Source: Coleofasciculaceae cyanobacterium
GTDB taxonomy: Bacteria > Cyanobacteriota > Cyanobacteriia > Cyanobacteriales > Xenococcaceae
Assembly (NCBI GenBank): GCA_036703275.1
Contig: DATNPK010000089.1
Coordinates: 1 to 64,000, forward strand
Reading direction: 5' to 3'
DNA length: 64,000 nt
Shown: positions 1-64,000 of the stretch, piece after piece
Layout: every line of letters starts with the position of its first letter
Numbering within the stretch: the stretch's first letter is position 1
The notes under the pieces: generated by a model
What the model saw: the letters and a program-made list of their open reading frames with translations, nothing else
Told to the model about the DNA's origin: nothing
The model's database searches: none
Program-made: the position numbers and the translations under genes

Positions 1-193
<193 letters not shown>

Positions 194-240
194 AAATGAC
201 TTTTGCTAAGATAACTTATCAGTGGTCAAGATAAAAGAAA

Positions 241-272
241 TGCTCTCCATGTACTTGGAGGGCATTTTTTTT
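241..272 (+). terminator. Rho-independent terminator after psbA
   Basis: An 8-bp stem (TGCTCTCC 241-248 with GGAGGGCA 257-264, one G-T pair) encloses an 8-nt loop and is followed by eight T residues (265-272). It lies about 48 bp after the psbA stop and is a textbook intrinsic terminator. Confidence 0.9.
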
Positions 273-653
273 GGCTAGTTTTTAGTTATATCAATAAGAA
301 AAAATATACTTAAATTAAACCTTTACCTCCAAAGAATTTTTTAACTAAAATTTATCTTAAAGTAACGATTTGGTATAAATTCCATAATCCTGCTGCGTTT
401 GACATCAAACTGTCATCAAGATTTTTAGTTTTTTTACAAGTTTACAAGAATTGCTGATATTATTATTCAAATGCCCGTATCAGTATATTTAAAAGCTTTT
501 ATTATTAATTATCTCTTAAAACTCTTAATAATCTATCCTGCTCGATTACTCTCGCTATTTTTAACGTTCTTTTGCTGTCGAGTATTTATTTTTATTTTTT
601 CCTATTTTTAGATAAATTTATTATGTCGATTTTGCTTAAAGGTTATAACTTAT
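273..653. other. Intergenic spacer, no gene seen
   Basis: AT-rich spacer between the psbA terminator and the 3' end of the convergent pseudokinase gene. I see no credible ORF, tRNA or repeat. T-rich runs near 590-610 are unremarkable for this genome. Confidence 0.5.
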
Positions 654-2171
654 TTACTGTATTTTCCAAGAATCAATCATCTTTTCAACAGTGTCATAAA
701 ACCGATAAAATTTAGCTCTTTCAGCAGTATAAATAGCTATGTAGACTTGATTGTTTCTGATTGTAAAAGCTTCCATTTGCCTGAGCTGCAATTTTCCTTC
801 CTGACGAGAATAAATCACAGTCCGAGCAGGAAAATTATTGATAGTTGTTTTAGTGTCTTTATATGATTCAATTTTACTACCCTTTGCTTGATTAATACGA
901 TTGAAAACAGTTTGAGTGTATTGTTCTAAGCTAGTAGATTCTGATGGTAAATATTCAACAGCAATATTAACTTTTTCGAGGAATAAATCTGCATCGGTTT
1001 CTAAAGGAGAGGCGAAAACTACTATCTCTCCAGTAATTGGATCGTCTAATTGACGCTTTGACCAATCTTGAGGATATCTAATTTCAAATTGATAGTCATC
1101 ATTAATATAGCTAGCGAAATTCTGGTCTGAGTTTTTATGAATACCAATAAATATAATTGTTGAAGCAAGAATAAAAGGCAATGCGAGCAGCGACCAAATT
1201 ATTTTGGCGGAAAACTTGGAATGACCAACTGATGATAAGAAATTAGCTTGTTTTTTGACTCTCTTAGAAGATGATGGTACAAAGTAAGAGCTGTCAAAAA
1301 AAGGTGGAGGTAAAGTAATTACGTTGTGTACATTGTGATTGAAGTCTAGTTCAGCTAAAATTTCAGTTGCTGATTGATAGCGTTGATCGCGAACATCACT
1401 GACCATTTTATTAAGAATATCGGCTAACTCAACTCTGATATTTGCTGTAGACAAATTGTTCGAGCTACCTACTTGTGCAGGCTCGATTAAATCTGTAGAT
1501 TTTGAATAAATAAAGTCAGTAATATTGCCAGTTAAAGCATAAATAATTGTTTTACCTAAGGCATAAATATCAATGTTAAAATCAAATTTTTCTCGATGTC
1601 TTGAAGGATTAAAATTGTTATTAATTATAATAGTTTTTAAAGGTTTATCGCTCGACAAAACAGCTGTTTTAATTGCAGCAAAATTAATTAAAAATTTTCT
1701 ACCATCTTGATGCTGAACTAAGCTTGAAGGTTGTATATTGAAATGAGTTATACCTGCTTTATGAGTAAATTCCAAAATACCAATAATTTCTTGCAACCAG
1801 ACAACTGCTTCTGCTTCATCGATTAATTTGTTCTTTAACTTTTGTTCTAAACTTTCACCTTTGATCTGTTCATAAACTAGATAAAATTCGCGATCGCATT
1901 CAAAAAAAGCTAATAGTTGGGGGATTTGCGGATGCTGGCTAATATTTTTCAGAAGATTCGCCTGAGTCACAAACGTTTGAAGAACTTTTTGCCAAGACTG
2001 TGCGCCTAAAACTTCGTTATCGTACTGAGGCTGCAATCGTTCTATTTTGCATTGTGCTTTGTTGTTTGGCTCGAGATCTTCTGCAAGATAAATTGTACTA
2101 AAATCGTCTTGACTTAGCTCTTGAAGGATGCGGTAGCGATCGCACAATATTTTACCAACTATTGACTCCAT
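654..2171 (-). CDS. Membrane pseudokinase with PsbP-like C-terminal domain
   Basis: 505 residues. Residues ~10-280 have a eukaryotic-type Ser/Thr kinase fold: the ATP-anchoring Lys is probably K42, and a DIYALG motif near 201 matches subdomain IX. The catalytic motifs are degenerate: HRDLKPxN reads HFNIQPSS at 143-150 and DFG reads NFA at 163-165. Catalytic Asp and Mg-binding Asp are therefore both Asn. A single membrane span (~323-345) leads to a C-terminal ~155 residues resembling the PsbP/PsbP-like fold (YQFEIRYPQDW near 360-370). Family knowledge: many cyanobacterial kinases of this type carry a membrane anchor and a sensor domain. Inference: a catalytically weak or dead regulator or scaffold with a sensory domain across the membrane. 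Single-gene unit, convergent with psbA, 64 bp upstream-adjacent to the peroxiredoxin gene on the same strand. Confidence 0.8.
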   Translation of the reverse strand: MESIVGKILCDRYRILQELSQDDFSTIYLAEDLEPNNKAQCKIERLQPQYDNEVLGAQSWQKVLQTFVTQANLLKNISQHPQIPQLLAFFECDREFYLVYEQIKGESLEQKLKNKLIDEAEAVVWLQEIIGILEFTHKAGITHFNIQPSSLVQHQDGRKFLINFAAIKTAVLSSDKPLKTIIINNNFNPSRHREKFDFNIDIYALGKTIIYALTGNITDFIYSKSTDLIEPAQVGSSNNLSTANIRVELADILNKMVSDVRDQRYQSATEILAELDFNHNVHNVITLPPPFFDSSYFVPSSSKRVKKQANFLSSVGHSKFSAKIIWSLLALPFILASTIIFIGIHKNSDQNFASYINDDYQFEIRYPQDWSKRQLDDPITGEIVVFASPLETDADLFLEKVNIAVEYLPSESTSLEQYTQTVFNRINQAKGSKIESYKDTKTTINNFPARTVIYSRQEGKLQLRQMEAFTIRNNQVYIAIYTAERAKFYRFYDTVEKMIDSWKIQ

Positions 2172-2235
2172 TTAGATTTAACTCAGCTCACAGCACCAAA
2201 TAAACATGGGTTTCTATTGTAACTAAAACTAGTTT

Positions 2236-2841
2236 TCAACTAGATAATTCTCGATTTAATTCATCTAAACGGGCTAATACTTCCTGACTATGAATGCTTG
2301 GTCTAACTCCTAAAAAGGTTGTTCGCAAAATACCCTCTGGATCGATTAAATAGGTATGTCTCAAAGACATTGCTCCCAACCAAGAACCGTAAGCTTTGCT
2401 AACGCTACCATCCTTATCTGTTAACAAGGGAAAGTTAAGCCCTTCTGAATCGCAAAATTCAGCATGAGAATCAATATTATCAACGCTAACTCCTAAAACT
2501 TGTGCATTTCTTGTTCTATATTCTGCAAGGTCTTGTTGAAAACGTCGAGCTTCTAGAGTACAGCCTGAAGTAAAATCTTTTGGATAAAAGTACAGTACAA
2601 CCCATTGTCCGCGATAATCTTTTAAAGCAATATCTCCATCACCTGTATTGGTAGGCAAAACAAATTCAGGAGCAGGCTTATCGAGTGGTGGCTGTTTGCC
2701 TCCCATTGCCCAGGCATCTGACAAAGTTAATCCAAAAAGCAAAAAAGACAAACCAATAGATAACCAAAATTGAACGCGTGGGATACGTCGTCTTAGGGTG
2801 CATATCCAACCACATTGTTGAATCGAAAGCAAACGTTTCAT
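2236..2841 (-). CDS. Secreted/lumenal peroxiredoxin of the BCP/PrxQ type
   Basis: 201 residues. An N-terminal signal peptide is visible: Arg-rich start, hydrophobic core ~25-42, and an AWA-M cleavage-like site at ~44. The mature part is an AhpC/TSA peroxiredoxin: PAPEFVLP at ~56, FYPKDFTSGCTLE at ~85-96, with the peroxidatic Cys at C94. The PrxQ resolving Cys normally five residues later is absent (Arg there). Another Cys in EFCDSEG, ~37 residues on, might resolve, or the enzyme may be 1-Cys. Role: thiol-dependent reduction of H2O2 or organic peroxides in the periplasm or thylakoid lumen. ATG start at 2841. Same strand as the pseudokinase downstream with a 64-bp gap, so cotranscription is possible. 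Confidence 0.88.
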   Translation of the reverse strand: MKRLLSIQQCGWICTLRRRIPRVQFWLSIGLSFLLFGLTLSDAWAMGGKQPPLDKPAPEFVLPTNTGDGDIALKDYRGQWVVLYFYPKDFTSGCTLEARRFQQDLAEYRTRNAQVLGVSVDNIDSHAEFCDSEGLNFPLLTDKDGSVSKAYGSWLGAMSLRHTYLIDPEGILRTTFLGVRPSIHSQEVLARLDELNRELSS

Positions 2842-3010
2842 AATTTACAAAAATATGTTTTACTTATCATAAGATTACAAGTAATGCTTAAACCATAACA
2901 AAAAATTAACCTGCAAAATTAATTTGTTGTGGTTCAAATTGAGTACATTCTCCAAATTATTTGTTAACGTAGTTGCCTAAATATCAAGCTTAGTAATAAA
3001 AAAGGAATTT

Positions 3011-4174
3011 ATGAGTACAAATTTAATTGCACCTCATGGCGGTGAGCTGATCGATCGCCTGGCTACCGCTGAAGAAAAGCAAAATTTCTTAGCCAAAGCA
3101 AATTCTTTGCCCAGAATTCAGTTAGACAAAAGAGCAACTTCCGATTTAGTTATGATTGCGATCGGTGGTTTTAGTCCAATCGCTGGCTTTATGGGTCAAG
3201 ATGACTATTTAGGCGTGGTTAAAGATATGCGTCTGGCTAGCGGTGTTCCCTGGTCAATACCTGTAACCCTCTCTGTAACTTCAGAAGTGGCAAACCCTTT
3301 ACAAGTTGGTAGCTTAGTTCGTTTAGACAATACTAATGGTAAATTTATTGGTATTTTGCAGCTAAGCGAAAAGTACAGCTATGATAAAAAGTTGGAAGCC
3401 AAAAATGTTTACCGCACTGACGAAGATAAACATCCTGGGGTAAAAGTAATCTACAAGCAAGGAGAAGTTAATCTTGCAGGGCCAGTTTGGTTACTCGAGC
3501 GAGAAGAACACCCGCAGTTTCCTAAGTATCAGATCGATCCTGCTGCCTCTAGAGCAATGTTTAAAGAAAAAGGTTGGAAAACAATAGTTGGGTTTCAAAC
3601 TCGTAACCCAATTCACCGCGCTCATGAGTATATTATTAAATGTGCCTTAGAAATTGTTGATGGTCTATTCTTGCACCCTTTGGTAGGAGCTACCAAAAGC
3701 GATGACATTCCTGCTGATGTTAGAATGCGGTGTTACGAAATCATGATGGAAAACTATTTTCCCCAGGATCGGGTTGTATTAGCGATTAATCCCTCTGCGA
3801 TGCGTTACGCAGGGCCTAGAGAAGCAATTTTCCACGCCTTAATTCGCAAGAACTATGGCTGTACACATTTTATAGTCGGTCGCGATCATGCAGGCGTGGG
3901 GGACTATTATGGTACTTATGAAGCACAAGAAATCTTTGGTGAATTTGACCCAGAGGAATTAGGGATCACTCCTCTTAAGTTTGAACACGCTTTCTACTGT
4001 ACTCGTACAGAACAGATGGCAACAGCGAAAACCAGTCCCGCAACTAAGGAAGAACGCATTCACCTGTCGGGAACGAAAGTTCGGGCAATGCTGAGAGAAG
4101 GGAAAACTCCACCACCACAATTTTCTCGTCCTAAAGTCGCCGAAGAATTAGCCAGAGCAATGAAAGTCAATTAG
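3011..4174 (+). CDS. sat: Sulfate adenylyltransferase (ATP sulfurylase)
   Basis: 387 residues, the usual length of single-domain bacterial/cyanobacterial ATP sulfurylase. It makes APS and PPi from ATP and sulfate, the first step of assimilatory sulfate reduction in the cytoplasm. Visible motifs: TRNPIHRAH at 197-205 (the HxxH nucleotide-binding motif) and [12 protein letters not shown] from residue 290. There is no APS-kinase extension. ATG start at 3011, preceded by AAAGGAAT. Monocistronic-looking, with an imperfect inverted repeat after the stop. Confidence 0.97.
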
Positions 4175-4190
4175 TCTGGTTAAGTGGTGA

Positions 4191-4225
4191 AACAGTTCTG
4201 TCGGCGAAATCGTTGCAGAACCGTT
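4191..4225 (+). terminator. Possible hairpin terminator after sat
   Basis: AACAGTTCTG (4191-4200) can pair with CAGAACCGTT (4216-4225) with one A-C mismatch. Only a weak T-run (CTTTTAAT) follows about 6 bp later. Plausible 3' end of the sat transcript, not a strong intrinsic terminator. Confidence 0.4.
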
Positions 4226-4262
4226 GGAGCTTTTAATAAGATTGAGATAATTATTAATTGTT

Positions 4263-4385
4263 ATGGCAAAACACTATAATTGGTTACAGGTTCAAGAGAT
4301 TCACTTCTCGAGCTGTAACCTTGATGATTTCTACCAACATTTGGCAGCTATTATTGATAGGCTGATGCAGATTTCTAGACGCTAG
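4263..4385 (+). CDS. Possible 40-residue small ORF
   Basis: ATG at 4263 to TAG at 4383-4385. The peptide begins MAKHYNWLQV and ends LMQISRR; I do not recognise it. It sits between sat and the orthocaspase-like gene, whose ATG follows 9 bp after the stop, so it could be a translated leader ORF. An 8-bp inverted repeat (GGTTACAG/CTGTAACC, ~4281-4320) lies inside it. No Shine-Dalgarno is obvious. Could equally be chance. Confidence 0.25.
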   Translation: MAKHYNWLQVQEIHFSSCNLDDFYQHLAAIIDRLMQISRR

Positions 4386-4393
4386 TAGCTGAT

Positions 4394-6694
4394 ATGGGAC
4401 TTGACCGCAGAACTTTTCTACAGCAAGCTGGATTGGCTTGGTTTACTTGGGGAACAACCGAGGCTGGAATTTCATCTCTATTGAGTAATAACCGCCTGGC
4501 AGCCTCAATTAATTCTTATCAAGAAACTTTAATACAACCGACTAACCGTAAATTAGCCTTGCTGGTAGGGATTAATCGTTACCCTTATCATGATAATTTG
4601 ACAGGTTGTCTGATGGATGTGGAACTACAGCGAGAACTATTAATTCATCGTTTTAATTTCAATCCCAGTGATATTCTTACTTTAAGCGATCGCCAAGCTA
4701 CTAGGGAAAATATTGAAACTGCTTTGGTCGAACATTTAGTAAAACAGGCTAAACCAGATGACGTGGTCTTGTTTCACTTTAGTGGTTATGGAGGTCAAAT
4801 CAAAATGCCTTTAACCTCAGGTAGTGAAGCAGCTAAACAAACAGCCAGTACTGATTCCTTTGGCATAGCTAATAGCTTTGTACCAGTAGATGGATTAGCA
4901 TCGTCAAAGAAAGCTTTGTTTGCCAACAGCATCCTGCAAGAAACTCTTTTAGTATTAGCCCAATCTTTATCTACGAGCAAATACACTTTTGTTCTCGATA
5001 CTTGTTTTAATACCACTCCTGGCAGCCAACATGGCAGCTTTAAAATTCGCTCCATTCCTAACATAGCTGAAAGCCCCAGTTCTCAAGAACTAGATTTTTT
5101 GGCACAATTACGCGACAATCTAGCTAATAAAGGACTTAAACCCAGTAAAAGATTATTATCTCTGCCTGGAGTAGTTTTATCTGCTACCAGCAAAAATCAA
5201 ATAGCAGCAGAAAGACAGTGGGGTGGTTTGAGTGCTGGGCTATTTACCCAAGCTTTAACGCAGCATCTTTGGCACATTACCCCCAGTAGCAAGGTACAAG
5301 TGGCGATCGCCAGAACGGCCGAAACGGTAGAGCAATTTATGGGTAACCAACAGCAGCCTACTCTGAATAATCCTAATAAATCAGCGCTCGCCTATTATTT
5401 AGCTGCTAGCGATGTTCCTAATGCTGTTGGAATGGTCAGTATGATTGCTAAAAATGGCAATGTAGAAGTAAAACTTTTAGGTTTGCCAGCTAATATTTTG
5501 GACTGTTACGGAGTTGATTCCTGTTTAAGTTTGGTATCTAATTCTCAAAATGCTGCTCCTCAACTACAGGTAAAGTCAAAAGAAGGTTTAATCGCGAAAA
5601 CTCAATTATTATCTCCAGCGCTCGAACTTCAAGTCGGAGAATTTGCTGGTGAATCGATCCGCATTCTCAGGCGCGATCTAAATTTGAATTTAGCATTAAA
5701 CGATGATTTGCAAAGAATCGAACGAGTTGATGCCACTAGCGCCCTAGCCAATATTGCCGCCATTAATTCCGCAGTGGTTGCTAAAGAACAAAATGCCGAT
5801 TGTCTTTTAGGAAAAATAGCTTTAAATCCAGCTTTAAAATCTGCTGCTAATTTAGAAACTGAAACACCAGTCTTTAGCTATGCTTTGTATACTGCTGGCG
5901 GGAATTTGATTGCTAAAACAAAGGGAATAGTAGAAGAAGCCGTTAAAATTGCTATCGACCGTCTTCAGCCTCAATTCAACAATCTTTTGGCAGCAAAATG
6001 GCTGGAATTGACTAACAATGAATTTTCTTCGAGATTGAAAGTTAATGCAGCTTTGACAACAGGAGTTGCCAAACAATCTGCTAGCTGGCAAAGATCTACT
6101 CATGCTTCAGAGAAGCTGCAACTAGCTGCTAAACAACCAGTTTTCTCGACTAGTGTTGGTGGTTCAAATACTGACACTAAGAGTAACGTGCCGCTCTTAG
6201 TCAAGGGTACAGAAATCAATTTAGCTTTAAATAATACAGGCGATCGCCAACTGTATGCGGTCATCTTAGGTATTGATTCTGACTGTAATATCTATGGTCT
6301 TTATACTCCAGCAGAATCTTCTACTGCTGAAGCAGCAATCAAGCTGGAGGATATTGCGATCGCCTCTGGTAGTGAGTTGGTGATTCCTGACTCAGACAGT
6401 TCTTGGAAGTGGAAAGTTCCTGAATCAGTGGGCATCAACACTCTATATGTTATTTTTGCTGTTCAACCATTTCAAGCAACACTTAAAGCTTTTTCCACTC
6501 AACAAAACTTCAAGCTCGACCAACAGCAAGTGCTAAACGTGACTAATTCGATCGCTGTAATCAATTCCTTAATGCAGGATTTACACCAAGCAAGTTCTGT
6601 TTCGAGCGAACTATTGACTAACGGAAATGTCTATGCTCTAGATGTTAATAGCTGGGCAACCTTAAAATTTGTCTATGAAGTAACGACCGCTTGA
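4394..6694 (+). CDS. Orthocaspase-like (C14) protein with substituted dyad and DUF4384-like tail
   Basis: 766 residues. N-terminus DRRTFLQQAG is a twin-arginine-type motif followed by a weak hydrophobic stretch, suggesting Tat export or membrane tethering. Residues ~53-340 form a caspase p20-like domain: LALLVGINRYPYH opens it, DDVVLFHFSGYGGQ near 121-135 is the SGHG motif with the catalytic His replaced by Tyr132, and VLDTCFN holds Cys204 at the normal nucleophile position. So the His-Cys dyad is Tyr-Cys here. The C-terminal part (~600-700) with LYAVILGIDSDCNIYGLY resembles the DUF4384 domain often appended to such proteins. Family knowledge: cyanobacterial orthocaspases cut after basic residues, and variants with substituted dyads are thought inactive. 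Inference: a pseudo-enzyme with binding or regulatory function, or altered chemistry. Confidence 0.82.
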   Translation: MGLDRRTFLQQAGLAWFTWGTTEAGISSLLSNNRLAASINSYQETLIQPTNRKLALLVGINRYPYHDNLTGCLMDVELQRELLIHRFNFNPSDILTLSDRQATRENIETALVEHLVKQAKPDDVVLFHFSGYGGQIKMPLTSGSEAAKQTASTDSFGIANSFVPVDGLASSKKALFANSILQETLLVLAQSLSTSKYTFVLDTCFNTTPGSQHGSFKIRSIPNIAESPSSQELDFLAQLRDNLANKGLKPSKRLLSLPGVVLSATSKNQIAAERQWGGLSAGLFTQALTQHLWHITPSSKVQVAIARTAETVEQFMGNQQQPTLNNPNKSALAYYLAASDVPNAVGMVSMIAKNGNVEVKLLGLPANILDCYGVDSCLSLVSNSQNAAPQLQVKSKEGLIAKTQLLSPALELQVGEFAGESIRILRRDLNLNLALNDDLQRIERVDATSALANIAAINSAVVAKEQNADCLLGKIALNPALKSAANLETETPVFSYALYTAGGNLIAKTKGIVEEAVKIAIDRLQPQFNNLLAAKWLELTNNEFSSRLKVNAALTTGVAKQSASWQRSTHASEKLQLAAKQPVFSTSVGGSNTDTKSNVPLLVKGTEINLALNNTGDRQLYAVILGIDSDCNIYGLYTPAESSTAEAAIKLEDIAIASGSELVIPDSDSSWKWKVPESVGINTLYVIFAVQPFQATLKAFSTQQNFKLDQQQVLNVTNSIAVINSLMQDLHQASSVSSELLTNGNVYALDVNSWATLKFVYEVTTA

Positions 6695-6760
6695 ATGATT
6701 ACTAATTACTGATAATCACCCTAATCAGCTTATTTTATTGCTTAAATTCACGTCAGATAA

Positions 6761-8023
6761 ATGCAACCGACTGATATTGTTATTTTATCTAATGGCCCTG
6801 GAGAAGTGGCAACTTGGGTACGTCCTGTGGTTAAATGTTTGGCTCAAGTTATGACAGATGAGCAAATTGGACAAATTAGGATTTCAGTGTTGTTGTCCCC
6901 TTGTCCTCATAGTACTGGTAAAGAAGCAGCGATCGCCTCTAGCTACCCTGAAGTAGAGCGAGTGTTACCAGCCTCTGATTTTTGGGCTTTTCTTTTTTGG
7001 GGCAAAACTAAAGATGATTGGCAATGGCATCAACGTGGCATCGTGGTCTTTTTAGGAGGTGACCAGTTTTATACCGTTGCTATCAGTAAAAGATTAGGCT
7101 ACTCAAGCTTAATTTATGCAGAATGGGATGCTCGTTGGTATCGCTTGGTTGACCGCTTCGCAGCGATGAAACAAACAGCGATTGAGCGAGTACCGAAGTC
7201 TTATCGACACAAATTTACTCTGGTAGGAGATTTGATGGCAGATGTGACATTAGGAGTAGATAATCAATCTAGCCAGTTAAAACAAGATCCGCCTGTAATT
7301 GGGTTACTGGTAGGCTCAAAACCAGCCAAACTGTCTCAGGGTGTTCCTTTATGTTTAGCGATCGCTGAAAAAATTTGCCAGCAAGATCCTCAAGTTAAAT
7401 TTATTATTCCTGTTGCCCCTACCCTCGATTTAACTACTCTGAGTAAATATGCCAATCGGCAAGACAATCGTTTAATCTCATCTCTAGGTAATGTTGAAGC
7501 AGAATTGGTTTTGGCTACCGCAACTCAAGCTGCTTATCTTTTGACCCCTCAAGGAACAAAAATTCAACTAATTACCAAGTTTCCTGCCTATGATACTTTA
7601 GTTAACTGTCAGATATGTTTGACTACTGTAGGAGCTAATACTGCTGAATTAGCCGCTTTGAAAGTACCAATGATTGTTTTGTTGCCGACTCAGCAACTAG
7701 ATGCCATGCGTTCCTGGGACGGACTACCAGGGATTTTAGCTAATTTACCAGGGTTAGGATCGGCATTTGCCAAATTAATCAATTGGCTAGTGCTTAAGCA
7801 AGGACGTTTGTTTGCCTGGCCCAATATTTGGGCAGGAGAGGAAATTGTACCTGAATTAGTGGGCAAACTTGAGCCAGAAATGGTTGCTGAATTAGTGTTA
7901 GACTACCTTGCCCATCCCGAAAAACTTCAAGCCATGCGCGATCGTTTACAGGTACTCGGAGGACGAACTGGCGCAGCCAACCAGATCGCAGATATAATAA
8001 AACAAGAAATAACTAAAACTTAA
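6761..8023 (+). CDS. Lipid-A-disaccharide synthase-related protein
   Basis: 420 residues. The start ILSNGPGEVATWVRPVV matches the LpxB-related glycosyltransferase family found in cyanobacteria, which is distinct from authentic LpxB. Two Rossmann-type halves are expected (GT-B fold): N-terminal half to ~190, C-terminal half with the LLVGSKPAKLSQGVPL stretch near 185-200 and the TTVGANTAELAALKVPMIV donor-site region near 290-310. Probable role is a sugar transfer in envelope or lipid biosynthesis; substrate unknown. ATG at 6761, 66 bp after the orthocaspase-like gene on the same strand. Confidence 0.8.
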   Translation: MQPTDIVILSNGPGEVATWVRPVVKCLAQVMTDEQIGQIRISVLLSPCPHSTGKEAAIASSYPEVERVLPASDFWAFLFWGKTKDDWQWHQRGIVVFLGGDQFYTVAISKRLGYSSLIYAEWDARWYRLVDRFAAMKQTAIERVPKSYRHKFTLVGDLMADVTLGVDNQSSQLKQDPPVIGLLVGSKPAKLSQGVPLCLAIAEKICQQDPQVKFIIPVAPTLDLTTLSKYANRQDNRLISSLGNVEAELVLATATQAAYLLTPQGTKIQLITKFPAYDTLVNCQICLTTVGANTAELAALKVPMIVLLPTQQLDAMRSWDGLPGILANLPGLGSAFAKLINWLVLKQGRLFAWPNIWAGEEIVPELVGKLEPEMVAELVLDYLAHPEKLQAMRDRLQVLGGRTGAANQIADIIKQEITKT

Positions 8024-8200
8024 TAATCATTTGAACTCACTGAATTTTTAGCTTTACTCGGCTATGTGGTTCGGGGAACAGCCTAATTACCTTGCCAAAG
8101 ATTGTTCTTCAAGGTTATATTCAGGTTAAAATTTGGTAGAGTAACGTCTCAGTAATTTCGTGTCTTAAGTAATCGTAGTTAGAAAATTGTAAATTCAACT
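8024..8200. other. Spacer upstream of the rne leader
   Basis: No ORF. Contains a 6-bp inverted repeat (ACCTTG/CAAGGT, ~8089-8116) that could end the upstream transcript, without a T-run. Confidence 0.35.
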
Positions 8201-8705
8201 GGCGGTCGCCCCAGAAGTGATTAAGCTAATCGCTATCTAAAGCTAACAAAATCCGACCGCCTCCTAAAAGTTACATTAGTCGGCTAAGCCTTGACCAACG
8301 GTTGCAGTAAGCTCTATCGTGAAACGGCGGAGTCCTGTAAAGCACCATCGAGATAGTCTGTGACTAATCTTAATAAAGTTGCAGCCTCAGCTATCTAGTT
8401 TAATTACTTTCGACCCTTGAATTCCTCTAACCTGCTTCTTTTTAAAAGAGCAAAAAAGTAGAAAGCTAATTCTACAAGAGACAAATAGCTAAATAATAAG
8501 CAAGACTACTCAAATAAATATTATTTGGTAACATCGAAACGCCATATAGCTTTAGATGGAATTTACTGATTTATTTACATTCCGTAATTTTTTTGCTTTG
8601 AGAAAAATCGAAAAATAAATGATTGCCCATTTCTCAATCAATGGATTGTGTGGTTTTAAGACAGGCTTATTGATAATCAGCCATCAGAATTTTTGAGGAA
8701 AATTA
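8201..8705 (+). promoter_or_regulatory. Candidate structured 5' leader of rne
   Basis: The 682 bp between the LpxB-related gene and rne contains no credible ORF but several inverted repeats. GGCGGTCG at 8201-8208 pairs perfectly with CGACCGCC at 8254-8261. ATTAGTC at 8275-8281 pairs with GACTAAT at 8362-8368 and encloses CTATC 8314-8318 / GATAG 8352-8356. GTAGAA 8458-8463 pairs with TTCTAC 8470-8475. A T7 run lies at ~8588-8594. Family knowledge: RNase E mRNAs in several bacteria have long 5' UTRs through which the enzyme autoregulates. Inference: a long folded leader and possibly a stable leader RNA. Rfam covariance search was not possible. Confidence 0.45.
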
Positions 8706-10718
8706 ATGCCAAAACAGATTATTATTGCAGAACAACATCACATAGCTGCTGTTTTCTGGGAAGAACAGATACAAGAATTAATTGTTGCGACTGGACATCA
8801 ACAGGTTAGTGATATTTATTTAGGTACAGTAGAAAATGTCATTCCTGGTATTGATGCTGCCTTTGTCAATATTGGTAATAGCGAACGCAATGGGTTTATT
8901 CACGTTACAGATCTAGGTCCATTGCGTCTTAAAAAAAGCGCAGCAGCCATTACCGAACTATTAATCCCTCAACAAAAGGCTCTGGTTCAGGTAATGAAGG
9001 AGCCGACAGGCAATAAAGGACCGAGACTCACTGGAAATATAACTCTTCCGGGTCGCTATTTAGTTTTGATGCCCTATGGCAAGGGAGTTAAGTTATCCCG
9101 TCGCATTTCTAATGAAAATGAGCGTAGCCGTCTTCGTGCTTTGGCAATTCTCATCAAACCCCCTGGTATGGGTTTATTGATTAGAACCGAGGCAGATGGT
9201 AAGGCGGAAGAAGCCATCATGGAAGATTTAGAATTTTTGCAAAAGCAGTGGGAGTCAATTCAGTATCAGGCAAATTATGCCAAGCCACCTGTCTTGCTCA
9301 ACCGCGATGATGATTTTATTCAACGTGTGCTGCGAGATACTTTCTCCGCCGAAGTAAATACCATTGTGGTCGATTCGTCAGCGGGAGTAAAAAGAGTCAA
9401 GCAACATTTGATGAACTGGAGTAGTGGTCGCTCTCCTCAAGGGGTATTTATTGATTACCATCGAGAACCACATCCTATTTTAGACTACTATCGCGTTAGT
9501 GCTGCGGTCAGAGAAGCCTTAAAACCCAGAGTAGAGTTGCCGTCTGGAGGGTATATTATTATTGAACCCACCGAAGCTTTAACCGTAATAGACGTGAACT
9601 CAGGTTCGTTTACTCGTTCGGCAACAGCTAGAGAAACAGTGCTGTGGACAAATACCGAAGCGGCAACGGAAATTGCCCGTCAGCTACGCTTGAGGAATAT
9701 CGGTGGGGTAATTGTCGTTGACTTTATTGACATGGACTCCCATGGCGACAAAATTAAATTGTTGGAACACTTTAACAACAGTTTTAAAGGAGATAAAGCT
9801 CGTCCTCAAATAGCTCAACTATCAGAACTAGGGTTAGTCGAGTTGACGCGCAAACGCCAAGGGAAAAATATTTATGAACTATTTGGTCAAACTTGTCATA
9901 CTTGCGGAGGTTTAGGTCAGATAGCGCATCTTCCCGGAAAATTAGAGGCAGAATCAATTGAAACATCACCGATAATCCCACCCGCAGCAATTCGTGAACC
10001 GATAAATACGATTCGTCCAGTCATTCCCTCTCCGATAGAAAGAGAAAAAGTAGAAGTATCTAGCAAACCTCTTCCCAACCTGAGTTACGACGATAATAAC
10101 CAACCGCCAGATTTAATTAATCATCCTAACTATCAGGAACAGGGCGTAAACAACAACGGTAATCGTCGTCGCCGTCGCAGTCGCCGCAACGATCTATTAA
10201 TCAAAGATGAATTAATGGAACAGGAGGTTATATCGACTGATGAAAGCTTACAGGATTCTGAAAACAATAGTGAAGAGCGCAAATCTCGGACTCAATCGCG
10301 ATCGCCGCGTCGAGATGAGGCTAACTTGGAAAAAGTTACGGTGGAAATGAATGATTTAGAACAAGAAATTTACGCCTTAATGGGAGTATCTCCTTTGGTT
10401 TATGCAGACCAATCTCAAGACCCAAAATCGGTATTAGTATATGTCAAAAAACCAGGAGAAGAATTGCCCACCACAGATTCACTCATCGTTTCAAACTTGG
10501 TAGAAACTGATACAGAAGCAGAACAACCTAAAGCCGAAAGAAAGCCCAGAACTAAAATCAAAAAAAATACAGTTCAAGACATAACTGAGTCAGAGCCTAT
10601 GCCGCAAACCGAGCCAGAAATTACCAATCTAACTGAGCCTGAGCCTTTAGCTCAAGAGGCTTCTACCGATCGTCGTCGTCGCCGTCGTCGTTCTTCGGCC
10701 AAGGAAGCAAATCTGTAA
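8706..10718 (+). CDS. rne: Ribonuclease E/G family endoribonuclease
   Basis: 670 residues, the size of the compact cyanobacterial RNase E. Order: S1 RNA-binding domain (~35-120), 5'-sensor/RNase-H-like parts, then the DNase-I-like catalytic domain with VIDVNSGSFT (~296) and VVDFIDMDS (~338), whose Asp residues bind Mg2+. The Zn-link is TCHTCGGLG (~398). The C-terminal ~250 residues are acidic/basic low complexity and presumably disordered, with RRRRRR patches at ~479 and at the very end: R656-R662 then SSA. That end matches the Arg-rich nonapeptide reported to bind PNPase in cyanobacterial RNase E. Role: mRNA decay and rRNA/tRNA processing. SD-like TGAGGAAA precedes the ATG. rnhB follows 98 bp downstream, a conserved cyanobacterial pair. 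Confidence 0.96.
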   Translation: MPKQIIIAEQHHIAAVFWEEQIQELIVATGHQQVSDIYLGTVENVIPGIDAAFVNIGNSERNGFIHVTDLGPLRLKKSAAAITELLIPQQKALVQVMKEPTGNKGPRLTGNITLPGRYLVLMPYGKGVKLSRRISNENERSRLRALAILIKPPGMGLLIRTEADGKAEEAIMEDLEFLQKQWESIQYQANYAKPPVLLNRDDDFIQRVLRDTFSAEVNTIVVDSSAGVKRVKQHLMNWSSGRSPQGVFIDYHREPHPILDYYRVSAAVREALKPRVELPSGGYIIIEPTEALTVIDVNSGSFTRSATARETVLWTNTEAATEIARQLRLRNIGGVIVVDFIDMDSHGDKIKLLEHFNNSFKGDKARPQIAQLSELGLVELTRKRQGKNIYELFGQTCHTCGGLGQIAHLPGKLEAESIETSPIIPPAAIREPINTIRPVIPSPIEREKVEVSSKPLPNLSYDDNNQPPDLINHPNYQEQGVNNNGNRRRRRSRRNDLLIKDELMEQEVISTDESLQDSENNSEERKSRTQSRSPRRDEANLEKVTVEMNDLEQEIYALMGVSPLVYADQSQDPKSVLVYVKKPGEELPTTDSLIVSNLVETDTEAEQPKAERKPRTKIKKNTVQDITESEPMPQTEPEITNLTEPEPLAQEASTDRRRRRRRSSAKEANL

Positions 10719-10816
10719 ACGCTGGGAAAAACTCAGTTTATCTTCAATAATTTGGTGGAAAGAAGAAAACAAAATGTGTATTTAATTTTCCCCAATTTAT
10801 CTTTGAAGCTAGCTTG

Positions 10817-11434
10817 ATGAATAAACCTTCTTTCGATCATTCTTTATTGGCAGAATTTAGCTCTCACTATACTTTAATTGCAGGAGTAGATGAAGTTGGC
10901 AGAGGTGCTTTGTTTGGTCCTGTAGTTGCAGCAGCAGTAGTTTTACCTCTGTCGGCTATTCCTCAGTTAATTGCCCTGGGAGTTAAAGACAGTAAAACAT
11001 TGTCCTGGTCAAAACGTCAGGAATTAATTGGGCCGATCGAGGTGGTGGTGACTAGTTGGCATATTAGCTGTGCTAGCGTTGCCGAGATAGATCGGCTGAA
11101 TATTTTTCACGCTTCTTTGCTAGCAATGAAACGATGCGTGATGGGCTTGGAAGCTACTCCAAATATCTGTTTAGTGGATGGTAAGTTTGCGATCGCTGAT
11201 TTAGATCTTCCCCAAAAAACCCTGATTAAAGGAGATTTGCGATCGCCGATTATTGCAGCAGCCAGTATTTTAGCCAAAGTATGGCGTGATGAGTTGATTA
11301 CTGATTTAGCTCAAAAATATCCAGAATATGATTTGGCTAATAACAAAGGATATCCCACTGCCAAACATAGATTAGCTATTAAACAATATGGAATATGTGC
11401 CGAACATCGTCGTTCGTTTAAATCCTGCCAGTAG
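10817..11434 (+). CDS. rnhB: Ribonuclease HII
   Basis: About 205 residues from the ATG at 10817 (a TTG one codon upstream is also open). AGVDEVGRGALFGPVVAAAV near 24-43 holds the DE catalytic pair. The metal-binding Asp of VDGKF and the Asp in KVWRDELI complete the set. It cleaves RNA in RNA-DNA hybrids and removes misincorporated ribonucleotides. Downstream of rne on the same strand, probably cotranscribed; convergent with the DUF1997 gene with a 29-bp gap. Confidence 0.96.
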   Translation: MNKPSFDHSLLAEFSSHYTLIAGVDEVGRGALFGPVVAAAVVLPLSAIPQLIALGVKDSKTLSWSKRQELIGPIEVVVTSWHISCASVAEIDRLNIFHASLLAMKRCVMGLEATPNICLVDGKFAIADLDLPQKTLIKGDLRSPIIAAASILAKVWRDELITDLAQKYPEYDLANNKGYPTAKHRLAIKQYGICAEHRRSFKSCQ

Positions 11435-11463
11435 CTTGGTGAAACGAAAACTTCTGTCTTCGC

Positions 11464-12048
11464 TTAATATCCCAGATCGGGAGACAATCTGGCTGAAGAT
11501 TTTGGTTTTAACTGCACTTCTTGAGATGCCCAGGTGCGATAGTCTTGAACTAGCTGAGTGGTTAGCTTTTGTTTGATTCTACCCAAAACTCCTTTGAGTA
11601 ATGTGTTGCCAGCTCTTTCTAAAAATGGTTTAGGGGTAAACATTAAAGCCGTAGGCAATTCAACTCCAACCTCTAAATCAGCTTGACCCTCAATAATAGT
11701 CAGACCCTGAAATTCGCGAGGATATAAAACTCCTTTCAGCTTCAGGGAAAAACGTTCATTAATATAGTCAATGCCTTTAATTTGACAATGTTCAGATTTC
11801 AAATATACACTGCCGTTAGAGCCAGACCAAACTTTCAGCAACACAATTGGCTGGAAATGATACATCTCCATAAAATTAATTGGTCGCATTTTTAATTCGT
11901 ATAAATCTTCAGATATCTGCTTCATTAGTCGTGGCTCGGCGATCGCATTGACCAATCTTCTTGGTTGGCGTAGGTAATGCTGTATTGGTGTTGCCTCGTT
12001 GTTTACTGATATCTCGACTGATTCTGAAGCGTTGAAACTGACGTACAT
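11464..12048 (-). CDS. DUF1997 family protein
   Basis: 194 residues. Recognised from the overall pattern of the cyanobacterial/plastid DUF1997 family: N-terminal strands with a conserved YLRQPRRLVNAI segment, LYELKMRPINFMEMYHFQPIVLLKVW in the middle, and a C-terminal GVELPTALMFTPKPFLERAGN then an amphipathic helix. The general shape is a SRPBCC-like lipid-binding fold, which is inference. No signal peptide or membrane span. Function unknown. Divergent from pheA. The start could be ATG 12048; the neighbouring sequence does not decide. Confidence 0.75.
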   Translation of the reverse strand: MYVSFNASESVEISVNNEATPIQHYLRQPRRLVNAIAEPRLMKQISEDLYELKMRPINFMEMYHFQPIVLLKVWSGSNGSVYLKSEHCQIKGIDYINERFSLKLKGVLYPREFQGLTIIEGQADLEVGVELPTALMFTPKPFLERAGNTLLKGVLGRIKQKLTTQLVQDYRTWASQEVQLKPKSSARLSPDLGY

Positions 12049-12169
12049 GAGTGGAACTACTAAACTTTTTACTATTTCTTAATCTTAGGTTACATTTCGT
12101 GAACAAGTTATCTTTATGTAAAAAAATGATACCTTCGTTATATTGTTACGTCTTCAAATTTTAATTTTT

Positions 12170-13075
12170 ATGAAGCTTTCTCTGGCGTATCTTGGTCCTA
12201 CAGGCACTAATTCTGAAACTGCTGCACTGACATATTCAGCTTGGTTATCTAAAAACCGACAATTTACAACTACTCTATGTCCCTATCCCAGTATTGCTCT
12301 GGCTCTACAGTCTGTAGCAAGAGGCGAAGTCGATTTAGCCGTAGTTCCCATCGAAAATTCGATTGAGGGCAGCGTAACTGTAGTTTTAGATACTTTATGG
12401 CAGTCTTCTAGTCTCCAAGTTCATCAGGAACTAACTCTTCCTATTTATCACGGATTGTTATCTTTTAGTCAATCGCTAGAACAGCTTGAAACTATTTATT
12501 CCCATCCTCAAGCTTTGGCCCAATGTCAGAAATGGTTAGAAAATTTTTTGCCACAGGTTCAGCTTGTTCCTACGAGATCTACAACCGAAGGAATTAAGCT
12601 GCTTAAAGAGGATTTAACCGCAGCGGCGATCGCTTCGCCAAGAGCTTCTGAGCTATATCAAGTGCCGTTATTAGAATCAGATATTAAAGATAGTCCTGAT
12701 AACTGTACTCGCTTTTGGATTATCAGTTCTCAAGTTAGCCATAAGCCTAACGGCATCCTAAAGGATACCGCTTCGCATATAGCTTCGCTACGCGGTAGCC
12801 ATCTTTCTTTAGCTTTCAGTTTATCCAAAAATGCCCCTGGAGCATTGGTTAAAGCGTTAGAAATTTTTGCTCGTAGAGAAATCAATCTTAGTAAAATTGA
12901 ATCTCGTCCAACTAAGCGTTCTTTAGGCGAATATATTTTCTTTATAAATTTAGAAGGAAACTCTCACAATCCTGAGATTATCGCAGCTTTAGCCGAACTA
13001 TCTAAATGTACAGAAAATTTAAAAATATTTGGCAATTATAATCAGCTAGACGTTGAAATAGCTTCGTTCAATTAA
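12170..13075 (+). CDS. pheA: Prephenate dehydratase
   Basis: About 301 residues from ATG 12170 (MKLSLAYLGPTGTNSE); an upstream TTG at 12143 is less likely. Catalytic domain: GPTGTNSETA, VDLAVVPIENSIEGSV (~65-80) and DNCTRFWII (~178-186) with the conserved Thr-Arg-Phe. C-terminal ACT regulatory domain: LSLAFSLSKNAPGALVKAL and INLSKIESRPTK, the ESRP motif being the Phe-binding site. It converts prephenate to phenylpyruvate for Phe synthesis and is expected to be feedback-inhibited by Phe. Odd: the linker just before the ACT domain (about residues 194-210, bases 12751-12800) is encoded by a palindromic repeat shared with an intergenic element at 40667-40687. Confidence 0.95.
   Translation: MKLSLAYLGPTGTNSETAALTYSAWLSKNRQFTTTLCPYPSIALALQSVARGEVDLAVVPIENSIEGSVTVVLDTLWQSSSLQVHQELTLPIYHGLLSFSQSLEQLETIYSHPQALAQCQKWLENFLPQVQLVPTRSTTEGIKLLKEDLTAAAIASPRASELYQVPLLESDIKDSPDNCTRFWIISSQVSHKPNGILKDTASHIASLRGSHLSLAFSLSKNAPGALVKALEIFARREINLSKIESRPTKRSLGEYIFFINLEGNSHNPEIIAALAELSKCTENLKIFGNYNQLDVEIASFN
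12751..12800. repeat. Short palindromic repeat inside pheA
   Basis: Contains ATCCT-AAAGGAT and GCTAC-gcg-GTAGC palindromes. Bases 12760-12780 match 40667-40687 at 19 of 21 positions. It is translated in frame as a linker peptide (NGILKDTASHIASLRG). Typical of cyanobacterial small dispersed repeats. Confidence 0.65.
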
Positions 13076-13143
13076 ATTGATTTTTTGGGGTTATCTGCGC
13101 ATGATAATCTCCTACTCTTCACCATGCTGTTTGAAGTTAAATA

Positions 13144-13785
13144 TTAATTATCAAGAGCATCTTTAAGCGCAGTTCTAGCTGCTAAATGATTACGAGTAGA
13201 ACTAAGGATCTCTTGTTCTCTTTGCAGACGTTTTAGGGTATCTTGCATCTCTAATAGCGCTTGCTGTTCTGATGCTACTCCATATAAGTTACTAGCTATC
13301 CAATATGATAATTCTGTAGGTGAACTAGGCAAATCATCGGGAAGTTCAATCTTTTGACTAGTCAATTTGGCAGAGAGATGCACTACATCTCTAAGCAATT
13401 CTTCAACTTCAGTCGCCATAGGACTCAAATCTTCCGCAGACGGTCGATCCTCAATCCACTCTACTAAACCCACGCGATAGGGTTTTTCGCGAACATATTC
13501 CAAAACTTTAAATCTTTGTTGACCAAAAGAAAGCATTTTCATTCGGTCATCAGGTAATCGCTGAAAGTGAAGAATTTCGGCGCAACAGCCATACTCCGCA
13601 ATTTCTCCTGTGGTAGGATCGATTGACAACACTCCAAAGCGACGATCGTGTTCTAGGATCGTGTTCATCATGATCCGATAACGATATTCAAAAATGTGTA
13701 ACGGTAATGGACGGCTGGGAAATAAAACTACTTCAGGGAGGGGAAATAAAGGTAATTCTCTAACTGCGATTGAAGGAAATGCCAT
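13144..13785 (-). CDS. Lon substrate-binding-domain (LON/ASB) protein
   Basis: 213 residues. The N-terminal ~110 residues follow the Lon N-domain: VRELPLFPLPEVVLFPSRPLPLHIFEYRYR and RFGVLSIDP. The remainder is helical. There is no AAA+ or protease domain, so it is a stand-alone LON-domain protein; these are conserved in cyanobacteria directly downstream of rpsJ as here. Possible adaptor or chaperone role is inference. ATG at 13785, 125 bp after rpsJ with a 13-bp inverted repeat in the spacer. Confidence 0.88.
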   Translation of the reverse strand: MAFPSIAVRELPLFPLPEVVLFPSRPLPLHIFEYRYRIMMNTILEHDRRFGVLSIDPTTGEIAEYGCCAEILHFQRLPDDRMKMLSFGQQRFKVLEYVREKPYRVGLVEWIEDRPSAEDLSPMATEVEELLRDVVHLSAKLTSQKIELPDDLPSSPTELSYWIASNLYGVASEQQALLEMQDTLKRLQREQEILSSTRNHLAARTALKDALDN

Positions 13786-13855
13786 CTAAACTTGTTTCTA
13801 GCTATAACTAGTGTTACTACTTATTTACTTTAGCTGATTTTTCCTCAAAGCGTAC

Positions 13856-13905
13856 CTACCAGAATAACGCTCTAGGATACTAATATCAAAGGGTTATTCT
13901 GGTAG
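13856..13905 (-). other. 13-bp inverted repeat between rpsJ and LON gene
   Basis: CTACCAGAATAAC (13856-13868) is perfectly complementary to GTTATTCTGGTAG (13893-13905), loop 24 nt, starting 6 bp after the rpsJ stop in transcription sense. No T-run follows on the minus strand. Candidate transcript 3'-end or processing hairpin that would uncouple the LON gene from the ribosomal operon. Confidence 0.6.
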
Positions 13906-13910
13906 TAAGT

Positions 13911-14228
13911 CTAAAGTTTAACTTCAATATCAACGCCAGCAGGAAGGTCTAATTTCATCAAAGCGTCGATAGTTTTGGAAGAAGGCTTATATATATCAAT
14001 AATACGGCGGTGGGTACGAGTTTCAAAATGTTCGCGAGAGTCTTTATCGACGTGAGGCGATCGCAAAACACAATAAATTTTCCTTTTTGTCGGTAAAGGT
14101 ATTGGACCAACGGCGGAGGCATTAGTTCGGTTGGCCGTATCGACAATCTTTTCACAAGATGTGTCAAGTAAGCGTTGATCGAATGCTTTAAGGCGAATGC
14201 GTATTTTTTGTTGTTGAATCGTTGCCAT
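13911..14228 (-). CDS. rpsJ: 30S ribosomal protein S10
   Basis: 105 residues, full length. [23 protein letters not shown] at the start and [22 protein letters not shown] in the middle are the S10 signature. Component of the 30S head, also the NusE transcription antitermination factor in bacteria. Last ribosomal gene of the str operon here, 197 bp after tuf. ATG at 14228. Confidence 0.98.
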
Positions 14229-14334
14229 ATTGTTTAGTTGTCGAGGTACGGGTATTTAATCAAATATCGCTCAAAAGCAAATTAACATTTCCCAGAATAA
14301 TATTTGCCAGGCTTCATTGTCTCATAAAAACTAA

Positions 14335-14382
14335 GAGAGTAGACCACGCTAGTTAGAATTTTGCCTGGCTCGGTCTACTCTC
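14335..14382 (-). other. 11-bp inverted repeat between tuf and rpsJ
   Basis: GAGAGTAGACC (14335-14345) pairs perfectly with GGTCTACTCTC (14372-14382), loop 26 nt. In transcription sense it is followed by TTAGTTTTTA, so it may be a partial terminator or an RNase processing site setting the tuf/rpsJ ratio. Confidence 0.6.
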
Positions 14383-14425
14383 AAAGGTTTGGTTGCTTGT
14401 TTTAGATTAGTTGTGTCCTACGGAC

Positions 14426-15655
14426 CTACTTAATAATCTTAGAGACTACTCCAGCACCAATCGTGCGACCACCTTCGCGAATTGCAAAGCGCATTCCCTG
14501 TTCGATGGCGATCGCGTTAATTAGTTCGACATTCATTTTAATGCGATCGCCAGGCATTACCATTTCTACTGCACTGCCATCATCAGCAGTATAGTCGGTG
14601 ATAGTACCAGTTACGTCAGTTGTACGAACATAAAATTGAGGACGGTAATTTTTGAAGAAAGGAGTATGACGACCACCTTCTTCTTTAGTTAAAACATAAA
14701 CTTCTCCTTCAAATTCAGTATGAGGAGTGATTGAACCAGGTTTAGCCAAAACCATACCGCGTTCAATATCTTCTTTGTTAATACCGCGAAGCAGTACACC
14801 AACGTTATCCCCTGCCATACCTTGATCTAGAGTTTTCTGGAACATTTCTACTCCAGTAACAGCAGCGGTGCGGGTATCTCTAATTCCAATAATTGCAATG
14901 GTTTCGCCAACTTTAACGACACCGCGCTCAATACGACCAGTTGCAACAGTGCCACGACCAGTAATAGAGAATACATCCTCTACCGCCATTAAGAAAGGCT
15001 TATCAATTTCACGTTCAGGAGTAGGAATATAAGTATCTACTTGTTCCATTAGGGCATGAATTTTATCAACCCACTCATTTTCACCTTTTTTAGTGTCGGG
15101 TTTAGCAGACAAAGCTTCTACTGCTTTCAAAGCAGAACCAGAAACAATCGGGATATCGTCACCAGGAAAATCGTACTCGCTCAATAGCTCACGAATTTCC
15201 AATTCAACCAATTCAAGTAATTCTTCGTCATCTACTTGATCTTCTTTGTTCATGAAGACTACTAGGCTAGGAACACCTACTTGTTTGGCCAATAGAATAT
15301 GTTCGCGAGTTTGAGGCATAGGACCATCTGCTGCCGATACCACTAGAATACCGCCATCCATTTGGGCAGCACCAGTAATCATGTTTTTCACATAGTCAGC
15401 ATGTCCAGGACAGTCTACGTGAGCGTAGTGACGCTTTTCAGTCTCATATTCAACGTGAGCAGTATTAATAGTGATGCCACGTGCTTTTTCTTCAGGAGCA
15501 GCATCAATATCTTCGTAATTTCTCGCTTTGGCATTACCCGTAGCAGCCAAGGCTAAAGTAATTGCTGCTGTCAAAGTAGTTTTACCATGGTCTACATGAC
15601 CTACGGTTCCAATATTAGCGTGGTCTTTAGTACGTTCAAACTTTGCGCGTGCCAT
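14426..15655 (-). CDS. tuf: Elongation factor Tu
   Basis: 409 residues, the cyanobacterial/plastid length. Domain 1 carries G1 GHVDHGKT (~19-26), the switch I region [15 protein letters not shown]3 [21 protein letters not shown]4 NKED and G5 SGSALK. Domains 2 and 3 follow with [12 protein letters not shown] and the C-terminal GVVSKIIK. It delivers aminoacyl-tRNA to the ribosome A site. The 20-bp spacer after fusA indicates cotranscription. ATG at 15655. Confidence 0.99.
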
Positions 15656-15674
15656 TAATTGATTTATTCCTTAT

Positions 15675-17756
15675 TTAAACTAAAGTGTTCCCTTTGTTTT
15701 TTGCGATTATTACCTCAGCTTCATTGCTTGGAACATCGCTATATTCACTAAACTCCATTGAAAATATACCTCGTCCCTGAGTTTTAGAACGGATATCTGT
15801 TGCATAGCCAAACATTTTTGCTAAAGGGACTTGAGCATCTATTTTTGCTATGCCACTTTCGGAGTTCATACCTTCAATATTGCCCCGACGCGAATTTAAG
15901 TCTCCGATTACATCTCCTAAAAAATCTTCAGGAACTTCGACTTCAACTTTCATCATCGGTTCTAATACCACAGGAGCAGCCCGATTTACTGCATCTCTAA
16001 TTGCCATAGAACCTGCTACTTTAAAAGCCATCTCGTTAGAATCTACATCGTGGTATGAACCATCCACTAAAGTTACTTTGATATCTATCAAAGGATATCC
16101 TGACAAGATACCAGATTCACAAGTTTGTTTCACTCCTTGTTCAATTGCCGGAATATATTCTTTGGGAATAGTACCGCCGACAATTTTGGAAACAAACTCA
16201 AAACCAGTAGCTGATTCGGCAGGCTCAATTTCTAATACGGCATGACCATACTGACCTTTACCTCCACTTTGCTTTATGTATTTACCTTCCCCTCGGCTGC
16301 TTTTACGAATTGTTTCTCGATATGCCACTTGAGGTTTCCCTACGGTAGCTTCGACATTAAATTCTCTCAGCATCCGATCTACCAAAATTTCTAGATGAAG
16401 TTCACCCATTCCCGCAATTACGGTCTGATTGGTTTCGGGGTTAGTACTAACGCGAAACGTAGGATCTTCATCACTAAGAGTCTGTAGAGCTTTGGATAGC
16501 TTTTCTACATCACTCTTCGTTTGAGGTTCTACAGCCACAGAAATTACTGGCTCAGGAACATAGAGAGACTCTAAAATAATGGGATTTTTATCATCGCATA
16601 AAGTGTCACCAGTCGCTGCAACCTTAAGACCGACTATTGCACCCAAATCTCCTGCTCTAAGTTCGTCAACCTCAATTCGCTCATTGGACTTTAAGACTAC
16701 TAAGCGAGAAATTCGTTCTTTCTTTTGCTTGGTAGAGTTATAGACATAAGTTCCTTTTTCCAAAACTCCAGAATAAACTCTTACAAAAGTCAGGCGACCA
16801 AACTTATCAGAAGCAATTTTAAACGCTAATGCTGAAAATGGCTCTTCATCGCTGGAATGTCTAACTGCCTCATCTCCATTGGGCAATTCTCCTAAAATAG
16901 GAGGCACTTCCGAAGGAGCAGGTAGATAATCAACTACCGCATCCAAAAGAACTTGAACTCCCTTATTTTTAAATGCAGAACCACACAACATTGGCATAAT
17001 TGAACCATTGATTGTCCCTTGGCGAATTGCTGCCTTTATTTCGGCTTCGCTAAACTCCTCTTCCATCATAAACTTCTCAAGGAGTGCCTCATCAGTTTCA
17101 GCGATAGATTCAATTAGCTTTGCTCTATATTCTTGAGCTTGAGCTTGAAGCTCATTGGGAATATCAGCTTCTTCTATTTCTTTTCCTAAATCATCTTTAT
17201 AAATAATGGCTCTCATTTTGACTAAATCGACGATCCCTTGAAATCCTCCTTCGCTGCCGATAGGAATCTGAATTGGTACCGCATTTGCCTGGAGACGGTC
17301 TTTAATCTGCTCATAAACTTTAAAAAAGTTTGCCCCCGTGCGATCCATTTTATTTACAAAAGCGATTCTTGGAACTTTGTATCGATTCGCTTGTCGCCAA
17401 ACAGTTTCTGATTGAGGCTGTACACCTCCAACCGAGCAAAAAACAGCGATTACACCGTCAAGAACCCGCATGGAACGCTCGACTTCAATTGTGAAATCAA
17501 CGTGTCCTGGGGTATCGATAATGTTAATTTTATGATCCTTCCAACTGGTGCTGATAGCAGCAGCGGTTATGGTGATACCTCTCTCCTGCTCCTGCTGCAT
17601 CCAGTCCATCGTGGCAGAGCCATCGTGAACCTCGCCCATTTTGTAGGCGATGCCAGTGTAGAAAAGAATTCGTTCTGTTGTTGTTGTTTTGCCCGCATCT
17701 ATGTGAGCTGCGATACCTATATTTCGTACTCGCTCGAGCGGGATAATACGTCCCAC
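15675..17756 (-). CDS. fusA: Elongation factor G
   Basis: 693 residues, full length. G1 [13 protein letters not shown] at ~17-29, [15 protein letters not shown]3 DTPGHVDF, G4 NKMDR, then domains II-V ending [24 protein letters not shown]-driven translocase of the ribosome. The start is GTG at 17754-17756, supported by a perfect Shine-Dalgarno AAAGGAGGT at 17761-17769 (minus strand), only 4 nt upstream. A perfect 20-bp palindrome overlaps that SD. Followed by tuf after 20 bp. Confidence 0.99.
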
Positions 17757-17760
17757 AAAT

Positions 17761-17786
17761 ACCTCCTTTCATCTTGCAAGATGAAA
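17761..17786 (-). promoter_or_regulatory. Perfect SD and adjoining palindrome before fusA
   Basis: AAAGGAGGT (17761-17769, minus strand) is a nine-base anti-SD complement. Directly abutting it, 17767-17786 is a perfect palindrome (TTTCATCTTG and its complement), able to form an 8-bp hairpin with a TGCA loop that takes in the first three bases of the SD. Candidate translational control element. Confidence 0.6.
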
Positions 17787-17825
17787 TTGCTAGATGTTTT
17801 TAACAATGCTTGAGCAGGCTCTCGG

Positions 17826-17857
17826 TAGATCGACAGAGGAGTCTGTGACTCGATCTA
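17826..17857 (-). other. Hairpin in the rpsG-fusA spacer
   Basis: TAGATCGA (17826-17833) and TCGATCTA (17850-17857) are perfectly complementary, with an inner CAGA/TCTG helix. It lies ~70 bp upstream of the fusA start and lacks a T-run in either direction. Confidence 0.55.
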
Positions 17858-18160
17858 ACACCGTTTATAATTCTATACTTTTATCTAAAAATTAAAGTAC
17901 TAACCCTAAATATTGCTACTGTTAGTGTGTTGCACTTGGGATCAATAGCAGATAGATTTACTTCTAATTGAAATTTCTCTTTGCTAATTGAGAAATAACC
18001 AGATTGGAAGAAAATAGTCGATTTTGAGGAGCAAATCTTTTCAGAATTTACTCCCACTGTCCATCATAATTAAATAATGAGAGCCAAAATTTAATTTGAG
18101 ATTAGTTGCGCCTTTACTTAATCAGCTATGTCATTGTCTAAAGCAACTTTAACTCTTGAT
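17858..18160. other. Long rpsG-fusA spacer
   Basis: Together with the elements above, 404 bp separate rpsG from fusA, long for a str operon. No ORF seen. May hold an internal fusA-tuf promoter; no clear -35/-10 pair could be assigned. Confidence 0.4.
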
Positions 18161-18631
18161 TTAATAACGATAATGAGCAAAAGCTTTGTTAGCTTCTGCC
18201 ATACGATGAGTTTCGTCTCTTTTTTTCATGGCACCACCTGTTTCGTTAGCAGCATCCATAATTTCGCTAGCCAGCTTAGTCGCCATGGTACGGCCACCTC
18301 GGGCGCGAGCAAACTGAATTAACCAACGTAGAGCTAAGGTTGTTCCTCTTCCTTGTCTAACTTCCATGGGAACTTGGTATGTTGCTCCACCTACTCGGCG
18401 AGCTTTAACTTCTACTAAAGGAGTAAGGTTTTTTATGGCTTGCTCAAATACTTCAATTGGCTCGTTTGCTGTTCTTTCGCCAATGATACTCATAGCATCA
18501 TAAATGATACGAGACGCTAAAGATTGCTTTCCACTACGCATGATTCTTCTAATTGTCATGCTAAGCAAACGGCTATTATAAACTGGATCGGGGGGAACTG
18601 GACGCTTTTTATTACTAGAACGACGAGACAT
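18161..18631 (-). CDS. rpsG: 30S ribosomal protein S7
   Basis: 156 residues. [20 protein letters not shown] start, [21 protein letters not shown] and [16 protein letters not shown] are S7 signatures; the C-terminal half ends KAFAHYRY. Primary 16S 3'-domain binder and head assembly protein. ATG at 18631; 324 bp from rpsL. Confidence 0.99.
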
Positions 18632-18955
18632 TTGCTTATTACTTAGGTTAAAGAATATGAAATTGCGATTTAGCCGTTTTCTACATTAATTATGTCATTG
18701 CCTAAACTATAACTAATAGAAAACCAACTAGTTTGAATCAAAGCTATTTACTGTCTGAATTTTGATTCACTAACAAGCTAATTAACTTGAAGGTATAAAC
18801 AGCCATAATCATTTACTTTTGAATGTGTGAAGTTAAAGTTCTCATCTCCAGCCTTTATTCTAAATGCCATCTTTATTTTCAAACTGCAACCCTTAAAATT
18901 TCGATGGACTAAAGCTGCTTTACTTCAGCAATTATTCATAAGCTATGATATTGAC
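18632..18955. other. Spacer between rpsL and rpsG
   Basis: 324 bp, AT-rich, no credible ORF or strong hairpin seen. Unusually long for adjacent rpsL-rpsG genes. Confidence 0.4.
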
Positions 18956-19330
18956 TTAACTTTTAGGGCGTTTAGTACCATACTTAGAACGACCCTGCGC
19001 TCTATCTTTCACTCCAGTTGTATCTAGAGTTCCACGAACTATATGGTATCTAACTCCTGGTAAATCCTTGACACGACCTCCACGAATTAAAACCACTGAA
19101 TGTTCTTGTAAATTGTGTCCTATTCCTGGGATATATGCTGTTACTTCAAAGCCTGAAGTCAAACGTACCCTGGCTACTTTTCTTAGTGCTGAGTTAGGCT
19201 TTTTGGGTGTGGTAGTATACACTCTAGTACAAACTCCGCGACGCTGGGGACACTCTTTTAAAGCGGGAGATTTAGTTTTCTTTTGCGATTTCGCTCTTTC
19301 GCTACGGATTAGTTGCTGAATAGTGGGCAT
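18956..19330 (-). CDS. rpsL: 30S ribosomal protein S12
   Basis: 124 residues. [12 protein letters not shown] start, [20 protein letters not shown] (with the conserved Lys of the decoding-centre loop), [11 protein letters not shown] and [14 protein letters not shown]. The streptomycin-relevant loop TPKKPNSA carries Lys, the sensitive allele in the family. First gene of the str operon. ATG at 19330. Confidence 0.99.
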
Positions 19331-19518
19331 AGTTGTTGACTTGTATAGTTTGAAGCCTTACTGTCTTATAATGTCAAAAAGATATAACACAATAGTAGAC
19401 AAATTCTGATTATAGATTAATATTAGCTATTGCGTCAATTAATAGCTGAATTTTTAATTAATTGACTGTATATTATTATGGTTTAAATTTTTGCTTAATT
19501 TGATGCTTTAAGCAAATT

Positions 19519-19881
19519 TTATTTTAGTTCGGCAAAAGATATGCCGCAGCCACAAATGCTGATTATTCGAGGATTATGAAAGCGAAATCCTCCACCCATC
19601 AGATCTTCTGAGTAGTCTAGTCTTAGATTTTCGATATACCTCCAAGATTTAGCATCAACTTTTAAATTGATTCCGCTGATTGTTAATAAGCGATCGCCAT
19701 CTTTTAAAGATAAATCAGGATCATTACTTATCAATATTGCGCTCTGTTCAAATTTTAAATCGTAAAATAAACCAGCGCAGCCCCCTGACTTAACTGTAAG
19801 TATCAAAGAGCTGCCGGTAGTTTGTCTGTTTGATCGAAGACGCTTAATCTCTATTATTGCAGCTGGACTAATATCAATCAT
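19519..19881 (-). CDS. A-type Fe-S carrier (IscA/SufA/HesB family)
   Basis: 120 residues. Conserved Cys of KSGGCAGLFYDL (~32-43) and the C-terminal CGCG pair (ICGCGISFAEL, ~110-120) supply the three Cys ligands of A-type carriers. Bridging SEDLMGGGFRFHNP matches the family. Probably transfers Fe-S clusters from the Suf scaffold to targets in the cytoplasm. Stand-alone, 188 bp upstream of rpsL on the same strand. ATG at 19881. Which of the cyanobacterial IscA/SufA paralogues it is cannot be told from the sequence. Confidence 0.9.
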   Translation of the reverse strand: MIDISPAAIIEIKRLRSNRQTTGSSLILTVKSGGCAGLFYDLKFEQSAILISNDPDLSLKDGDRLLTISGINLKVDAKSWRYIENLRLDYSEDLMGGGFRFHNPRIISICGCGISFAELK

Positions 19882-20020
19882 GAAAAGCTGGTCTTACCAA
19901 GTTATCTATGCTTAACTTAATATGTTAGCGTAAAAAAACTCCTGCCCCAGTATTAATTAACCTACGTAAATGATTTTTAGGTTAATAATTAAATTTTGCC
20001 AGCAGTAGAGAACTTAGATT

Positions 20021-20443
20021 TTATTGACGAGCATAATCATCGCTGAAGCGAATAATATCGTCTTCGCCTAAATACTGACCATTTTGGACTTCAATTAAGA
20101 CCAAATTAATTACACCAGGATTTTCTAGTCTATGAGTAGTACATTGGGGAACATATGTAGACTGATTGCTGCCTAGAATCATCTCTCGTTCGCCACACGT
20201 AACTTTGGCTGTTCCCGAAACTACAATCCAATGTTCGCTTCGGTGATGGTGCATTTGGAGGCTGAGGCGATGCCCAGGATTTACTTCGATGCGTTTAATC
20301 TTATATCCTAAACCTTCCTCTAGAGTTGTAAAAGAACCCCAAGGACGAATTTCTCTAGCGGCAACTCCTAGTTGAGTTGAGGGAGAAAGCTTATTCTCAA
20401 TTTTTTGATTTGTAGCTGATTTAGTTTTGGTAGATTGAGACAT
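20021..20443 (-). CDS. Mannose-6-phosphate isomerase type II-like cupin
   Basis: 140 residues. A single cupin barrel: RPWGSFTTLEEGLGYKIKRIEVNPG then LSLQMHHHRSEHWIVVSGTAKV (cupin motif 1 with His/Glu metal ligands) and TYVPQCTTHRLENPG (motif 2). Corresponds to the isomerase half of GMP-PMI bifunctional enzymes, without the nucleotidyltransferase half. Likely interconverts mannose-6-P and fructose-6-P, feeding GDP-mannose for polysaccharides. ATG 20443. Confidence 0.85.
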   Translation of the reverse strand: MSQSTKTKSATNQKIENKLSPSTQLGVAAREIRPWGSFTTLEEGLGYKIKRIEVNPGHRLSLQMHHHRSEHWIVVSGTAKVTCGEREMILGSNQSTYVPQCTTHRLENPGVINLVLIEVQNGQYLGEDDIIRFSDDYARQ

Positions 20444-21343
20444 AATTATTTAACTGGTAATAATATTATATGAACTTAATTTAAGTCAAATTGATAAATG
20501 ACTAGATTATCTGCTATTGAAAGTTTTCCAATAAACTTATCCAAAAGATAGCAAATAATCGTCTGGAAATTAAAGATAATCCTGCGAAAATCAAACTATC
20601 CATACAGAAACTTTATAAATCAAAGTCAAAAAGCAGATAAAATCTGGCTGAAATTAAAGTTTAATTGAAGTTTAATTCGAGATAGCTACTGTAAGCTTGA
20701 GTGCAAATACTTATAAAAAATATTAAAATTCATTTGAGATCATTTGTTCTGTTCGTTAAAACTGTATTCGATAGAGCTTTTTATCGGATGTTACTTCGGT
20801 TACAATAAGGTGCTATAAAATTGAAACATAAGTTTTTGGCAACTGTGCAGATTAAAGAGCTGAATCTACTGCGTTAACGACTGAAAAAATTTTAGGGGAA
20901 TTTGATACTGTTAGTTTTGATCACGCAAATTGTTAGGTATCATCAGAATTAACTATCTAGGTGGCTTCAGCCTATATGTATAGAAATGATGAGCTACGAA
21001 ATAATCATTACTAGATTTTTGTAGGTCTATTTTTGAAAGCATCAGACACCAAAATAGTAGCTAGTCGTCTCAGTTAAACCTGTCAGCTTAATTATTGTGT
21101 AGCAGTACCATGCTTGATTTGATTATTTTATAAATTCCTATATTCAAGACATTTTGTATAATATTATACCGATAATCGGCGATGCTCATTTATAGTCTTG
21201 GAACAAATTAAGTCGGCACAAAACAATTGCTATCAATATATATCTTTTTGAACGAAAGCAAATTTTGAGATAGCCATTAACTTTAAATAACTATCCCCAA
21301 ATAATTCATTTAATTCATTACCTTTCATCTAAGCGAGTAAGAA
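20444..21343. other. 900-bp spacer upstream of glsF
   Basis: No credible ORF or RNA gene was recognised. A tandem pair GAAGTTTAATT-like repeat occurs near 20660-20685. No clean GTA-N8-TAC NtcA site with a suitably spaced -10 was found. The length suggests a long glsF 5' UTR or an unrecognised small RNA. Confidence 0.4.
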
Positions 21344-24300
21344 ATGGAATTTAAACCAGTTACAAGTAACAATGTGCCTCAGCCAGACTCACCATCTAAG
21401 CCCTTTCAAGGTCAAAGGTGGTTAGTAGAAGAAAGAGATGCCTGCGGGGTAGGTTTTATTGCCTATCAAGATGGTCGCCAAAGCAACAAGACTGTCAAGC
21501 AAGCTTTAAAAGCCTTAGGATGTATGGAGCATCGCGGGGGATGTAGTGCCGATCGCGACTCGGGAGATGGTGCGGGAGTTATGACTGCCTTACCACAAAA
21601 AGTTTTTGCGGCTTGGTTTGCTGAAAATAATATTTCTCAGCCACAGCCAGAGGCTTGGGGTGTGGGAATGGTATTTTTGCCTCAAGATATGAGTCAAATT
21701 GCCGAATCTAAGCAGTTTATCGAAAAGATAGTTAAAGCGGAAAACTTACGGGTACTGGGTTGGCGAAAAGTACCAGTAAGCCCAGAAATACTAGGTCAAC
21801 AGGCAAGAGATAATCAGCCTCATATTGAGCAAATAGTAGTTAGCTCGCCTGACAATCTTGTAGGAGACGATCTAGAACGCAAACTATATATAGCGCGATC
21901 GCGAGTCGGCAAAAAACTATCAGATGATTTTTATATCTGTTCTTTTTCTTGTCGTACTATTGTGTACAAAGGTATGGTGCGTGCGGTTATTTTAGGCGAT
22001 TTTTATCAGGATTTGCTAAATCCAGATTATGAAAGCAACTTTGCCGTTTATCATCGTCGTTTTAGTACTAATACAATGCCAAAATGGCCCTTTGCTCAAC
22101 CGATGCGCATTTTAGGTCATAACGGTGAAATTAATACTCTGCTAGGTAATATCAACTGGATGTCCAATAGAGAAAAAGAATTGATATCTAGCTTCAGCGA
22201 GTCAACCTTACCTGGCTGGACTCAGGATGAGATTGAAGGACTAACGCCAATTGTCAATAACGATAATAGTGATTCTTACAACTTAGATAGTGCTATGGAG
22301 TTGCTGGTAAGAACTGGTCGCAGCATTACCGAAGCTGCCATGATTCTTGTCCCCGAAGCATATCAAAACCAGCCTTCGTTAGCAGAATATCCAGAAATTG
22401 TTGATTTTTACGAATACCATAGTGGGCAGCAAGAACCTTGGGATGGGCCAGCATTACTAGTGTTTGGCGACGGTAAAACAGTTGGTGCAGCTTTAGACCG
22501 CAACGGTTTGCGCCCTGCACGCTACACCATTACGAAAGATGGCTATATAGTTGTAGGTTCAGAGACAGGAGTAGTGGATCTGCCTGATGAGGAAGTAATC
22601 GAAAAAGGTAGATTGGGACCTGGTCAAACAATAGTGGTCGATCTTCAAACTAAAGAAATATTGCGTAACTGGAAAGTAAAACAACGAGTTGCGCAAGCAA
22701 ATCCTTATCGCGAATGGATCGAGCAATATCGCCAGTCAGTTGAGCCTCAGAAATTTGGGACAAAAAATCTTTTGGCCTCAAACGAACTATTATGTCGGCA
22801 AACTGCTTTTGGCTATACAGCTGAAGATGTGGAGCTGATTATTCAGTCAATGGCAATCAACGGCAAAGAGCCAACTTTCTGTATGGGAGATGATATTCCC
22901 TTAGCGGTACTTTCTGATAAGCCTCGATTACTCTATGACTATTTCAAACAAAGATTTGCTCAGGTAACCAATCCAGCAATTGACCCTTTACGAGAAAGTT
23001 TAGTTATGTCCCTATCGATGCAGTTAGGGGCAAAGGGTAATATTCTCAACTTAAAACCCGAAGATGCCAAATTACTTAAATTAGAATCCCCAGTATTAAA
23101 TGATGAAGAATTAGCCAGTATTGAGGCGACTGATTTTAAAACTCAATCCTTGTCCACCTTATATCAAATCTCTACAGGTCCAGATGGTCTGAAAGATGCA
23201 GTAGCTAAATTGTGTCAAGATGCAACTGCTGCGGTTAAGGCGGGAGTGGAAATTATTATTTTAAGCGATCGCCCCAAAGCGTATCAAATCGGTACAGAAT
23301 ATAGCTATATTCCCCCTTTACTGGCTGTGGGAGCAGTTCACCATCACTTAAGTCGCCAGGGATTACGCTTGAGAACTTCTTTGGTCGTAGATACGGCGCA
23401 GTGTTGGAGTACACATCACTTTGCTTGCTTAATCGGTTATGGTGCGTCGGCAGTCTGCCCTTATTTAGCCCTAGAAAGCGTTCGTCAATGGTGGAATGAT
23501 CCTAAAACCCAGAAATTGATGCAGAATGAGCGTATTGAAGCAGTTGCTTTAGATAAAGCTCAGCAAAACTATCGTCAGTCTATTGAAGCGGGATTACTCA
23601 AGATTCTGTCAAAGATGGGAATTTCGCTGCTGTCTTCCTATCATGGAGCGCAAATTTTTGAAGCATTGGGCTTAGGAGTCGATTTAGTTGACTTAGCTTT
23701 TGCTGGCACAACTTCTCGCTTGGGCGGTTTAACTGTAGCCGAGTTAGCACATGAAATTATTGCTTTCCATCACAGAGCCTTCCCCGAACTTCAGGGCAAA
23801 AAGTTAGAAAATTACGGCTTTGTCAAGTACAAAAAAGGCGGCGAATATCACATGAACTCCCCTGAAATGTCGAAGGCACTTCATAAAGCGGTAGAAAGCA
23901 AACAGTATGACCATTACGAGCTTTATAAGCAGTATCTCCACGGCAGACCAGTAACAGCACTGCGTGATTTATTGGACTTTAATCCAGACCGCGAATCTAT
24001 TTCTATTGACGAAGTTGAATCCGTAGCCAGCATCGTCAAACGCTTTTGCACTGGCGGGATGTCTTTAGGTTCTTTATCCCGAGAAGCTCATGAAACTTTG
24101 GCGGTGGCGATGAATCGAATTGGTGGCAAATCCAACTCAGGAGAAGGAGGAGAAGACAGTATTCGCTTCAAAGTATTAAATGATGTGGAAGCTAACGGCA
24201 AGTCTCCAACTCTACCTCATCTTAATGGCTTGAAAAACGGCGACACTGCCAGTTCTGCCATCAAACAGGTAGCATCAGGGCGCTTTGGGGTAACTCCAGA

Positions 24301-25987
24301 ATATCTAATGAGTGCCAAACAGCTAGAAATCAAACTAGCTCAAGGAGCGAAGCCAGGAGAAGGAGGACAGCTACCAGGAAAAAAAGTTAGTCCTTACATT
24401 GCTTCTTTGCGACGTTCTAAGCCAGGGGTAACTTTAATTTCTCCTCCACCGCACCACGATATTTACTCCATTGAAGATTTAGCTCAGCTAATTTTCGATC
24501 TACATCAAATTAATCCTCAAGCCAAAGTTTCCGTTAAGCTGGTGGCAGAAATAGGCATCGGGACAATTGCTGCGGGGGTAGCTAAAGCCAACTCTGATGT
24601 GATTCAGATTTCGGGTCATGATGGTGGTACGGGAGCATCTCCTCTAAGTTCAATCAAACACGCAGGGGTATCTTGGGAATTAGGACTAACTGAAGTACAT
24701 CGAGTATTGCTCCAAAATCAGCTACGCGATCGCGTCTTATTACGAGCCGATGGTGGTTTAAGAACTGGCTGGGACGTAATCATGGCTGCTCTGATGGGTG
24801 CAGAAGAATATGGATTTGGCTCAATTGCGATGATTGCCGAAGGCTGTATTATGGCGCGAGTTTGTCACATGAACACCTGCCCTGTAGGGGTAGCAACTCA
24901 ACAACAGCATTTGAGAGATCGTTTTAAAGGTATTCCCGAAAACGTAGTAAATTTCTTCTACTTTGTCGCGGAAGAAGTGCGATCGCTGTTAGCCAAACTC
25001 GGCTATCGTAGTTTATCAGAAATCATTGGGCGTACCGATTTATTGGTACAGAATCTCAATGCCCAAATTGCTAAAACTAAGGGCTTAGACCTAAGCTGTC
25101 TGATTGATTTACCTAATGTGAAAAACGACCGTAGCTGGCTAGAACACGTTGAGGTTCACACTAATGGTGCCGTCTTAGATGAAGAAATATTAGCCGATGA
25201 AGCCATAAAAAGTGCGATCGCTAATCAGGACAAAGTGACTAAAGACGTAACGATTATTAACACTGATCGTAGTGTAGGGGCAAGAATTTCTGGAGAGATC
25301 GCTTCTAAGTATGGTAACAGTGGTTTTGCTGGAGAAATTACGCTGCAATTTAAAGGTACTGCGGGTCAAAGCTTTGGCGCATTCAATCTCCCGGGCATGA
25401 ATCTAATTCTCTCGGGAGAAGCTAACGATTATGTTGGTAAAGGAATGCACGGCGGAGAAATTATCATTACTCCCGCTCAAAACGCTACCTATGATTTTGC
25501 TACTAACGTTATTGTCGGTAATACCTGTCTTTACGGAGCGACTGGTGGGGAACTTTATGCCAATGGACGTGCCGGCGAAAGATTTGCGGTACGTAACTCT
25601 CTCGCTAAAGCGGTAATTGAAGGAGCGGGCGATCACTGCTGTGAGTATATGACAGGCGGTTTGATCGTGGTTTTGGGTGAAGTTGGTCGCAATGTCGGCG
25701 CGGGGATGACTGGTGGTTTAGGTTATTTCCTCGATGAAAACAATACTTTCCCCAATAAAGTCAATCCTGAAATTGTCAAAATTCAACGGGTTGTTGCTGA
25801 TGAAGGAGAAAAACAATTAAAAGAGATGATTCAGAATCATGTTGACAAAACTGGTAGTCCCAAAGGCAAAGCAATTCTGCAAGATTGGGATAACTATCTA
25901 GGCAAATTCTGGCAGGTAGTACCGCCATCAGAAGCAGACAGCCCAGAGGCTGGTGCAGCAGAAACCAAAACGCTGACATCGGTATAG
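21344..25987 (+). CDS. glsF: Ferredoxin-dependent glutamate synthase
   Basis: 1547 residues, the Fd-GOGAT length. An N-terminal Ntn glutaminase follows a 33-residue propeptide with nucleophile Cys34 (ERDACGVGF). FMN-binding TIM-barrel synthase domain ~890-1280, with [14 protein letters not shown]. The 3Fe-4S cluster motif is C-x5-C-x4-C in [17 protein letters not shown]. The C-terminal beta-helix runs from QSFGAFN to HCCEYMTGG. The C-terminal end KTLTSV and sequence closeness to the Synechocystis-type enzyme favour the ferredoxin form over NADPH-GltB, and no gltD lies nearby. It makes glutamate from glutamine and 2-oxoglutarate with photosynthetic reductant (GS-GOGAT). ATG 21344. Confidence 0.95.
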
Positions 25988-26033
25988 TATTTTACGATTT
26001 AAGAAAGCTAAGTGCTGTTTAATTCTTGAATAC

Positions 26034-26072
26034 TAGGGTGGTTGTAATCTAAGTGACAACTACCCTATTTTT
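26034..26072 (+). terminator. Terminator after glsF
   Basis: TAGGGTGGTTGT (26034-26045) pairs with ACAACTACCCTA (26056-26067) with a single G-T, followed by five T residues. Strong intrinsic terminator 46 bp after the glsF stop. Confidence 0.9.
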
Positions 26073-26301
26073 GTTCTGGTGAAATCAACTTTTGCTGAGT
26101 TAAGCTGATTTTTGTTGCTAAGAGTAACTATCATCAGCTTTGTGAGTACACTTTTGCTAAAAAATGCTTAATATTTTATTACCTGCTTGCATCTAGTTAA
26201 CTTAAAGCTTAAAACCTAAAAACTTAAACTTATTTTCTGGGCAGTAGCTTAAACTTAGTTTATTTTCTAGATATCATTGTTAAATTCGCAGCTTAATATC
26301 T
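26073..26301. other. Spacer before the SLH gene
   Basis: AT-rich, no ORF; presumably holds the promoter of the SLH-domain gene. Confidence 0.4.
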
Positions 26302-27447
26302 ATGACAAATTCATCACCTCCAGAACCGCAGAATCCGATTCCAGAGCGCAGAAGAAGACCGGCAACTGGCGTAACCTTTGACGAAATGATTGCGATTATT
26401 GTTGCTTTTTCTACTATTGGAGCAATATTATTTTGGTCTATTGGCGGTAGAAATCGCAATTTTGGTTTGGGAAGTAGTAGCAATTTACTATTTTCAGATC
26501 GAACCACAGATACGGGTCTTGGTCTTGGTAATTCTGGTCTAGAAGATACTAGCTCGGGCGAAGTAGAATCTGATGAACAAGAATTAGTTACTCGCTTGCG
26601 TCAGCAAGAATCACCCGTTGCTTATGTTCCTCCCGCGCAAGACCTTGATTTACCGCCAAGAGTAGAACAAAAATCTTATCAGCTTGATTCTGGAGCAAAG
26701 CTAGTTCCTTTGACTGGAATTGCAACTCTACCAGCATTGAGAACTAATCCTCAGGAGAAAATTAATACTCGCGATCGATTACAAACTAAAACTCCTGAAA
26801 AAACTGTTAAGCCAGTAAAACCACAAGCAACTGCTCCTAGACAAACCGAAATGCCTAGGGATGTTACTTCTGACGATTGGGCTTATCCATTTGTGAAGCA
26901 AATGAGCGATCGGGGATTGGTTAGCGCCTTAACAAGAGATCAAAATTTTGAACCAAATAAGCTGATTACTAGAGCTAGTATGGCTACTTTAATTATCCGA
27001 GCTTTTGATACGCAGCCTGAAACTCAAGGGATTAAACAATTTCAAGATGTAACCAATAGAAATGAGATTGCAGCTGATATCGATAAAGCCGTTCGCCTTG
27101 GCTTTATGAAGGGTTATCCTGAGAATACGTTTCGTCCTCTAGAAAATATTCCTCGCTATCAAGTATTAGTTGCTCTGGCAACAGGATTGGGTTTAAAACC
27201 ATCTCAAGATGCTGACCAAATTCTGCAAAAACTCAATGGTAGTAAGAATTTACCTGATTGGGCAAAAGAACAGATAGCCGCTGCTTATGAAGCAAAATTA
27301 ATTGTTAATCGTCCTGGTTTTGCGAAAAATTCGCTTATGCCCAACAAATCAGCAACTCGTGCCGAGGTAGCAGCGATGATTCACCAAGCTTTGGTCCAAC
27401 AAGGAAGACTCCAACCTATAGATTCCGAATATATTCTTCAACCATAA
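26302..27447 (+). CDS. Membrane-anchored SLH-domain protein
   Basis: 381 residues. A short Pro/Arg-rich N-terminus (EPQNPIPERRRRPATG), one membrane helix (~28-50, MIAIIVAFSTIGAILFWSIGG), a low-complexity linker, then S-layer homology repeats: SDDWAYPFVKQMSDRGLVSA (~190-), a second around AADIDKAVRLGFMKGYPENT, and a third ending NKSATRAEVAAMIHQALV. In cyanobacteria, SLH domains bind peptidoglycan-linked polysaccharide. Probable envelope-tethering protein; exact role unknown. No porin beta-barrel, so not an OprB/SomA porin. Confidence 0.85.
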   Translation: MTNSSPPEPQNPIPERRRRPATGVTFDEMIAIIVAFSTIGAILFWSIGGRNRNFGLGSSSNLLFSDRTTDTGLGLGNSGLEDTSSGEVESDEQELVTRLRQQESPVAYVPPAQDLDLPPRVEQKSYQLDSGAKLVPLTGIATLPALRTNPQEKINTRDRLQTKTPEKTVKPVKPQATAPRQTEMPRDVTSDDWAYPFVKQMSDRGLVSALTRDQNFEPNKLITRASMATLIIRAFDTQPETQGIKQFQDVTNRNEIAADIDKAVRLGFMKGYPENTFRPLENIPRYQVLVALATGLGLKPSQDADQILQKLNGSKNLPDWAKEQIAAAYEAKLIVNRPGFAKNSLMPNKSATRAEVAAMIHQALVQQGRLQPIDSEYILQP

Positions 27448-27556
27448 AAATTTATGCCTCAGTCATTTAAAGATAGTTTTAACGTCTATTGTTCTACCTA
27501 TACCAAATAGTTACATCTCCATCAAAACAACAACTATTGCCAATTGATGACTATAG

Positions 27557-27582
27557 CCCCTAGATTAATCTATGGGGTTTTT
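27557..27582 (+). terminator. Terminator after the SLH gene
   Basis: CCCC-TAGAT (27557-27565) pairs with ATCTA-t-GGGG (to 27577) and is followed by five T residues (27578-27582). Confidence 0.85.
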
Positions 27583-27710
27583 CATTAGCAAGGTTTGAGT
27601 TTTGATCGATTAATTTTGTTCTTGGCTCTGCTTCCCCGAGATTCAGCCAGCAATTCTTGGTTAATAACTACAAATTAAATTTAATAATTTTCGCGCAGGT
27701 TAATAATTCC

Positions 27711-28571
27711 ATGTCTGCTCCCCCTATTCAATGGTATCCAGGTCATATTGCCAAAGCCGAAAGGCAGCTAAAAGAACAGCTCAAAAAAGTTGACGTAGTT
27801 CTCGAAGTACTGGATGCGAGAATACCGATGGCTTCTCATCATCCTCAGATAGATAGCTGGATTGGCAGCAAGCCAAGAATTATAGTTTTAAATCGCATGG
27901 ATATGATTCCTGAATCTGCTAAACAAGATTGGTTACGGTGGTTTCAAGCTCAGTCAAAACAACCATATTTTGCCAATGCTAAACAGGGAAAGGGAATTAA
28001 GGCCATTAAAAGTGCTGCTCAAAAAACAGGAGTGGCGATGAATCAGCGTCGGCGCGATCGCGGAATGCGTCCTCGTCCAGTGCGTGCAGTAGTAATTGGC
28101 TTTCCTAACGTGGGCAAGTCTGCTCTCATCAACCGTTTAGTCGGCAAAAAAATTGTAGTTAGTGAGCGTCGTGCAGGAGTAACTCGTCAGCTACGCTGGG
28201 TCAGAATCTCCGATGAAATTGAATTACTTGATGCTCCTGGAGTTATTCCCTGGCGGTTAGAAAATCAGCACGATGCGATAAAATTAGCTATTTGTGAGGA
28301 TATTGGTCAAGCCTCTTATGATAATCAGGTCGTTGCAGCCTGTGGGGTAGATTTACTAATAAATATAGGTTACGATCAGACCTTAAAATCTCGCTTTAAT
28401 TTTGATTTCGACCCCGCCGAAACAACGGGAGAAGCCTTTATTCAAGAAGTTAGCGATCGCTCTTATCAAGGAGACAAGGAAAGAGTAGCCCGTCAGATAC
28501 TGGATGATTTTCGGACAGGAAATATGGGAGAGATTCCCCTGGAGTTGCCCCCCTTTTTAAGTAGCAAGTAG
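27711..28571 (+). CDS. rbgA: Ribosome biogenesis GTPase RbgA/YlqF
   Basis: About 286 residues from ATG 27711 (MSAPPIQWYPGHIAKAERQL); an upstream in-frame TTG (27657) gives an unlikely extension. Circularly permuted GTPase order: G4 LNRMDM (~60) precedes G1 GFPNVGKSALINRL (~125-138), then G2/G3 with DAPGVI. Family role: late 50S subunit assembly (positioning of uL16 in Bacillus). Followed 27 bp later by a small secreted-protein gene. Confidence 0.95.
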   Translation: MSAPPIQWYPGHIAKAERQLKEQLKKVDVVLEVLDARIPMASHHPQIDSWIGSKPRIIVLNRMDMIPESAKQDWLRWFQAQSKQPYFANAKQGKGIKAIKSAAQKTGVAMNQRRRDRGMRPRPVRAVVIGFPNVGKSALINRLVGKKIVVSERRAGVTRQLRWVRISDEIELLDAPGVIPWRLENQHDAIKLAICEDIGQASYDNQVVAACGVDLLINIGYDQTLKSRFNFDFDPAETTGEAFIQEVSDRSYQGDKERVARQILDDFRTGNMGEIPLELPPFLSSK

Positions 28572-28598
28572 AAAGTAATAAATTATTGGCAGAGATGG

Positions 28599-28910
28599 TT
28601 GGAAGTAGTGAGATATAGACGGCTGTTCTTATTGTTATTGCTAGTGTTTTGGCTAGGATTTGCGCCGATAGCTGATGCGGCAATGTGTCGCGATCGCAAC
28701 GGTCAACAGGTGTGTATTCTTAAACTTAAACGTAGTGCCAAAAACTATTGGGAATATCGAGCTAAAGTTAGTATTGATGGCAAAAAACAAAAAGACCAAG
28801 AAATTTATAACTGTCGCGATCGCACTTTAACCCGTAAAGGTAAATATCCCATTCCCTTCAAGTCTGCTAGTCCAGGCGAATTAGTTTGTAGTATACTTAA
28901 ACATACTTAA
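28599..28910 (+). CDS. Small secreted Cys-containing protein, unknown function
   Basis: Up to 103 residues. No ATG in frame: TTG 28599 or GTG 28608 are the available starts. N-terminal signal peptide is clear (RRLFLLLLLVFWLGFAPIADA then A-M), leaving a ~75-residue mature domain with four Cys (MCRDRNG, QVCILKL, YNCRDR, LVCSIL) that could form two disulphides. I do not recognise the family. It ends inside a 10-bp tandem repeat, convergent with cobN. Confidence 0.65.
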   Translation: MEVVRYRRLFLLLLLVFWLGFAPIADAAMCRDRNGQQVCILKLKRSAKNYWEYRAKVSIDGKKQKDQEIYNCRDRTLTRKGKYPIPFKSASPGELVCSILKHT

Positions 28911-28930
28911 ACATACTTAAACATACTTAA
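28891..28930. repeat. Four tandem 10-bp repeats spanning two stop codons
   Basis: Unit ACATACTTAA; the first copy (28891-28900) has GT for AC, the next three are identical. The TAA of the small secreted-protein gene (28908-28910) and the complementary TAA of cobN (28927-28929) both derive from this repeat. Confidence 0.9.
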
Positions 28931-31900
28931 ATTTCTTCAATTACTGCTTCGGACTGATTGGCGATCGCTTTTAAGTCATCAATCATTTGCGGCGCGACAT
29001 CTTGCCATAGTCCTCGTTGGTAAGCTTCTAGCAGTCTTTCCGACATATCTCGCAACGCCCAAGGGTTTTTCATGTGCAAGAATTCTTGTACCTGTCGATC
29101 AAAGATATAAGCTTTAGCTACTCCTTCGTACATATGATCGGCAACGCAGTTAGCCGTAGCATCGTAGGCAAACAAATAATCTACCGTAGCAGCCATCTCA
29201 AACGCACCTTTGTAACCGTGGCGCATTACACCTTTAATCCACTTGGGGTTAATTACTCGCGATCGATACACTCTAGCTATTTCTTCGCTTAACTTGCGTA
29301 CTCTGGGGTTACTTGGCTGAGAATTATCGCCAAAATATACTTCAGGGTTTTTCCCTGTTAGGCTACGTACCGCAGCAGTTATCCCTCCCTGAAACTGATA
29401 GTAATCATCGGAGTCGAGCAAGTCATGTTCGCGGTTGTCTTGATTATGTAAGACGATCTGTAGCTGTTTTAAGCGACGTTGAAAGGATTCAGGTGCAGCA
29501 TAGCCTTTGCCACTGGCATCATAAGCATAAGAACTCCAGTTAAGATACGCCCTGGCTAAATCCTCATCACTTTGCCAATTTTGCGCCTCAATCAACCCTT
29601 GCATTCCTGCACCATAAGCCCCAGGCTTAGAACCAAATACACGATAGCTAGATCTTTGTCTGGCGGTTGCTGCATCTATTCCCTGTGTCTGTAGGATCTG
29701 CTGTTCGGTTTGCACCTGGGCAGCTAAAGGATTGACTTGTGCGACTTCTGGTAAGCTGGCGACGGTTTGGGTAATTTGATTCAGCAAGTTGATTATATTA
29801 GGGAAGGAGTCTCTAAAAAAGCCCGATATCCTTACCGTTACATCTACACGAGGACGATTTAAAATAGAGGTAGGCAACACTTCAAAGTCTACTACCCGAC
29901 GGGATATACCATCCCAGACTGGTCTAACTCCCATCAACGCCATTACCTGGGCAATATCATCTCCTCCTGTACGCATGGTAGATGTTCCCCAAATAGAAAT
30001 AGCTAAAGATCGAGGATATTCACCGTTTTCTTGGGTATAGCGTTCAATTACGGCTTCGGCTGCACTGCTGCCTACTTCCCATGCGGTTTCGGTAGGAATA
30101 CCTCGAATATCAACCGAATAAAAGTTGCGTCCTGTAGGCAATACTTCTGGTCTACCTCTGGTAGGCGCGCCCGATGCGCCACTGGGTATATATTTGCCGT
30201 CTAAAGCCTTAAGTAAATTGGTGATTTCGCGATCGCTTTGAAGTAAATTCGGCAACAGGGTTTGCTTAATCCACTGGAGTTGTGATTGGGTAAAGGGTAG
30301 GGGAAAAAGGGACAAGGGTTTCTGGTCGATAATTTGTTCGACTAACTCGATGGCAATTTCTTCGAGGATAGCGATCGCATCACCTTTTTGGGCTTGTTTT
30401 AATCGTTGTAGATAATTGTCCTGCCAACCTGTCATTTCTGGTAAAGGCGATTGGTCAATCATCTTTAGATCGTTGTTGTCTGTGCCTAGTAAAGGATCGA
30501 AATCTAAACCAAAATCTTTGGCTAAAGCCTGGGTTAAACCTATACGGTTGTAGCTAGGTGAACGAGCGATCGCAATGATTAAATCTCTCAGTTGTTCTCC
30601 TGCTGGACACTGCCCAAAAATATGTAGCCCATCTCGTATTTGTGCCTCTTTTAATTCGCAAAGATAGCCATCGGCGACAGCCAGGAATTGCGTTAGAGTT
30701 TGGGTGTCGGTAGGGTTAATGCCCAGATCTCGATCTAAGTTTTCCTGTTGAACTAGTTTGGTAATGCGATCGCTAATAATATTTAAGCGAGTTGGATCTA
30801 AACTCTGGGCTTCGTAGTATTCATCGATCAAGGCTTCTAGTTTTTCTAACCCACCATATAGTTCAGCGCGGGTAAGAGGTGGGGTGAGATGATCGATAAT
30901 TACCGCTTGCGATCGCCTTTTTGCCTGTGAACCTTCCCCTGGATCGTTAACAATAAAGGGATAAATATTCGGAATAGTAGAGAGTGCAACTTCAGGATAG
31001 CAGTTAGCTGATAGTGCCAAACTTTTTCCTGGTAGCCATTCTAGGTTGCCATGTTTGCCAACATGAACAATCGCCTGTACCCCAAAGCAACTTCTCAACC
31101 AATGATAGTAAGCCAGGTATTCGTGGGTAGGTTCTAAATCTGGTGCATGATAATTTAAACTTGGATCGCGATCGTATCCCCGCGATGGTTGAATACCGAT
31201 AAATATATTCCCTAACTGAATACCAGGAATTTGTATGGACATCTGATTGAACATTGCCGATCCTTGTAAGGGCGTTTCGCGTTCGCGTAGCGTCTTTGAA
31301 GGAGATAACGCCCCTACGTCTCCCCATCTGTCGATTATGCCCTGCTGTACTGCTGCGGGTAATGTGTGCCAATATTGCTGATATGCTTCGATTGAAAGAC
31401 TTTGATAACTAGGGCGACTAATTCGGCTTTCTGGATCGTTGGTAATACCTGTAGTTAGGCGTTGAATTAATTCGTCTCCTGTAGTGGGAATATCGGTAAT
31501 CGTATATCCTGCTTGTTGCAAAGCTTCTAAAATTTTAATGCAGCTTGCGGGAGTATCTAAACCAACTCCGTTGGCAATTCTACCGTCTTTATTGGGATAA
31601 TTAGCCAAAATCAAAGCTACTTTGCGATCTGAAGATGGCGTATTTGCTAGATCGATCCAGTTGGCTGTGGAGTCAGCGACGAAATCTAGGCGATCGCTCT
31701 TTGGTTGATAGACAACAACATTAGTTTCTAGTTTAGCGTTCCAGGTTTGGACTGATTTAAAAGAGATAGCGCGGGTAATGATTCTGCCATCAACTTCAGG
31801 TAACGCCACGTTCATCGCAACGTCTCTAGGCATCAATCCCTGTGGACTAGACTCCCATTGCTCTTTAGTACTACCGCTTAAAATAATTTGTAACACGGGA

Positions 31901-32772
31901 ATATTTAGCTGTTGCCAAAACTCTAACTGCGCTGATTTCCCTATTTTTGCCAAAGAAAAACTAGTGGTATTGAGCAGAACTTTTACAGTCGTTTTTTGAA
32001 GTAAAGCTAACAGTTGTTGCTGTAATTCTATATTTCTTAATGAAGAGATAAATATCGGTACGGGATGTAAATTACGCGCTATTAGCGACTGGCATAAAGA
32101 ATCAATTGGTAAAGTATTCCCTGCCAAATAATGAGAACGATAAAAGAGTATTCCGCATTGGCGATCGCCATTTAAATTTAGCTGTTCGTTACTAAATTTA
32201 GTTGAATTATTAGCTTGTTCTTGCCATTGATATATGCCTAATTCAGGAATAGATTGTGCTGGTGCTGGATTGTAATTTGTTTGTAGACAAGTATCACTAA
32301 GAAACTGCAAAGCATGAACATAATTTTCTTTTCCTCCTTCAATTAAATATCGCCATAAATGATTGACGGCAGCAAGAGGAACTGTAGAATGACTAATTAA
32401 ATCTAGATCGGGAGCATTGTCACCTGGTAAAATAAATAAAGCTATATTATTAAACTGGGCAGTTTCTTTAATTCTCTCAAATCCATAAGACCAGTAAGTA
32501 CTTCCACCTAATAAACGTAGCACGACAATTTTAGCTTTTGACAAGACAGTTTCCAAGTAAACATCTATACTTAATTGCTGTTGTAAATTCAGCAAATTAA
32601 CTACTCTAATTTCGGGAAAACTATCTCCTAAAAATGATTGTGCAGTAGCAATAGTTTGAATATCTGTATCAGCATAAGTCAGAAAAATAATGGGTGCAGG
32701 AGACTGATCGATAAAAATTACCCCTTGCGTATTAGGATCCCATCCCCCAGGTAGTGCAGCGATTTTGTGCAT
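28927..32772 (-). CDS. cobN: Cobaltochelatase subunit CobN
   Basis: 1281 residues, CobN/ChlH superfamily. HKIAALPGGWDP at the start and ADTDIQTIA follow cyanobacterial CobN; HVGKHGNLEWLPGKSLALS (~560) and IWGTSTMRTGGDDIAQ (~960) are superfamily landmarks. It is the large ATP-dependent Co-inserting subunit acting on hydrogenobyrinate diamide or its analogue; in cyanobacteria it probably borrows ChlD/ChlI. Odd: residues ~486-503 are encoded by a 52-bp palindromic repeat (31266-31317), where orthologues have a short loop before IPGIQLGN. No B12 riboswitch motif was seen in the 110 bp upstream. ATG 32772. Confidence 0.93.
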   Translation of the reverse strand: MHKIAALPGGWDPNTQGVIFIDQSPAPIIFLTYADTDIQTIATAQSFLGDSFPEIRVVNLLNLQQQLSIDVYLETVLSKAKIVVLRLLGGSTYWSYGFERIKETAQFNNIALFILPGDNAPDLDLISHSTVPLAAVNHLWRYLIEGGKENYVHALQFLSDTCLQTNYNPAPAQSIPELGIYQWQEQANNSTKFSNEQLNLNGDRQCGILFYRSHYLAGNTLPIDSLCQSLIARNLHPVPIFISSLRNIELQQQLLALLQKTTVKVLLNTTSFSLAKIGKSAQLEFWQQLNIPVLQIILSGSTKEQWESSPQGLMPRDVAMNVALPEVDGRIITRAISFKSVQTWNAKLETNVVVYQPKSDRLDFVADSTANWIDLANTPSSDRKVALILANYPNKDGRIANGVGLDTPASCIKILEALQQAGYTITDIPTTGDELIQRLTTGITNDPESRISRPSYQSLSIEAYQQYWHTLPAAVQQGIIDRWGDVGALSPSKTLRERETPLQGSAMFNQMSIQIPGIQLGNIFIGIQPSRGYDRDPSLNYHAPDLEPTHEYLAYYHWLRSCFGVQAIVHVGKHGNLEWLPGKSLALSANCYPEVALSTIPNIYPFIVNDPGEGSQAKRRSQAVIIDHLTPPLTRAELYGGLEKLEALIDEYYEAQSLDPTRLNIISDRITKLVQQENLDRDLGINPTDTQTLTQFLAVADGYLCELKEAQIRDGLHIFGQCPAGEQLRDLIIAIARSPSYNRIGLTQALAKDFGLDFDPLLGTDNNDLKMIDQSPLPEMTGWQDNYLQRLKQAQKGDAIAILEEIAIELVEQIIDQKPLSLFPLPFTQSQLQWIKQTLLPNLLQSDREITNLLKALDGKYIPSGASGAPTRGRPEVLPTGRNFYSVDIRGIPTETAWEVGSSAAEAVIERYTQENGEYPRSLAISIWGTSTMRTGGDDIAQVMALMGVRPVWDGISRRVVDFEVLPTSILNRPRVDVTVRISGFFRDSFPNIINLLNQITQTVASLPEVAQVNPLAAQVQTEQQILQTQGIDAATARQRSSYRVFGSKPGAYGAGMQGLIEAQNWQSDEDLARAYLNWSSYAYDASGKGYAAPESFQRRLKQLQIVLHNQDNREHDLLDSDDYYQFQGGITAAVRSLTGKNPEVYFGDNSQPSNPRVRKLSEEIARVYRSRVINPKWIKGVMRHGYKGAFEMAATVDYLFAYDATANCVADHMYEGVAKAYIFDRQVQEFLHMKNPWALRDMSERLLEAYQRGLWQDVAPQMIDDLKAIANQSEAVIEEI
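31266..31317. repeat. Palindromic repeat inserted in cobN
   Basis: Ends GTAAGGGCGTT (31266-31276) and AACGCCCCTAC (31307-31317) are inverted repeats with one mismatch. The interior has TTCGCG/CGCGTAGCG-type palindromes. Resembles the GTAGGGGCG-ended miniature repeats of cyanobacteria and is translated in frame. Confidence 0.65.
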
Positions 32773-32881
32773 AGTTTTATTAGTCTAATCTTGAGAAATA
32801 ATTACGGTTCAGTCTAAGCCCATAAAAATGAGCCAAGCTATATAAACAGAAAAAAGTTGTGCTGTTAGCTGAATTTTAATT

Positions 32882-35170
32882 GTGTCGAGTTATTCATCTT
32901 CTTTGGGTTTTAAAAAAATTGTTAATCATCAAGTTTGGCAGCAGCTTGTCGATCTCTGGTTGACAATGGGAGCAGATAATGAAACTTTTTTGTTTACGGA
33001 AGATACACTATTTAAGCTACTAGAAAATGGTCATAAAATTGATGCTTCACCACAATTAAAAACAGACAAGTTTTTTTTGTTAATAACACCCAAGTTTAAT
33101 GCTTTATTGCGTCAACACAAAACAATAGCAGTAGAGACATATCAGGTTAGCGTAATTTTCGATCGAGCAGCAATTATTAATCAATTAACCCAACTTGGCT
33201 GTCAGCAAAAGTGGCACACTGCGGTGATTAATCGTTTACAGAGCAAATTTATGCTCAAATTAACTAAAAATAACGATAGTGACTCAGAATTCATGGTTAA
33301 AGCAGTCAAATTGCTGACAGATAGCGCTGAGCAATCTGATCGCCAATATGGTTCACATCACACTCCCCCAATGGAAAAATTATTTCATTACCAGATCGAA
33401 CAAGAACGTATTTTTGAGCAGATCAAGATTCAGATTAGTCAAAATCTAAATTTATCAGAAATTATTCAAACAACAGTCAATCACAGCTGTAGTTTTTTAG
33501 AGTTAGATCGACTATTGGTTTATCAACTTGATGTATCCTTAGAGTCAAATTATCAACAGCTTCAGCCAGTTTATACAGTAGATACGATTACTTATGAGGC
33601 AAAGAAAAGCGACAATATTACCTCTACCCTGTATCTTCAGGAAGAAGCCTGTTGGCGAGATTCATTTCAGTGTAGAGATAAATATCATCAGGGATTTAAC
33701 CTAGTAATTAACGATCTTGATGCTTCTAACCTTACACCCTGTCTCAAATCTTTAATGGCAAAACTACAGGTAAAAGCCAAAGTTGTCATTCCGATTAACG
33801 TTAAAGATAAATTATGGGGTTTAGTCATTGCTCATCAGTGCTTTGAACCCAGACAATGGCAGCATCAAGAGGTTCACTTTTTGCGTCAGGTAGCAGAATA
33901 TTTAGCGATCGCAATTTTTAACCACCAATCCTATCAGCAACTACAGCAGCAAAAACTATTATTAGAAAAGCAGGTTCAAATCCAAGCACATCAAATTAGA
34001 GATGCTTTAATAGCCGCCGAAGCAGCTAGCAAATCGAAGCATGACTTTTTGGGTAGCATGAGCCATGAACTACGCACACCTTTAACCTGCGTTATTGGCT
34101 TGTCTAGTACTTTGCTCCAATGGTCATCCACTAATGAAAGGATACCTCTATCTCCAGAAAAACAGCACAAATATCTTCATTTAATTCAGCAAAGCGGAAA
34201 GCATCTTCTGGCGTTAATTAATAACATTTTGGAGTTTTCCGACGTTGAGTCAGGCAAACATCTTTTAAACATCAAACAGGTATCTTTGACTGATGTGGTT
34301 AAACAGTCGATGCAGTTATTACAAGAAAGTGCTGAAGAGAAAAAGATTACTTTTAGTTCCCAAATAAAAATTGAACCAGAACAAGATTATTTCTTTGCCG
34401 ATGAAACCAGATTAAAGGAAATACTGTTTCATATACTCAACAACGGCATCAAGTTTACTCCCGAAGCAGGTGAAGTTACTCTCAGAATCTGGCGCGAAAA
34501 ACGTCAGGTAGTCTTTCAGATTGAAGATACAGGTATCGGTATTGCAGCAGCAGAAATTCCCTTGCTGTTTGAAAAATTCAAGCAAATTGAAAACTTTCGC
34601 CAGCGGGTTCATGGAGGTACAGGTTTAGGTCTTGCTCTGACTAAAAAACTAGTGGAGCTTCACGGTGGAACGATTGAGGTGGAATCGGCTGAGGGTAAAG
34701 GTTCGATCTTTACTATCTATCTTCCTGAGAAGAATTTTACCAAACTCGAATTATCTCAACCAGCAATTTCTGCTCAGGCATCTGTTGAATCTAAAACAAT
34801 TATGCTGATTACGGAAGATGAGGAAAGTGCTACTTTTATTTGTCAATTACTAAACACAATTGAATATCAAGTGGTTTGGCTGATGGATTATGCTATGGCA
34901 ATTAATCAGATTGAACTACTTCAACCAAGAATTGTCATTATTGAGCGAGATTGTTCCTTAGCGGACGTTAAAAACGTGGTTAGTGCCATTAATCGCACCC
35001 CATTAACCCATGTTACTAATGTAGCTTTATTATGCGATCGCTTTGAGCATCATGAATGGCAAAAGTTTGTTGAATGCGGGGTTAATGAATATTTACTTAA
35101 ATCAATGAATCCGACTCAAATTATTAATAAAATAGCTCGCCTCACCAAAAAAGATAATTTGTACAATTAA
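32882..35170 (+). CDS. cikA: Circadian input kinase CikA-type hybrid histidine kinase
   Basis: 762 residues, GTG start at 32882. Order: CikA-type N-terminal domain (~1-165), GAF (~185-350), coiled-coil linker, HisKA with phospho-acceptor His395 (FLGSMSHELRTPLTCVIGLS), HATPase (NNGIKFTPEAG, EDTGIGIA, GGTGLGLALTKKLVELHGG) and a C-terminal receiver-like domain (~640-750). The receiver lacks the phospho-Asp: the beta3 segment reads RIVIIERDCSL. Length, order and His position match CikA of Synechococcus elongatus (754 residues, His393), whose pseudo-receiver binds KaiB. The GAF has Cys287 in TPCLKSLM, the canonical bilin-attachment position, though followed by Leu rather than His. Role: clock output/input signalling via RpaA dephosphorylation and redox/quinone sensing. 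Confidence 0.85.
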   Translation: MSSYSSSLGFKKIVNHQVWQQLVDLWLTMGADNETFLFTEDTLFKLLENGHKIDASPQLKTDKFFLLITPKFNALLRQHKTIAVETYQVSVIFDRAAIINQLTQLGCQQKWHTAVINRLQSKFMLKLTKNNDSDSEFMVKAVKLLTDSAEQSDRQYGSHHTPPMEKLFHYQIEQERIFEQIKIQISQNLNLSEIIQTTVNHSCSFLELDRLLVYQLDVSLESNYQQLQPVYTVDTITYEAKKSDNITSTLYLQEEACWRDSFQCRDKYHQGFNLVINDLDASNLTPCLKSLMAKLQVKAKVVIPINVKDKLWGLVIAHQCFEPRQWQHQEVHFLRQVAEYLAIAIFNHQSYQQLQQQKLLLEKQVQIQAHQIRDALIAAEAASKSKHDFLGSMSHELRTPLTCVIGLSSTLLQWSSTNERIPLSPEKQHKYLHLIQQSGKHLLALINNILEFSDVESGKHLLNIKQVSLTDVVKQSMQLLQESAEEKKITFSSQIKIEPEQDYFFADETRLKEILFHILNNGIKFTPEAGEVTLRIWREKRQVVFQIEDTGIGIAAAEIPLLFEKFKQIENFRQRVHGGTGLGLALTKKLVELHGGTIEVESAEGKGSIFTIYLPEKNFTKLELSQPAISAQASVESKTIMLITEDEESATFICQLLNTIEYQVVWLMDYAMAINQIELLQPRIVIIERDCSLADVKNVVSAINRTPLTHVTNVALLCDRFEHHEWQKFVECGVNEYLLKSMNPTQIINKIARLTKKDNLYN

Positions 35171-35501
35171 TTTCAGAACGATAGTGATTTAGTTGGTTAA
35201 CCTGATGCTTAGTGCAGCAATAGCTTTTACGCAACATTAGTGTAGTTAAACACATTGTGCCAGGGCAAACTGCGATTCACCCTGATACAAATACCATTTG
35301 TTTATTTGTTGTCAAACAGGAATTTTTTGAATTGAGATAAATTCCTCAGCTTAGGGATAATTTAAAGCTTGATGGTCGATCGTCAATATTATTGTAGATT
35401 GTTCAACTTGGTTCAATAGATTTAAAACAATTAACCATCAATTATTTAAAGGTGTTCAAAGTATTAGCTCTACCTGCTTGATAGCCAAGCCATTGACTAT
35501 C
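35171..35501. other. Spacer between cikA and psb29, with a small palindrome
   Basis: Convergent spacer, no ORF. 35261-35284 is a hairpin (CAGGG/CCCTG) with interior GCAAACTGCGATTCAC, related to a second palindrome at 44999-45024. Confidence 0.5.
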
Positions 35502-36224
35502 TTATTCTGCTGCTGCTTCGGCTTCTTTATTTTCTTGGTCTTGCTTGATCTTACTGGCTTGCTTTTCTTGTTCTCTTTTTTCTCGCTGTTTACGGCTAGC
35601 TTCCAAGACATCTTCAATTACCTTGAGTAACTGAGTCATTTTCTCTAAATTACCCTGGTATAGATCTAAATCCTTCTTCATCTTTTCGCTAGATATCTGG
35701 AGATTTTCAGCGATAGTATCTACAGCCTGATTACGCTTGTCGCGATCTTTAACTAACTCGAGATCGCATTCTTCTAAAAGAGTATAAATACCAATAGCAA
35801 AAGGACGACTATATTTAAAATTATCATTGCTGGCGATCGCTTTAATTGGTTCTACAATATAGCCACTATCATCTGTTGCCGTCGGATTGGCGAACCAACT
35901 AATCAGTTCGTCTACAGATTTATCTTTAGCTAAAGATAATAGCCTTTCTGCTTGAGATTTGTAGATTTGAGGATCGGCATCGGTAGAGGTACAAAGAGCA
36001 TTAAAAATTTGCTCCTTATCTTTTTCTGGTTGATAACCCTGCATCAAACGCTCAAAAGAAGTAACAATGCCTAAATAATAAATAGGATCTGATTTAAAAT
36101 CAGCGTTTACTGATAGTAGGTGCATTTCTACCAGTAATTCTTCGATCACTCGGCGATAGACTGAGTTAATTGGTCGAGGATAAGCACTATAGAATACCCT
36201 TTTGCTATCGGAAACAGTTTTCAT
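35502..36224 (-). CDS. psb29: Thylakoid formation protein Psb29/Thf1
   Basis: 240 residues. TVSDSKRVFYSAYPRPINSV followed by YRRVIEELLVEMHLLSVN is the family hallmark; the C-terminal ~60 residues are a charged coiled coil (EASRKQREKREQEKQ). Family role: interacts with FtsH proteases in PSII repair and thylakoid maintenance. ATG 36224; divergent from the small ORF at 36434. Confidence 0.96.
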   Translation of the reverse strand: MKTVSDSKRVFYSAYPRPINSVYRRVIEELLVEMHLLSVNADFKSDPIYYLGIVTSFERLMQGYQPEKDKEQIFNALCTSTDADPQIYKSQAERLLSLAKDKSVDELISWFANPTATDDSGYIVEPIKAIASNDNFKYSRPFAIGIYTLLEECDLELVKDRDKRNQAVDTIAENLQISSEKMKKDLDLYQGNLEKMTQLLKVIEDVLEASRKQREKREQEKQASKIKQDQENKEAEAAAE

Positions 36225-36433
36225 AATAAGTTTTATTTTTTTTGCTCTAACAATATATTCATCCTATGAGTTTTGAATTACCTTCCTCGGTTGCGGTTTG
36301 TTTTAACTAAACTCTTAGTATATCTTTATATTATGCAATGATTCTGTCCCACTATCGGAGATTTCTGATCGCAGACCCAGGTAGAAAATGAGAAAATAAT
36401 TAAATAATTTTACCTTGATGCAAAATTTAGCTT

Positions 36434-36721
36434 ATGGAATCCTCGACCATTAAACAAAATCGTCAGCAGCTTAGCTGTCCCCAGTTACCGCTTGCAGTAT
36501 ATCGCGAAGTAGCTGCTCATTTACGACAGGTAGAAGGAGTCGATACTAGTTTAATCATGCGTTCTACCGAACACAATTCAGCCGAAAAGTTTGATTACTG
36601 TCAAAGCCAGGTTGCAGCTTTGCAAATTAGTTATGCTGAAAATATCGCCGAAACTGACCAAAAACAAGTCGCAGCCATCTTAGACTATTACGCGCAACGC
36701 TACTATCCCTGGGAAAAATAA
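36434..36721 (+). CDS. Conserved cyanobacterial small protein, unknown function
   Basis: 95 residues, soluble, no signal peptide. Contains LPLAVYREVAAHLRQVEGV, an apparently helical core with FDYCQSQVAALQISY, and ends YYAQRYYPWEK. It looks like a genuine gene by codon pattern and its position between divergent psb29 and convergent cpcS-like genes, but I do not recognise a named family. ATG 36434. Confidence 0.7.
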   Translation: MESSTIKQNRQQLSCPQLPLAVYREVAAHLRQVEGVDTSLIMRSTEHNSAEKFDYCQSQVAALQISYAENIAETDQKQVAAILDYYAQRYYPWEK

Positions 36722-36784
36722 GCAGGCACAAAAAGATTTATAACTAAATAGCTACTTCAAAAGACTCATTCTCAACATAGCCAA

Positions 36785-37360
36785 TCAATTAACGTGCTTT
36801 TGAGCCAATTTTTGCAGATCTTTTGGTGAGACACAACGGCGTTCAGAACAATAAGCCATCAAGCTTACCCCATTAAGCATTTGAATGGTACTAACTCTAA
36901 CCCGAAAGTCATCGGTTAAAAACCAGCAGCGTTCTTGCCCTTGGTTATTATCATAGTCGGTGTTAATCGTTAAAATACCGTCTTCGCCAAACCAATAGCG
37001 ACTGATTACAGGTAGACCATCAACATAACCCTTGTCGCGAATTAACTTGCCACTGCGTCCTGTCTCGTCATCGGGAACATCAATTAAAATAGCAGCGTAG
37101 TTAGGATTAGGCTCTTTTTCTTCTAAATTATCTTGCCAGCTAAAACTACCGCCTCCTTTGGCCTTTATGGGGTCGATTCTCTGTAGGTCACATACCTGCT
37201 TAACTTTAGGATCGTCAGGCTCAACAACTTTGACAATTAAATTAGACTCTCCTGATTCATCGGCTACTACGTCAAAGTGATGCACGCTTCTTTCGGTGTA
37301 CCACTTGCCCTCACTTTTACGGAAAAACTCCATCATGGTCATGGGAACAGTTAAACGCAT
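36785..37360 (-). CDS. CpcS/CpeS-type phycobilin lyase
   Basis: 191 residues. MTMMEFFRKSEGKWYTERSVHHF is the CpcS/CpeS N-terminus; GRSGKLIRDKGYVDGLPVISRYWF and ERCWFLTDDFRVRVSTIQ complete the family pattern (lipocalin-like barrel). It attaches phycocyanobilin (or phycoerythrobilin) to Cys of phycobiliproteins, typically beta-Cys82 or allophycocyanin. Subtype (S, U or T) cannot be assigned safely. ATG 37360 (MRLTVPM), with an alternative internal Met seven codons in. Confidence 0.92.
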   Translation of the reverse strand: MRLTVPMTMMEFFRKSEGKWYTERSVHHFDVVADESGESNLIVKVVEPDDPKVKQVCDLQRIDPIKAKGGGSFSWQDNLEEKEPNPNYAAILIDVPDDETGRSGKLIRDKGYVDGLPVISRYWFGEDGILTINTDYDNNQGQERCWFLTDDFRVRVSTIQMLNGVSLMAYCSERRCVSPKDLQKLAQKHVN

Positions 37361-37503
37361 AAAATTACTCCTAAAAAAACTTATTACTTAATTTATCTGA
37401 AAATTAGTTTAGTACTAAAACCAGTACAGATGACAATCAATGTAACAATAACAGTACAATCAAAATCTTAAAACTGACAGCGATCGCTGATTTCCAAGTT
37501 ATC

Positions 37504-38607
37504 ATGGCAATTAAAAGATCTTCTGAATCTCAAGAAATTCCTTCTAAGCAGTCTCGCCAACCAAAACAGATAAAGAGGCAAGATCCTGACATCAATCTAA
37601 TGTCTCCTCAGGCAAACACCCAGGAAATAGAACCCAACGAAGAAAAAATTCGTCCCCAGAAACTAGCGGACTATATTGGACAGAAAGATCTCAAGGGAAT
37701 TTTGAATATTGCGATCGCTGCTGCTAAAGGCAGACAAGATCCTTTAGATCATTTACTGCTTTATGGGCCTCCAGGTTTGGGTAAAACTACCATGTCTCTA
37801 ATCCTGGCAGCAGAAATGGGCGTAGACTGCAAAATTACTTCAGCACCCGCGCTAGAGCGACCTAGAGATATTACAGGACTTTTAGTAGGTCTTAAACCAG
37901 GAGACATTATCTTTATTGACGAGATTCACCGTTTAAATCGGATGACGGAAGAATTACTTTATCCGGCAATGGAAGATTTTCGTTTGGATGTAACTATTGG
38001 TAAAGGTCAAACTGCCAAAACTCGTAGTATTCCTTTACCTCCTTTTACTTTGGTAGGTGCAACTACTAAAGCAGGTTCTCTTTCTTCGCCGTTGCGCGAT
38101 CGCTTTGGGATTATTCAAAGACTGCGTTTTTATGAACTAGACGAACTAACTTTGATCGTTAAACGGACTGCGGAAATTATCAACATTACTATTACTGAAG
38201 AGGGTGCAATAGAAATCGCCCGTCGTTCTCGTGGAACTCCCCGTATTGCTAATCGGTTACTAAGAAGAGTTCGAGATTATGTGCAGGTACAAAAGGCGAA
38301 AACTATCACTTCTGAACTGGCAGCTACGGCGATGAATCTGTTTGATGTAGATACTCATGGCTTAGACTGGACAGATCGCTTAGTATTAAACACGATTATC
38401 GAACAGTTTAATGGTGGTCCTGTCGGATTAGAAGCGATCGCCGCCGCGACAGGAGAAGACCGCAAAACTATTGAAGAAGTATATGAGCCATATCTATTAC
38501 AAAATGGCTATCTTAGCCGTACTCATCGAGGCAGAATGGTTACAGCCAAAGCCTGTCAGCATTTGGGTTACGCAGCCAACGAACCTACTCAAACCGAGCT
38601 ATTTTAA
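37504..38607 (+). CDS. ruvB: Holliday junction branch migration helicase RuvB
   Basis: 367 residues, with a ~45-residue polar N-terminal extension common in cyanobacteria. Core begins [15 protein letters not shown]; Walker [12 protein letters not shown] (~96-106), Walker [11 protein letters not shown], sensor 1 [20 protein letters not shown], and the C-terminal winged helix with [20 protein letters not shown]. Hexameric motor with RuvA in recombination repair. ATG 37504; a HIP1 site lies in the upstream spacer. Confidence 0.97.
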
Positions 38608-38664
38608 ATTGTTGAGCGTACTGTTATTAACTAATTAGGATAATTGGGCGAACGGAAGCTGGAT

Positions 38665-38955
38665 TTAGCTGCCGTAATAAAAAGCAATTTCGCGCTCTTT
38701 TAACGGCGGAAATTCTGCCTCTAGCAACATTTGATTTAATTCATCTTGAGCTTGATGTTTAGCACCAATACGGACAATACGTGACCTCATAGTGTTAGTA
38801 ACTCCGCTGCGCTGTCTCCCCGCCTCAAAACCCATTACCTTGTTATACAGATCCAGTTTATTAGCTGGAATAGGCGAACCGTCTAAATCTAATCCTTGGG
38901 CGATCGCTTTATCTACCGCATCTGCACCTTTTGTATCTGCCTTTGTATCTGCCAT
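38665..38955 (-). CDS. Small conserved cyanobacterial protein (DUF4090-like)
   Basis: 96 residues. Polar N-terminus, then AVDKAIAQGLDLDGSPIP, RQRSGVTNTMRSRIVRIGAKH and a C-terminal PLKEREIAFYYG. This matches, from memory, the DUF4090 family of cyanobacterial small proteins; function unknown. Convergent with ruvB with a 57-bp gap. ATG 38955. Confidence 0.75.
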   Translation of the reverse strand: MADTKADTKGADAVDKAIAQGLDLDGSPIPANKLDLYNKVMGFEAGRQRSGVTNTMRSRIVRIGAKHQAQDELNQMLLEAEFPPLKEREIAFYYGS

Positions 38956-39284
38956 GTTGCTATTTTTTTTAAGTTGAGTGCATTTTATCAGAGTTTAAGT
39001 CGATATAGGGCGAGGATTAGGGTTAACCGTATTGCAGGTAGCAGAAGGCGACTTTTAAACTGCTTCGATTGCTGACTATAATTAATTCAGACAATGAATT
39101 TGTTTACAAATCGAAGCAGAAGCTTACATAAAATATATTAATAAATATAATAATAAAGAGTTATTAGAGCGAGCGATTCTCTGACTAATTATTCTAAAAT
39201 TATAATTAATTAGTAATTTTAGGCACCATCACTGCCTGACAGTTTGAGTTAAACATAGGAAACAGTTAAGGAAGGATTGCCATA
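38956..39284. other. Divergent promoter spacer
   Basis: 329 bp between two divergent genes, very AT-rich near 39120-39220. No ORF or structured element recognised. Confidence 0.4.
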
Positions 39285-40229
39285 GTGATTCAAAACCTAG
39301 AACAACACTATAAAGTCTTGGGATTAGAACCAGGCGCATCTATCGAAGAAGTTAATCAAGCATATAAAGACTTGGTGTTTATTTGGCATCCTGACCGTGT
39401 TCCCCAAGAAAATGCCAGATTGCTCAAAAAATCTGTGGAAAAAATCCAGCAGATCAATGAAGCGCGGGATTCTTTACGTTCATACCACCGTAAATACCAG
39501 AAAGCACCAGCGAAAAAGCAGCCTGAACCTCAATATGCCGATCGCGCTGCTTATTCGACGAGTAATCGCCAAGCTTATCAGCAGGAAAGTCGTTCAGGCA
39601 GTGAACGGGCATATCGCGATCGCTATGAAAGCTATCGTTCTCCTTACACCGATACCAGAAACCACCAGCAGACCTATACTCGACCTAATTACGATCGACC
39701 CAAAAGTTACGAACAGACTCGTCATTGGAATTATCAAGACTATTATTCAACGTCTAGTAATCCTGGACATAGCTCTAAAAAAGATGGCTATCAAGATTTT
39801 CGCGAATCCAGCAAAAGCTATGGCTCAAGCCGTGAAGCCGAAAGCAACTATCAAAGACCATACTACAAGGATCTTAGAGGTGCAGATCTAAGTCACTCTA
39901 ACTTCAAAGAAAGAGACTTTTCTGGTAGAGATTTATCACAGGCGGATTTATCCTACGCTGATTTAAGTGATACTTTTCTACACAAAATTACTTTAGAAGA
40001 AGCCAACCTTCAGGGAGCAAATTTAAAAGGCGCTAACCTGCTGCAAGCAAATCTCCGCAAGGCCAACTTAAAGGATGCTAATCTGATTGGCGCAGACTTG
40101 AGTGGTTCAGATCTTAGCGGTGCAGACTTAAGCGGCGCAAAAGTTGGCTTCAATAACAAAATTATGGTTAAAATAACCGCCGTTAAGCTCACTGGCGCAA
40201 TTCTTCCCGATGGCTCGATTCATCCGTAA
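39285..40229 (+). CDS. DnaJ-domain protein with pentapeptide repeats
   Basis: 314 residues from GTG 39285. J-domain at ~5-65 with the HPD motif (FIWHPDRVP). Middle ~75-200 is Tyr/Ser/Arg/Gln-rich and disordered. C-terminal ~200-300 has pentapeptide A(D/N)LxxA repeats (SGRDLSQADLSYADLS, QGANLKGANLLQANL) forming a right-handed beta-helix. The HPD motif implies stimulation of an Hsp70 ATPase; the beta-helix may be the client or location module. The combination is known in cyanobacteria; target unknown. Confidence 0.9.
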   Translation: MIQNLEQHYKVLGLEPGASIEEVNQAYKDLVFIWHPDRVPQENARLLKKSVEKIQQINEARDSLRSYHRKYQKAPAKKQPEPQYADRAAYSTSNRQAYQQESRSGSERAYRDRYESYRSPYTDTRNHQQTYTRPNYDRPKSYEQTRHWNYQDYYSTSSNPGHSSKKDGYQDFRESSKSYGSSREAESNYQRPYYKDLRGADLSHSNFKERDFSGRDLSQADLSYADLSDTFLHKITLEEANLQGANLKGANLLQANLRKANLKDANLIGADLSGSDLSGADLSGAKVGFNNKIMVKITAVKLTGAILPDGSIHP

Positions 40230-40604
40230 GATCTTGTTGATTTCTAATTGCTGATTTTTTAGCCTCTTTGATGAGAAAACTAATTGGCACCAATCGCCGA
40301 AAAAGTGATGCAGCCGAGCCAGCTACGGGATTTATCCGTTCTTTGGTTTGTAACCCGTTGTAAAACGACATTAAAAAGCGATCGCCATCATTAACAAAAA
40401 TAGTAGTTTTGTAAAAGTTTGGTTGAATAGGCGATCGCCACATATGGACAAGGTTGTCCCGCCAAAGCTAATCGTTATTGAAGCAAGAGCGACTACAATG
40501 GTCGAGCTTGGTCAAAGATTGGGCTGGAAAGCCTGTGAAAAACTTTTAAAATAAAATATATAGACAACTAATACTATTAATCTTTAACACTCTATCAGCA
40601 ATGG
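40230..40604. other. Spacer, no supported gene
   Basis: 375 bp. Short open frames occur on both strands (40189-40443 minus, 40444-40554 plus) but neither has support. Two HIP1 sites present. Confidence 0.35.
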
Positions 40605-40711
40605 GTAAGGGCAATTGGCGACCCGAAGGACGCGACGTAAGGGGCTAATCCTTTAGGGCTAGTGCTAAAGCATACCGCTCCGCATATCCTTTAGGGCGAA
40701 TTAACCCCTAC
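40605..40711. repeat. Intergenic miniature repeat element
   Basis: Ends GTAAGGGCAATTGGCG (40605-40620) and GCGAATTAACCCCTAC (to 40711) are imperfect inverted repeats. The interior has TCCTTTAGGG copies and 40667-40687, which matches a segment in pheA at 19 of 21 bases. Lies in the 515-bp spacer between the DnaJ-pentapeptide and DUF3172 genes. No coding capacity. Confidence 0.65.
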
Positions 40712-40744
40712 AGTATTCCTAACCTCTAATCACCAAATAATCTT

Positions 40745-41323
40745 ATGGCTCGCAGAAACCGCAACGTTAATAATAGAGAGAATCGAGAATCTAATCGTTA
40801 CGATCCGCCCAACTATCGTTCTAACCCTACTCCACCGCCTCAGAAAAAAAGCCCGATTGATGTGGCAAAAGTTGCCATCTTGGCTAGCGTATTTATCGTA
40901 GGCATTGTGGTCGGACTTGGTTTAAACTTAACTACCAGTTCTAATCCCAGCACAATTGAATCCAGTTTGCAAATTGACCGTCAAGCACCTAATCCAGAAC
41001 TCTGCCAGCAGTTTGGCGCGAGTGCGATCGTGACCGATATGAGAGTATTCTTAACCTTAAGTCCTTTTAGCGTTTATTTAACTCAACCTAGTATGCAGCC
41101 TGGGTGTGTTTTACGACGAACCAACTGGTCAATTTTGGAACAGAAAAAATTAGTAAATTCCGAGCAGGTGAGAGATTGTAAACAACGCATGAACACTTTT
41201 GGTTTTATCGGTCCTTTGGAAGGAAAACCAAAAATCGACTGTATTTATCAAAATGATGCTGCTGGTAATTTATTTTTGGATCGCACAGGAGTTGCACCAA
41301 CACCAGAATCTGATAATTTTTAA
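40745..41323 (+). CDS. DUF3172 membrane protein
   Basis: 192 residues. Arg/Asn-rich cytoplasmic N-terminus (~1-40), one membrane helix (~41-64, VAKVAILASVFIVGIVVGLGLNL) and a ~125-residue extracytoplasmic domain with four Cys (PELCQQFG, QPGCVLRRTNW, VRDCKQRMN, KIDCIYQND). This is the pattern of the DUF3172 family of cyanobacteria and plants; function unknown. ATG 40745; glmS follows 66 bp downstream. Confidence 0.85.
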   Translation: MARRNRNVNNRENRESNRYDPPNYRSNPTPPPQKKSPIDVAKVAILASVFIVGIVVGLGLNLTTSSNPSTIESSLQIDRQAPNPELCQQFGASAIVTDMRVFLTLSPFSVYLTQPSMQPGCVLRRTNWSILEQKKLVNSEQVRDCKQRMNTFGFIGPLEGKPKIDCIYQNDAAGNLFLDRTGVAPTPESDNF

Positions 41324-41389
41324 CCACGACGATTTTGATGATTTGATATACACTTAAGGCGATCGATATACTTTAAAAAATTTGTTAAT

Positions 41390-43273
41390 ATGTGCGGAAT
41401 AGTCGGTTATATTGGCACTCAAGCAGCTACAGACATTTTAATATCTGGTTTAGAAAGATTAGAGTATCGAGGTTACGATTCGGCGGGAGTAGCGACTGTT
41501 GAAGAAGGTCAAATTAACTGTGTTAAAGCTAAAGGTAAGCTGCTAAAGCTAAGAGAAAAGCTAGAACAAGCCGTCAATAAATCTCAACTCGGTATTGGTC
41601 ATACTCGCTGGGCAACTCATGGTAAGCCAGAAGAACACAATGCCCATCCTCATCTAAATTCCGCTCGAACTCTGGCTGTGGTACAAAATGGCATCATTGA
41701 GAACTACCTAGAGTTGAAAGAAGAATTAATTAGTCAGGGGATTGAATTTCGCTCCCAAACCGATACTGAGGTTATTCCGCACTTAATTTCTCAGTTTTTA
41801 GCTAACTCCAAATCTTTATTAGAGTCAGTGCAAAAAGCGATCGCCAAACTAGAAGGGGCATTTGCGATCGCCGTTGTCAGTGCCGATAATCCCTATGAAT
41901 TAATAGTTGCTCGTCAACAAGCGCCTTTAGTCTTGGGTTTCGGACAAGGGGAATTTTTCTGTGCTTCTGATATGACAGCAATTTTGCCTCATACTCGGAC
42001 TATTCTCACTTTAGACAATGGAGAAATAGCTAGACTTACGCCTCTAGGGGTAGAAATTTATAATTTTGCAGGCGATCGTGTTTCTCGTTTTCCTCGTACC
42101 CTTGACTGGAATCCCGTACAGGCAGAAAAGCAGGGTTTCCGTCACTATATGCTCAAGGAAATATATGAGCAACCTGCGGTAGTGAGAATTTGCTTGGATA
42201 ACTGCCTTAATCCCAATTGGCACGCCCATGAAAATCCTGATTATAGTCCTGTAAATCTTGGTTTGTCGCCAAACCTTACTGATAACTTGGAACATATCCA
42301 AATTTTAGCCTGTGGTACAAGCTGGCACGCTGCCTTGGTTGGCAAGTATTTATTAGAACAAGTCGCAGGTATTCCCACTACCGTAGATTATGCTTCTGAG
42401 TTTCGCTACTCTCCCAAGCCGATCATTGCTAACACCTTAACTATTGGTGTAACCCAGTCTGGAGAAACCGCCGATACTATTGCAGCCTTAGAATCAGAAA
42501 GAGCTAGAAGAGCTAATTTAGAACCCAAGCGACAGGCAAAGTTAATCGGGATTACTAACCGCCCAGAAAGCACTATTGCGCAGATAGTCGATCGCGTAAT
42601 TGATACTCATGCAGGTTTAGAAATCGGCGTTGCAGCCACTAAAACCTTTACCGCCCAGGTAATTAACTTCTATTTCTTAGCTTTAGATCTTGCTTATCGC
42701 CGTAAGAATATACCCAACAGTAGAATCGGCGAGATCATCGAAGGTTTACGCCATATTCCTAGCCAGATTGAAACCATCATTGACACCCAAGCAGATGCGA
42801 TCGAAGCATTGGCACACGACTTTACTACCGAAACCGAAGACTTTATTTTTATTGGACGGGGTATCAACTTCCCGATTGCTTTAGAAGGTGCATTAAAGCT
42901 CAAAGAAATTTCTTATATCCATGCAGAAGCCTATCCCGCAGGAGAAATGAAGCATGGACCGATCGCTTTATTAGACAACAAAGTACCAGTAGTCGCCATC
43001 GCGATGCCTGGAAGCGTCTATGAAAAAGTCATTTCTAATGCCCAAGAAGCCAAAGCAAGAGATGCTCGTTTAATTGGTGTCACTACTGCTATGAATGCCA
43101 CCGAAGCAGCCCACACTTTTGATGATGTCTTAACTGTCCCAGAAGTAGATGAATTAGTTTCTCCTGTGTTAGCGGTTATACCCTTACAGATGTTGTCGTA
43201 TCATATTGCAGCGATTAAAGGGCTAGACGTAGATCAACCAAGAAATCTCGCAAAAAGCGTTACTGTTGAATAA
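41390..43273 (+). CDS. glmS: Glucosamine-6-phosphate synthase (isomerizing)
   Basis: 627 residues. Ntn glutaminase with Cys2 nucleophile (MCGIVGYIG), THGKPEEHNAHPH, then two SIS domains (GTSWHAALVGKYLLE, VTQSGETADTIAAL, GRGINFPIALEGALKLKEISY). The C-terminus DVDQPRNLAKSVTVE is the universal end whose coding DNA is the TnsD binding site of Tn7. It makes glucosamine-6-P for peptidoglycan and polysaccharide precursors. A Tn7-like relic begins 25 bp after its stop. Confidence 0.98.
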   Translation: MCGIVGYIGTQAATDILISGLERLEYRGYDSAGVATVEEGQINCVKAKGKLLKLREKLEQAVNKSQLGIGHTRWATHGKPEEHNAHPHLNSARTLAVVQNGIIENYLELKEELISQGIEFRSQTDTEVIPHLISQFLANSKSLLESVQKAIAKLEGAFAIAVVSADNPYELIVARQQAPLVLGFGQGEFFCASDMTAILPHTRTILTLDNGEIARLTPLGVEIYNFAGDRVSRFPRTLDWNPVQAEKQGFRHYMLKEIYEQPAVVRICLDNCLNPNWHAHENPDYSPVNLGLSPNLTDNLEHIQILACGTSWHAALVGKYLLEQVAGIPTTVDYASEFRYSPKPIIANTLTIGVTQSGETADTIAALESERARRANLEPKRQAKLIGITNRPESTIAQIVDRVIDTHAGLEIGVAATKTFTAQVINFYFLALDLAYRRKNIPNSRIGEIIEGLRHIPSQIETIIDTQADAIEALAHDFTTETEDFIFIGRGINFPIALEGALKLKEISYIHAEAYPAGEMKHGPIALLDNKVPVVAIAMPGSVYEKVISNAQEAKARDARLIGVTTAMNATEAAHTFDDVLTVPEVDELVSPVLAVIPLQMLSYHIAAIKGLDVDQPRNLAKSVTVE

Positions 43274-43308
43274 TCGACTCGATTTTTTGCTCTTAATTGT
43301 GGATTAAT

Positions 43309-43375
43309 AATAAAGTTGGAAACTTAGTAATAAAGTTGGAAACTTTTTGCAGATTAATAATAAAGTTGGAAACTT
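43309..43375 (+). repeat. Right-end TnsB-type binding repeats (3 copies)
   Basis: Three perfect 17-bp copies of AATAAAGTTGGAAACTT at 43309, 43329 and 43359 (spacings 20 and 30 bp). Multiple overlapping or phased TnsB sites define the R end in Tn7. Confidence 0.88.
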
Positions 43376-43417
43376 TGACTGTACAATAATAGTAATACTG
43401 TATTGTTCAGTTTTCTA

Positions 43418-43516
43418 ATGGCTAGAAGCAGATACGATTGGACTCAAGCTAAGTTTGAGCGATATGTAAAAGAAGGACGAGGTAAAGGTAGAGGAAAAGA
43501 CTACAAGCCTTTGTAG
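43418..43516 (+). pseudogene. tnsA: tnsA 5' fragment
   Basis: ATG 43418 to TAG 43514-43516, 32 codons. KEGRGKGRGKDYKPL aligns with the N-terminus of Tn7 TnsA, where the family reads KEGRGxGxGKDYxPW; here Trp is replaced by Leu and a stop follows. The catalytic endonuclease domain and everything downstream are gone. Its start lies 120 bp inside the transposon end, in the Tn7 position and orientation. Too short for any activity. Confidence 0.88.
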
Positions 43517-43647
43517 AATTCAACTGAATTTATCCCCAAAGCCCTATTTAGTAAATTCAGGTTAATCTTGTTAATATACCAAACGTACGATTAGTCAAAT
43601 TATCAAAATTGCTAGTTATGAAAACTTTATCCTGTATAAATTTCAGC

Positions 43648-43732
43648 AAAGTTTCCAACTTTATTTAATAAGGTTCATTTTTATCTGACCTAACAATAGG
43701 CTTTTTAGCCTGCAAAAGTTCCCAACTTTATT
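43648..43732 (-). repeat. Left-end TnsB-type binding repeats
   Basis: AAAGTTTCCAACTTTATT (43648-43665) and AAAGTTCCCAACTTTATT (43715-43732) are inverted versions of the right-end repeat, 67 bp apart; Tn7 L-end sites are likewise more widely spaced. Confidence 0.85.
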
Positions 43733-43743
43733 GTCACTCCACA

Positions 43744-44024
43744 TTATTGCCAACATAAATGTCAAATCTAGAGCCGCTATCTGGATTTAAGATGTATTTT
43801 TTGCCTAGAAGTTAGCGATCGCCCAGTTTCAGGCTGCGTCCGACCTTGAGTACACAAAATGTATATTTCCCAATCTGACTATTAGAGCGATCGCCATAAA
43901 TCTGGAGCTAATTTGTTTTGAATTAACAGTGATCGCCATTGAATTTGATAAATTAGTGTATTTATCAAACAATTTAAATCAAAATTTTTTTATCTTCTGT
44001 AGAAAAAATATCGCTTATTGCAGA
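43744..44024. other. Spacer after the Tn7-like relic
   Basis: No ORF seen; contains two GCGATCGC/GCGATCGCC HIP1-type sites and AT-rich sequence leading to the 3' end of the GT2 gene. Confidence 0.4.
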
Positions 44025-44960
44025 TTATAATTTGCTTAAAAACTTTACTGGAGCAATAAAATATAATTCTGATAAAATTAGTTTAATTAATAATCTTTGA
44101 GTGTTAATTTGCAGTAAGCTCGGAGGATACAATAAAATAGAACTTTTAAGATTTTGCTTGGCACTAACTAGACTTTCACGATTATTAATACTGATCTTTT
44201 TTCGATACAGATCTGCACAGTATAGATATAAAATACTATAACTTTGGTTTTTTTGTAGTTTTAGGTCAGTTGTCGCTGTTTGGTAAACTCGGTCTAGTAA
44301 TAATAAACTTTCTTCCTTGAGCTGTTCAACCTTAGTAGACATCGAATTGGCAGACTGGCGATAATAAATCTGGAATTTAGGAACAACTGCAAAATTAAAA
44401 TTTTTGGCTAAACGCAAATAAAAATCCCAATCTGCTGTATAGGCAAGTTTAGGATTAAAACCTGGAACTAGATCTAAAACATCTCGATGAACGAGAATAT
44501 TAGAAGCATTAGTTAAAAAGTTGGTTTGTAGAAGCTGTTGGTAAACATCTCCTCGATAAGAGTAACGAGTTCCTGAAAATAAAGGTTTTCCCTGTTCGTC
44601 AATATACTGAGTCCAGCTATAAACCACTTTAGCTTCAGGATTTTGGTATAGTGCTTCAATCTGCAATGCTAATTTATCTGGACTCCATAGGTCGTCTGCA
44701 TCTAAAAAAGCAATGAATTCTCCAGTAGCATGAGAAATACCGCGATTTCGAGCGGTAGCTACACCGCCATTTTCATAGCTAAAAAGCTTTAGTCGAGGTT
44801 CGGCTATATTTTTCACTACCGCTATCGTATTATCTTGAGAGCCATCGTCAATTACAATTATTTCGTAGTCACTAAAACTTTGTTGCTGTAGCGAAGTAAT
44901 AGTTTCTTCTATTGTCTTCTTGGAGTTGTAAGTGGGAATGATTATTGATATTTTGGACAT
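44025..44960 (-). CDS. Glycosyltransferase family 2
   Basis: 311 residues. GT-A fold: SIIIPTYNSKKTIEETI, IIVIDDGSQDNT and the DXD-type FLDADDLWSPDK; the C-terminal half lacks membrane spans except a possible hydrophobic end. Soluble or peripheral transferase adding a sugar from a nucleotide donor. First (leftmost) gene of the polysaccharide locus, paralogous to the GT2 genes at 52-54 kb. ATG 44960. Confidence 0.93.
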   Translation of the reverse strand: MSKISIIIPTYNSKKTIEETITSLQQQSFSDYEIIVIDDGSQDNTIAVVKNIAEPRLKLFSYENGGVATARNRGISHATGEFIAFLDADDLWSPDKLALQIEALYQNPEAKVVYSWTQYIDEQGKPLFSGTRYSYRGDVYQQLLQTNFLTNASNILVHRDVLDLVPGFNPKLAYTADWDFYLRLAKNFNFAVVPKFQIYYRQSANSMSTKVEQLKEESLLLLDRVYQTATTDLKLQKNQSYSILYLYCADLYRKKISINNRESLVSAKQNLKSSILLYPPSLLQINTQRLLIKLILSELYFIAPVKFLSKL

Positions 44961-45563
44961 CTTGGCAAATTTTTAGGTTGAGTTGCAGAGATTAGCTGTA
45001 GAGTGCAAAGCGCAATTCACTCTAGAAAAATCAGGAGATAGGCAACAAAGGTTCAAAAGTGATGATTTAGTTAAGATTTTAGGCTAAGACTTAGGCTTAA
45101 ATTATCTTTAAAATACTGCGTCTGATGTTTTGAATAGTTATCAATGATACTGAAAGAAGTTAAATCATCATAAATTGAAGCTGTGTTAATTTTATCTAAA
45201 GCAGGAATACCAGCTACAATAACATAAAAAAGCTTTAAAACTTTATATTTTTATCAAAAAAATATTTATCATTTTTTTGTGTAAAACTTTGGCAAAATCT
45301 GGTATATTTATTTTTTAATAATACATTTTTTGAATATATAAGCAATGCCTTGAGCAATAATTATTTTTTCTAAAACAAAGTGATTTAGATGAATATTTGA
45401 TGATCTAAATAAAGCTATAAAATATTTTTATTTAATTTTGTAATATGCTTATTAGGCATCAATCTTATCAATTATCTATTGTAAACTAATGTAGAATAAA
45501 GGAAATTTTGACATCATCGGAGCAAAATTTTGTTCAGCAATTTTTAGGTTTTTAGAAACATTT
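44961..45563. other. Divergent spacer in the polysaccharide locus
   Basis: 603 bp, strongly AT-rich. 44999-45024 is a palindrome (TAGAGTG/CACTCTA) with interior GCAAAGCGCAATTCAC, matching the element at 35261-35284 at ~13 of 16 interior bases. No ORF supported. Confidence 0.5.
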
Positions 45564-46355
45564 ATGAACGAAAAAGAAATTAAAACAGCATTTGCTAGAG
45601 ATGGTTTTTTGGTGTGTAAAGGACTTTTCTCTCCAGAAGAAATGCAAATTTTACTCCAAGACATTAAAAATTCTCAAAGAAGATATGGAAAAGATGATTT
45701 AACCAAAGGTTCTATGACCTTTAAAAGCAGTGTTTTTTTTCGTAGTCCGAGAATTCAGCAATTTGTTAGTCAACAAAAGATTATCGATCTACTAAAGGTG
45801 TTGATTGGTCCCGATATCTGGGTGCGTTGGGATCAGGCAGTTGCTAAAGGTCCAAATTCCGATACTTTTCCTTGGCATCAAGATAACAATTACAGTAAGT
45901 TAAAAGATCCTCACTATCAATTTTGGGTGGCCTTAACCGAATCGAATGCGAATAATGGTGGTCTACTTGTGCAACCAGGTTCACATAAGCAGAATTTACT
46001 TTATCGATATGATGGATATGAAGTTGTTTATGATGGAGTACCACAAAGCCCTCTCTTAATTACAGCAGAACCTGGTGATGTAGTGATTTTTTCTTCGTTT
46101 ACACTCCACAGTACGACTCCCAATATCACTCAAGATACTAGATGGGCGTATGTAATCGAATATATGTCTGTCGACCATTACGATCCTTATGTAGAGCCTC
46201 CTTACTTTGTCGTTGCTCGAAATGGTAAATCAAGCCCAGAGTTTGTTCATTCATATCGCGGCAAAAACAATCCGCTATCTCGTTTAAAATACTATATTTC
46301 TGACTTAAAACAACCTCAAAAAATACTTAAAAAATTAGCCTCCGGCAAGAATTAA
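45564..46355 (+). CDS. PhyH-family Fe(II)/2-oxoglutarate dioxygenase
   Basis: 263 residues. FPWHQDNNYSKL (~105) gives the HxD iron ligands and the distal His is in SSFTLHSTTPN (~178); the 2OG-binding Arg is probably in DTRWAYVIEY. Phytanoyl-CoA dioxygenase-like family, which hydroxylates varied small molecules including sugars and amino acids. In this locus it may modify a nucleotide sugar or glycan substituent; substrate unknown. ATG 45564. Confidence 0.88.
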   Translation: MNEKEIKTAFARDGFLVCKGLFSPEEMQILLQDIKNSQRRYGKDDLTKGSMTFKSSVFFRSPRIQQFVSQQKIIDLLKVLIGPDIWVRWDQAVAKGPNSDTFPWHQDNNYSKLKDPHYQFWVALTESNANNGGLLVQPGSHKQNLLYRYDGYEVVYDGVPQSPLLITAEPGDVVIFSSFTLHSTTPNITQDTRWAYVIEYMSVDHYDPYVEPPYFVVARNGKSSPEFVHSYRGKNNPLSRLKYYISDLKQPQKILKKLASGKN

Positions 46356-46517
46356 CCAAATTTTATAGTACAAAATAAATATATAAAAATGACTAATTAG
46401 CGAGATAAAGATATATGATTGATCTTTATCTCAGCTAAAGTTTTGTAATAGTTTTGATTAATTCAAGATCTATATTATTTTGAATTCTATCTACGAATAA
46501 TCCTTTTAAATATTGCT

Positions 46518-47726
46518 ATGCAAGCTACTATCGACGATAAATTTCCAATTCGTGCCAAAAAAGATTTCTTAGTATTTGGCTCACCTCTGATTGAAATTGA
46601 TGAGATTAAAGAAGTTGTTGCCAGTATGAACACTGGCTGGCTGGGAACAGGTCCAAAAGTGGCAAAGTTTGAGCAAGTTTTTAAAAGCTATAAAAATGCA
46701 GACTATGCAGTTGCAGTTAATTCTTGTACAGCGGCGATACATTTGAGTATTTTAGCGACGGGGATTAAGCCTGGTGATGAGGTTATTACTACGCCTCTAA
46801 CTTTTTGTGCTACTGTAAATGCCATTCTTCATGCGGGAGCAACTCCTGTATTAGCAGATGTAGATCCAGTTACGATGAACATAGACCCTGAACAAATAGC
46901 AGCAAAGATAACCGACAAAACAAAAGTTATTCTTCCTGTTCATTTTGCGGGTCGTCCTTGCGATATGAATGCTCTTTCTTCCTTAGTTGCAGACCACGAT
47001 CTTAAAATGATTGAAGATTGCGCTCATGCAATTGAGACAGAATATCAAGGCCGTAAAGCTGGAACGTTTGGCGACTTTGGCTCTTTTAGTTTTTATGTGA
47101 CTAAAAATATTACCACTGGGGAAGGCGGAATGATTCTGGCTCGTCAAAAATCTGCTGCTGCTCGTATTAAAACACTAGCATTACATGGAATGAGTAAAGA
47201 TGCCTGGAAACGTTTTGGTGACGATGGCTATAAACACTATTATGTAGAAGAGTGTGGTTACAAATATAATATGATGGATCTGCAAGCTGCGATCGGAATT
47301 CATCAGCTAGCTAGAGTAGAAAAATATTGGCAGAGAAGAGAAGCAATTTGGCAACGATATCTACAAGCTTTTAGTGATTTACCCATAGGTTTACCAGCAA
47401 GTCCCGAAGTAAATACCAGGCATGGTTATCACTTGTTTACTATTCTTGTGGATGAGAAAAAAACAGGGATTAGTCGTGACAACTTTTTGAATGCAATGAC
47501 AGCTCAAAATATTGGCGTGGGGGTACATTATTTGAGTATTCCCGAACATCCTTATTATCAAAAAACCTTTGGCTGGAAACCAGAAGATTATCCTAATGCG
47601 ATGATGATTGGAAGACAAACGGTTAGTTTGCCATTGTCACCCAAGTTAACAGATAAAGATGTTGAGGATGTTATCTTAGCGGTTAAACAAATCTTTGAGT
47701 CAACTAAACATAGAAAAACTATTTAA
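46518..47726 (+). CDS. DegT/DnrJ/EryC1/StrS aminotransferase
   Basis: 402 residues. Fold type I PLP enzyme: SCTAAIHLSILATGIKPGDE, IEDCAHAIET, and SFSFYVTKNITTGEGGM with the PLP Lys in YVTKN. Such enzymes (ArnB, PglE, DesV relatives) aminate keto-sugars on nucleotide carriers, implying an amino sugar in the polysaccharide. ATG 46518, 162 bp after the dioxygenase on the same strand. Confidence 0.93.
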   Translation: MQATIDDKFPIRAKKDFLVFGSPLIEIDEIKEVVASMNTGWLGTGPKVAKFEQVFKSYKNADYAVAVNSCTAAIHLSILATGIKPGDEVITTPLTFCATVNAILHAGATPVLADVDPVTMNIDPEQIAAKITDKTKVILPVHFAGRPCDMNALSSLVADHDLKMIEDCAHAIETEYQGRKAGTFGDFGSFSFYVTKNITTGEGGMILARQKSAAARIKTLALHGMSKDAWKRFGDDGYKHYYVEECGYKYNMMDLQAAIGIHQLARVEKYWQRREAIWQRYLQAFSDLPIGLPASPEVNTRHGYHLFTILVDEKKTGISRDNFLNAMTAQNIGVGVHYLSIPEHPYYQKTFGWKPEDYPNAMMIGRQTVSLPLSPKLTDKDVEDVILAVKQIFESTKHRKTI

Positions 47727-48117
47727 TTTAATCGTTTTTAAGTATAAATTATACGTTGAGCAGCAAAACAACTTGAATATCTAATTTTTGTAGCTTAGGT
47801 TGGCGATCGCAACACGGTACTTAGCCAAATCTAGGCCTTTCTTGGGTTTCAAACTTGCCATAAATCCAAACAAATCTAAATTGATGTTTAAACTTTTATT
47901 TAAACATCAATTTAGATTTGGCAAAATTTGACCCGAGAGGATTGAGGCAAATATAAATCTGTATAAAGCTGTGCTATGCAACACATATCATACCTAACAG
48001 CCTAAATTTGTTTTAGAAGTATGCTCAATTAATGCTAGTTTAATTAAAAGTTAACAAGTCCTTATTCATTGCTTAACTTAACATTCTATTAGCTACTATC
48101 CTTTTAGTCACTACTTA
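47727..48117. other. Spacer with a long perfect palindrome
   Basis: 391 bp without a gene. 47871-47892 and 47899-47920 form a perfect 22-bp inverted repeat with a 6-nt loop; further partial complementarity extends outward (GCCAAATCTA 47824-47833 also matches the right arm). No T-run on either side. Confidence 0.6.
47871..47920. repeat. 22-bp perfect inverted repeat
   Basis: Arms 47871-47892 and 47899-47920, loop CTTTTA. Possible bidirectional transcript end for the aminotransferase gene or a remnant of a small palindromic element. Confidence 0.85.
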
Positions 48118-48816
48118 TTGGGTTTGAAAAAGCAGTTAATTTCCGCAAATTTAAATTTATTTGGCGAACAGACATTGAGTCTGGCAAAAATATATATACC
48201 TGCCTTCTTATTCATTTTTTTAGTGTGGTTGACAAGTGAACTTACCAGCATCTCAGTGTATGAATTGGTTTCCGATCCTCATGAAGTAGGACGTATAGCA
48301 CCATATGTTGGAATAGTTTCTAATGTTGGCCTTTTGTTTTTTTGTTGTACTGCCACTACTTGTTTGTTTACCAGTTATCTGATGCCTGCCGATAATAAGC
48401 AGAATAAAAAATGGAGATTATTTTTTCAATGCTCGGGATATCTCATGCTTCTGCTATTAATTGATGATGGCTTTCAGATTCACGAAAACTTTTCCACTTT
48501 ACTATTTGGAGTGGATGCTAACATCGGGGTAATCAATAAAAAACTGCAAAGTGTATTGGAAACAATTGTATTTGGCTTCTATGGCTCCCTGTTTTGTTTT
48601 TACGGTCTTTATTTTAAAAAATTAATCTATCGTACAAAAACTTTATTGCTTGTATTAGCTTTTGGTTTTTTGGGGATGTCTATTCTTGTGGACGTTCTGC
48701 CTGAGAATCTTAAAGGTCACTTTATTTTAGAAGAAGGATTTAAATTATTAGGTATTGTCAGTTTAATGGCTTATTATATTAAGTTATGTTATCAAACAGT
48801 TAAGAAAACGTTATAA
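48118..48816 (+). CDS. Six-span membrane protein, unknown function
   Basis: 232 residues from TTG 48118 (another TTG two codons on; no ATG nearby, so the start is uncertain). Six hydrophobic segments (~20-43, 60-85, 105-122, 140-160, 165-185, 200-220). Acidic/His motifs lie in or near spans: LLIDDGFQIHENF (~115-128) and LEEGFKLLGI (~205). The D-D-H-E and E-E pattern suggests a membrane metal site, which is inference. Family not recognised. Convergent with the BNR pseudogene. Confidence 0.65.
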   Translation: MGLKKQLISANLNLFGEQTLSLAKIYIPAFLFIFLVWLTSELTSISVYELVSDPHEVGRIAPYVGIVSNVGLLFFCCTATTCLFTSYLMPADNKQNKKWRLFFQCSGYLMLLLLIDDGFQIHENFSTLLFGVDANIGVINKKLQSVLETIVFGFYGSLFCFYGLYFKKLIYRTKTLLLVLAFGFLGMSILVDVLPENLKGHFILEEGFKLLGIVSLMAYYIKLCYQTVKKTL

Positions 48817-48861
48817 TTGCGTTGTCTTGCCTAAGTTAACTTTTAGCGATTGTGTAACTGG

Positions 48862-49502
48862 TTAGTTTTCATTCTCTTGATTAAAAAATTGATAGTAGAT
48901 TCCTCTACCATCTGTACCAATAAAAACTAGATCGGTTTCTTGCTGACTAGCTTCTAAAACTAAAATAGTTTTTGCACTATCGCTAATAAAGAAATATCGT
49001 TTAGTTTACGCCAAGATTTTCCCCGATCGCGAGATCTAAATAGACCTTCGCCTTGGTTAGCAACTTTGCCATATAGATAAATAATAGGAAAGTCATTGGT
49101 TTTTGTTGGTTTCCCAAAGGCAAAAAGTCTAGATTGTTCTATTTGGGGTATGGCAGTGAAATTAATTCCGCCATCTTGAGAAACATAGATGCCATCGCGA
49201 TCGAGACTTAACCAGACCTCATCTTCTATTCCTGGTACAGTTTTAATAACATGATCCTCAACCGATGGCAAAGAGTTATTAACCCCCGAAAAAGTTACTC
49301 CGCCATCATCGCTACCATATAACGTTCCTCCTGCATAGTAATAAAACTTGTTACCATCAACCCCATCAGCAGCCAGAGACTGCGCCCAATTCCAAGGGCC
49401 AATAACGCCATCAGGTAATCCTGAAACCTGTTGCCAGGACTTGCCGCGATCGCTATAAAGACTGTCAGTTGTGAGCAAAGCAAAATTAGATAAACTCAGC
49501 AC
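48862..49502 (-). pseudogene. Broken BNR/sialidase-like beta-propeller gene
   Basis: The intact reading frame (48960-49502) gives BNR Asp-box repeats SDRGKSWQQ, SDDGGVTF, SQDGGINF and SRDRGKSWRK, then a premature stop after KLNDISLLAI. In another frame from ~48985 down to 48862 the sequence continues naturally: TILVLEASQQETDLVFIGTD and GRGIYYQ, so a ~1-base frameshift split the gene. The 5' part is also missing: the start is only GTG 49502 and a stop lies four codons upstream. Members are secreted glycan-binding or -cleaving propellers. Confidence 0.75.
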
Positions 49503-49641
49503 TCGGGTTGGTTAAGGTAGTTGACCCGACTCGACAATCATTTATTGTGGGGAGACGGGATAATTAAGCTCAAGGATCGAAATAGTTGTCATTTAATATG
49601 GAACTTTTCAACAATTAGCTAACCTAATCAGCATTTATCAG

Positions 49642-50469
49642 TCAATCGACCTCAACAGGGGGAGGATTTTGACTAATTTGAGTCGCTGAAAGAGTAGTCA
49701 TAGTAAAAGTCCGCCACCTTTTTTTAACGTACTTGAATTTACCAATGCCTATATCGCCGACGGTAGTCCAAGAGCTATCCCATTGAGCATTCAAACTCTT
49801 CCAATAATCACCGCCCATACCAAGTAGATAACGAGCTTTAGATCTATCGTCTGCTAGTCGAGGATTATCAATTACGAGTCTTGCTTGTACGGCAGTATAG
49901 ATACCAGCTACATTTTTAGGATCGATCGACACTCTACCAGTTGTGGGCCAAAAGTGAAAGTTATATCCTTTGCCAGCTTTAACCGATATGCTATCGTTCT
50001 TTTCATAACGGATATCTGCTGATTTGCTAGCATTACCTGCATAATCTTCTCGATATGCTGCACCTTCAACCTTTTGCGAGCTTTGCAAAAGATGCCATTT
50101 GCCATCCTGTTTACCGAGCATGTATGCTTTAATATTTTTGATTTGCACTCGGCTGTTAACAGCAGGATTGCCTGTGGCATCTTCGTACAGATGCCCCCAT
50201 GCCGTCATAGCTTGGAAGTTGCCTGGATTATTTCCCATACTCAAACGAGGTTGAGATGCCCAATCTAAATTTTCTGGAACGCCTTTGGGAATTCCTTCAT
50301 GGGGGGGAGTCATATCGTAAATGATAGTTTTAACCAAATTTATTTGGTTCATAGTACTTTCATTTACTATAGAAATTGTATTTAGAGTCAGTAAGTTTAC
50401 TTGGTAAACAACACAGCTAAATACTATGGCAAAGAGACAAAATAGAAAAGATAATTTTTTAATTCGCAT
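49642..50469 (-). CDS. Secreted protein of the polysaccharide locus, unknown function
   Basis: 275 residues. Signal peptide or N-terminal anchor (KKLSFLFCLFAIVFSCVVYQV). The mature region contains MTAWGHLYEDATGNPAVNSR, HFWPTTGRVSI and DDRSKARYLLGMGGDYW, suggesting an all-beta extracellular domain; I do not recognise a named family. Same strand and just upstream of the BNR pseudogene, downstream of the flippase by 394 bp. Role in handling exported glycan is inference. ATG 50469. Confidence 0.7.
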   Translation of the reverse strand: MRIKKLSFLFCLFAIVFSCVVYQVNLLTLNTISIVNESTMNQINLVKTIIYDMTPPHEGIPKGVPENLDWASQPRLSMGNNPGNFQAMTAWGHLYEDATGNPAVNSRVQIKNIKAYMLGKQDGKWHLLQSSQKVEGAAYREDYAGNASKSADIRYEKNDSISVKAGKGYNFHFWPTTGRVSIDPKNVAGIYTAVQARLVIDNPRLADDRSKARYLLGMGGDYWKSLNAQWDSSWTTVGDIGIGKFKYVKKRWRTFTMTTLSATQISQNPPPVEVD

Positions 50470-50863
50470 ATTAGCATATCAATAGATTGAGAAATAGAAA
50501 ACAAAATCGCATACGCCATTGTACTGTCTAAATTTAAAATTTTATGACTAAAAAAGCTATAAGCTCTATACACTGTAGAGTCTATCGATTTTGCGTTTTA
50601 TTTAACAGTTCTATTTATCTATGCTATTGTTGAAAAAATTTTACTTTTCAGCGCGATTTTTTTACCTATCGTAATTACATTGCTTAAAAGACAAAGCTTT
50701 TGGCAATTTCTACTAATGGCTTTCGTTTGGATTAGAAATTGTAACTCTCCCTTGTTTTAAAAGTGTTAATATCCATTTTTTGATTAACCACGTTATTAAG
50801 TCTCTAATTGTACTGGACTTTATTCGCAGGTTTTTGAATATCTTCAATTTTTTCTTGAATTAT
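50470..50863. other. Spacer upstream of the secreted-protein gene
   Basis: 394 bp, AT-rich, no ORF. Likely holds the promoter of the secreted-protein gene; no motif could be assigned. Confidence 0.4.
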
Positions 50864-52123
50864 TTACCGTACAAAGGTTTTTGGGTTGAATGCCTGCCGC
50901 GTAGCCCAAATACTAAAAAAAGGTAAAACTATAACATGAGATAACAAAACAGCTGCTGCAACCCAATAAATTCCCCAGCTAACAGCAATTAAAATAGACG
51001 CTACAAAAACAACCGTAAATATTAGATCTAAATAAAGACTTACCTGAGTTTTGTTAACAGTATTTAGAAGTATAGAGGCTGTCCAAGCAAAACTACGAGG
51101 GATTACTGAAAGACAAATCATAATTAAAATTGGTACGGCAGAAATCCATTTTTCACCAAAAATAATTGGTACATAAACAGGAGCTAAACTTGATTGTAAT
51201 AACACTAAGGGAACTAAAATTAACGCATTGGACTTTAAGCTACTGTAATATTGTTTTTTTAGCTTATCTCGATTTTCTCTAACTTCACAAAGATGAGGAA
51301 ACAAAGCTGAATTTAGAGCATAGACGACATTGGTGGTAATACCCGAACCAGCATTGAAAGCAAAAAAGTAACTTCCTAAAGCTTCAACTCCTAAAAATTT
51401 ACCCACAATTAAATAGTCAAAATTCATTCTTAATTTATTAAGAAGCTCTACTCCCAATAAGTTTTTGCCAAAGTTAGTTATTTCTTGCCAGCCTTCAAGA
51501 TTAAACTTTCTAGGTGGTCGCCAAGAACTATATTTCCAAGTAATAAAAATCCACACTGGGTTAGACAACAACATCGCGAAAACTATTGACCATATTCCCA
51601 TTCCCAATAGGGTTAAAATAACGATAATAAGATTACTGACAAAAGATTGTCCAGCATGGCACATTGCTGTAATTTTAAGTCTATTTTCCCGTTCGATAAT
51701 GGCAGAATTAACCATGAACAATGGGAAAGTCAAATAAACTAAAGCTGATGCACAAAGAGGAAAAATTAGCTTGTTATTATCATAAAAATAGGCAATAGGA
51801 AAAGAGGCAGCACACTGAAGCACAAAGATGCCAATGCACATAAACCAATTAAGCCAGTAAGAAGTGTTGGCAATAGTGGTTACATGTCTTTCCTCGGCTT
51901 GAATAATTTTGGCACTAATACCATGTTTAAAGGTAAAAATACTGGCAATATCGAAAGTAGTGTAGACAAATGCCATTAATCCATAATCTTCAGTACTAAA
52001 TACTCTTGCTAAAGTAACTGTTGCACCCAAACGAAAAATTCGATTAAATAGTTCTGCCCCTCCAAGCCAACCAACATTACGTAAATATTTGCCAGAAAAT
52101 ATTGCTTTAAATTTATCGAGCAT
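50864..52123 (-). CDS. Wzx-type polysaccharide flippase
   Basis: 419 residues with about 11-12 hydrophobic segments, MOP/MviN-like superfamily. GWLGGAELFNRIFRLGATVTLAR start and FSTEDYGLMAFVYTTFDI are typical of the polysaccharide_synt family. Translocates lipid-linked repeat units to the periplasmic face. 40 bp after the GT2 gene, last core gene of the minus-strand operon. ATG 52123. Confidence 0.92.
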   Translation of the reverse strand: MLDKFKAIFSGKYLRNVGWLGGAELFNRIFRLGATVTLARVFSTEDYGLMAFVYTTFDIASIFTFKHGISAKIIQAEERHVTTIANTSYWLNWFMCIGIFVLQCAASFPIAYFYDNNKLIFPLCASALVYLTFPLFMVNSAIIERENRLKITAMCHAGQSFVSNLIIVILTLLGMGIWSIVFAMLLSNPVWIFITWKYSSWRPPRKFNLEGWQEITNFGKNLLGVELLNKLRMNFDYLIVGKFLGVEALGSYFFAFNAGSGITTNVVYALNSALFPHLCEVRENRDKLKKQYYSSLKSNALILVPLVLLQSSLAPVYVPIIFGEKWISAVPILIMICLSVIPRSFAWTASILLNTVNKTQVSLYLDLIFTVVFVASILIAVSWGIYWVAAAVLLSHVIVLPFFSIWATRQAFNPKTFVR

Positions 52124-52163
52124 TTATTTTTATTTATCAATAAATAATTTTAAGTTCCGATTG

Positions 52164-53141
52164 TTATCGAGGATCGCTAACTAAAAAAGGTTTTTTAAGT
52201 AAGGAAATTAAATTATTTACCAGATTATTTGGTAAAGCTTGTTTAAGTAATAATTTAACTAACAATACATAACTATCTTTCTGGCGTAAAATAGTAGGAT
52301 CAAGGCGGATTGCTTGCCAAAATCTAGCTCTAGCCTGTGCCAAATCTCGAACATCAGAACTATGGTTAAGATATAGTCCCCCACAGTACCAAGCAAAATT
52401 AGCCAGACTTTTGTTTTTTAAGGATTTAAGCTCTGCGGGCATAGTTTGATAAACCCTTTCCAAAACACGCAATCCTTCTGTTTCCATGATGTGCGCTTTG
52501 GAAGTCATAGTTCCTGCTGTCTTGAGATAAAGAATTTGTGAATCTGGAACTAGGACGAATTCCCATTTTGCTGCTAGTCGCAAATAATAATCCCAATCTT
52601 CGCAAGATTTCAGGGTTGGCTTAAACTCTCCTACCGATTCAATTGCTTCCCGTCGAGCCAATATATTAGAACCATTGCCAATGAAATTACCTAATAATAA
52701 GTCAGGATAAATATTGCCTGTCAAATTAGATTTCTGCTCAGGGACAAAAGTAATCTTATCGGGATTTTCAGGATCTTGCACCATACAAATTACCCAGCTA
52801 TAGGCTACTCCTGCTTGAGGGTTTTGTTGTAGTGCCAATAGTTGTTTTTCTAGCTTATCTTTTGTCCACAAATCATCAGCGTCAATAAACGAAATATAAT
52901 CTCCAGTGGCACGAGATATGCCACGATTACGAGCGGTAGGTAATCCGCCATTTTTATAGGAATAAACCTTGAGTCGTTCATCGCGAACAGACTCTAATAG
53001 TTCTAAGGTGCGATCGCTAGAACCATCATTAATGACTATAATTTCTAGGTTTTTATAGGTTTGTTGTCGAATTGATTCTATGGTCTTAAGAATTGTTCGT
53101 TCGGCATTATAAGCAGGAACGATCGCTGAAATAGTAGTCAT
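52164..53141 (-). CDS. Glycosyltransferase family 2
   Basis: 325 residues. SAIVPAYNAERTILKTIESI, IIVINDGSSDRT and FIDADDLWTKDK define the GT-A nucleotide-sugar site; CEDWDYYLRLAAKWEF is the acceptor-side ED motif. Closely resembles the GT2 proteins at 44025 and 53172, so these arose by duplication. 30 bp after the next upstream GT2 gene in the operon. ATG 53141. Confidence 0.94.
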   Translation of the reverse strand: MTTISAIVPAYNAERTILKTIESIRQQTYKNLEIIVINDGSSDRTLELLESVRDERLKVYSYKNGGLPTARNRGISRATGDYISFIDADDLWTKDKLEKQLLALQQNPQAGVAYSWVICMVQDPENPDKITFVPEQKSNLTGNIYPDLLLGNFIGNGSNILARREAIESVGEFKPTLKSCEDWDYYLRLAAKWEFVLVPDSQILYLKTAGTMTSKAHIMETEGLRVLERVYQTMPAELKSLKNKSLANFAWYCGGLYLNHSSDVRDLAQARARFWQAIRLDPTILRQKDSYVLLVKLLLKQALPNNLVNNLISLLKKPFLVSDPR

Positions 53142-53171
53142 ATTACAATCAAGTAATTGTTTTGACGGGAA

Positions 53172-54140
53172 TTAGTTGCCAGAAAATTTTAAGCTGCGAC
53201 GCAATCTGTAGAAAATGGCTAAAAATTGTCGATAGCCGTCTGTCCCGAAGCATTGCATGATTGCGATCGCTAAAGTTATACGAATATGTTCTTTAGAAAA
53301 ACGTAGCCAAGGATGATAAAGAAGAGCTTGTTCATAAAAATATTTTGCTTTTTTGTAATCAGGAGCGCGACTTTGTAGAGCTTTCCAAGCAAGACAAAAG
53401 TAAGCAAAACCATAGCTTCGCCCTTTCAGGTAATGCAAGTTTGATGGAGCAGAAGCAAATGCTTTTTCAAGAACAATACTAAAACTTTCTTCCATTGCTT
53501 GCCAATTTCTGGAAGCACTTGTAGAAGACTGCCGATAATACACTAGAGTTTCTTTTATTACTTTAAAAGGATAAACAGAGGCAATCCTCAACCACATATC
53601 CCAGTCTTCAACAAAAGAGCGCAAATTCTGGTCAAACATTCCCACAGCTTCAAAGCAGGAGCGACGAACCATAGCTACACTGCCACACCAAACAATATTG
53701 TAACCAATCAGAGTCTTCCAGACATTACCTTCAGCATGACTTTTAAACACCCTCCCTGTCCGTATACCTTGCTCGTTAATTAAAGCGGACCAAGTATAGA
53801 CTAGTCCTACTGCTGGGTTTTCTTCAAGACAATGTACTTGCTTTTCTAATTTAGTTGATTCCCAAAGATCGTCCGCATCCAGAAATGCTAAATACTTGCC
53901 TTGAGCGTAGCCAATACCCGTATTTCTTGCTGCTGCTAATCCTTGATTAGTAGTGTGACAAATAAGTTTGACTCGCGGGTCTGTTATTTGGGAAACCCAC
54001 TTCTCAGTTTTATCCGAGCTACCATCGTTAACAACTATCACTTCAAAATCAGCGAAAGTTTGACTTAGTACAGTTGCCATAGTTTCGGGAAGATAAGTCA
54101 TGGCATTGTAGGCTGGAATAATAATAGAAATATTTGGCAT
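53172..54140 (-). CDS. Glycosyltransferase family 2
   Basis: 322 residues. SIIIPAYNAMTYLPETMATV, VIVVNDGSSDKTE, AFLDADDLWESTK and VEDWDMWLRIASVYPF. Same architecture as its two paralogues, with a C-terminal helical segment of ~90 residues. 54 bp after the methyltransferase gene. ATG 54140. Confidence 0.94.
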   Translation of the reverse strand: MPNISIIIPAYNAMTYLPETMATVLSQTFADFEVIVVNDGSSDKTEKWVSQITDPRVKLICHTTNQGLAAARNTGIGYAQGKYLAFLDADDLWESTKLEKQVHCLEENPAVGLVYTWSALINEQGIRTGRVFKSHAEGNVWKTLIGYNIVWCGSVAMVRRSCFEAVGMFDQNLRSFVEDWDMWLRIASVYPFKVIKETLVYYRQSSTSASRNWQAMEESFSIVLEKAFASAPSNLHYLKGRSYGFAYFCLAWKALQSRAPDYKKAKYFYEQALLYHPWLRFSKEHIRITLAIAIMQCFGTDGYRQFLAIFYRLRRSLKFSGN

Positions 54141-54194
54141 CTTTTTGTTACTAAAAATTGATTTGAAATATCATTTTTACAAAGTTCATTTTCA

Positions 54195-55040
54195 TTACTT
54201 TTGTCCCACTAATATCACTCCCAATAATGCCCTTATCGGTAAAAAATTTCCTAGTTTGTTCCTTAGCTTAAATGGTATTGATTTCAAAATATTTTCAATT
54301 ATTTTAATTATAAATAACGGAAATCTTAAATAAATTCCCTTTCCACCTATATAAGCTATCAACTTAGAAAAACCAACCTGATAAAAAAGATCGGAAAGCT
54401 CAGTTTGAGTATATTCTTTCAAATGAAATCCTGTTGCTTCTTCATCAAAATATTTAGAAACATCGTGTGGTCCACACAACCGATTTGGTGTGATGCAAAT
54501 ATATACACCTCCAGGAGTAATAGATTGATAAATATTATGTAGTTGTTCTAAAGCATCGTCAGGATGTAAATGTTCCATTAACTGATTACTATAAGCAATA
54601 GTTATAGTATTTTGAGAAAGGGGAATGCTGCAACCATCAGAAATAATTAATTTAGAATTTTTAGGATAGGCTGAATGTTGAACAATTTCTGGAGATACAT
54701 CAACTGCATAAACTTTTTTTACCCATTTAGCTACCTCAAATGATAAACAACAATCTCCAGGTCCGACTTCAAGAAAGATAGAGTCGGGTTTTAAATATTT
54801 AATTAATAGACGCATCTTTCGCGATACTTCTTTAGCAGAAGCTACAGGATCGGCTTTTCGATTTATCTGCGGATGACTAGGAACTTGCTTAAATAATTCA
54901 TCATAAAGAGCATTGTATAAATATTGTCTTTCTTCCTTACGAGAATTTCGTAATTTAGTAGCTAATTCCTTTTCTATTTTGTAGTGTTCTTTAATTTGTT
55001 GAAGTGTTCTGTTATCGTCCTCAAATCTTTTTATATTCAT
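54195..55040 (-). CDS. Class I SAM-dependent methyltransferase
   Basis: 281 residues. Motif I FLEVGPGDCCLSFEVAK (~89-105), acidic loop VYAVDVSPEIV, and SNQLMEHLHPDDALEQL then GGVYICITPNR are the class I Rossmann motifs, Methyltransf_11/23 type. Likely methylates a sugar or lipid-linked glycan of the locus. 47 bp after the polymerase gene. ATG 55040. Confidence 0.88.
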   Translation of the reverse strand: MNIKRFEDDNRTLQQIKEHYKIEKELATKLRNSRKEERQYLYNALYDELFKQVPSHPQINRKADPVASAKEVSRKMRLLIKYLKPDSIFLEVGPGDCCLSFEVAKWVKKVYAVDVSPEIVQHSAYPKNSKLIISDGCSIPLSQNTITIAYSNQLMEHLHPDDALEQLHNIYQSITPGGVYICITPNRLCGPHDVSKYFDEEATGFHLKEYTQTELSDLFYQVGFSKLIAYIGGKGIYLRFPLFIIKIIENILKSIPFKLRNKLGNFLPIRALLGVILVGQK

Positions 55041-55087
55041 TAAAATATTTCCATAATTATGTATGCGAACTAGTTAGCATGTATCTG

Positions 55088-56380
55088 CTAATACGCTTCC
55101 AATTTTTGTTTAGTTCGATTAAATAAAAAACTTTTTTCTTTAAAGGCAATTCCTAAAATTACTAAACCAGGCCAATAAATATAAGTTAAACCATCAATAT
55201 TTTCGCCAAAACTAAAGATTATTATTACTAAAAGAAGGCTCAAGCCTACTTGTGCTATTTGGGAGTTTTGGGCTTTAAAGACTAGCTCGATCAAACTCCA
55301 AACTAAAGGTATGGCTAAACTCAAACAACCAACTATACCATGAGCGTAGAGAAGGCTAAACCAAGTATGGTGAGTTCCGATAGGCAGATTAGCTGTTACT
55401 ATTGGTCCGCTTGCGCTAATCGAGCCATGTCCCCAGACTGGAGCTTCATTCTGCCAGCGATATAAAGCCATTCTTTGTAAAACACTTCGAATTTTAGAAG
55501 AACCAGGTCTGGTATTGGTAAATTCTTCTTTAAAAGCATTCATCGCATTAATGAGTGTCGGTGCTAAGAAACCTCCGCCAAAAGCAACCAATCCAGTTAG
55601 TAACTGTATTAAAGGACGAGAGATATTAGATAACAACCAACTTAAAAACCAAGCTAGAGGTAAACAAATAATTGCCAACCGAGAAACAGAACCTACTACC
55701 ATTGCAACTGCGCCAATCATTCCCAAGCATCTCAATTTACGATTTTCTTCCTGCCATGCGAGAAAAAAATAAATATTGGCAACTAAGCCTAAAGCAGGAG
55801 CCCAAGGAGTAAATAATACTAAACGAAACTCGGTTCCATTATCCAAAAGACTGCCAAAAATGTACACATTATAAAATTCGCCCCCACCAAAAATTTGCAG
55901 TGGAGACGTATAAATCACATCGGGCATTCTTACAACACTGGCTATCAATACCATAAATATGCTTTGTATACAGAGAATGCAAACAGCCCGATAAATTAAT
56001 TGAGGACGAATCTTAAAACTGCCAACTAGCATAAATACGGGAAACAGAACCCAAGTTCTCAACCATCGGTTCACTGAAGAACTGATTAATTTTGTCAAAC
56101 CCAAGTCAAAATTAGAATGCCCTACAATCAAAGCTACTTCAATCATCAAAATTCCAATAATCCACAACCAGACAGTGAAGGGTATAGTTATTTTTTCTTC
56201 TGAAGAAATTGTGTCCGTTTGATTCCACCATTGCCAAAAAAGATATAAAACCAAAAAATATCCGAGTAATGATGCGAGTAAGTATTGCCCTCCCAAATAG
56301 TAGATAGGATACGTTCCAATTATGTAAGACCAAATCAATTTTTCTGGCAGATTTTGGGGTTCTATTAAATTGCCGCTCAT
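55088..56380 (-). CDS. O-antigen polymerase/ligase-like membrane protein
   Basis: 430 residues, ~10-12 spans. A large periplasmic loop carries WGHGSISASGPIV and IGTHHTWFSLLYAHGIVG, matching the Wzy/WaaL (Wzy_C) signature with the key His near the G-x-x-x-x-H. Polymerises or transfers repeat units in Wzy-dependent export. Its ATG (56378-56380) overlaps the stop of the REC-Wzz gene by 4 bp (56377-56380), implying translational coupling. Confidence 0.88.
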   Translation of the reverse strand: MSGNLIEPQNLPEKLIWSYIIGTYPIYYLGGQYLLASLLGYFLVLYLFWQWWNQTDTISSEEKITIPFTVWLWIIGILMIEVALIVGHSNFDLGLTKLISSSVNRWLRTWVLFPVFMLVGSFKIRPQLIYRAVCILCIQSIFMVLIASVVRMPDVIYTSPLQIFGGGEFYNVYIFGSLLDNGTEFRLVLFTPWAPALGLVANIYFFLAWQEENRKLRCLGMIGAVAMVVGSVSRLAIICLPLAWFLSWLLSNISRPLIQLLTGLVAFGGGFLAPTLINAMNAFKEEFTNTRPGSSKIRSVLQRMALYRWQNEAPVWGHGSISASGPIVTANLPIGTHHTWFSLLYAHGIVGCLSLAIPLVWSLIELVFKAQNSQIAQVGLSLLLVIIIFSFGENIDGLTYIYWPGLVILGIAFKEKSFLFNRTKQKLEAY

Positions 56381-58362
56381 TTTTTACTCGCTACTGAATT
56401 GTTAGAATGATTAAAGCTTGGCAGCAGATTTAGTTCGAGTTTTTCTTCTTTTTGTGCTTGCCGATTTTGGCGATCGCGCCACCACAGCGAAAACAATCCT
56501 GTAGTTAAGAAAAAAGAACCCATAAAAGAACCTAAAAGCACAAAATTTGACTTCAGACTGCTAGGTTCATCTGGAATACTAGGTTTACTTACTATTTGGA
56601 TCCGAGGATAAGAGGCAAAAATATCTGATTTACTCAAATCTAGTTTGGTCATGGTAGAAGAAAAGACTGCTTCTGCAATTTGAACATCGCGTTGAAGATT
56701 AGCTAAATTTGACTCCTGCGGGGACAAACTTGACAATCTATTTTCTAAATTCTTAATTTGCTGCTCTAATTCTCGAGCGCGATCTTGAAGACCTTTTTGC
56801 TGTGTTTGCTGTGAGATTAGTTCTTGAAATAGAACTGCTCTTTTTGAACCATCTGAACTACTACTATTCAAACTCAATCGTTCTAAGAAAGACTGAGAAA
56901 CAGATCTATTTAGTAAAGACTGACCTCGTTGCACGAGTGACGACAATACTTCATTTTTTTCTGCTTGTTTGTCAATTACAATCGGATTAGCCGATAAAAA
57001 CTTAGATTCCAAATTAACTAACTCACCATTTATTCGGCTATAATCGCTCAAATATTGTTGAAATAGCGGATCGGACTGAAGCACAAAGGCATCAGCAGCT
57101 TCTCGAGCAGATAAACCCAGATTGACTGACAGCTCTTGTAAACTGGCATCTATTTGCTTTAGTTCTGCTAAAGTTTCCGCTTTCTGTAATCGCAAGTTTT
57201 CAATATTGGTGGATAAATTTTGCATTTGTTCTCTCGAACTAACAGGTGCAAGAGTTTTATACTTAGACAGACGTTGCTGTGCTTTTTGCAACTGCTTTTT
57301 TGATGAATCGAGAGTTGCCTGCAACTTCCAATCTTGCTGCTCAATTTCTTGTTCTCTAAGTCGATCTAATCTCGCTTCCAAAGCATCTTGGAGAGCTAAC
57401 GCCTTTTTATAAGCTTTTTGGGGAGTTTCTCCTTCAATCTCAAACTTCATTAAGGTGGTATTATCCACAATGTTGATTTGAGGCTTTCCTAATTCTCCAA
57501 TCGGAATATAGAGTTGACTTGCTGCTGCTTCTCGAACTTCTGTTGTTTCAGCCAGAAATTTATAGTTTTCTCTGGGATCGGAAACATCGCTATTGCTGAA
57601 GGGAGAATCGCTTTGAGAAGAAGCATTGGCAATTTCGGGTAAATTGACATTGGTAGAGCTGCTGCCTGTCGGAAGGCTAATTGCCCATTCGCTCTTATAG
57701 GTGGGAGCTTTCAGAATTAGATAGGCTAAAGCTGCTGTCCATAATAAAGTATTCCCAATCAGCCATATTGCTAAATAAGATTTCCGACTTCTATGAAAGC
57801 GACGTAAACTAAACCCGGTTTCGAAGTTTGCAAGGTTTACGGTTTTTACAGATGAACGAATTGCACTTATTTCTGAGGGTTTTGGCTTTCTAGATTCGCT
57901 CGTTTTTGTTGGTAGCAAATTTAAATTGAACTCTGGGATTTGAGACAGTGTTTGATTCAATAAACCCGGTCCAATTTGAGCATAGCCTCTGTGTACAAAT
58001 CTAATCACTGCTATTAATTCGTCAAGAGGAGGAACTTTGATTAAATAACCAGTTGCTCCAGCCTTTATCGCCTGATCTAGGTAGTAAGCTTCATCATGCA
58101 CACTTAAAACAATTACTTTAACTCTAGTAAATTGCTCACAGATAATACGCGTTGTGGCAATCCCATCTAAACCAGGCATTTCCAGGTCAATCAAAACCAA
58201 GTCTGGATGCAGCTTACCAACTTGCTCTATGGCACTATAACCATCACTAGCAGTACCCACAATTTCCAAATCTACTACAGGCTCTAACCAAACCCTAAGG
58301 GATTCTCTGAAAGTTTTTTGATCGTCAACTAATAAAATCCGAATCATATTATTTTTTGTCAA
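56377..58362 (-). CDS. Response-regulator receiver fused to Wzz-type chain-length protein
   Basis: 661 residues. Residues 6-125 are a complete receiver: D13/D14, phospho-acceptor D59 (LVLIDLEMPG), S87 and K109 (GYLIKVPP), most like NarL-type receivers but with no HTH. After a ~65-residue linker comes TM1 (~197-217), a Wzz/GNVR domain (APTYKSEWAISLP), long coiled coils (~330-590) and a C-terminal TM (~605-628). There is no tyrosine-kinase domain. Wzz-like co-polymerases set glycan chain length with Wzy; here the cytoplasmic face carries an intact phosphorylatable switch. Leads the minus-strand operon and overlaps the polymerase gene by 4 bp. ATG 58362. Confidence 0.92.
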   Translation of the reverse strand: MTKNNMIRILLVDDQKTFRESLRVWLEPVVDLEIVGTASDGYSAIEQVGKLHPDLVLIDLEMPGLDGIATTRIICEQFTRVKVIVLSVHDEAYYLDQAIKAGATGYLIKVPPLDELIAVIRFVHRGYAQIGPGLLNQTLSQIPEFNLNLLPTKTSESRKPKPSEISAIRSSVKTVNLANFETGFSLRRFHRSRKSYLAIWLIGNTLLWTAALAYLILKAPTYKSEWAISLPTGSSSTNVNLPEIANASSQSDSPFSNSDVSDPRENYKFLAETTEVREAAASQLYIPIGELGKPQINIVDNTTLMKFEIEGETPQKAYKKALALQDALEARLDRLREQEIEQQDWKLQATLDSSKKQLQKAQQRLSKYKTLAPVSSREQMQNLSTNIENLRLQKAETLAELKQIDASLQELSVNLGLSAREAADAFVLQSDPLFQQYLSDYSRINGELVNLESKFLSANPIVIDKQAEKNEVLSSLVQRGQSLLNRSVSQSFLERLSLNSSSSDGSKRAVLFQELISQQTQQKGLQDRARELEQQIKNLENRLSSLSPQESNLANLQRDVQIAEAVFSSTMTKLDLSKSDIFASYPRIQIVSKPSIPDEPSSLKSNFVLLGSFMGSFFLTTGLFSLWWRDRQNRQAQKEEKLELNLLPSFNHSNNSVASKK

Positions 58363-58887
58363 AAAGTTAGCTCATTTCGACGGTGAATTGGCTTAATTTG
58401 ATTGCTATGAAAATCTAACTAATAAATTTACTTTTTTATAAAAAAGAGTTTGAAATTTTAGTAATTTATACTCAGCAATATACATTTAAAGCCTACTTTT
58501 GTAAATATAGATTCAAATATGTTGCATTTTGTATAAGCTTTGTAGTGTAGTGTATGGTTTAGCTCTTTACATAGTCATTGGAATACATATGAACTACAAA
58601 ATGAATAGTGAGTTATTACTAATTTTGTGATTATAACGATACCGATTAATCAGACAAAGAAGTAGTTGTTCATCGCAACATCACATTAATTAAAAATATT
58701 GCTTGAAACATAATATAATCTATGATAATCTTTATCAGTATAAGCTTTTAAAATAAACACTTAATTTATATTATATATCTGCGAACCATTTTGGGTACGT
58801 ACTACTCAAAACGCGCATATAAATTGATTCTGTTGCTTATGCATATCCATAACTTACATAAGCTTATGTAATTGATTGTGAAAAAAC
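58363..58887. other. Divergent promoter region of the polysaccharide locus
   Basis: 525 bp between the REC-Wzz operon and the GT4 pair, no ORF. AT-rich, with an 18-bp perfect palindrome near its right end; likely holds both promoters. Confidence 0.5.
58854..58871. promoter_or_regulatory. 18-bp palindrome upstream of GT4 genes
   Basis: TTACATAAGCTTATGTAA is a perfect palindrome ending 16 bp before the GT4 ATG (58888). A related CTTATGCATA lies 20 bp upstream. Size and symmetry fit a dimeric repressor operator; regulator unknown. Confidence 0.4.
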
Positions 58888-60135
58888 ATGAAAAATAAGC
58901 CCACACTATCAATTTTCTACCAGTTTAATCCTTGGAGTAGTAGCATTGGTGGGATTCAAACTTTTGTCTGCTCTTTTTTAAAGTATGCTCCTCCAGAGTT
59001 TGAAGTCAGGCTTATAGGCACTGGAGACAACGATACAGCTATTGGACAGTGGCAAAAAAAAGAATTTGCGGGTCGAGAAATTCAATTTATGCCCCTAATC
59101 AAAATCGAAAACGATGATGTTCGGCATTTAATTCCCACAACTTTAAAATATACAGCTGCTCTACTCAAACATGATTTTGCCTCGGATTTCATGCACTTCA
59201 ATCGTATTGAAGCAGCTTTAGCGACTAGTAACTGGCAAGGAGAGAAAACTCTTTTAGTTCATAATGATATCCAAAAACAAATGGATCCAGTTGCTGGTAA
59301 TAACGCGATTCTTTGGCAAAAGTTTCCCACAGCTTATTTCGCTTTAGAAGGCTGGTTAATCAAGCAGTTTGATTACATCTATTCTTGTCATACTCAGACA
59401 GCCGAGTTTTATCAGCAAAAATATTCCCAACTAGCTGACAAGATTAGCTATCTCAAAAATACAGTCGATGAAGAGCGATTCTATCCTTTAGATTTTGCAA
59501 CCAAACAAAAGCAACAGCAAGCATTAGCAACAGAAATGGGGTTGCCTGAAGATACTCGTTTCATCCTTTTTGCTGGTCGTCTTCATCCCCAAAAAGATCC
59601 TTTGTTACTGATTGAGGCTTTTGCTGTTCTTAAACAACCTAAGGTTCACTTATTAATGGCTGGTGCAGGAGAATTAAAATCGCAAATAAAGGCAAAAATA
59701 GACGATCTTGGTTTAGCACAACAGGTGACAATGCTAGGAGCAGTACCTCAAGATAAATTAGCTTCTTTACACCAAGTCAGTAGTGTTTTTGTTCTTTCCA
59801 GTGTTTATGAGGGTTTACCCCTTACGGTTTTAGAAGCACTATCCTGCGGTACGCCAGTAGTTACTACCAATTCAGGAGAAACGCCAGACTTCTTAACTAA
59901 TGATAGTGGCATTGTTTGCGACCAAAGAACGCCTCAAGCGATCGCAGCCGCGCTCAGGCAAGTCTTACAACACCCAGCAAAGTATCCCCCTGCCGCCTGT
60001 GTCCGAACAGCTAAGCCCTACAGTGCCAAAACAGTCGTAGGCGAAGTTTATCAAAATATGCTGGAGAGATGGGATCAAAGCTCAGCCTCGAATACCTTAA
60101 CGAATCAGCCAATCGCTAAAAAACAATTCGTTTAA
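58888..60135 (+). CDS. Glycosyltransferase family 4
   Basis: 415 residues, GT-B fold. N-terminal SSSIGGIQTFVCSFLKY; the C-terminal donor domain has FILFAGRLHPQKDPLLLIEA and YEGLPLTVLEALSCGTPVV (E-x7-E). Retaining transferase using a nucleotide sugar. First of two plus-strand GT4 genes; 33 bp to the next. ATG 58888. Confidence 0.93.
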   Translation: MKNKPTLSIFYQFNPWSSSIGGIQTFVCSFLKYAPPEFEVRLIGTGDNDTAIGQWQKKEFAGREIQFMPLIKIENDDVRHLIPTTLKYTAALLKHDFASDFMHFNRIEAALATSNWQGEKTLLVHNDIQKQMDPVAGNNAILWQKFPTAYFALEGWLIKQFDYIYSCHTQTAEFYQQKYSQLADKISYLKNTVDEERFYPLDFATKQKQQQALATEMGLPEDTRFILFAGRLHPQKDPLLLIEAFAVLKQPKVHLLMAGAGELKSQIKAKIDDLGLAQQVTMLGAVPQDKLASLHQVSSVFVLSSVYEGLPLTVLEALSCGTPVVTTNSGETPDFLTNDSGIVCDQRTPQAIAAALRQVLQHPAKYPPAACVRTAKPYSAKTVVGEVYQNMLERWDQSSASNTLTNQPIAKKQFV

Positions 60136-60168
60136 AAAATCCTTTTAGAAAAATTGTAACTTAAAAAT

Positions 60169-61374
60169 ATGAAGATAGCCGTTATTGGAGTCAAGGGACT
60201 ACCTGCTAATCAGGGTGGGATTGAACATTACTGTCAGGCACTCTATCCCCGAATGGTTGAACTAGGACATACCGTAGATTTGTATTCTCGTTCCAGTTAT
60301 ACAAAGCAGCCTTGGTTCTCTATTCGCCAATATCATGGAGTACGAGTAATTTGCATCCCTTCATTGCCGTTTCGAGGGCTAGATGCTTTAACTAACTCGG
60401 CTTTAGCTGCGATCGCAGCTACATTAAAAGACTACGATATTGTTCACTTTCATGCCCTAGGACCTTCCTTGTTTAGTTTTATCCCTCGGTTGTTATCCTC
60501 GGCCAAAATCATTGCAACCTGTCAGGGATTAGATTGGCAGCGAGGAAAATGGGGCAAGTTATCTAGCCGTATTATTCATTGGGGAGAAAAAGCGGCAGCT
60601 AAGTATGCTCACAATGTAGTTGTAGTTTCCCAAGCCCTAAGAACATACTTTGAAAAAACTTATGAGATCGAACCTATATATATTCCTAATGGACCAGGGA
60701 TATATGCAAAATCCGATCCAAATTTTTTGTGTGTTAGGTCTTTTGATTTGAAGCCAGGCAGATATTTACTTTTTGTCGGTCGGTTAGTACCTGAAAAACG
60801 ACCAGACTTATTAATAGAAGCGTTTAAAAGACTGAAGCGATCTAACTGGAAATTGGTTCTAGCAGGGGGGGACAGCGACACCACTGAATACATCAGTAAA
60901 CTGATGAAATTATCTGGTAATAATCCTAATATTGTTTTTGCAGGAGAACTTCGAGGTAGTAGTTTAGCAGAAATGGTGAGGGGGGCAGGTTTATTTGTCC
61001 TACCCTCAGATCTTGAAGGATTGCCTTTAGCGATGTTGGAAGCGATGCGGGAAGGTGTACCCGTAGTTGCTAGCGACATTCTTCCTCATCAACAGTTGAT
61101 TGGTAGCGATCGCGGAGTTTTATTTGATTCGGGAAGTGCAATTTCCTGCTCCGAAGCTCTAGATTGGGCAATTGATCGACCAGAAAAATTAGCTGTCATG
61201 GCGAGAAATGCACGAGAGCATATCAAGGCTAACTATGACTGGGATAAGATCACCATTGATAATTTATCTGTTTACGATCGAGACTTTAAACTAGATTCTT
61301 CAGGAAAAATTACTGGTTCAACCGCTGCCAATTCTCAGGTTACATCGCTGAAAGCAAAAGTTACGCAATCATAA
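60169..61374 (+). CDS. Glycosyltransferase family 4 (rhamnosyltransferase-like)
   Basis: 401 residues. IAVIGVKGLPANQGGIEHYC is a typical start for the WcaK/rhamnosyltransferase-like GT4 subgroup; YLLFVGRLVPEKRPDLLIEAF and LEGLPLAMLEAMREGVPVVA form the donor site. Pairs with the upstream GT4, likely one operon. Donor sugar not assignable. ATG 60169. Confidence 0.93.
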   Translation: MKIAVIGVKGLPANQGGIEHYCQALYPRMVELGHTVDLYSRSSYTKQPWFSIRQYHGVRVICIPSLPFRGLDALTNSALAAIAATLKDYDIVHFHALGPSLFSFIPRLLSSAKIIATCQGLDWQRGKWGKLSSRIIHWGEKAAAKYAHNVVVVSQALRTYFEKTYEIEPIYIPNGPGIYAKSDPNFLCVRSFDLKPGRYLLFVGRLVPEKRPDLLIEAFKRLKRSNWKLVLAGGDSDTTEYISKLMKLSGNNPNIVFAGELRGSSLAEMVRGAGLFVLPSDLEGLPLAMLEAMREGVPVVASDILPHQQLIGSDRGVLFDSGSAISCSEALDWAIDRPEKLAVMARNAREHIKANYDWDKITIDNLSVYDRDFKLDSSGKITGSTAANSQVTSLKAKVTQS

Positions 61375-61459
61375 AATCATCAAGAGTTTCAGTCGAGTAA
61401 TTAACGGAAAAAAATCAAAATTTTCGCAGGCGATCGCGCGTTGGGCATAAATCCTTATT

Positions 61460-61552
61460 ATGTTGCCGAAAATTGATGGTTTACGTTTGTTAGAAAATAT
61501 TTGTTCGGCAAAAATTCTGACTCCTGTGTTGTTGTTAACAGTAGCGGTATAG
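61460..61552 (+). pseudogene. Response-regulator receiver fragment
   Basis: MLPKIDGLRLLENICSAKIL then TPVLLLTVAV and a stop: this is the receiver segment just after the phospho-Asp through beta4 (family pattern MLPxxDGLxxL...TPVLLLTA). No start region, no output domain. Joined directly to a histidine-kinase remnant in another frame. Confidence 0.75.
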
Positions 61553-61707
61553 CTGCTCAAGATTTGCCTTACTTGTTCGATCGCTTTTACCGTCGCGATC
61601 GCGATCACGACATTCCAGGTGCGGGTTGGGGACTAGCGATCGCTACTTTAATTGCCCGTTGTCATGGTGGTCAAATTTCTGTCACTAGTCAAATACATAT
61701 GAACTAA
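61537..61707 (+). pseudogene. Histidine kinase ATPase C-terminal fragment
   Basis: Frame reads NSSGIAAQDLPYLFDRFYRR then GAGWGLAIATLIARCHGGQI, the degraded G1-F-G2 boxes of a HATPase_c domain (usual GGSGLGLAI is GAGWGLAI). Stop at 61705-61707. The RR 3' part and HK 5' part were lost by one deletion, leaving a two-component relic downstream of the GT4 genes. Confidence 0.75.
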
Positions 61708-61804
61708 CTACCTTTAAAGTTAGCTTACCTATGTTTAATAGTTAGCATTGCCAAATCGGGAAAGGGTAAATAAGAGAATAGTTAGAATGACATTCTCAGC
61801 TAAT

Positions 61805-63754
61805 TTATTCTAAGATGGTCGCGATTTCTTTAAGATAAACCTGCTCTAATAATTCTCCTGATTCTAATTCATACTGTTCCAACAAACCTCGATGTCTGAT
61901 ACTAATTTGTCGGTCTTGTTTAATAATTACCGTGGAGTCAGGAAAAACATCCCGCGCTAACATAGTTTCTACCTCGCTGGGGTCGTCTAAAACTACCATG
62001 TTGCTACCATAGTAAAACATTCCTTCTGTATTTAATACTTTTTCGTCGTATTCGGCAATTAATAAATCTAATCGAGGATTGCGTAAGAGATTACGGACAT
62101 TGGTATTGTAATTAGAGTTGAGTTGCTTTTCAGAACGATTGACAATAATTCCTTCGCGACATACTGCACCAATTGTCCAATCAGGATGAAACGTCAGAAT
62201 GCGATCGCTCAATCGCTGTAGCTGTCTTAGGGTAATACGGTTAAGGCTAATAATGGGAATTCGAGCATCTTTACCCGAATCAAAAAAGGTTTCCAAAATG
62301 CGTGAGGTAACGTCTACTGGTTCACCAATGGCAGGATTGAGGTGCATATAAACTCCTGGTGCAGCGTTAATTTCAATAATGCCAAAGCTATTTTGTTTCC
62401 AGGATTTAGCAATATCGGCAGTAATGATATCAATTCCCATGCAGGTAAGGCGGAAATGCTGAGCAATATCCTGTGCCAAAATAATATTATCAGGATGTAT
62501 TTTATTAGTGGCATCGATACTAAAACCACCAGAAGAAAGATTAGCAACCTTACGTAAATAGACAATGCGATCGTTTTCAATTACGCTATCTAAATCCAGT
62601 CCCTGTTCTAATAAATACAGGTACATCGCCTCATCAGTTTGGATTTTACCCATTGGCGAATTAGGAGTGTCATTGCGTTGGGGAGAACGATTTTCTCTTT
62701 CAATCAGTTCTCTTAAAGAAGATCGACCATTGCCAGTTACTGAGGCTGGTTGACGTTCAATCGCTGCGACAAAACGACCGTTAACGCATAGTAAACGATA
62801 ATCATGACCTGCAATGCTATTTTCCACAATAATTGCTGATTTTTCCCCTTCGGGAACAGCATCTACCGCCCTTTGATAAGCGGTTTTCAGTTCAGATTCT
62901 GCTTGTATGTCGGCAGTTACCCCAATACCTTTATGTCCCGATACGGGTTTGACAGCCACGGGATAACCCAATTCTTCGGCCGCATCACAGGCTGCCTCGA
63001 AAGAGTAAACTATATCCCCTTGAGGTACGGGAAAACCTAACTCGGCTAAAAATCGTTTGCAATCATCTTTTTGCGTTGTAAAGTCAGAATCGAGATGACT
63101 ATCAGTATCAAAAGTGGTGGCTACTCCTCTGATTTGCTTTTTGCCATAACCATACTGCATCAATCTTTCATCCCAAAGATAAAAGCTAGGTATTTCTTTG
63201 GCATTTGCCGATCGCAATAGAGCATATACAGTCGGGCCACCATATACTGAATTACGAAAAACTTGTTGCAAGCTATCAATTTGTGAGGCAATTTCCAAAT
63301 CCTCGCCCCTGGCGAGCGCCTCAAACCAATCCCAGACTGTATAAATTACCTCTCTTGTAGTGCGCAGATGTAGTGCTTCTATGGCAATTTTGGCAGATTC
63401 AGATTCTTGAGGATACGGTTGCGCCACTGGACGCAACGGGAGATGTCCGTGCTGCTGTACACTCCAACCCTGGAGATGTAAATCCATGTCTAGCTTATTT
63501 ACCATCGAAGCTGTACTAGCAAATAACTCTGCATGAGAAGAATATTCTTTTTCGGTTAATCGGGGATAACGCGCTCCCAATACAGCTAAATAATCAGAGA
63601 TAGGCAAAGGGCGATCGCATCCTGTTAAGACCAATTCAAACACCAATGAGGCTCGATTTAAATAAGGATTTGGTCCTAGATATTCTTGAAAGTTGAATAA
63701 ATCAAAAACATCGGTGTTCCTAGCATTTACACGAACTGGTCGATCTATGTCCAT
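61805..63754 (-). CDS. cphA2: Cyanophycin synthetase CphA2-type
   Basis: 649 residues. N-terminal domain of cyanophycin synthetases (~1-215), then an ATP-grasp core (~220-480) with VAVKPVSGHKGIGV, ATP/Mg site FGIIEINAAPG and a shortened Mur-ligase-like C-terminus without the P-loop ATP site. CphA1 is ~870-900 residues with two active sites; this length and the missing second site match CphA2, which joins beta-Asp-Arg dipeptides made by cyanophycin breakdown. Arg/Asp nitrogen storage in the cytoplasm. No cphA1 or cphB in the window. ATG 63754. Confidence 0.85.
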   Translation of the reverse strand: MDIDRPVRVNARNTDVFDLFNFQEYLGPNPYLNRASLVFELVLTGCDRPLPISDYLAVLGARYPRLTEKEYSSHAELFASTASMVNKLDMDLHLQGWSVQQHGHLPLRPVAQPYPQESESAKIAIEALHLRTTREVIYTVWDWFEALARGEDLEIASQIDSLQQVFRNSVYGGPTVYALLRSANAKEIPSFYLWDERLMQYGYGKKQIRGVATTFDTDSHLDSDFTTQKDDCKRFLAELGFPVPQGDIVYSFEAACDAAEELGYPVAVKPVSGHKGIGVTADIQAESELKTAYQRAVDAVPEGEKSAIIVENSIAGHDYRLLCVNGRFVAAIERQPASVTGNGRSSLRELIERENRSPQRNDTPNSPMGKIQTDEAMYLYLLEQGLDLDSVIENDRIVYLRKVANLSSGGFSIDATNKIHPDNIILAQDIAQHFRLTCMGIDIITADIAKSWKQNSFGIIEINAAPGVYMHLNPAIGEPVDVTSRILETFFDSGKDARIPIISLNRITLRQLQRLSDRILTFHPDWTIGAVCREGIIVNRSEKQLNSNYNTNVRNLLRNPRLDLLIAEYDEKVLNTEGMFYYGSNMVVLDDPSEVETMLARDVFPDSTVIIKQDRQISIRHRGLLEQYELESGELLEQVYLKEIATILE

Positions 63755-64000
63755 TAACCTTGAATTTCTTTCACAGCAACATCACTTACAGTAGGGATAG
63801 CTTTGGTTTTTCACCTCTATCCAGGGATTTATTTTTTAGCTAACCAAACTAAACACTTCTGCTCTGCAAGCTGATATTTTATATATACTAATTGTTTTTC
63901 AATTTTATAGAAAGTAAAAGGGGATCGTGCCATATTAACCAATAATTATTAGTTATCTATCTTGCAAAATATTAAAATACACCTTTAGCAATATACAAAT
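63755..64000. other. Upstream region of cphA2
   Basis: 246 bp to the window edge, AT-rich; no ORF or motif recognised. Confidence 0.4.

Follow-up and report, generated by a model that had tools for sequence, protein, structure and literature searches.

The window analysed here, a stretch of 64,000 nucleotides on contig C89 of genome G000 (an assembly of 5.6 Mb in 116 contigs), contains a glmS gene that is followed, with 24 nt between its stop codon and the left terminus, by a short element bounded by TGTGG and CCACA (Table 1). When the outermost 28 nt of the left and the right end are compared, 24 positions pair; in a control with 28-mers of the window lying 300-700 bp apart (200,000 random pairs), the best paired at 19 positions and none at 20 or more. 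The 5-mers directly outside the termini agree at four of five positions, and since 2.8% of the flank 5-mer pairs match equally well, this agreement no more than hints at a target-site duplication. The G+C content of the element is 31%, compared with 39% for the window, and the element is present once in its own genome assembly. Rfam yielded no matches for positions 43200-44100 at gathering thresholds, and a crude script looking for 22-mers recurring at 50-90 bp spacing found no CRISPR-like arrays in the window; the same script flagged three longer stretches from relatives (L067, L145, and L149).

Table 1. Features of the element downstream of glmS (window positions; site distances counted from the respective terminus).
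Feature	Position	Strand	Remarks
glmS (627 aa)	41390..43273	+	ORF call; region 3' of the gene is the Tn7 attachment site
Possible 5-bp target-site duplication, left copy TTAAT	43293..43297	.	4/5 same as right copy
Whole mini element, TGTGG...CCACA	43298..43743	+	446 bp
Putative TnsB-type site 1, glmS side	43309..43325	+	position 12; binding predicted
Putative TnsB-type site 2, glmS side	43329..43345	+	position 32; binding predicted
Putative TnsB-type site 3, glmS side	43359..43375	+	position 62; binding predicted
tnsA leader, imperfect palindrome CTGTACAAT...ATTGTTCAG	43376..43417	+	aligns with leaders of several relatives
First 32 codons of tnsA, then stop at or beside deletion junction	43418..43516	+	ORF MARSRYDWTQAKFERYVKEGRGKGRGKDYKPL*
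Interval with deletion junction	43511..43544	.	DNA similarity to G001 stops at 43511, similarity to G016 far end begins at 43544
Far-end segment common to G016 element	43544..43743	+	86% over 122 bp, 79% over 96 bp
Inner far-end putative TnsB-type site	43649..43665	-	position 79
Terminal far-end putative TnsB-type site	43716..43732	-	position 12
Possible target-site duplication, right copy TTATT	43744..43748	.	4/5 same as left copy

Both ends of the element carry arrays of a 17-mer, AATAAAGTTGGAAACTT. Next to glmS, it is present in three exact direct copies; at the far end, it is inverted and present twice, with no mismatch in the inner copy and one in the terminal copy. At up to three mismatches, these five are the only matches in the 64 kb, and in ten simulated sequences of 64 kb (first-order Markov) the number of such matches ranged from 0 to 3. 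Inverted end arrays of TnsB-type sites together with TGT...ACA termini are expected of a Tn7-like transposon and, as judged from sequence only, the 17-mers represent putative TnsB binding sites. In Tn7, the left end has three TnsB sites set apart from each other, whereas those of the right end are packed more densely, and the window element shows a similar asymmetry. Longer elements of the family, e.g., that of G025, have the same 17-mer in their near end, and the near-end repeats of the window element are still identical to one another, which fits either a young relic or a maintained unit. Among 150 genomes, the pattern of two near-end repeats was found in the own genome only, because the repeats drift, and an exact-pattern scan for part of the inner far-end segment gave no matches in a named genome collection that possibly lacks genomes near the window's own. 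An earlier note on this DNA had proposed a Tn7-like element with three direct and two to three inverted repeats. Its identification agrees with the inverted arrays, the termini, and the tns genes found behind such ends in relatives, and its count holds for the direct copies, while the inverted ones number two. Repeats scattered apart from any transposon, which the note had named as evidence to the contrary, were not encountered; the repeats line the ends of elements carrying tns genes in ordered arrays.

The ORF following the near end codes inward from the glmS side, and its 32 residues are 74% identical to the start of TnsA from the congeneric genome G001 (E=1.2e-11), as the same note had assumed. 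Of the profile check recommended there, the Pfam part gave no match with the 32 residues alone, and the search with the G001 TnsA sequence did match the fragment; the N-terminal domain recognized by Pfam in G001 TnsA begins at residue 74, past the part that remains in the window. In Tn7, tnsA adjoins the glmS-side end as well. TnsA matches were found in 21 genomes of a draw of 388 from the class and in 19 of 150 relatives (the two sets overlap), and in both surveys the sole match in the own genome was this tnsA start. The imperfect palindrome in the leader upstream of tnsA is perhaps an operator. Such a palindrome between near end and tnsA is clearest in G017 (CTGTACAAT...ATTGTACAG), and the Nostoc elements contain a different palindrome-like stretch at this place.

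The glmS 3' end was obtained from 24 of the 27 family genomes searched, and 11 of these (G000, G001, G007, G013, G015, G016, G017, G019, G022, G023, and G025) contain a Tn7-type near end, whose TGT start lies 23-25 nt after the glmS stop in all 11 cases, in accordance with the attachment site postulated previously. One of them, G017, has two glmS 3' ends, with a near end at one and none at the other. Several of these insertions are decayed: G007 retains two repeats and a 13-codon ORF starting like tnsA, G013 has kept a single repeat, and in G019 three repeats are followed by an internal piece of tnsB. The other 13 genomes show no Tn7-type end in the 420-700 nt examined past glmS. In four of them (G009, G012, G020, and G021), cas8-like pieces, which are short in the latter two, are present about 2.9-3.6 kb past glmS, suggesting that elements were lost from these genomes as well. 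The closest congener by glmS (G008, 90%) lacks the element and shows no repeat at up to three mismatches in 6 kb, so the 446 bp do not recur there as the conserved non-repeat sequence that had been named as a refutation. The glmS alignment with sister genomes proposed earlier thus returned genomes without the end; the exact empty site was not located by aligning the joined window flanks with G008, because the intergenic DNA of the two does not align. None of these genomes yielded a full element whose far end closely resembles that of the window, the near match being a collapsed element in G016.

The gene content of the longer relatives gives a view on the probable parent. Reading from glmS, the G015 element contains tnsA, tnsB, tnsC, tniQ, cas6, cas8, cas7, and cas5 up to the contig end, with tnsA in two frames and apparently interrupted by a short insertion. 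Pfam recognizes an AAA/TniB domain in TnsC and a partial TnsD domain in the TniQ, which is short, and NCBIfam assigns the G015 Cas proteins to Cas6/Cmx6, Cas8a1/Cmx1, Cas7/Cst2, and Cas5/Cmx5. The NCBIfam names of the relatives' Cas proteins point to types I-MYXAN and I-B, the former of which we take to be filed under I-B. In G022, the order is tnsA, tnsB, a split tnsC, tniQ (a TniQ-like ORF of 147 aa recognized by eye), a piece of cas6, and a short cas8, and in G001 tnsA and tnsB follow glmS, with tnsC present in two pieces at contig ends. All these relatives are themselves incomplete, as the assemblies break inside the elements, and no complete glmS-type TnsD was seen in the portions preceding the contig ends. 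TnsA of G001 and TnsB of G015 are homologous to solved Tn7 proteins (1f1z, E=2.2e-43, and 7pik, E=5e-124, respectively), and tnsA and tnsB are separate genes in G001, G017, and G022. As far as described in the part of the literature considered here, type I-B1 CASTs are close relatives of Tn7 that occur in cyanobacteria only and use a glmS-targeting TnsD, and the I-B2 and I-D CASTs have fused TnsA-TnsB proteins (PMC11406308). The separate tnsA and tnsB genes at glmS therefore point to I-B1, and the parent of the window element was probably of this kind.

Compared with type I-B1 CASTs such as AvCAST and Tn7743, as these are described, the window element shares the glmS attachment site and the cyanobacterial host, and the longer relatives also share the separate TnsA and TnsB and the combination of TniQ with Cas6/8/7/5; in contrast to them, the window element retains just the ends and the 32 tnsA codons. 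The type I Cascade genes and TniQ that support the CAST parentage considered in the earlier note are present in the G015 element and absent from the one in the window. With Tn7, the element has the insertion point past glmS and the position of tnsA in common, but the relatives carry CRISPR genes and the window element is without a complete transposition gene. As a pair of ends without a transposase, it also resembles MITEs or the mini-Tn7 constructs used in laboratories.

The far ends allow a further comparison. Putative TnsB-type sites start 12, 79, and 134 bp from the terminus in G016, G182, and a contig of G015 (C262), and those at 12 and 79 are also present in G003 and in the window element. 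Past its second far-end site, the window sequence continues like that of G016 past the third one (134), and a 55-bp deletion therefore appears to have fused two far-end sites of the window element with loss of one, which would imply a three-site far end in its ancestor. The three-site far end of G015 (L151, about 7534-7690) is located on a contig unlinked to the glmS contig and, since its outer 5-mer is by eye unlike the glmS-side one, may derive from a second insertion.

Of the gene set of an autonomous Tn7-like transposon (TnsA, TnsB, TnsC, and a target selector), nothing but the 32 tnsA codons is found in the window element, and the remainder of the genome offers little that would match it. 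A search with G001 TnsA retrieved only this fragment, the relatives' TnsC and Cas8 gave no matches, and their TnsB found three TnsB-like proteins of 23, 28, and 30% identity. The best of these belongs to a separate cluster on an 8.7-kb contig (C71, L095, positions 222-6988), which codes for a TnsB-like protein (792 aa) and a TniQ (by Pfam) and, as judged by eye, an AAA/TniB-like protein and a second TniQ-like protein (647 aa). No TnsA is present among the ORFs of at least 90 aa on this contig, and no AATAAAGTTGGAAACTT-type repeat occurs in the cluster at up to three mismatches; it reads as a Tn5053-like element or an untyped Tn7 relative.

Taken together, the window element is very probably what is left of a collapsed Tn7-like transposon that targeted glmS and was of the type I-B1 CAST kind. 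The full element would have landed 24 nt downstream of the glmS stop, oriented with tnsA next to glmS, a deletion would have extended from about tnsA codon 32 as far as the inner side of the far end, and the additional 55-bp deletion between repeats would have eliminated one far-end TnsB-type site, although we infer the number and order of these events from the remnant itself. An ordinary intergenic region with chance repeats has a practically negligible probability, as it is contradicted by the simulations and the random-pair control, by the lack of the element in G008, and by relatives in which tns genes follow the same ends. A natural non-autonomous mini-element, which related Tn7-like or CAST machinery in the same cell could still move to glmS, would agree with the presence of both ends with their termini, with the lack of any difference among the three near-end 17-mers and one far-end copy, and with the recurrence of this 17-mer in longer elements. 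We nevertheless regard it as quite improbable, since the far end has one site fewer than in the relatives, the genome is without a matching transposase, and no full-length copy was found in the 12 congeners searched; MITE-like mobile families occur in several copies at different sites, which distinguishes them from the window element. Its single copy in the genome is a weak argument in this respect, as a glmS-specific element need not multiply. The earlier note had left the choice between a relic and a mobilisable unit, and the relic is the better supported of the two because matching TnsA, TnsB, TnsC, and Cas8 proteins, the third far-end site, and a second copy are all missing. With one site lost compared to its three-site relatives, the mobility of the element is doubtful, and it is presumably no longer moving; as both termini are present, it could still be mobilised in trans.

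A composite origin appears rather unlikely but deserves more weight than the mini-element. In this case, two Tn7-like elements would have inserted in tandem past glmS, the first contributing the near end and tnsA start and the second the far end, brought together by a deletion. The closest parallel to such an origin is the collapsed element of G016, which belongs to another genus of the same family. There, a near end with three copies of a different 20-bp repeat (TAATTCGGT..ACAATTTA) is followed by a 50-residue tnsA start and then, in two pieces, by the far end similar to that of the window, which is of the AAAGTTGGAAACTT type. The repeats of the two ends differ and are unlikely to form a working pair for one TnsB, and this element is therefore read as probably representing a fusion of two elements; its outer 5-mers (CTTGT and CAAAA) are unlike as well. 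Head-to-tail ends spaced 5 bp apart are present at two other loci. In G003 (L011, about 5330-5470), a far end is followed by GTGAT and the near end of another element, about 12 kb from glmS, past a histidine kinase-like gene and beside an mreD-like gene (both by eye). In G182 (L155, about 700-1730), a AAAGTTGGAAACTT-type far end is followed by AAACT and a near end with three copies of another repeat, AAAACGGTTGGACAATTTGT, and a shortened tnsA, whose match stops at query residue 196, indicating that this second element is decayed too. Tandem insertion and subsequent deletion would provide a route to fused elements such as that of G016, and we read these loci as a pile-up and collapse of elements. 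In the window, however, the repeat is the same at the near and the far end, so that internal deletions within one element suffice, and the 4/5 agreement of the outer 5-mers leans toward a single element, although either route may have produced the remnant.

Whether such miniatures form a recurrent class is a more speculative matter: we give little credence to a scheme in which glmS-linked mini-CASTs arise repeatedly by head-to-tail stacking and collapse to an end pair, which a later CAST would remobilise or whose target immunity would block insertions. No natural two-ended Tn7/CAST miniature was found among the papers listed, as judged from titles and the beginnings of abstracts, and such remnants may already be in print in specialist work. 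The element represents a compact natural end pair of a CAST-like lineage whose far-end site positions (12/79/134) recur in relatives from several genera, and its locus illustrates the decay of such insertions at their safe harbour. The hybrid of G016 and the 5-bp head-to-tail junctions give a hint that one site may accommodate elements differing in their end sequences, a point of relevance to target immunity between lineages.

Some further loci were recorded in the course of the comparison. Nostoc sp. FACHB-973 (L109) was initially suspected to contain a third mini-element, as its tnsA match stops at query residue 81. Inspection by eye showed a tnsA start, inserted sequence, and a tnsB fragment, with no convincing inverted copy of the end repeats in the 3.4 kb searched, and this reading was dropped. 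A 36-bp match within an ORF of G012 (L005) was taken as chance, as were, by eye, the weak far-end matches in G051 and G048. In G138 (C1, about 3.4724 Mb; L080, about 1500-1603), a far-end-like stretch is located about 2 kb beyond a partial match to tnsA. It has a TGTCAAAG terminus, with sites at positions 12 and 81, and is likely a real far end; a near end was not found at this tnsA locus at up to three mismatches. Finally, G017 (contig C30, L033) and G018 (L037) contain, at a distance of about 300 to 950 nt past glmS, additional sequences resembling the glmS 3' end, which possibly represent decoy or restored attachment sites.
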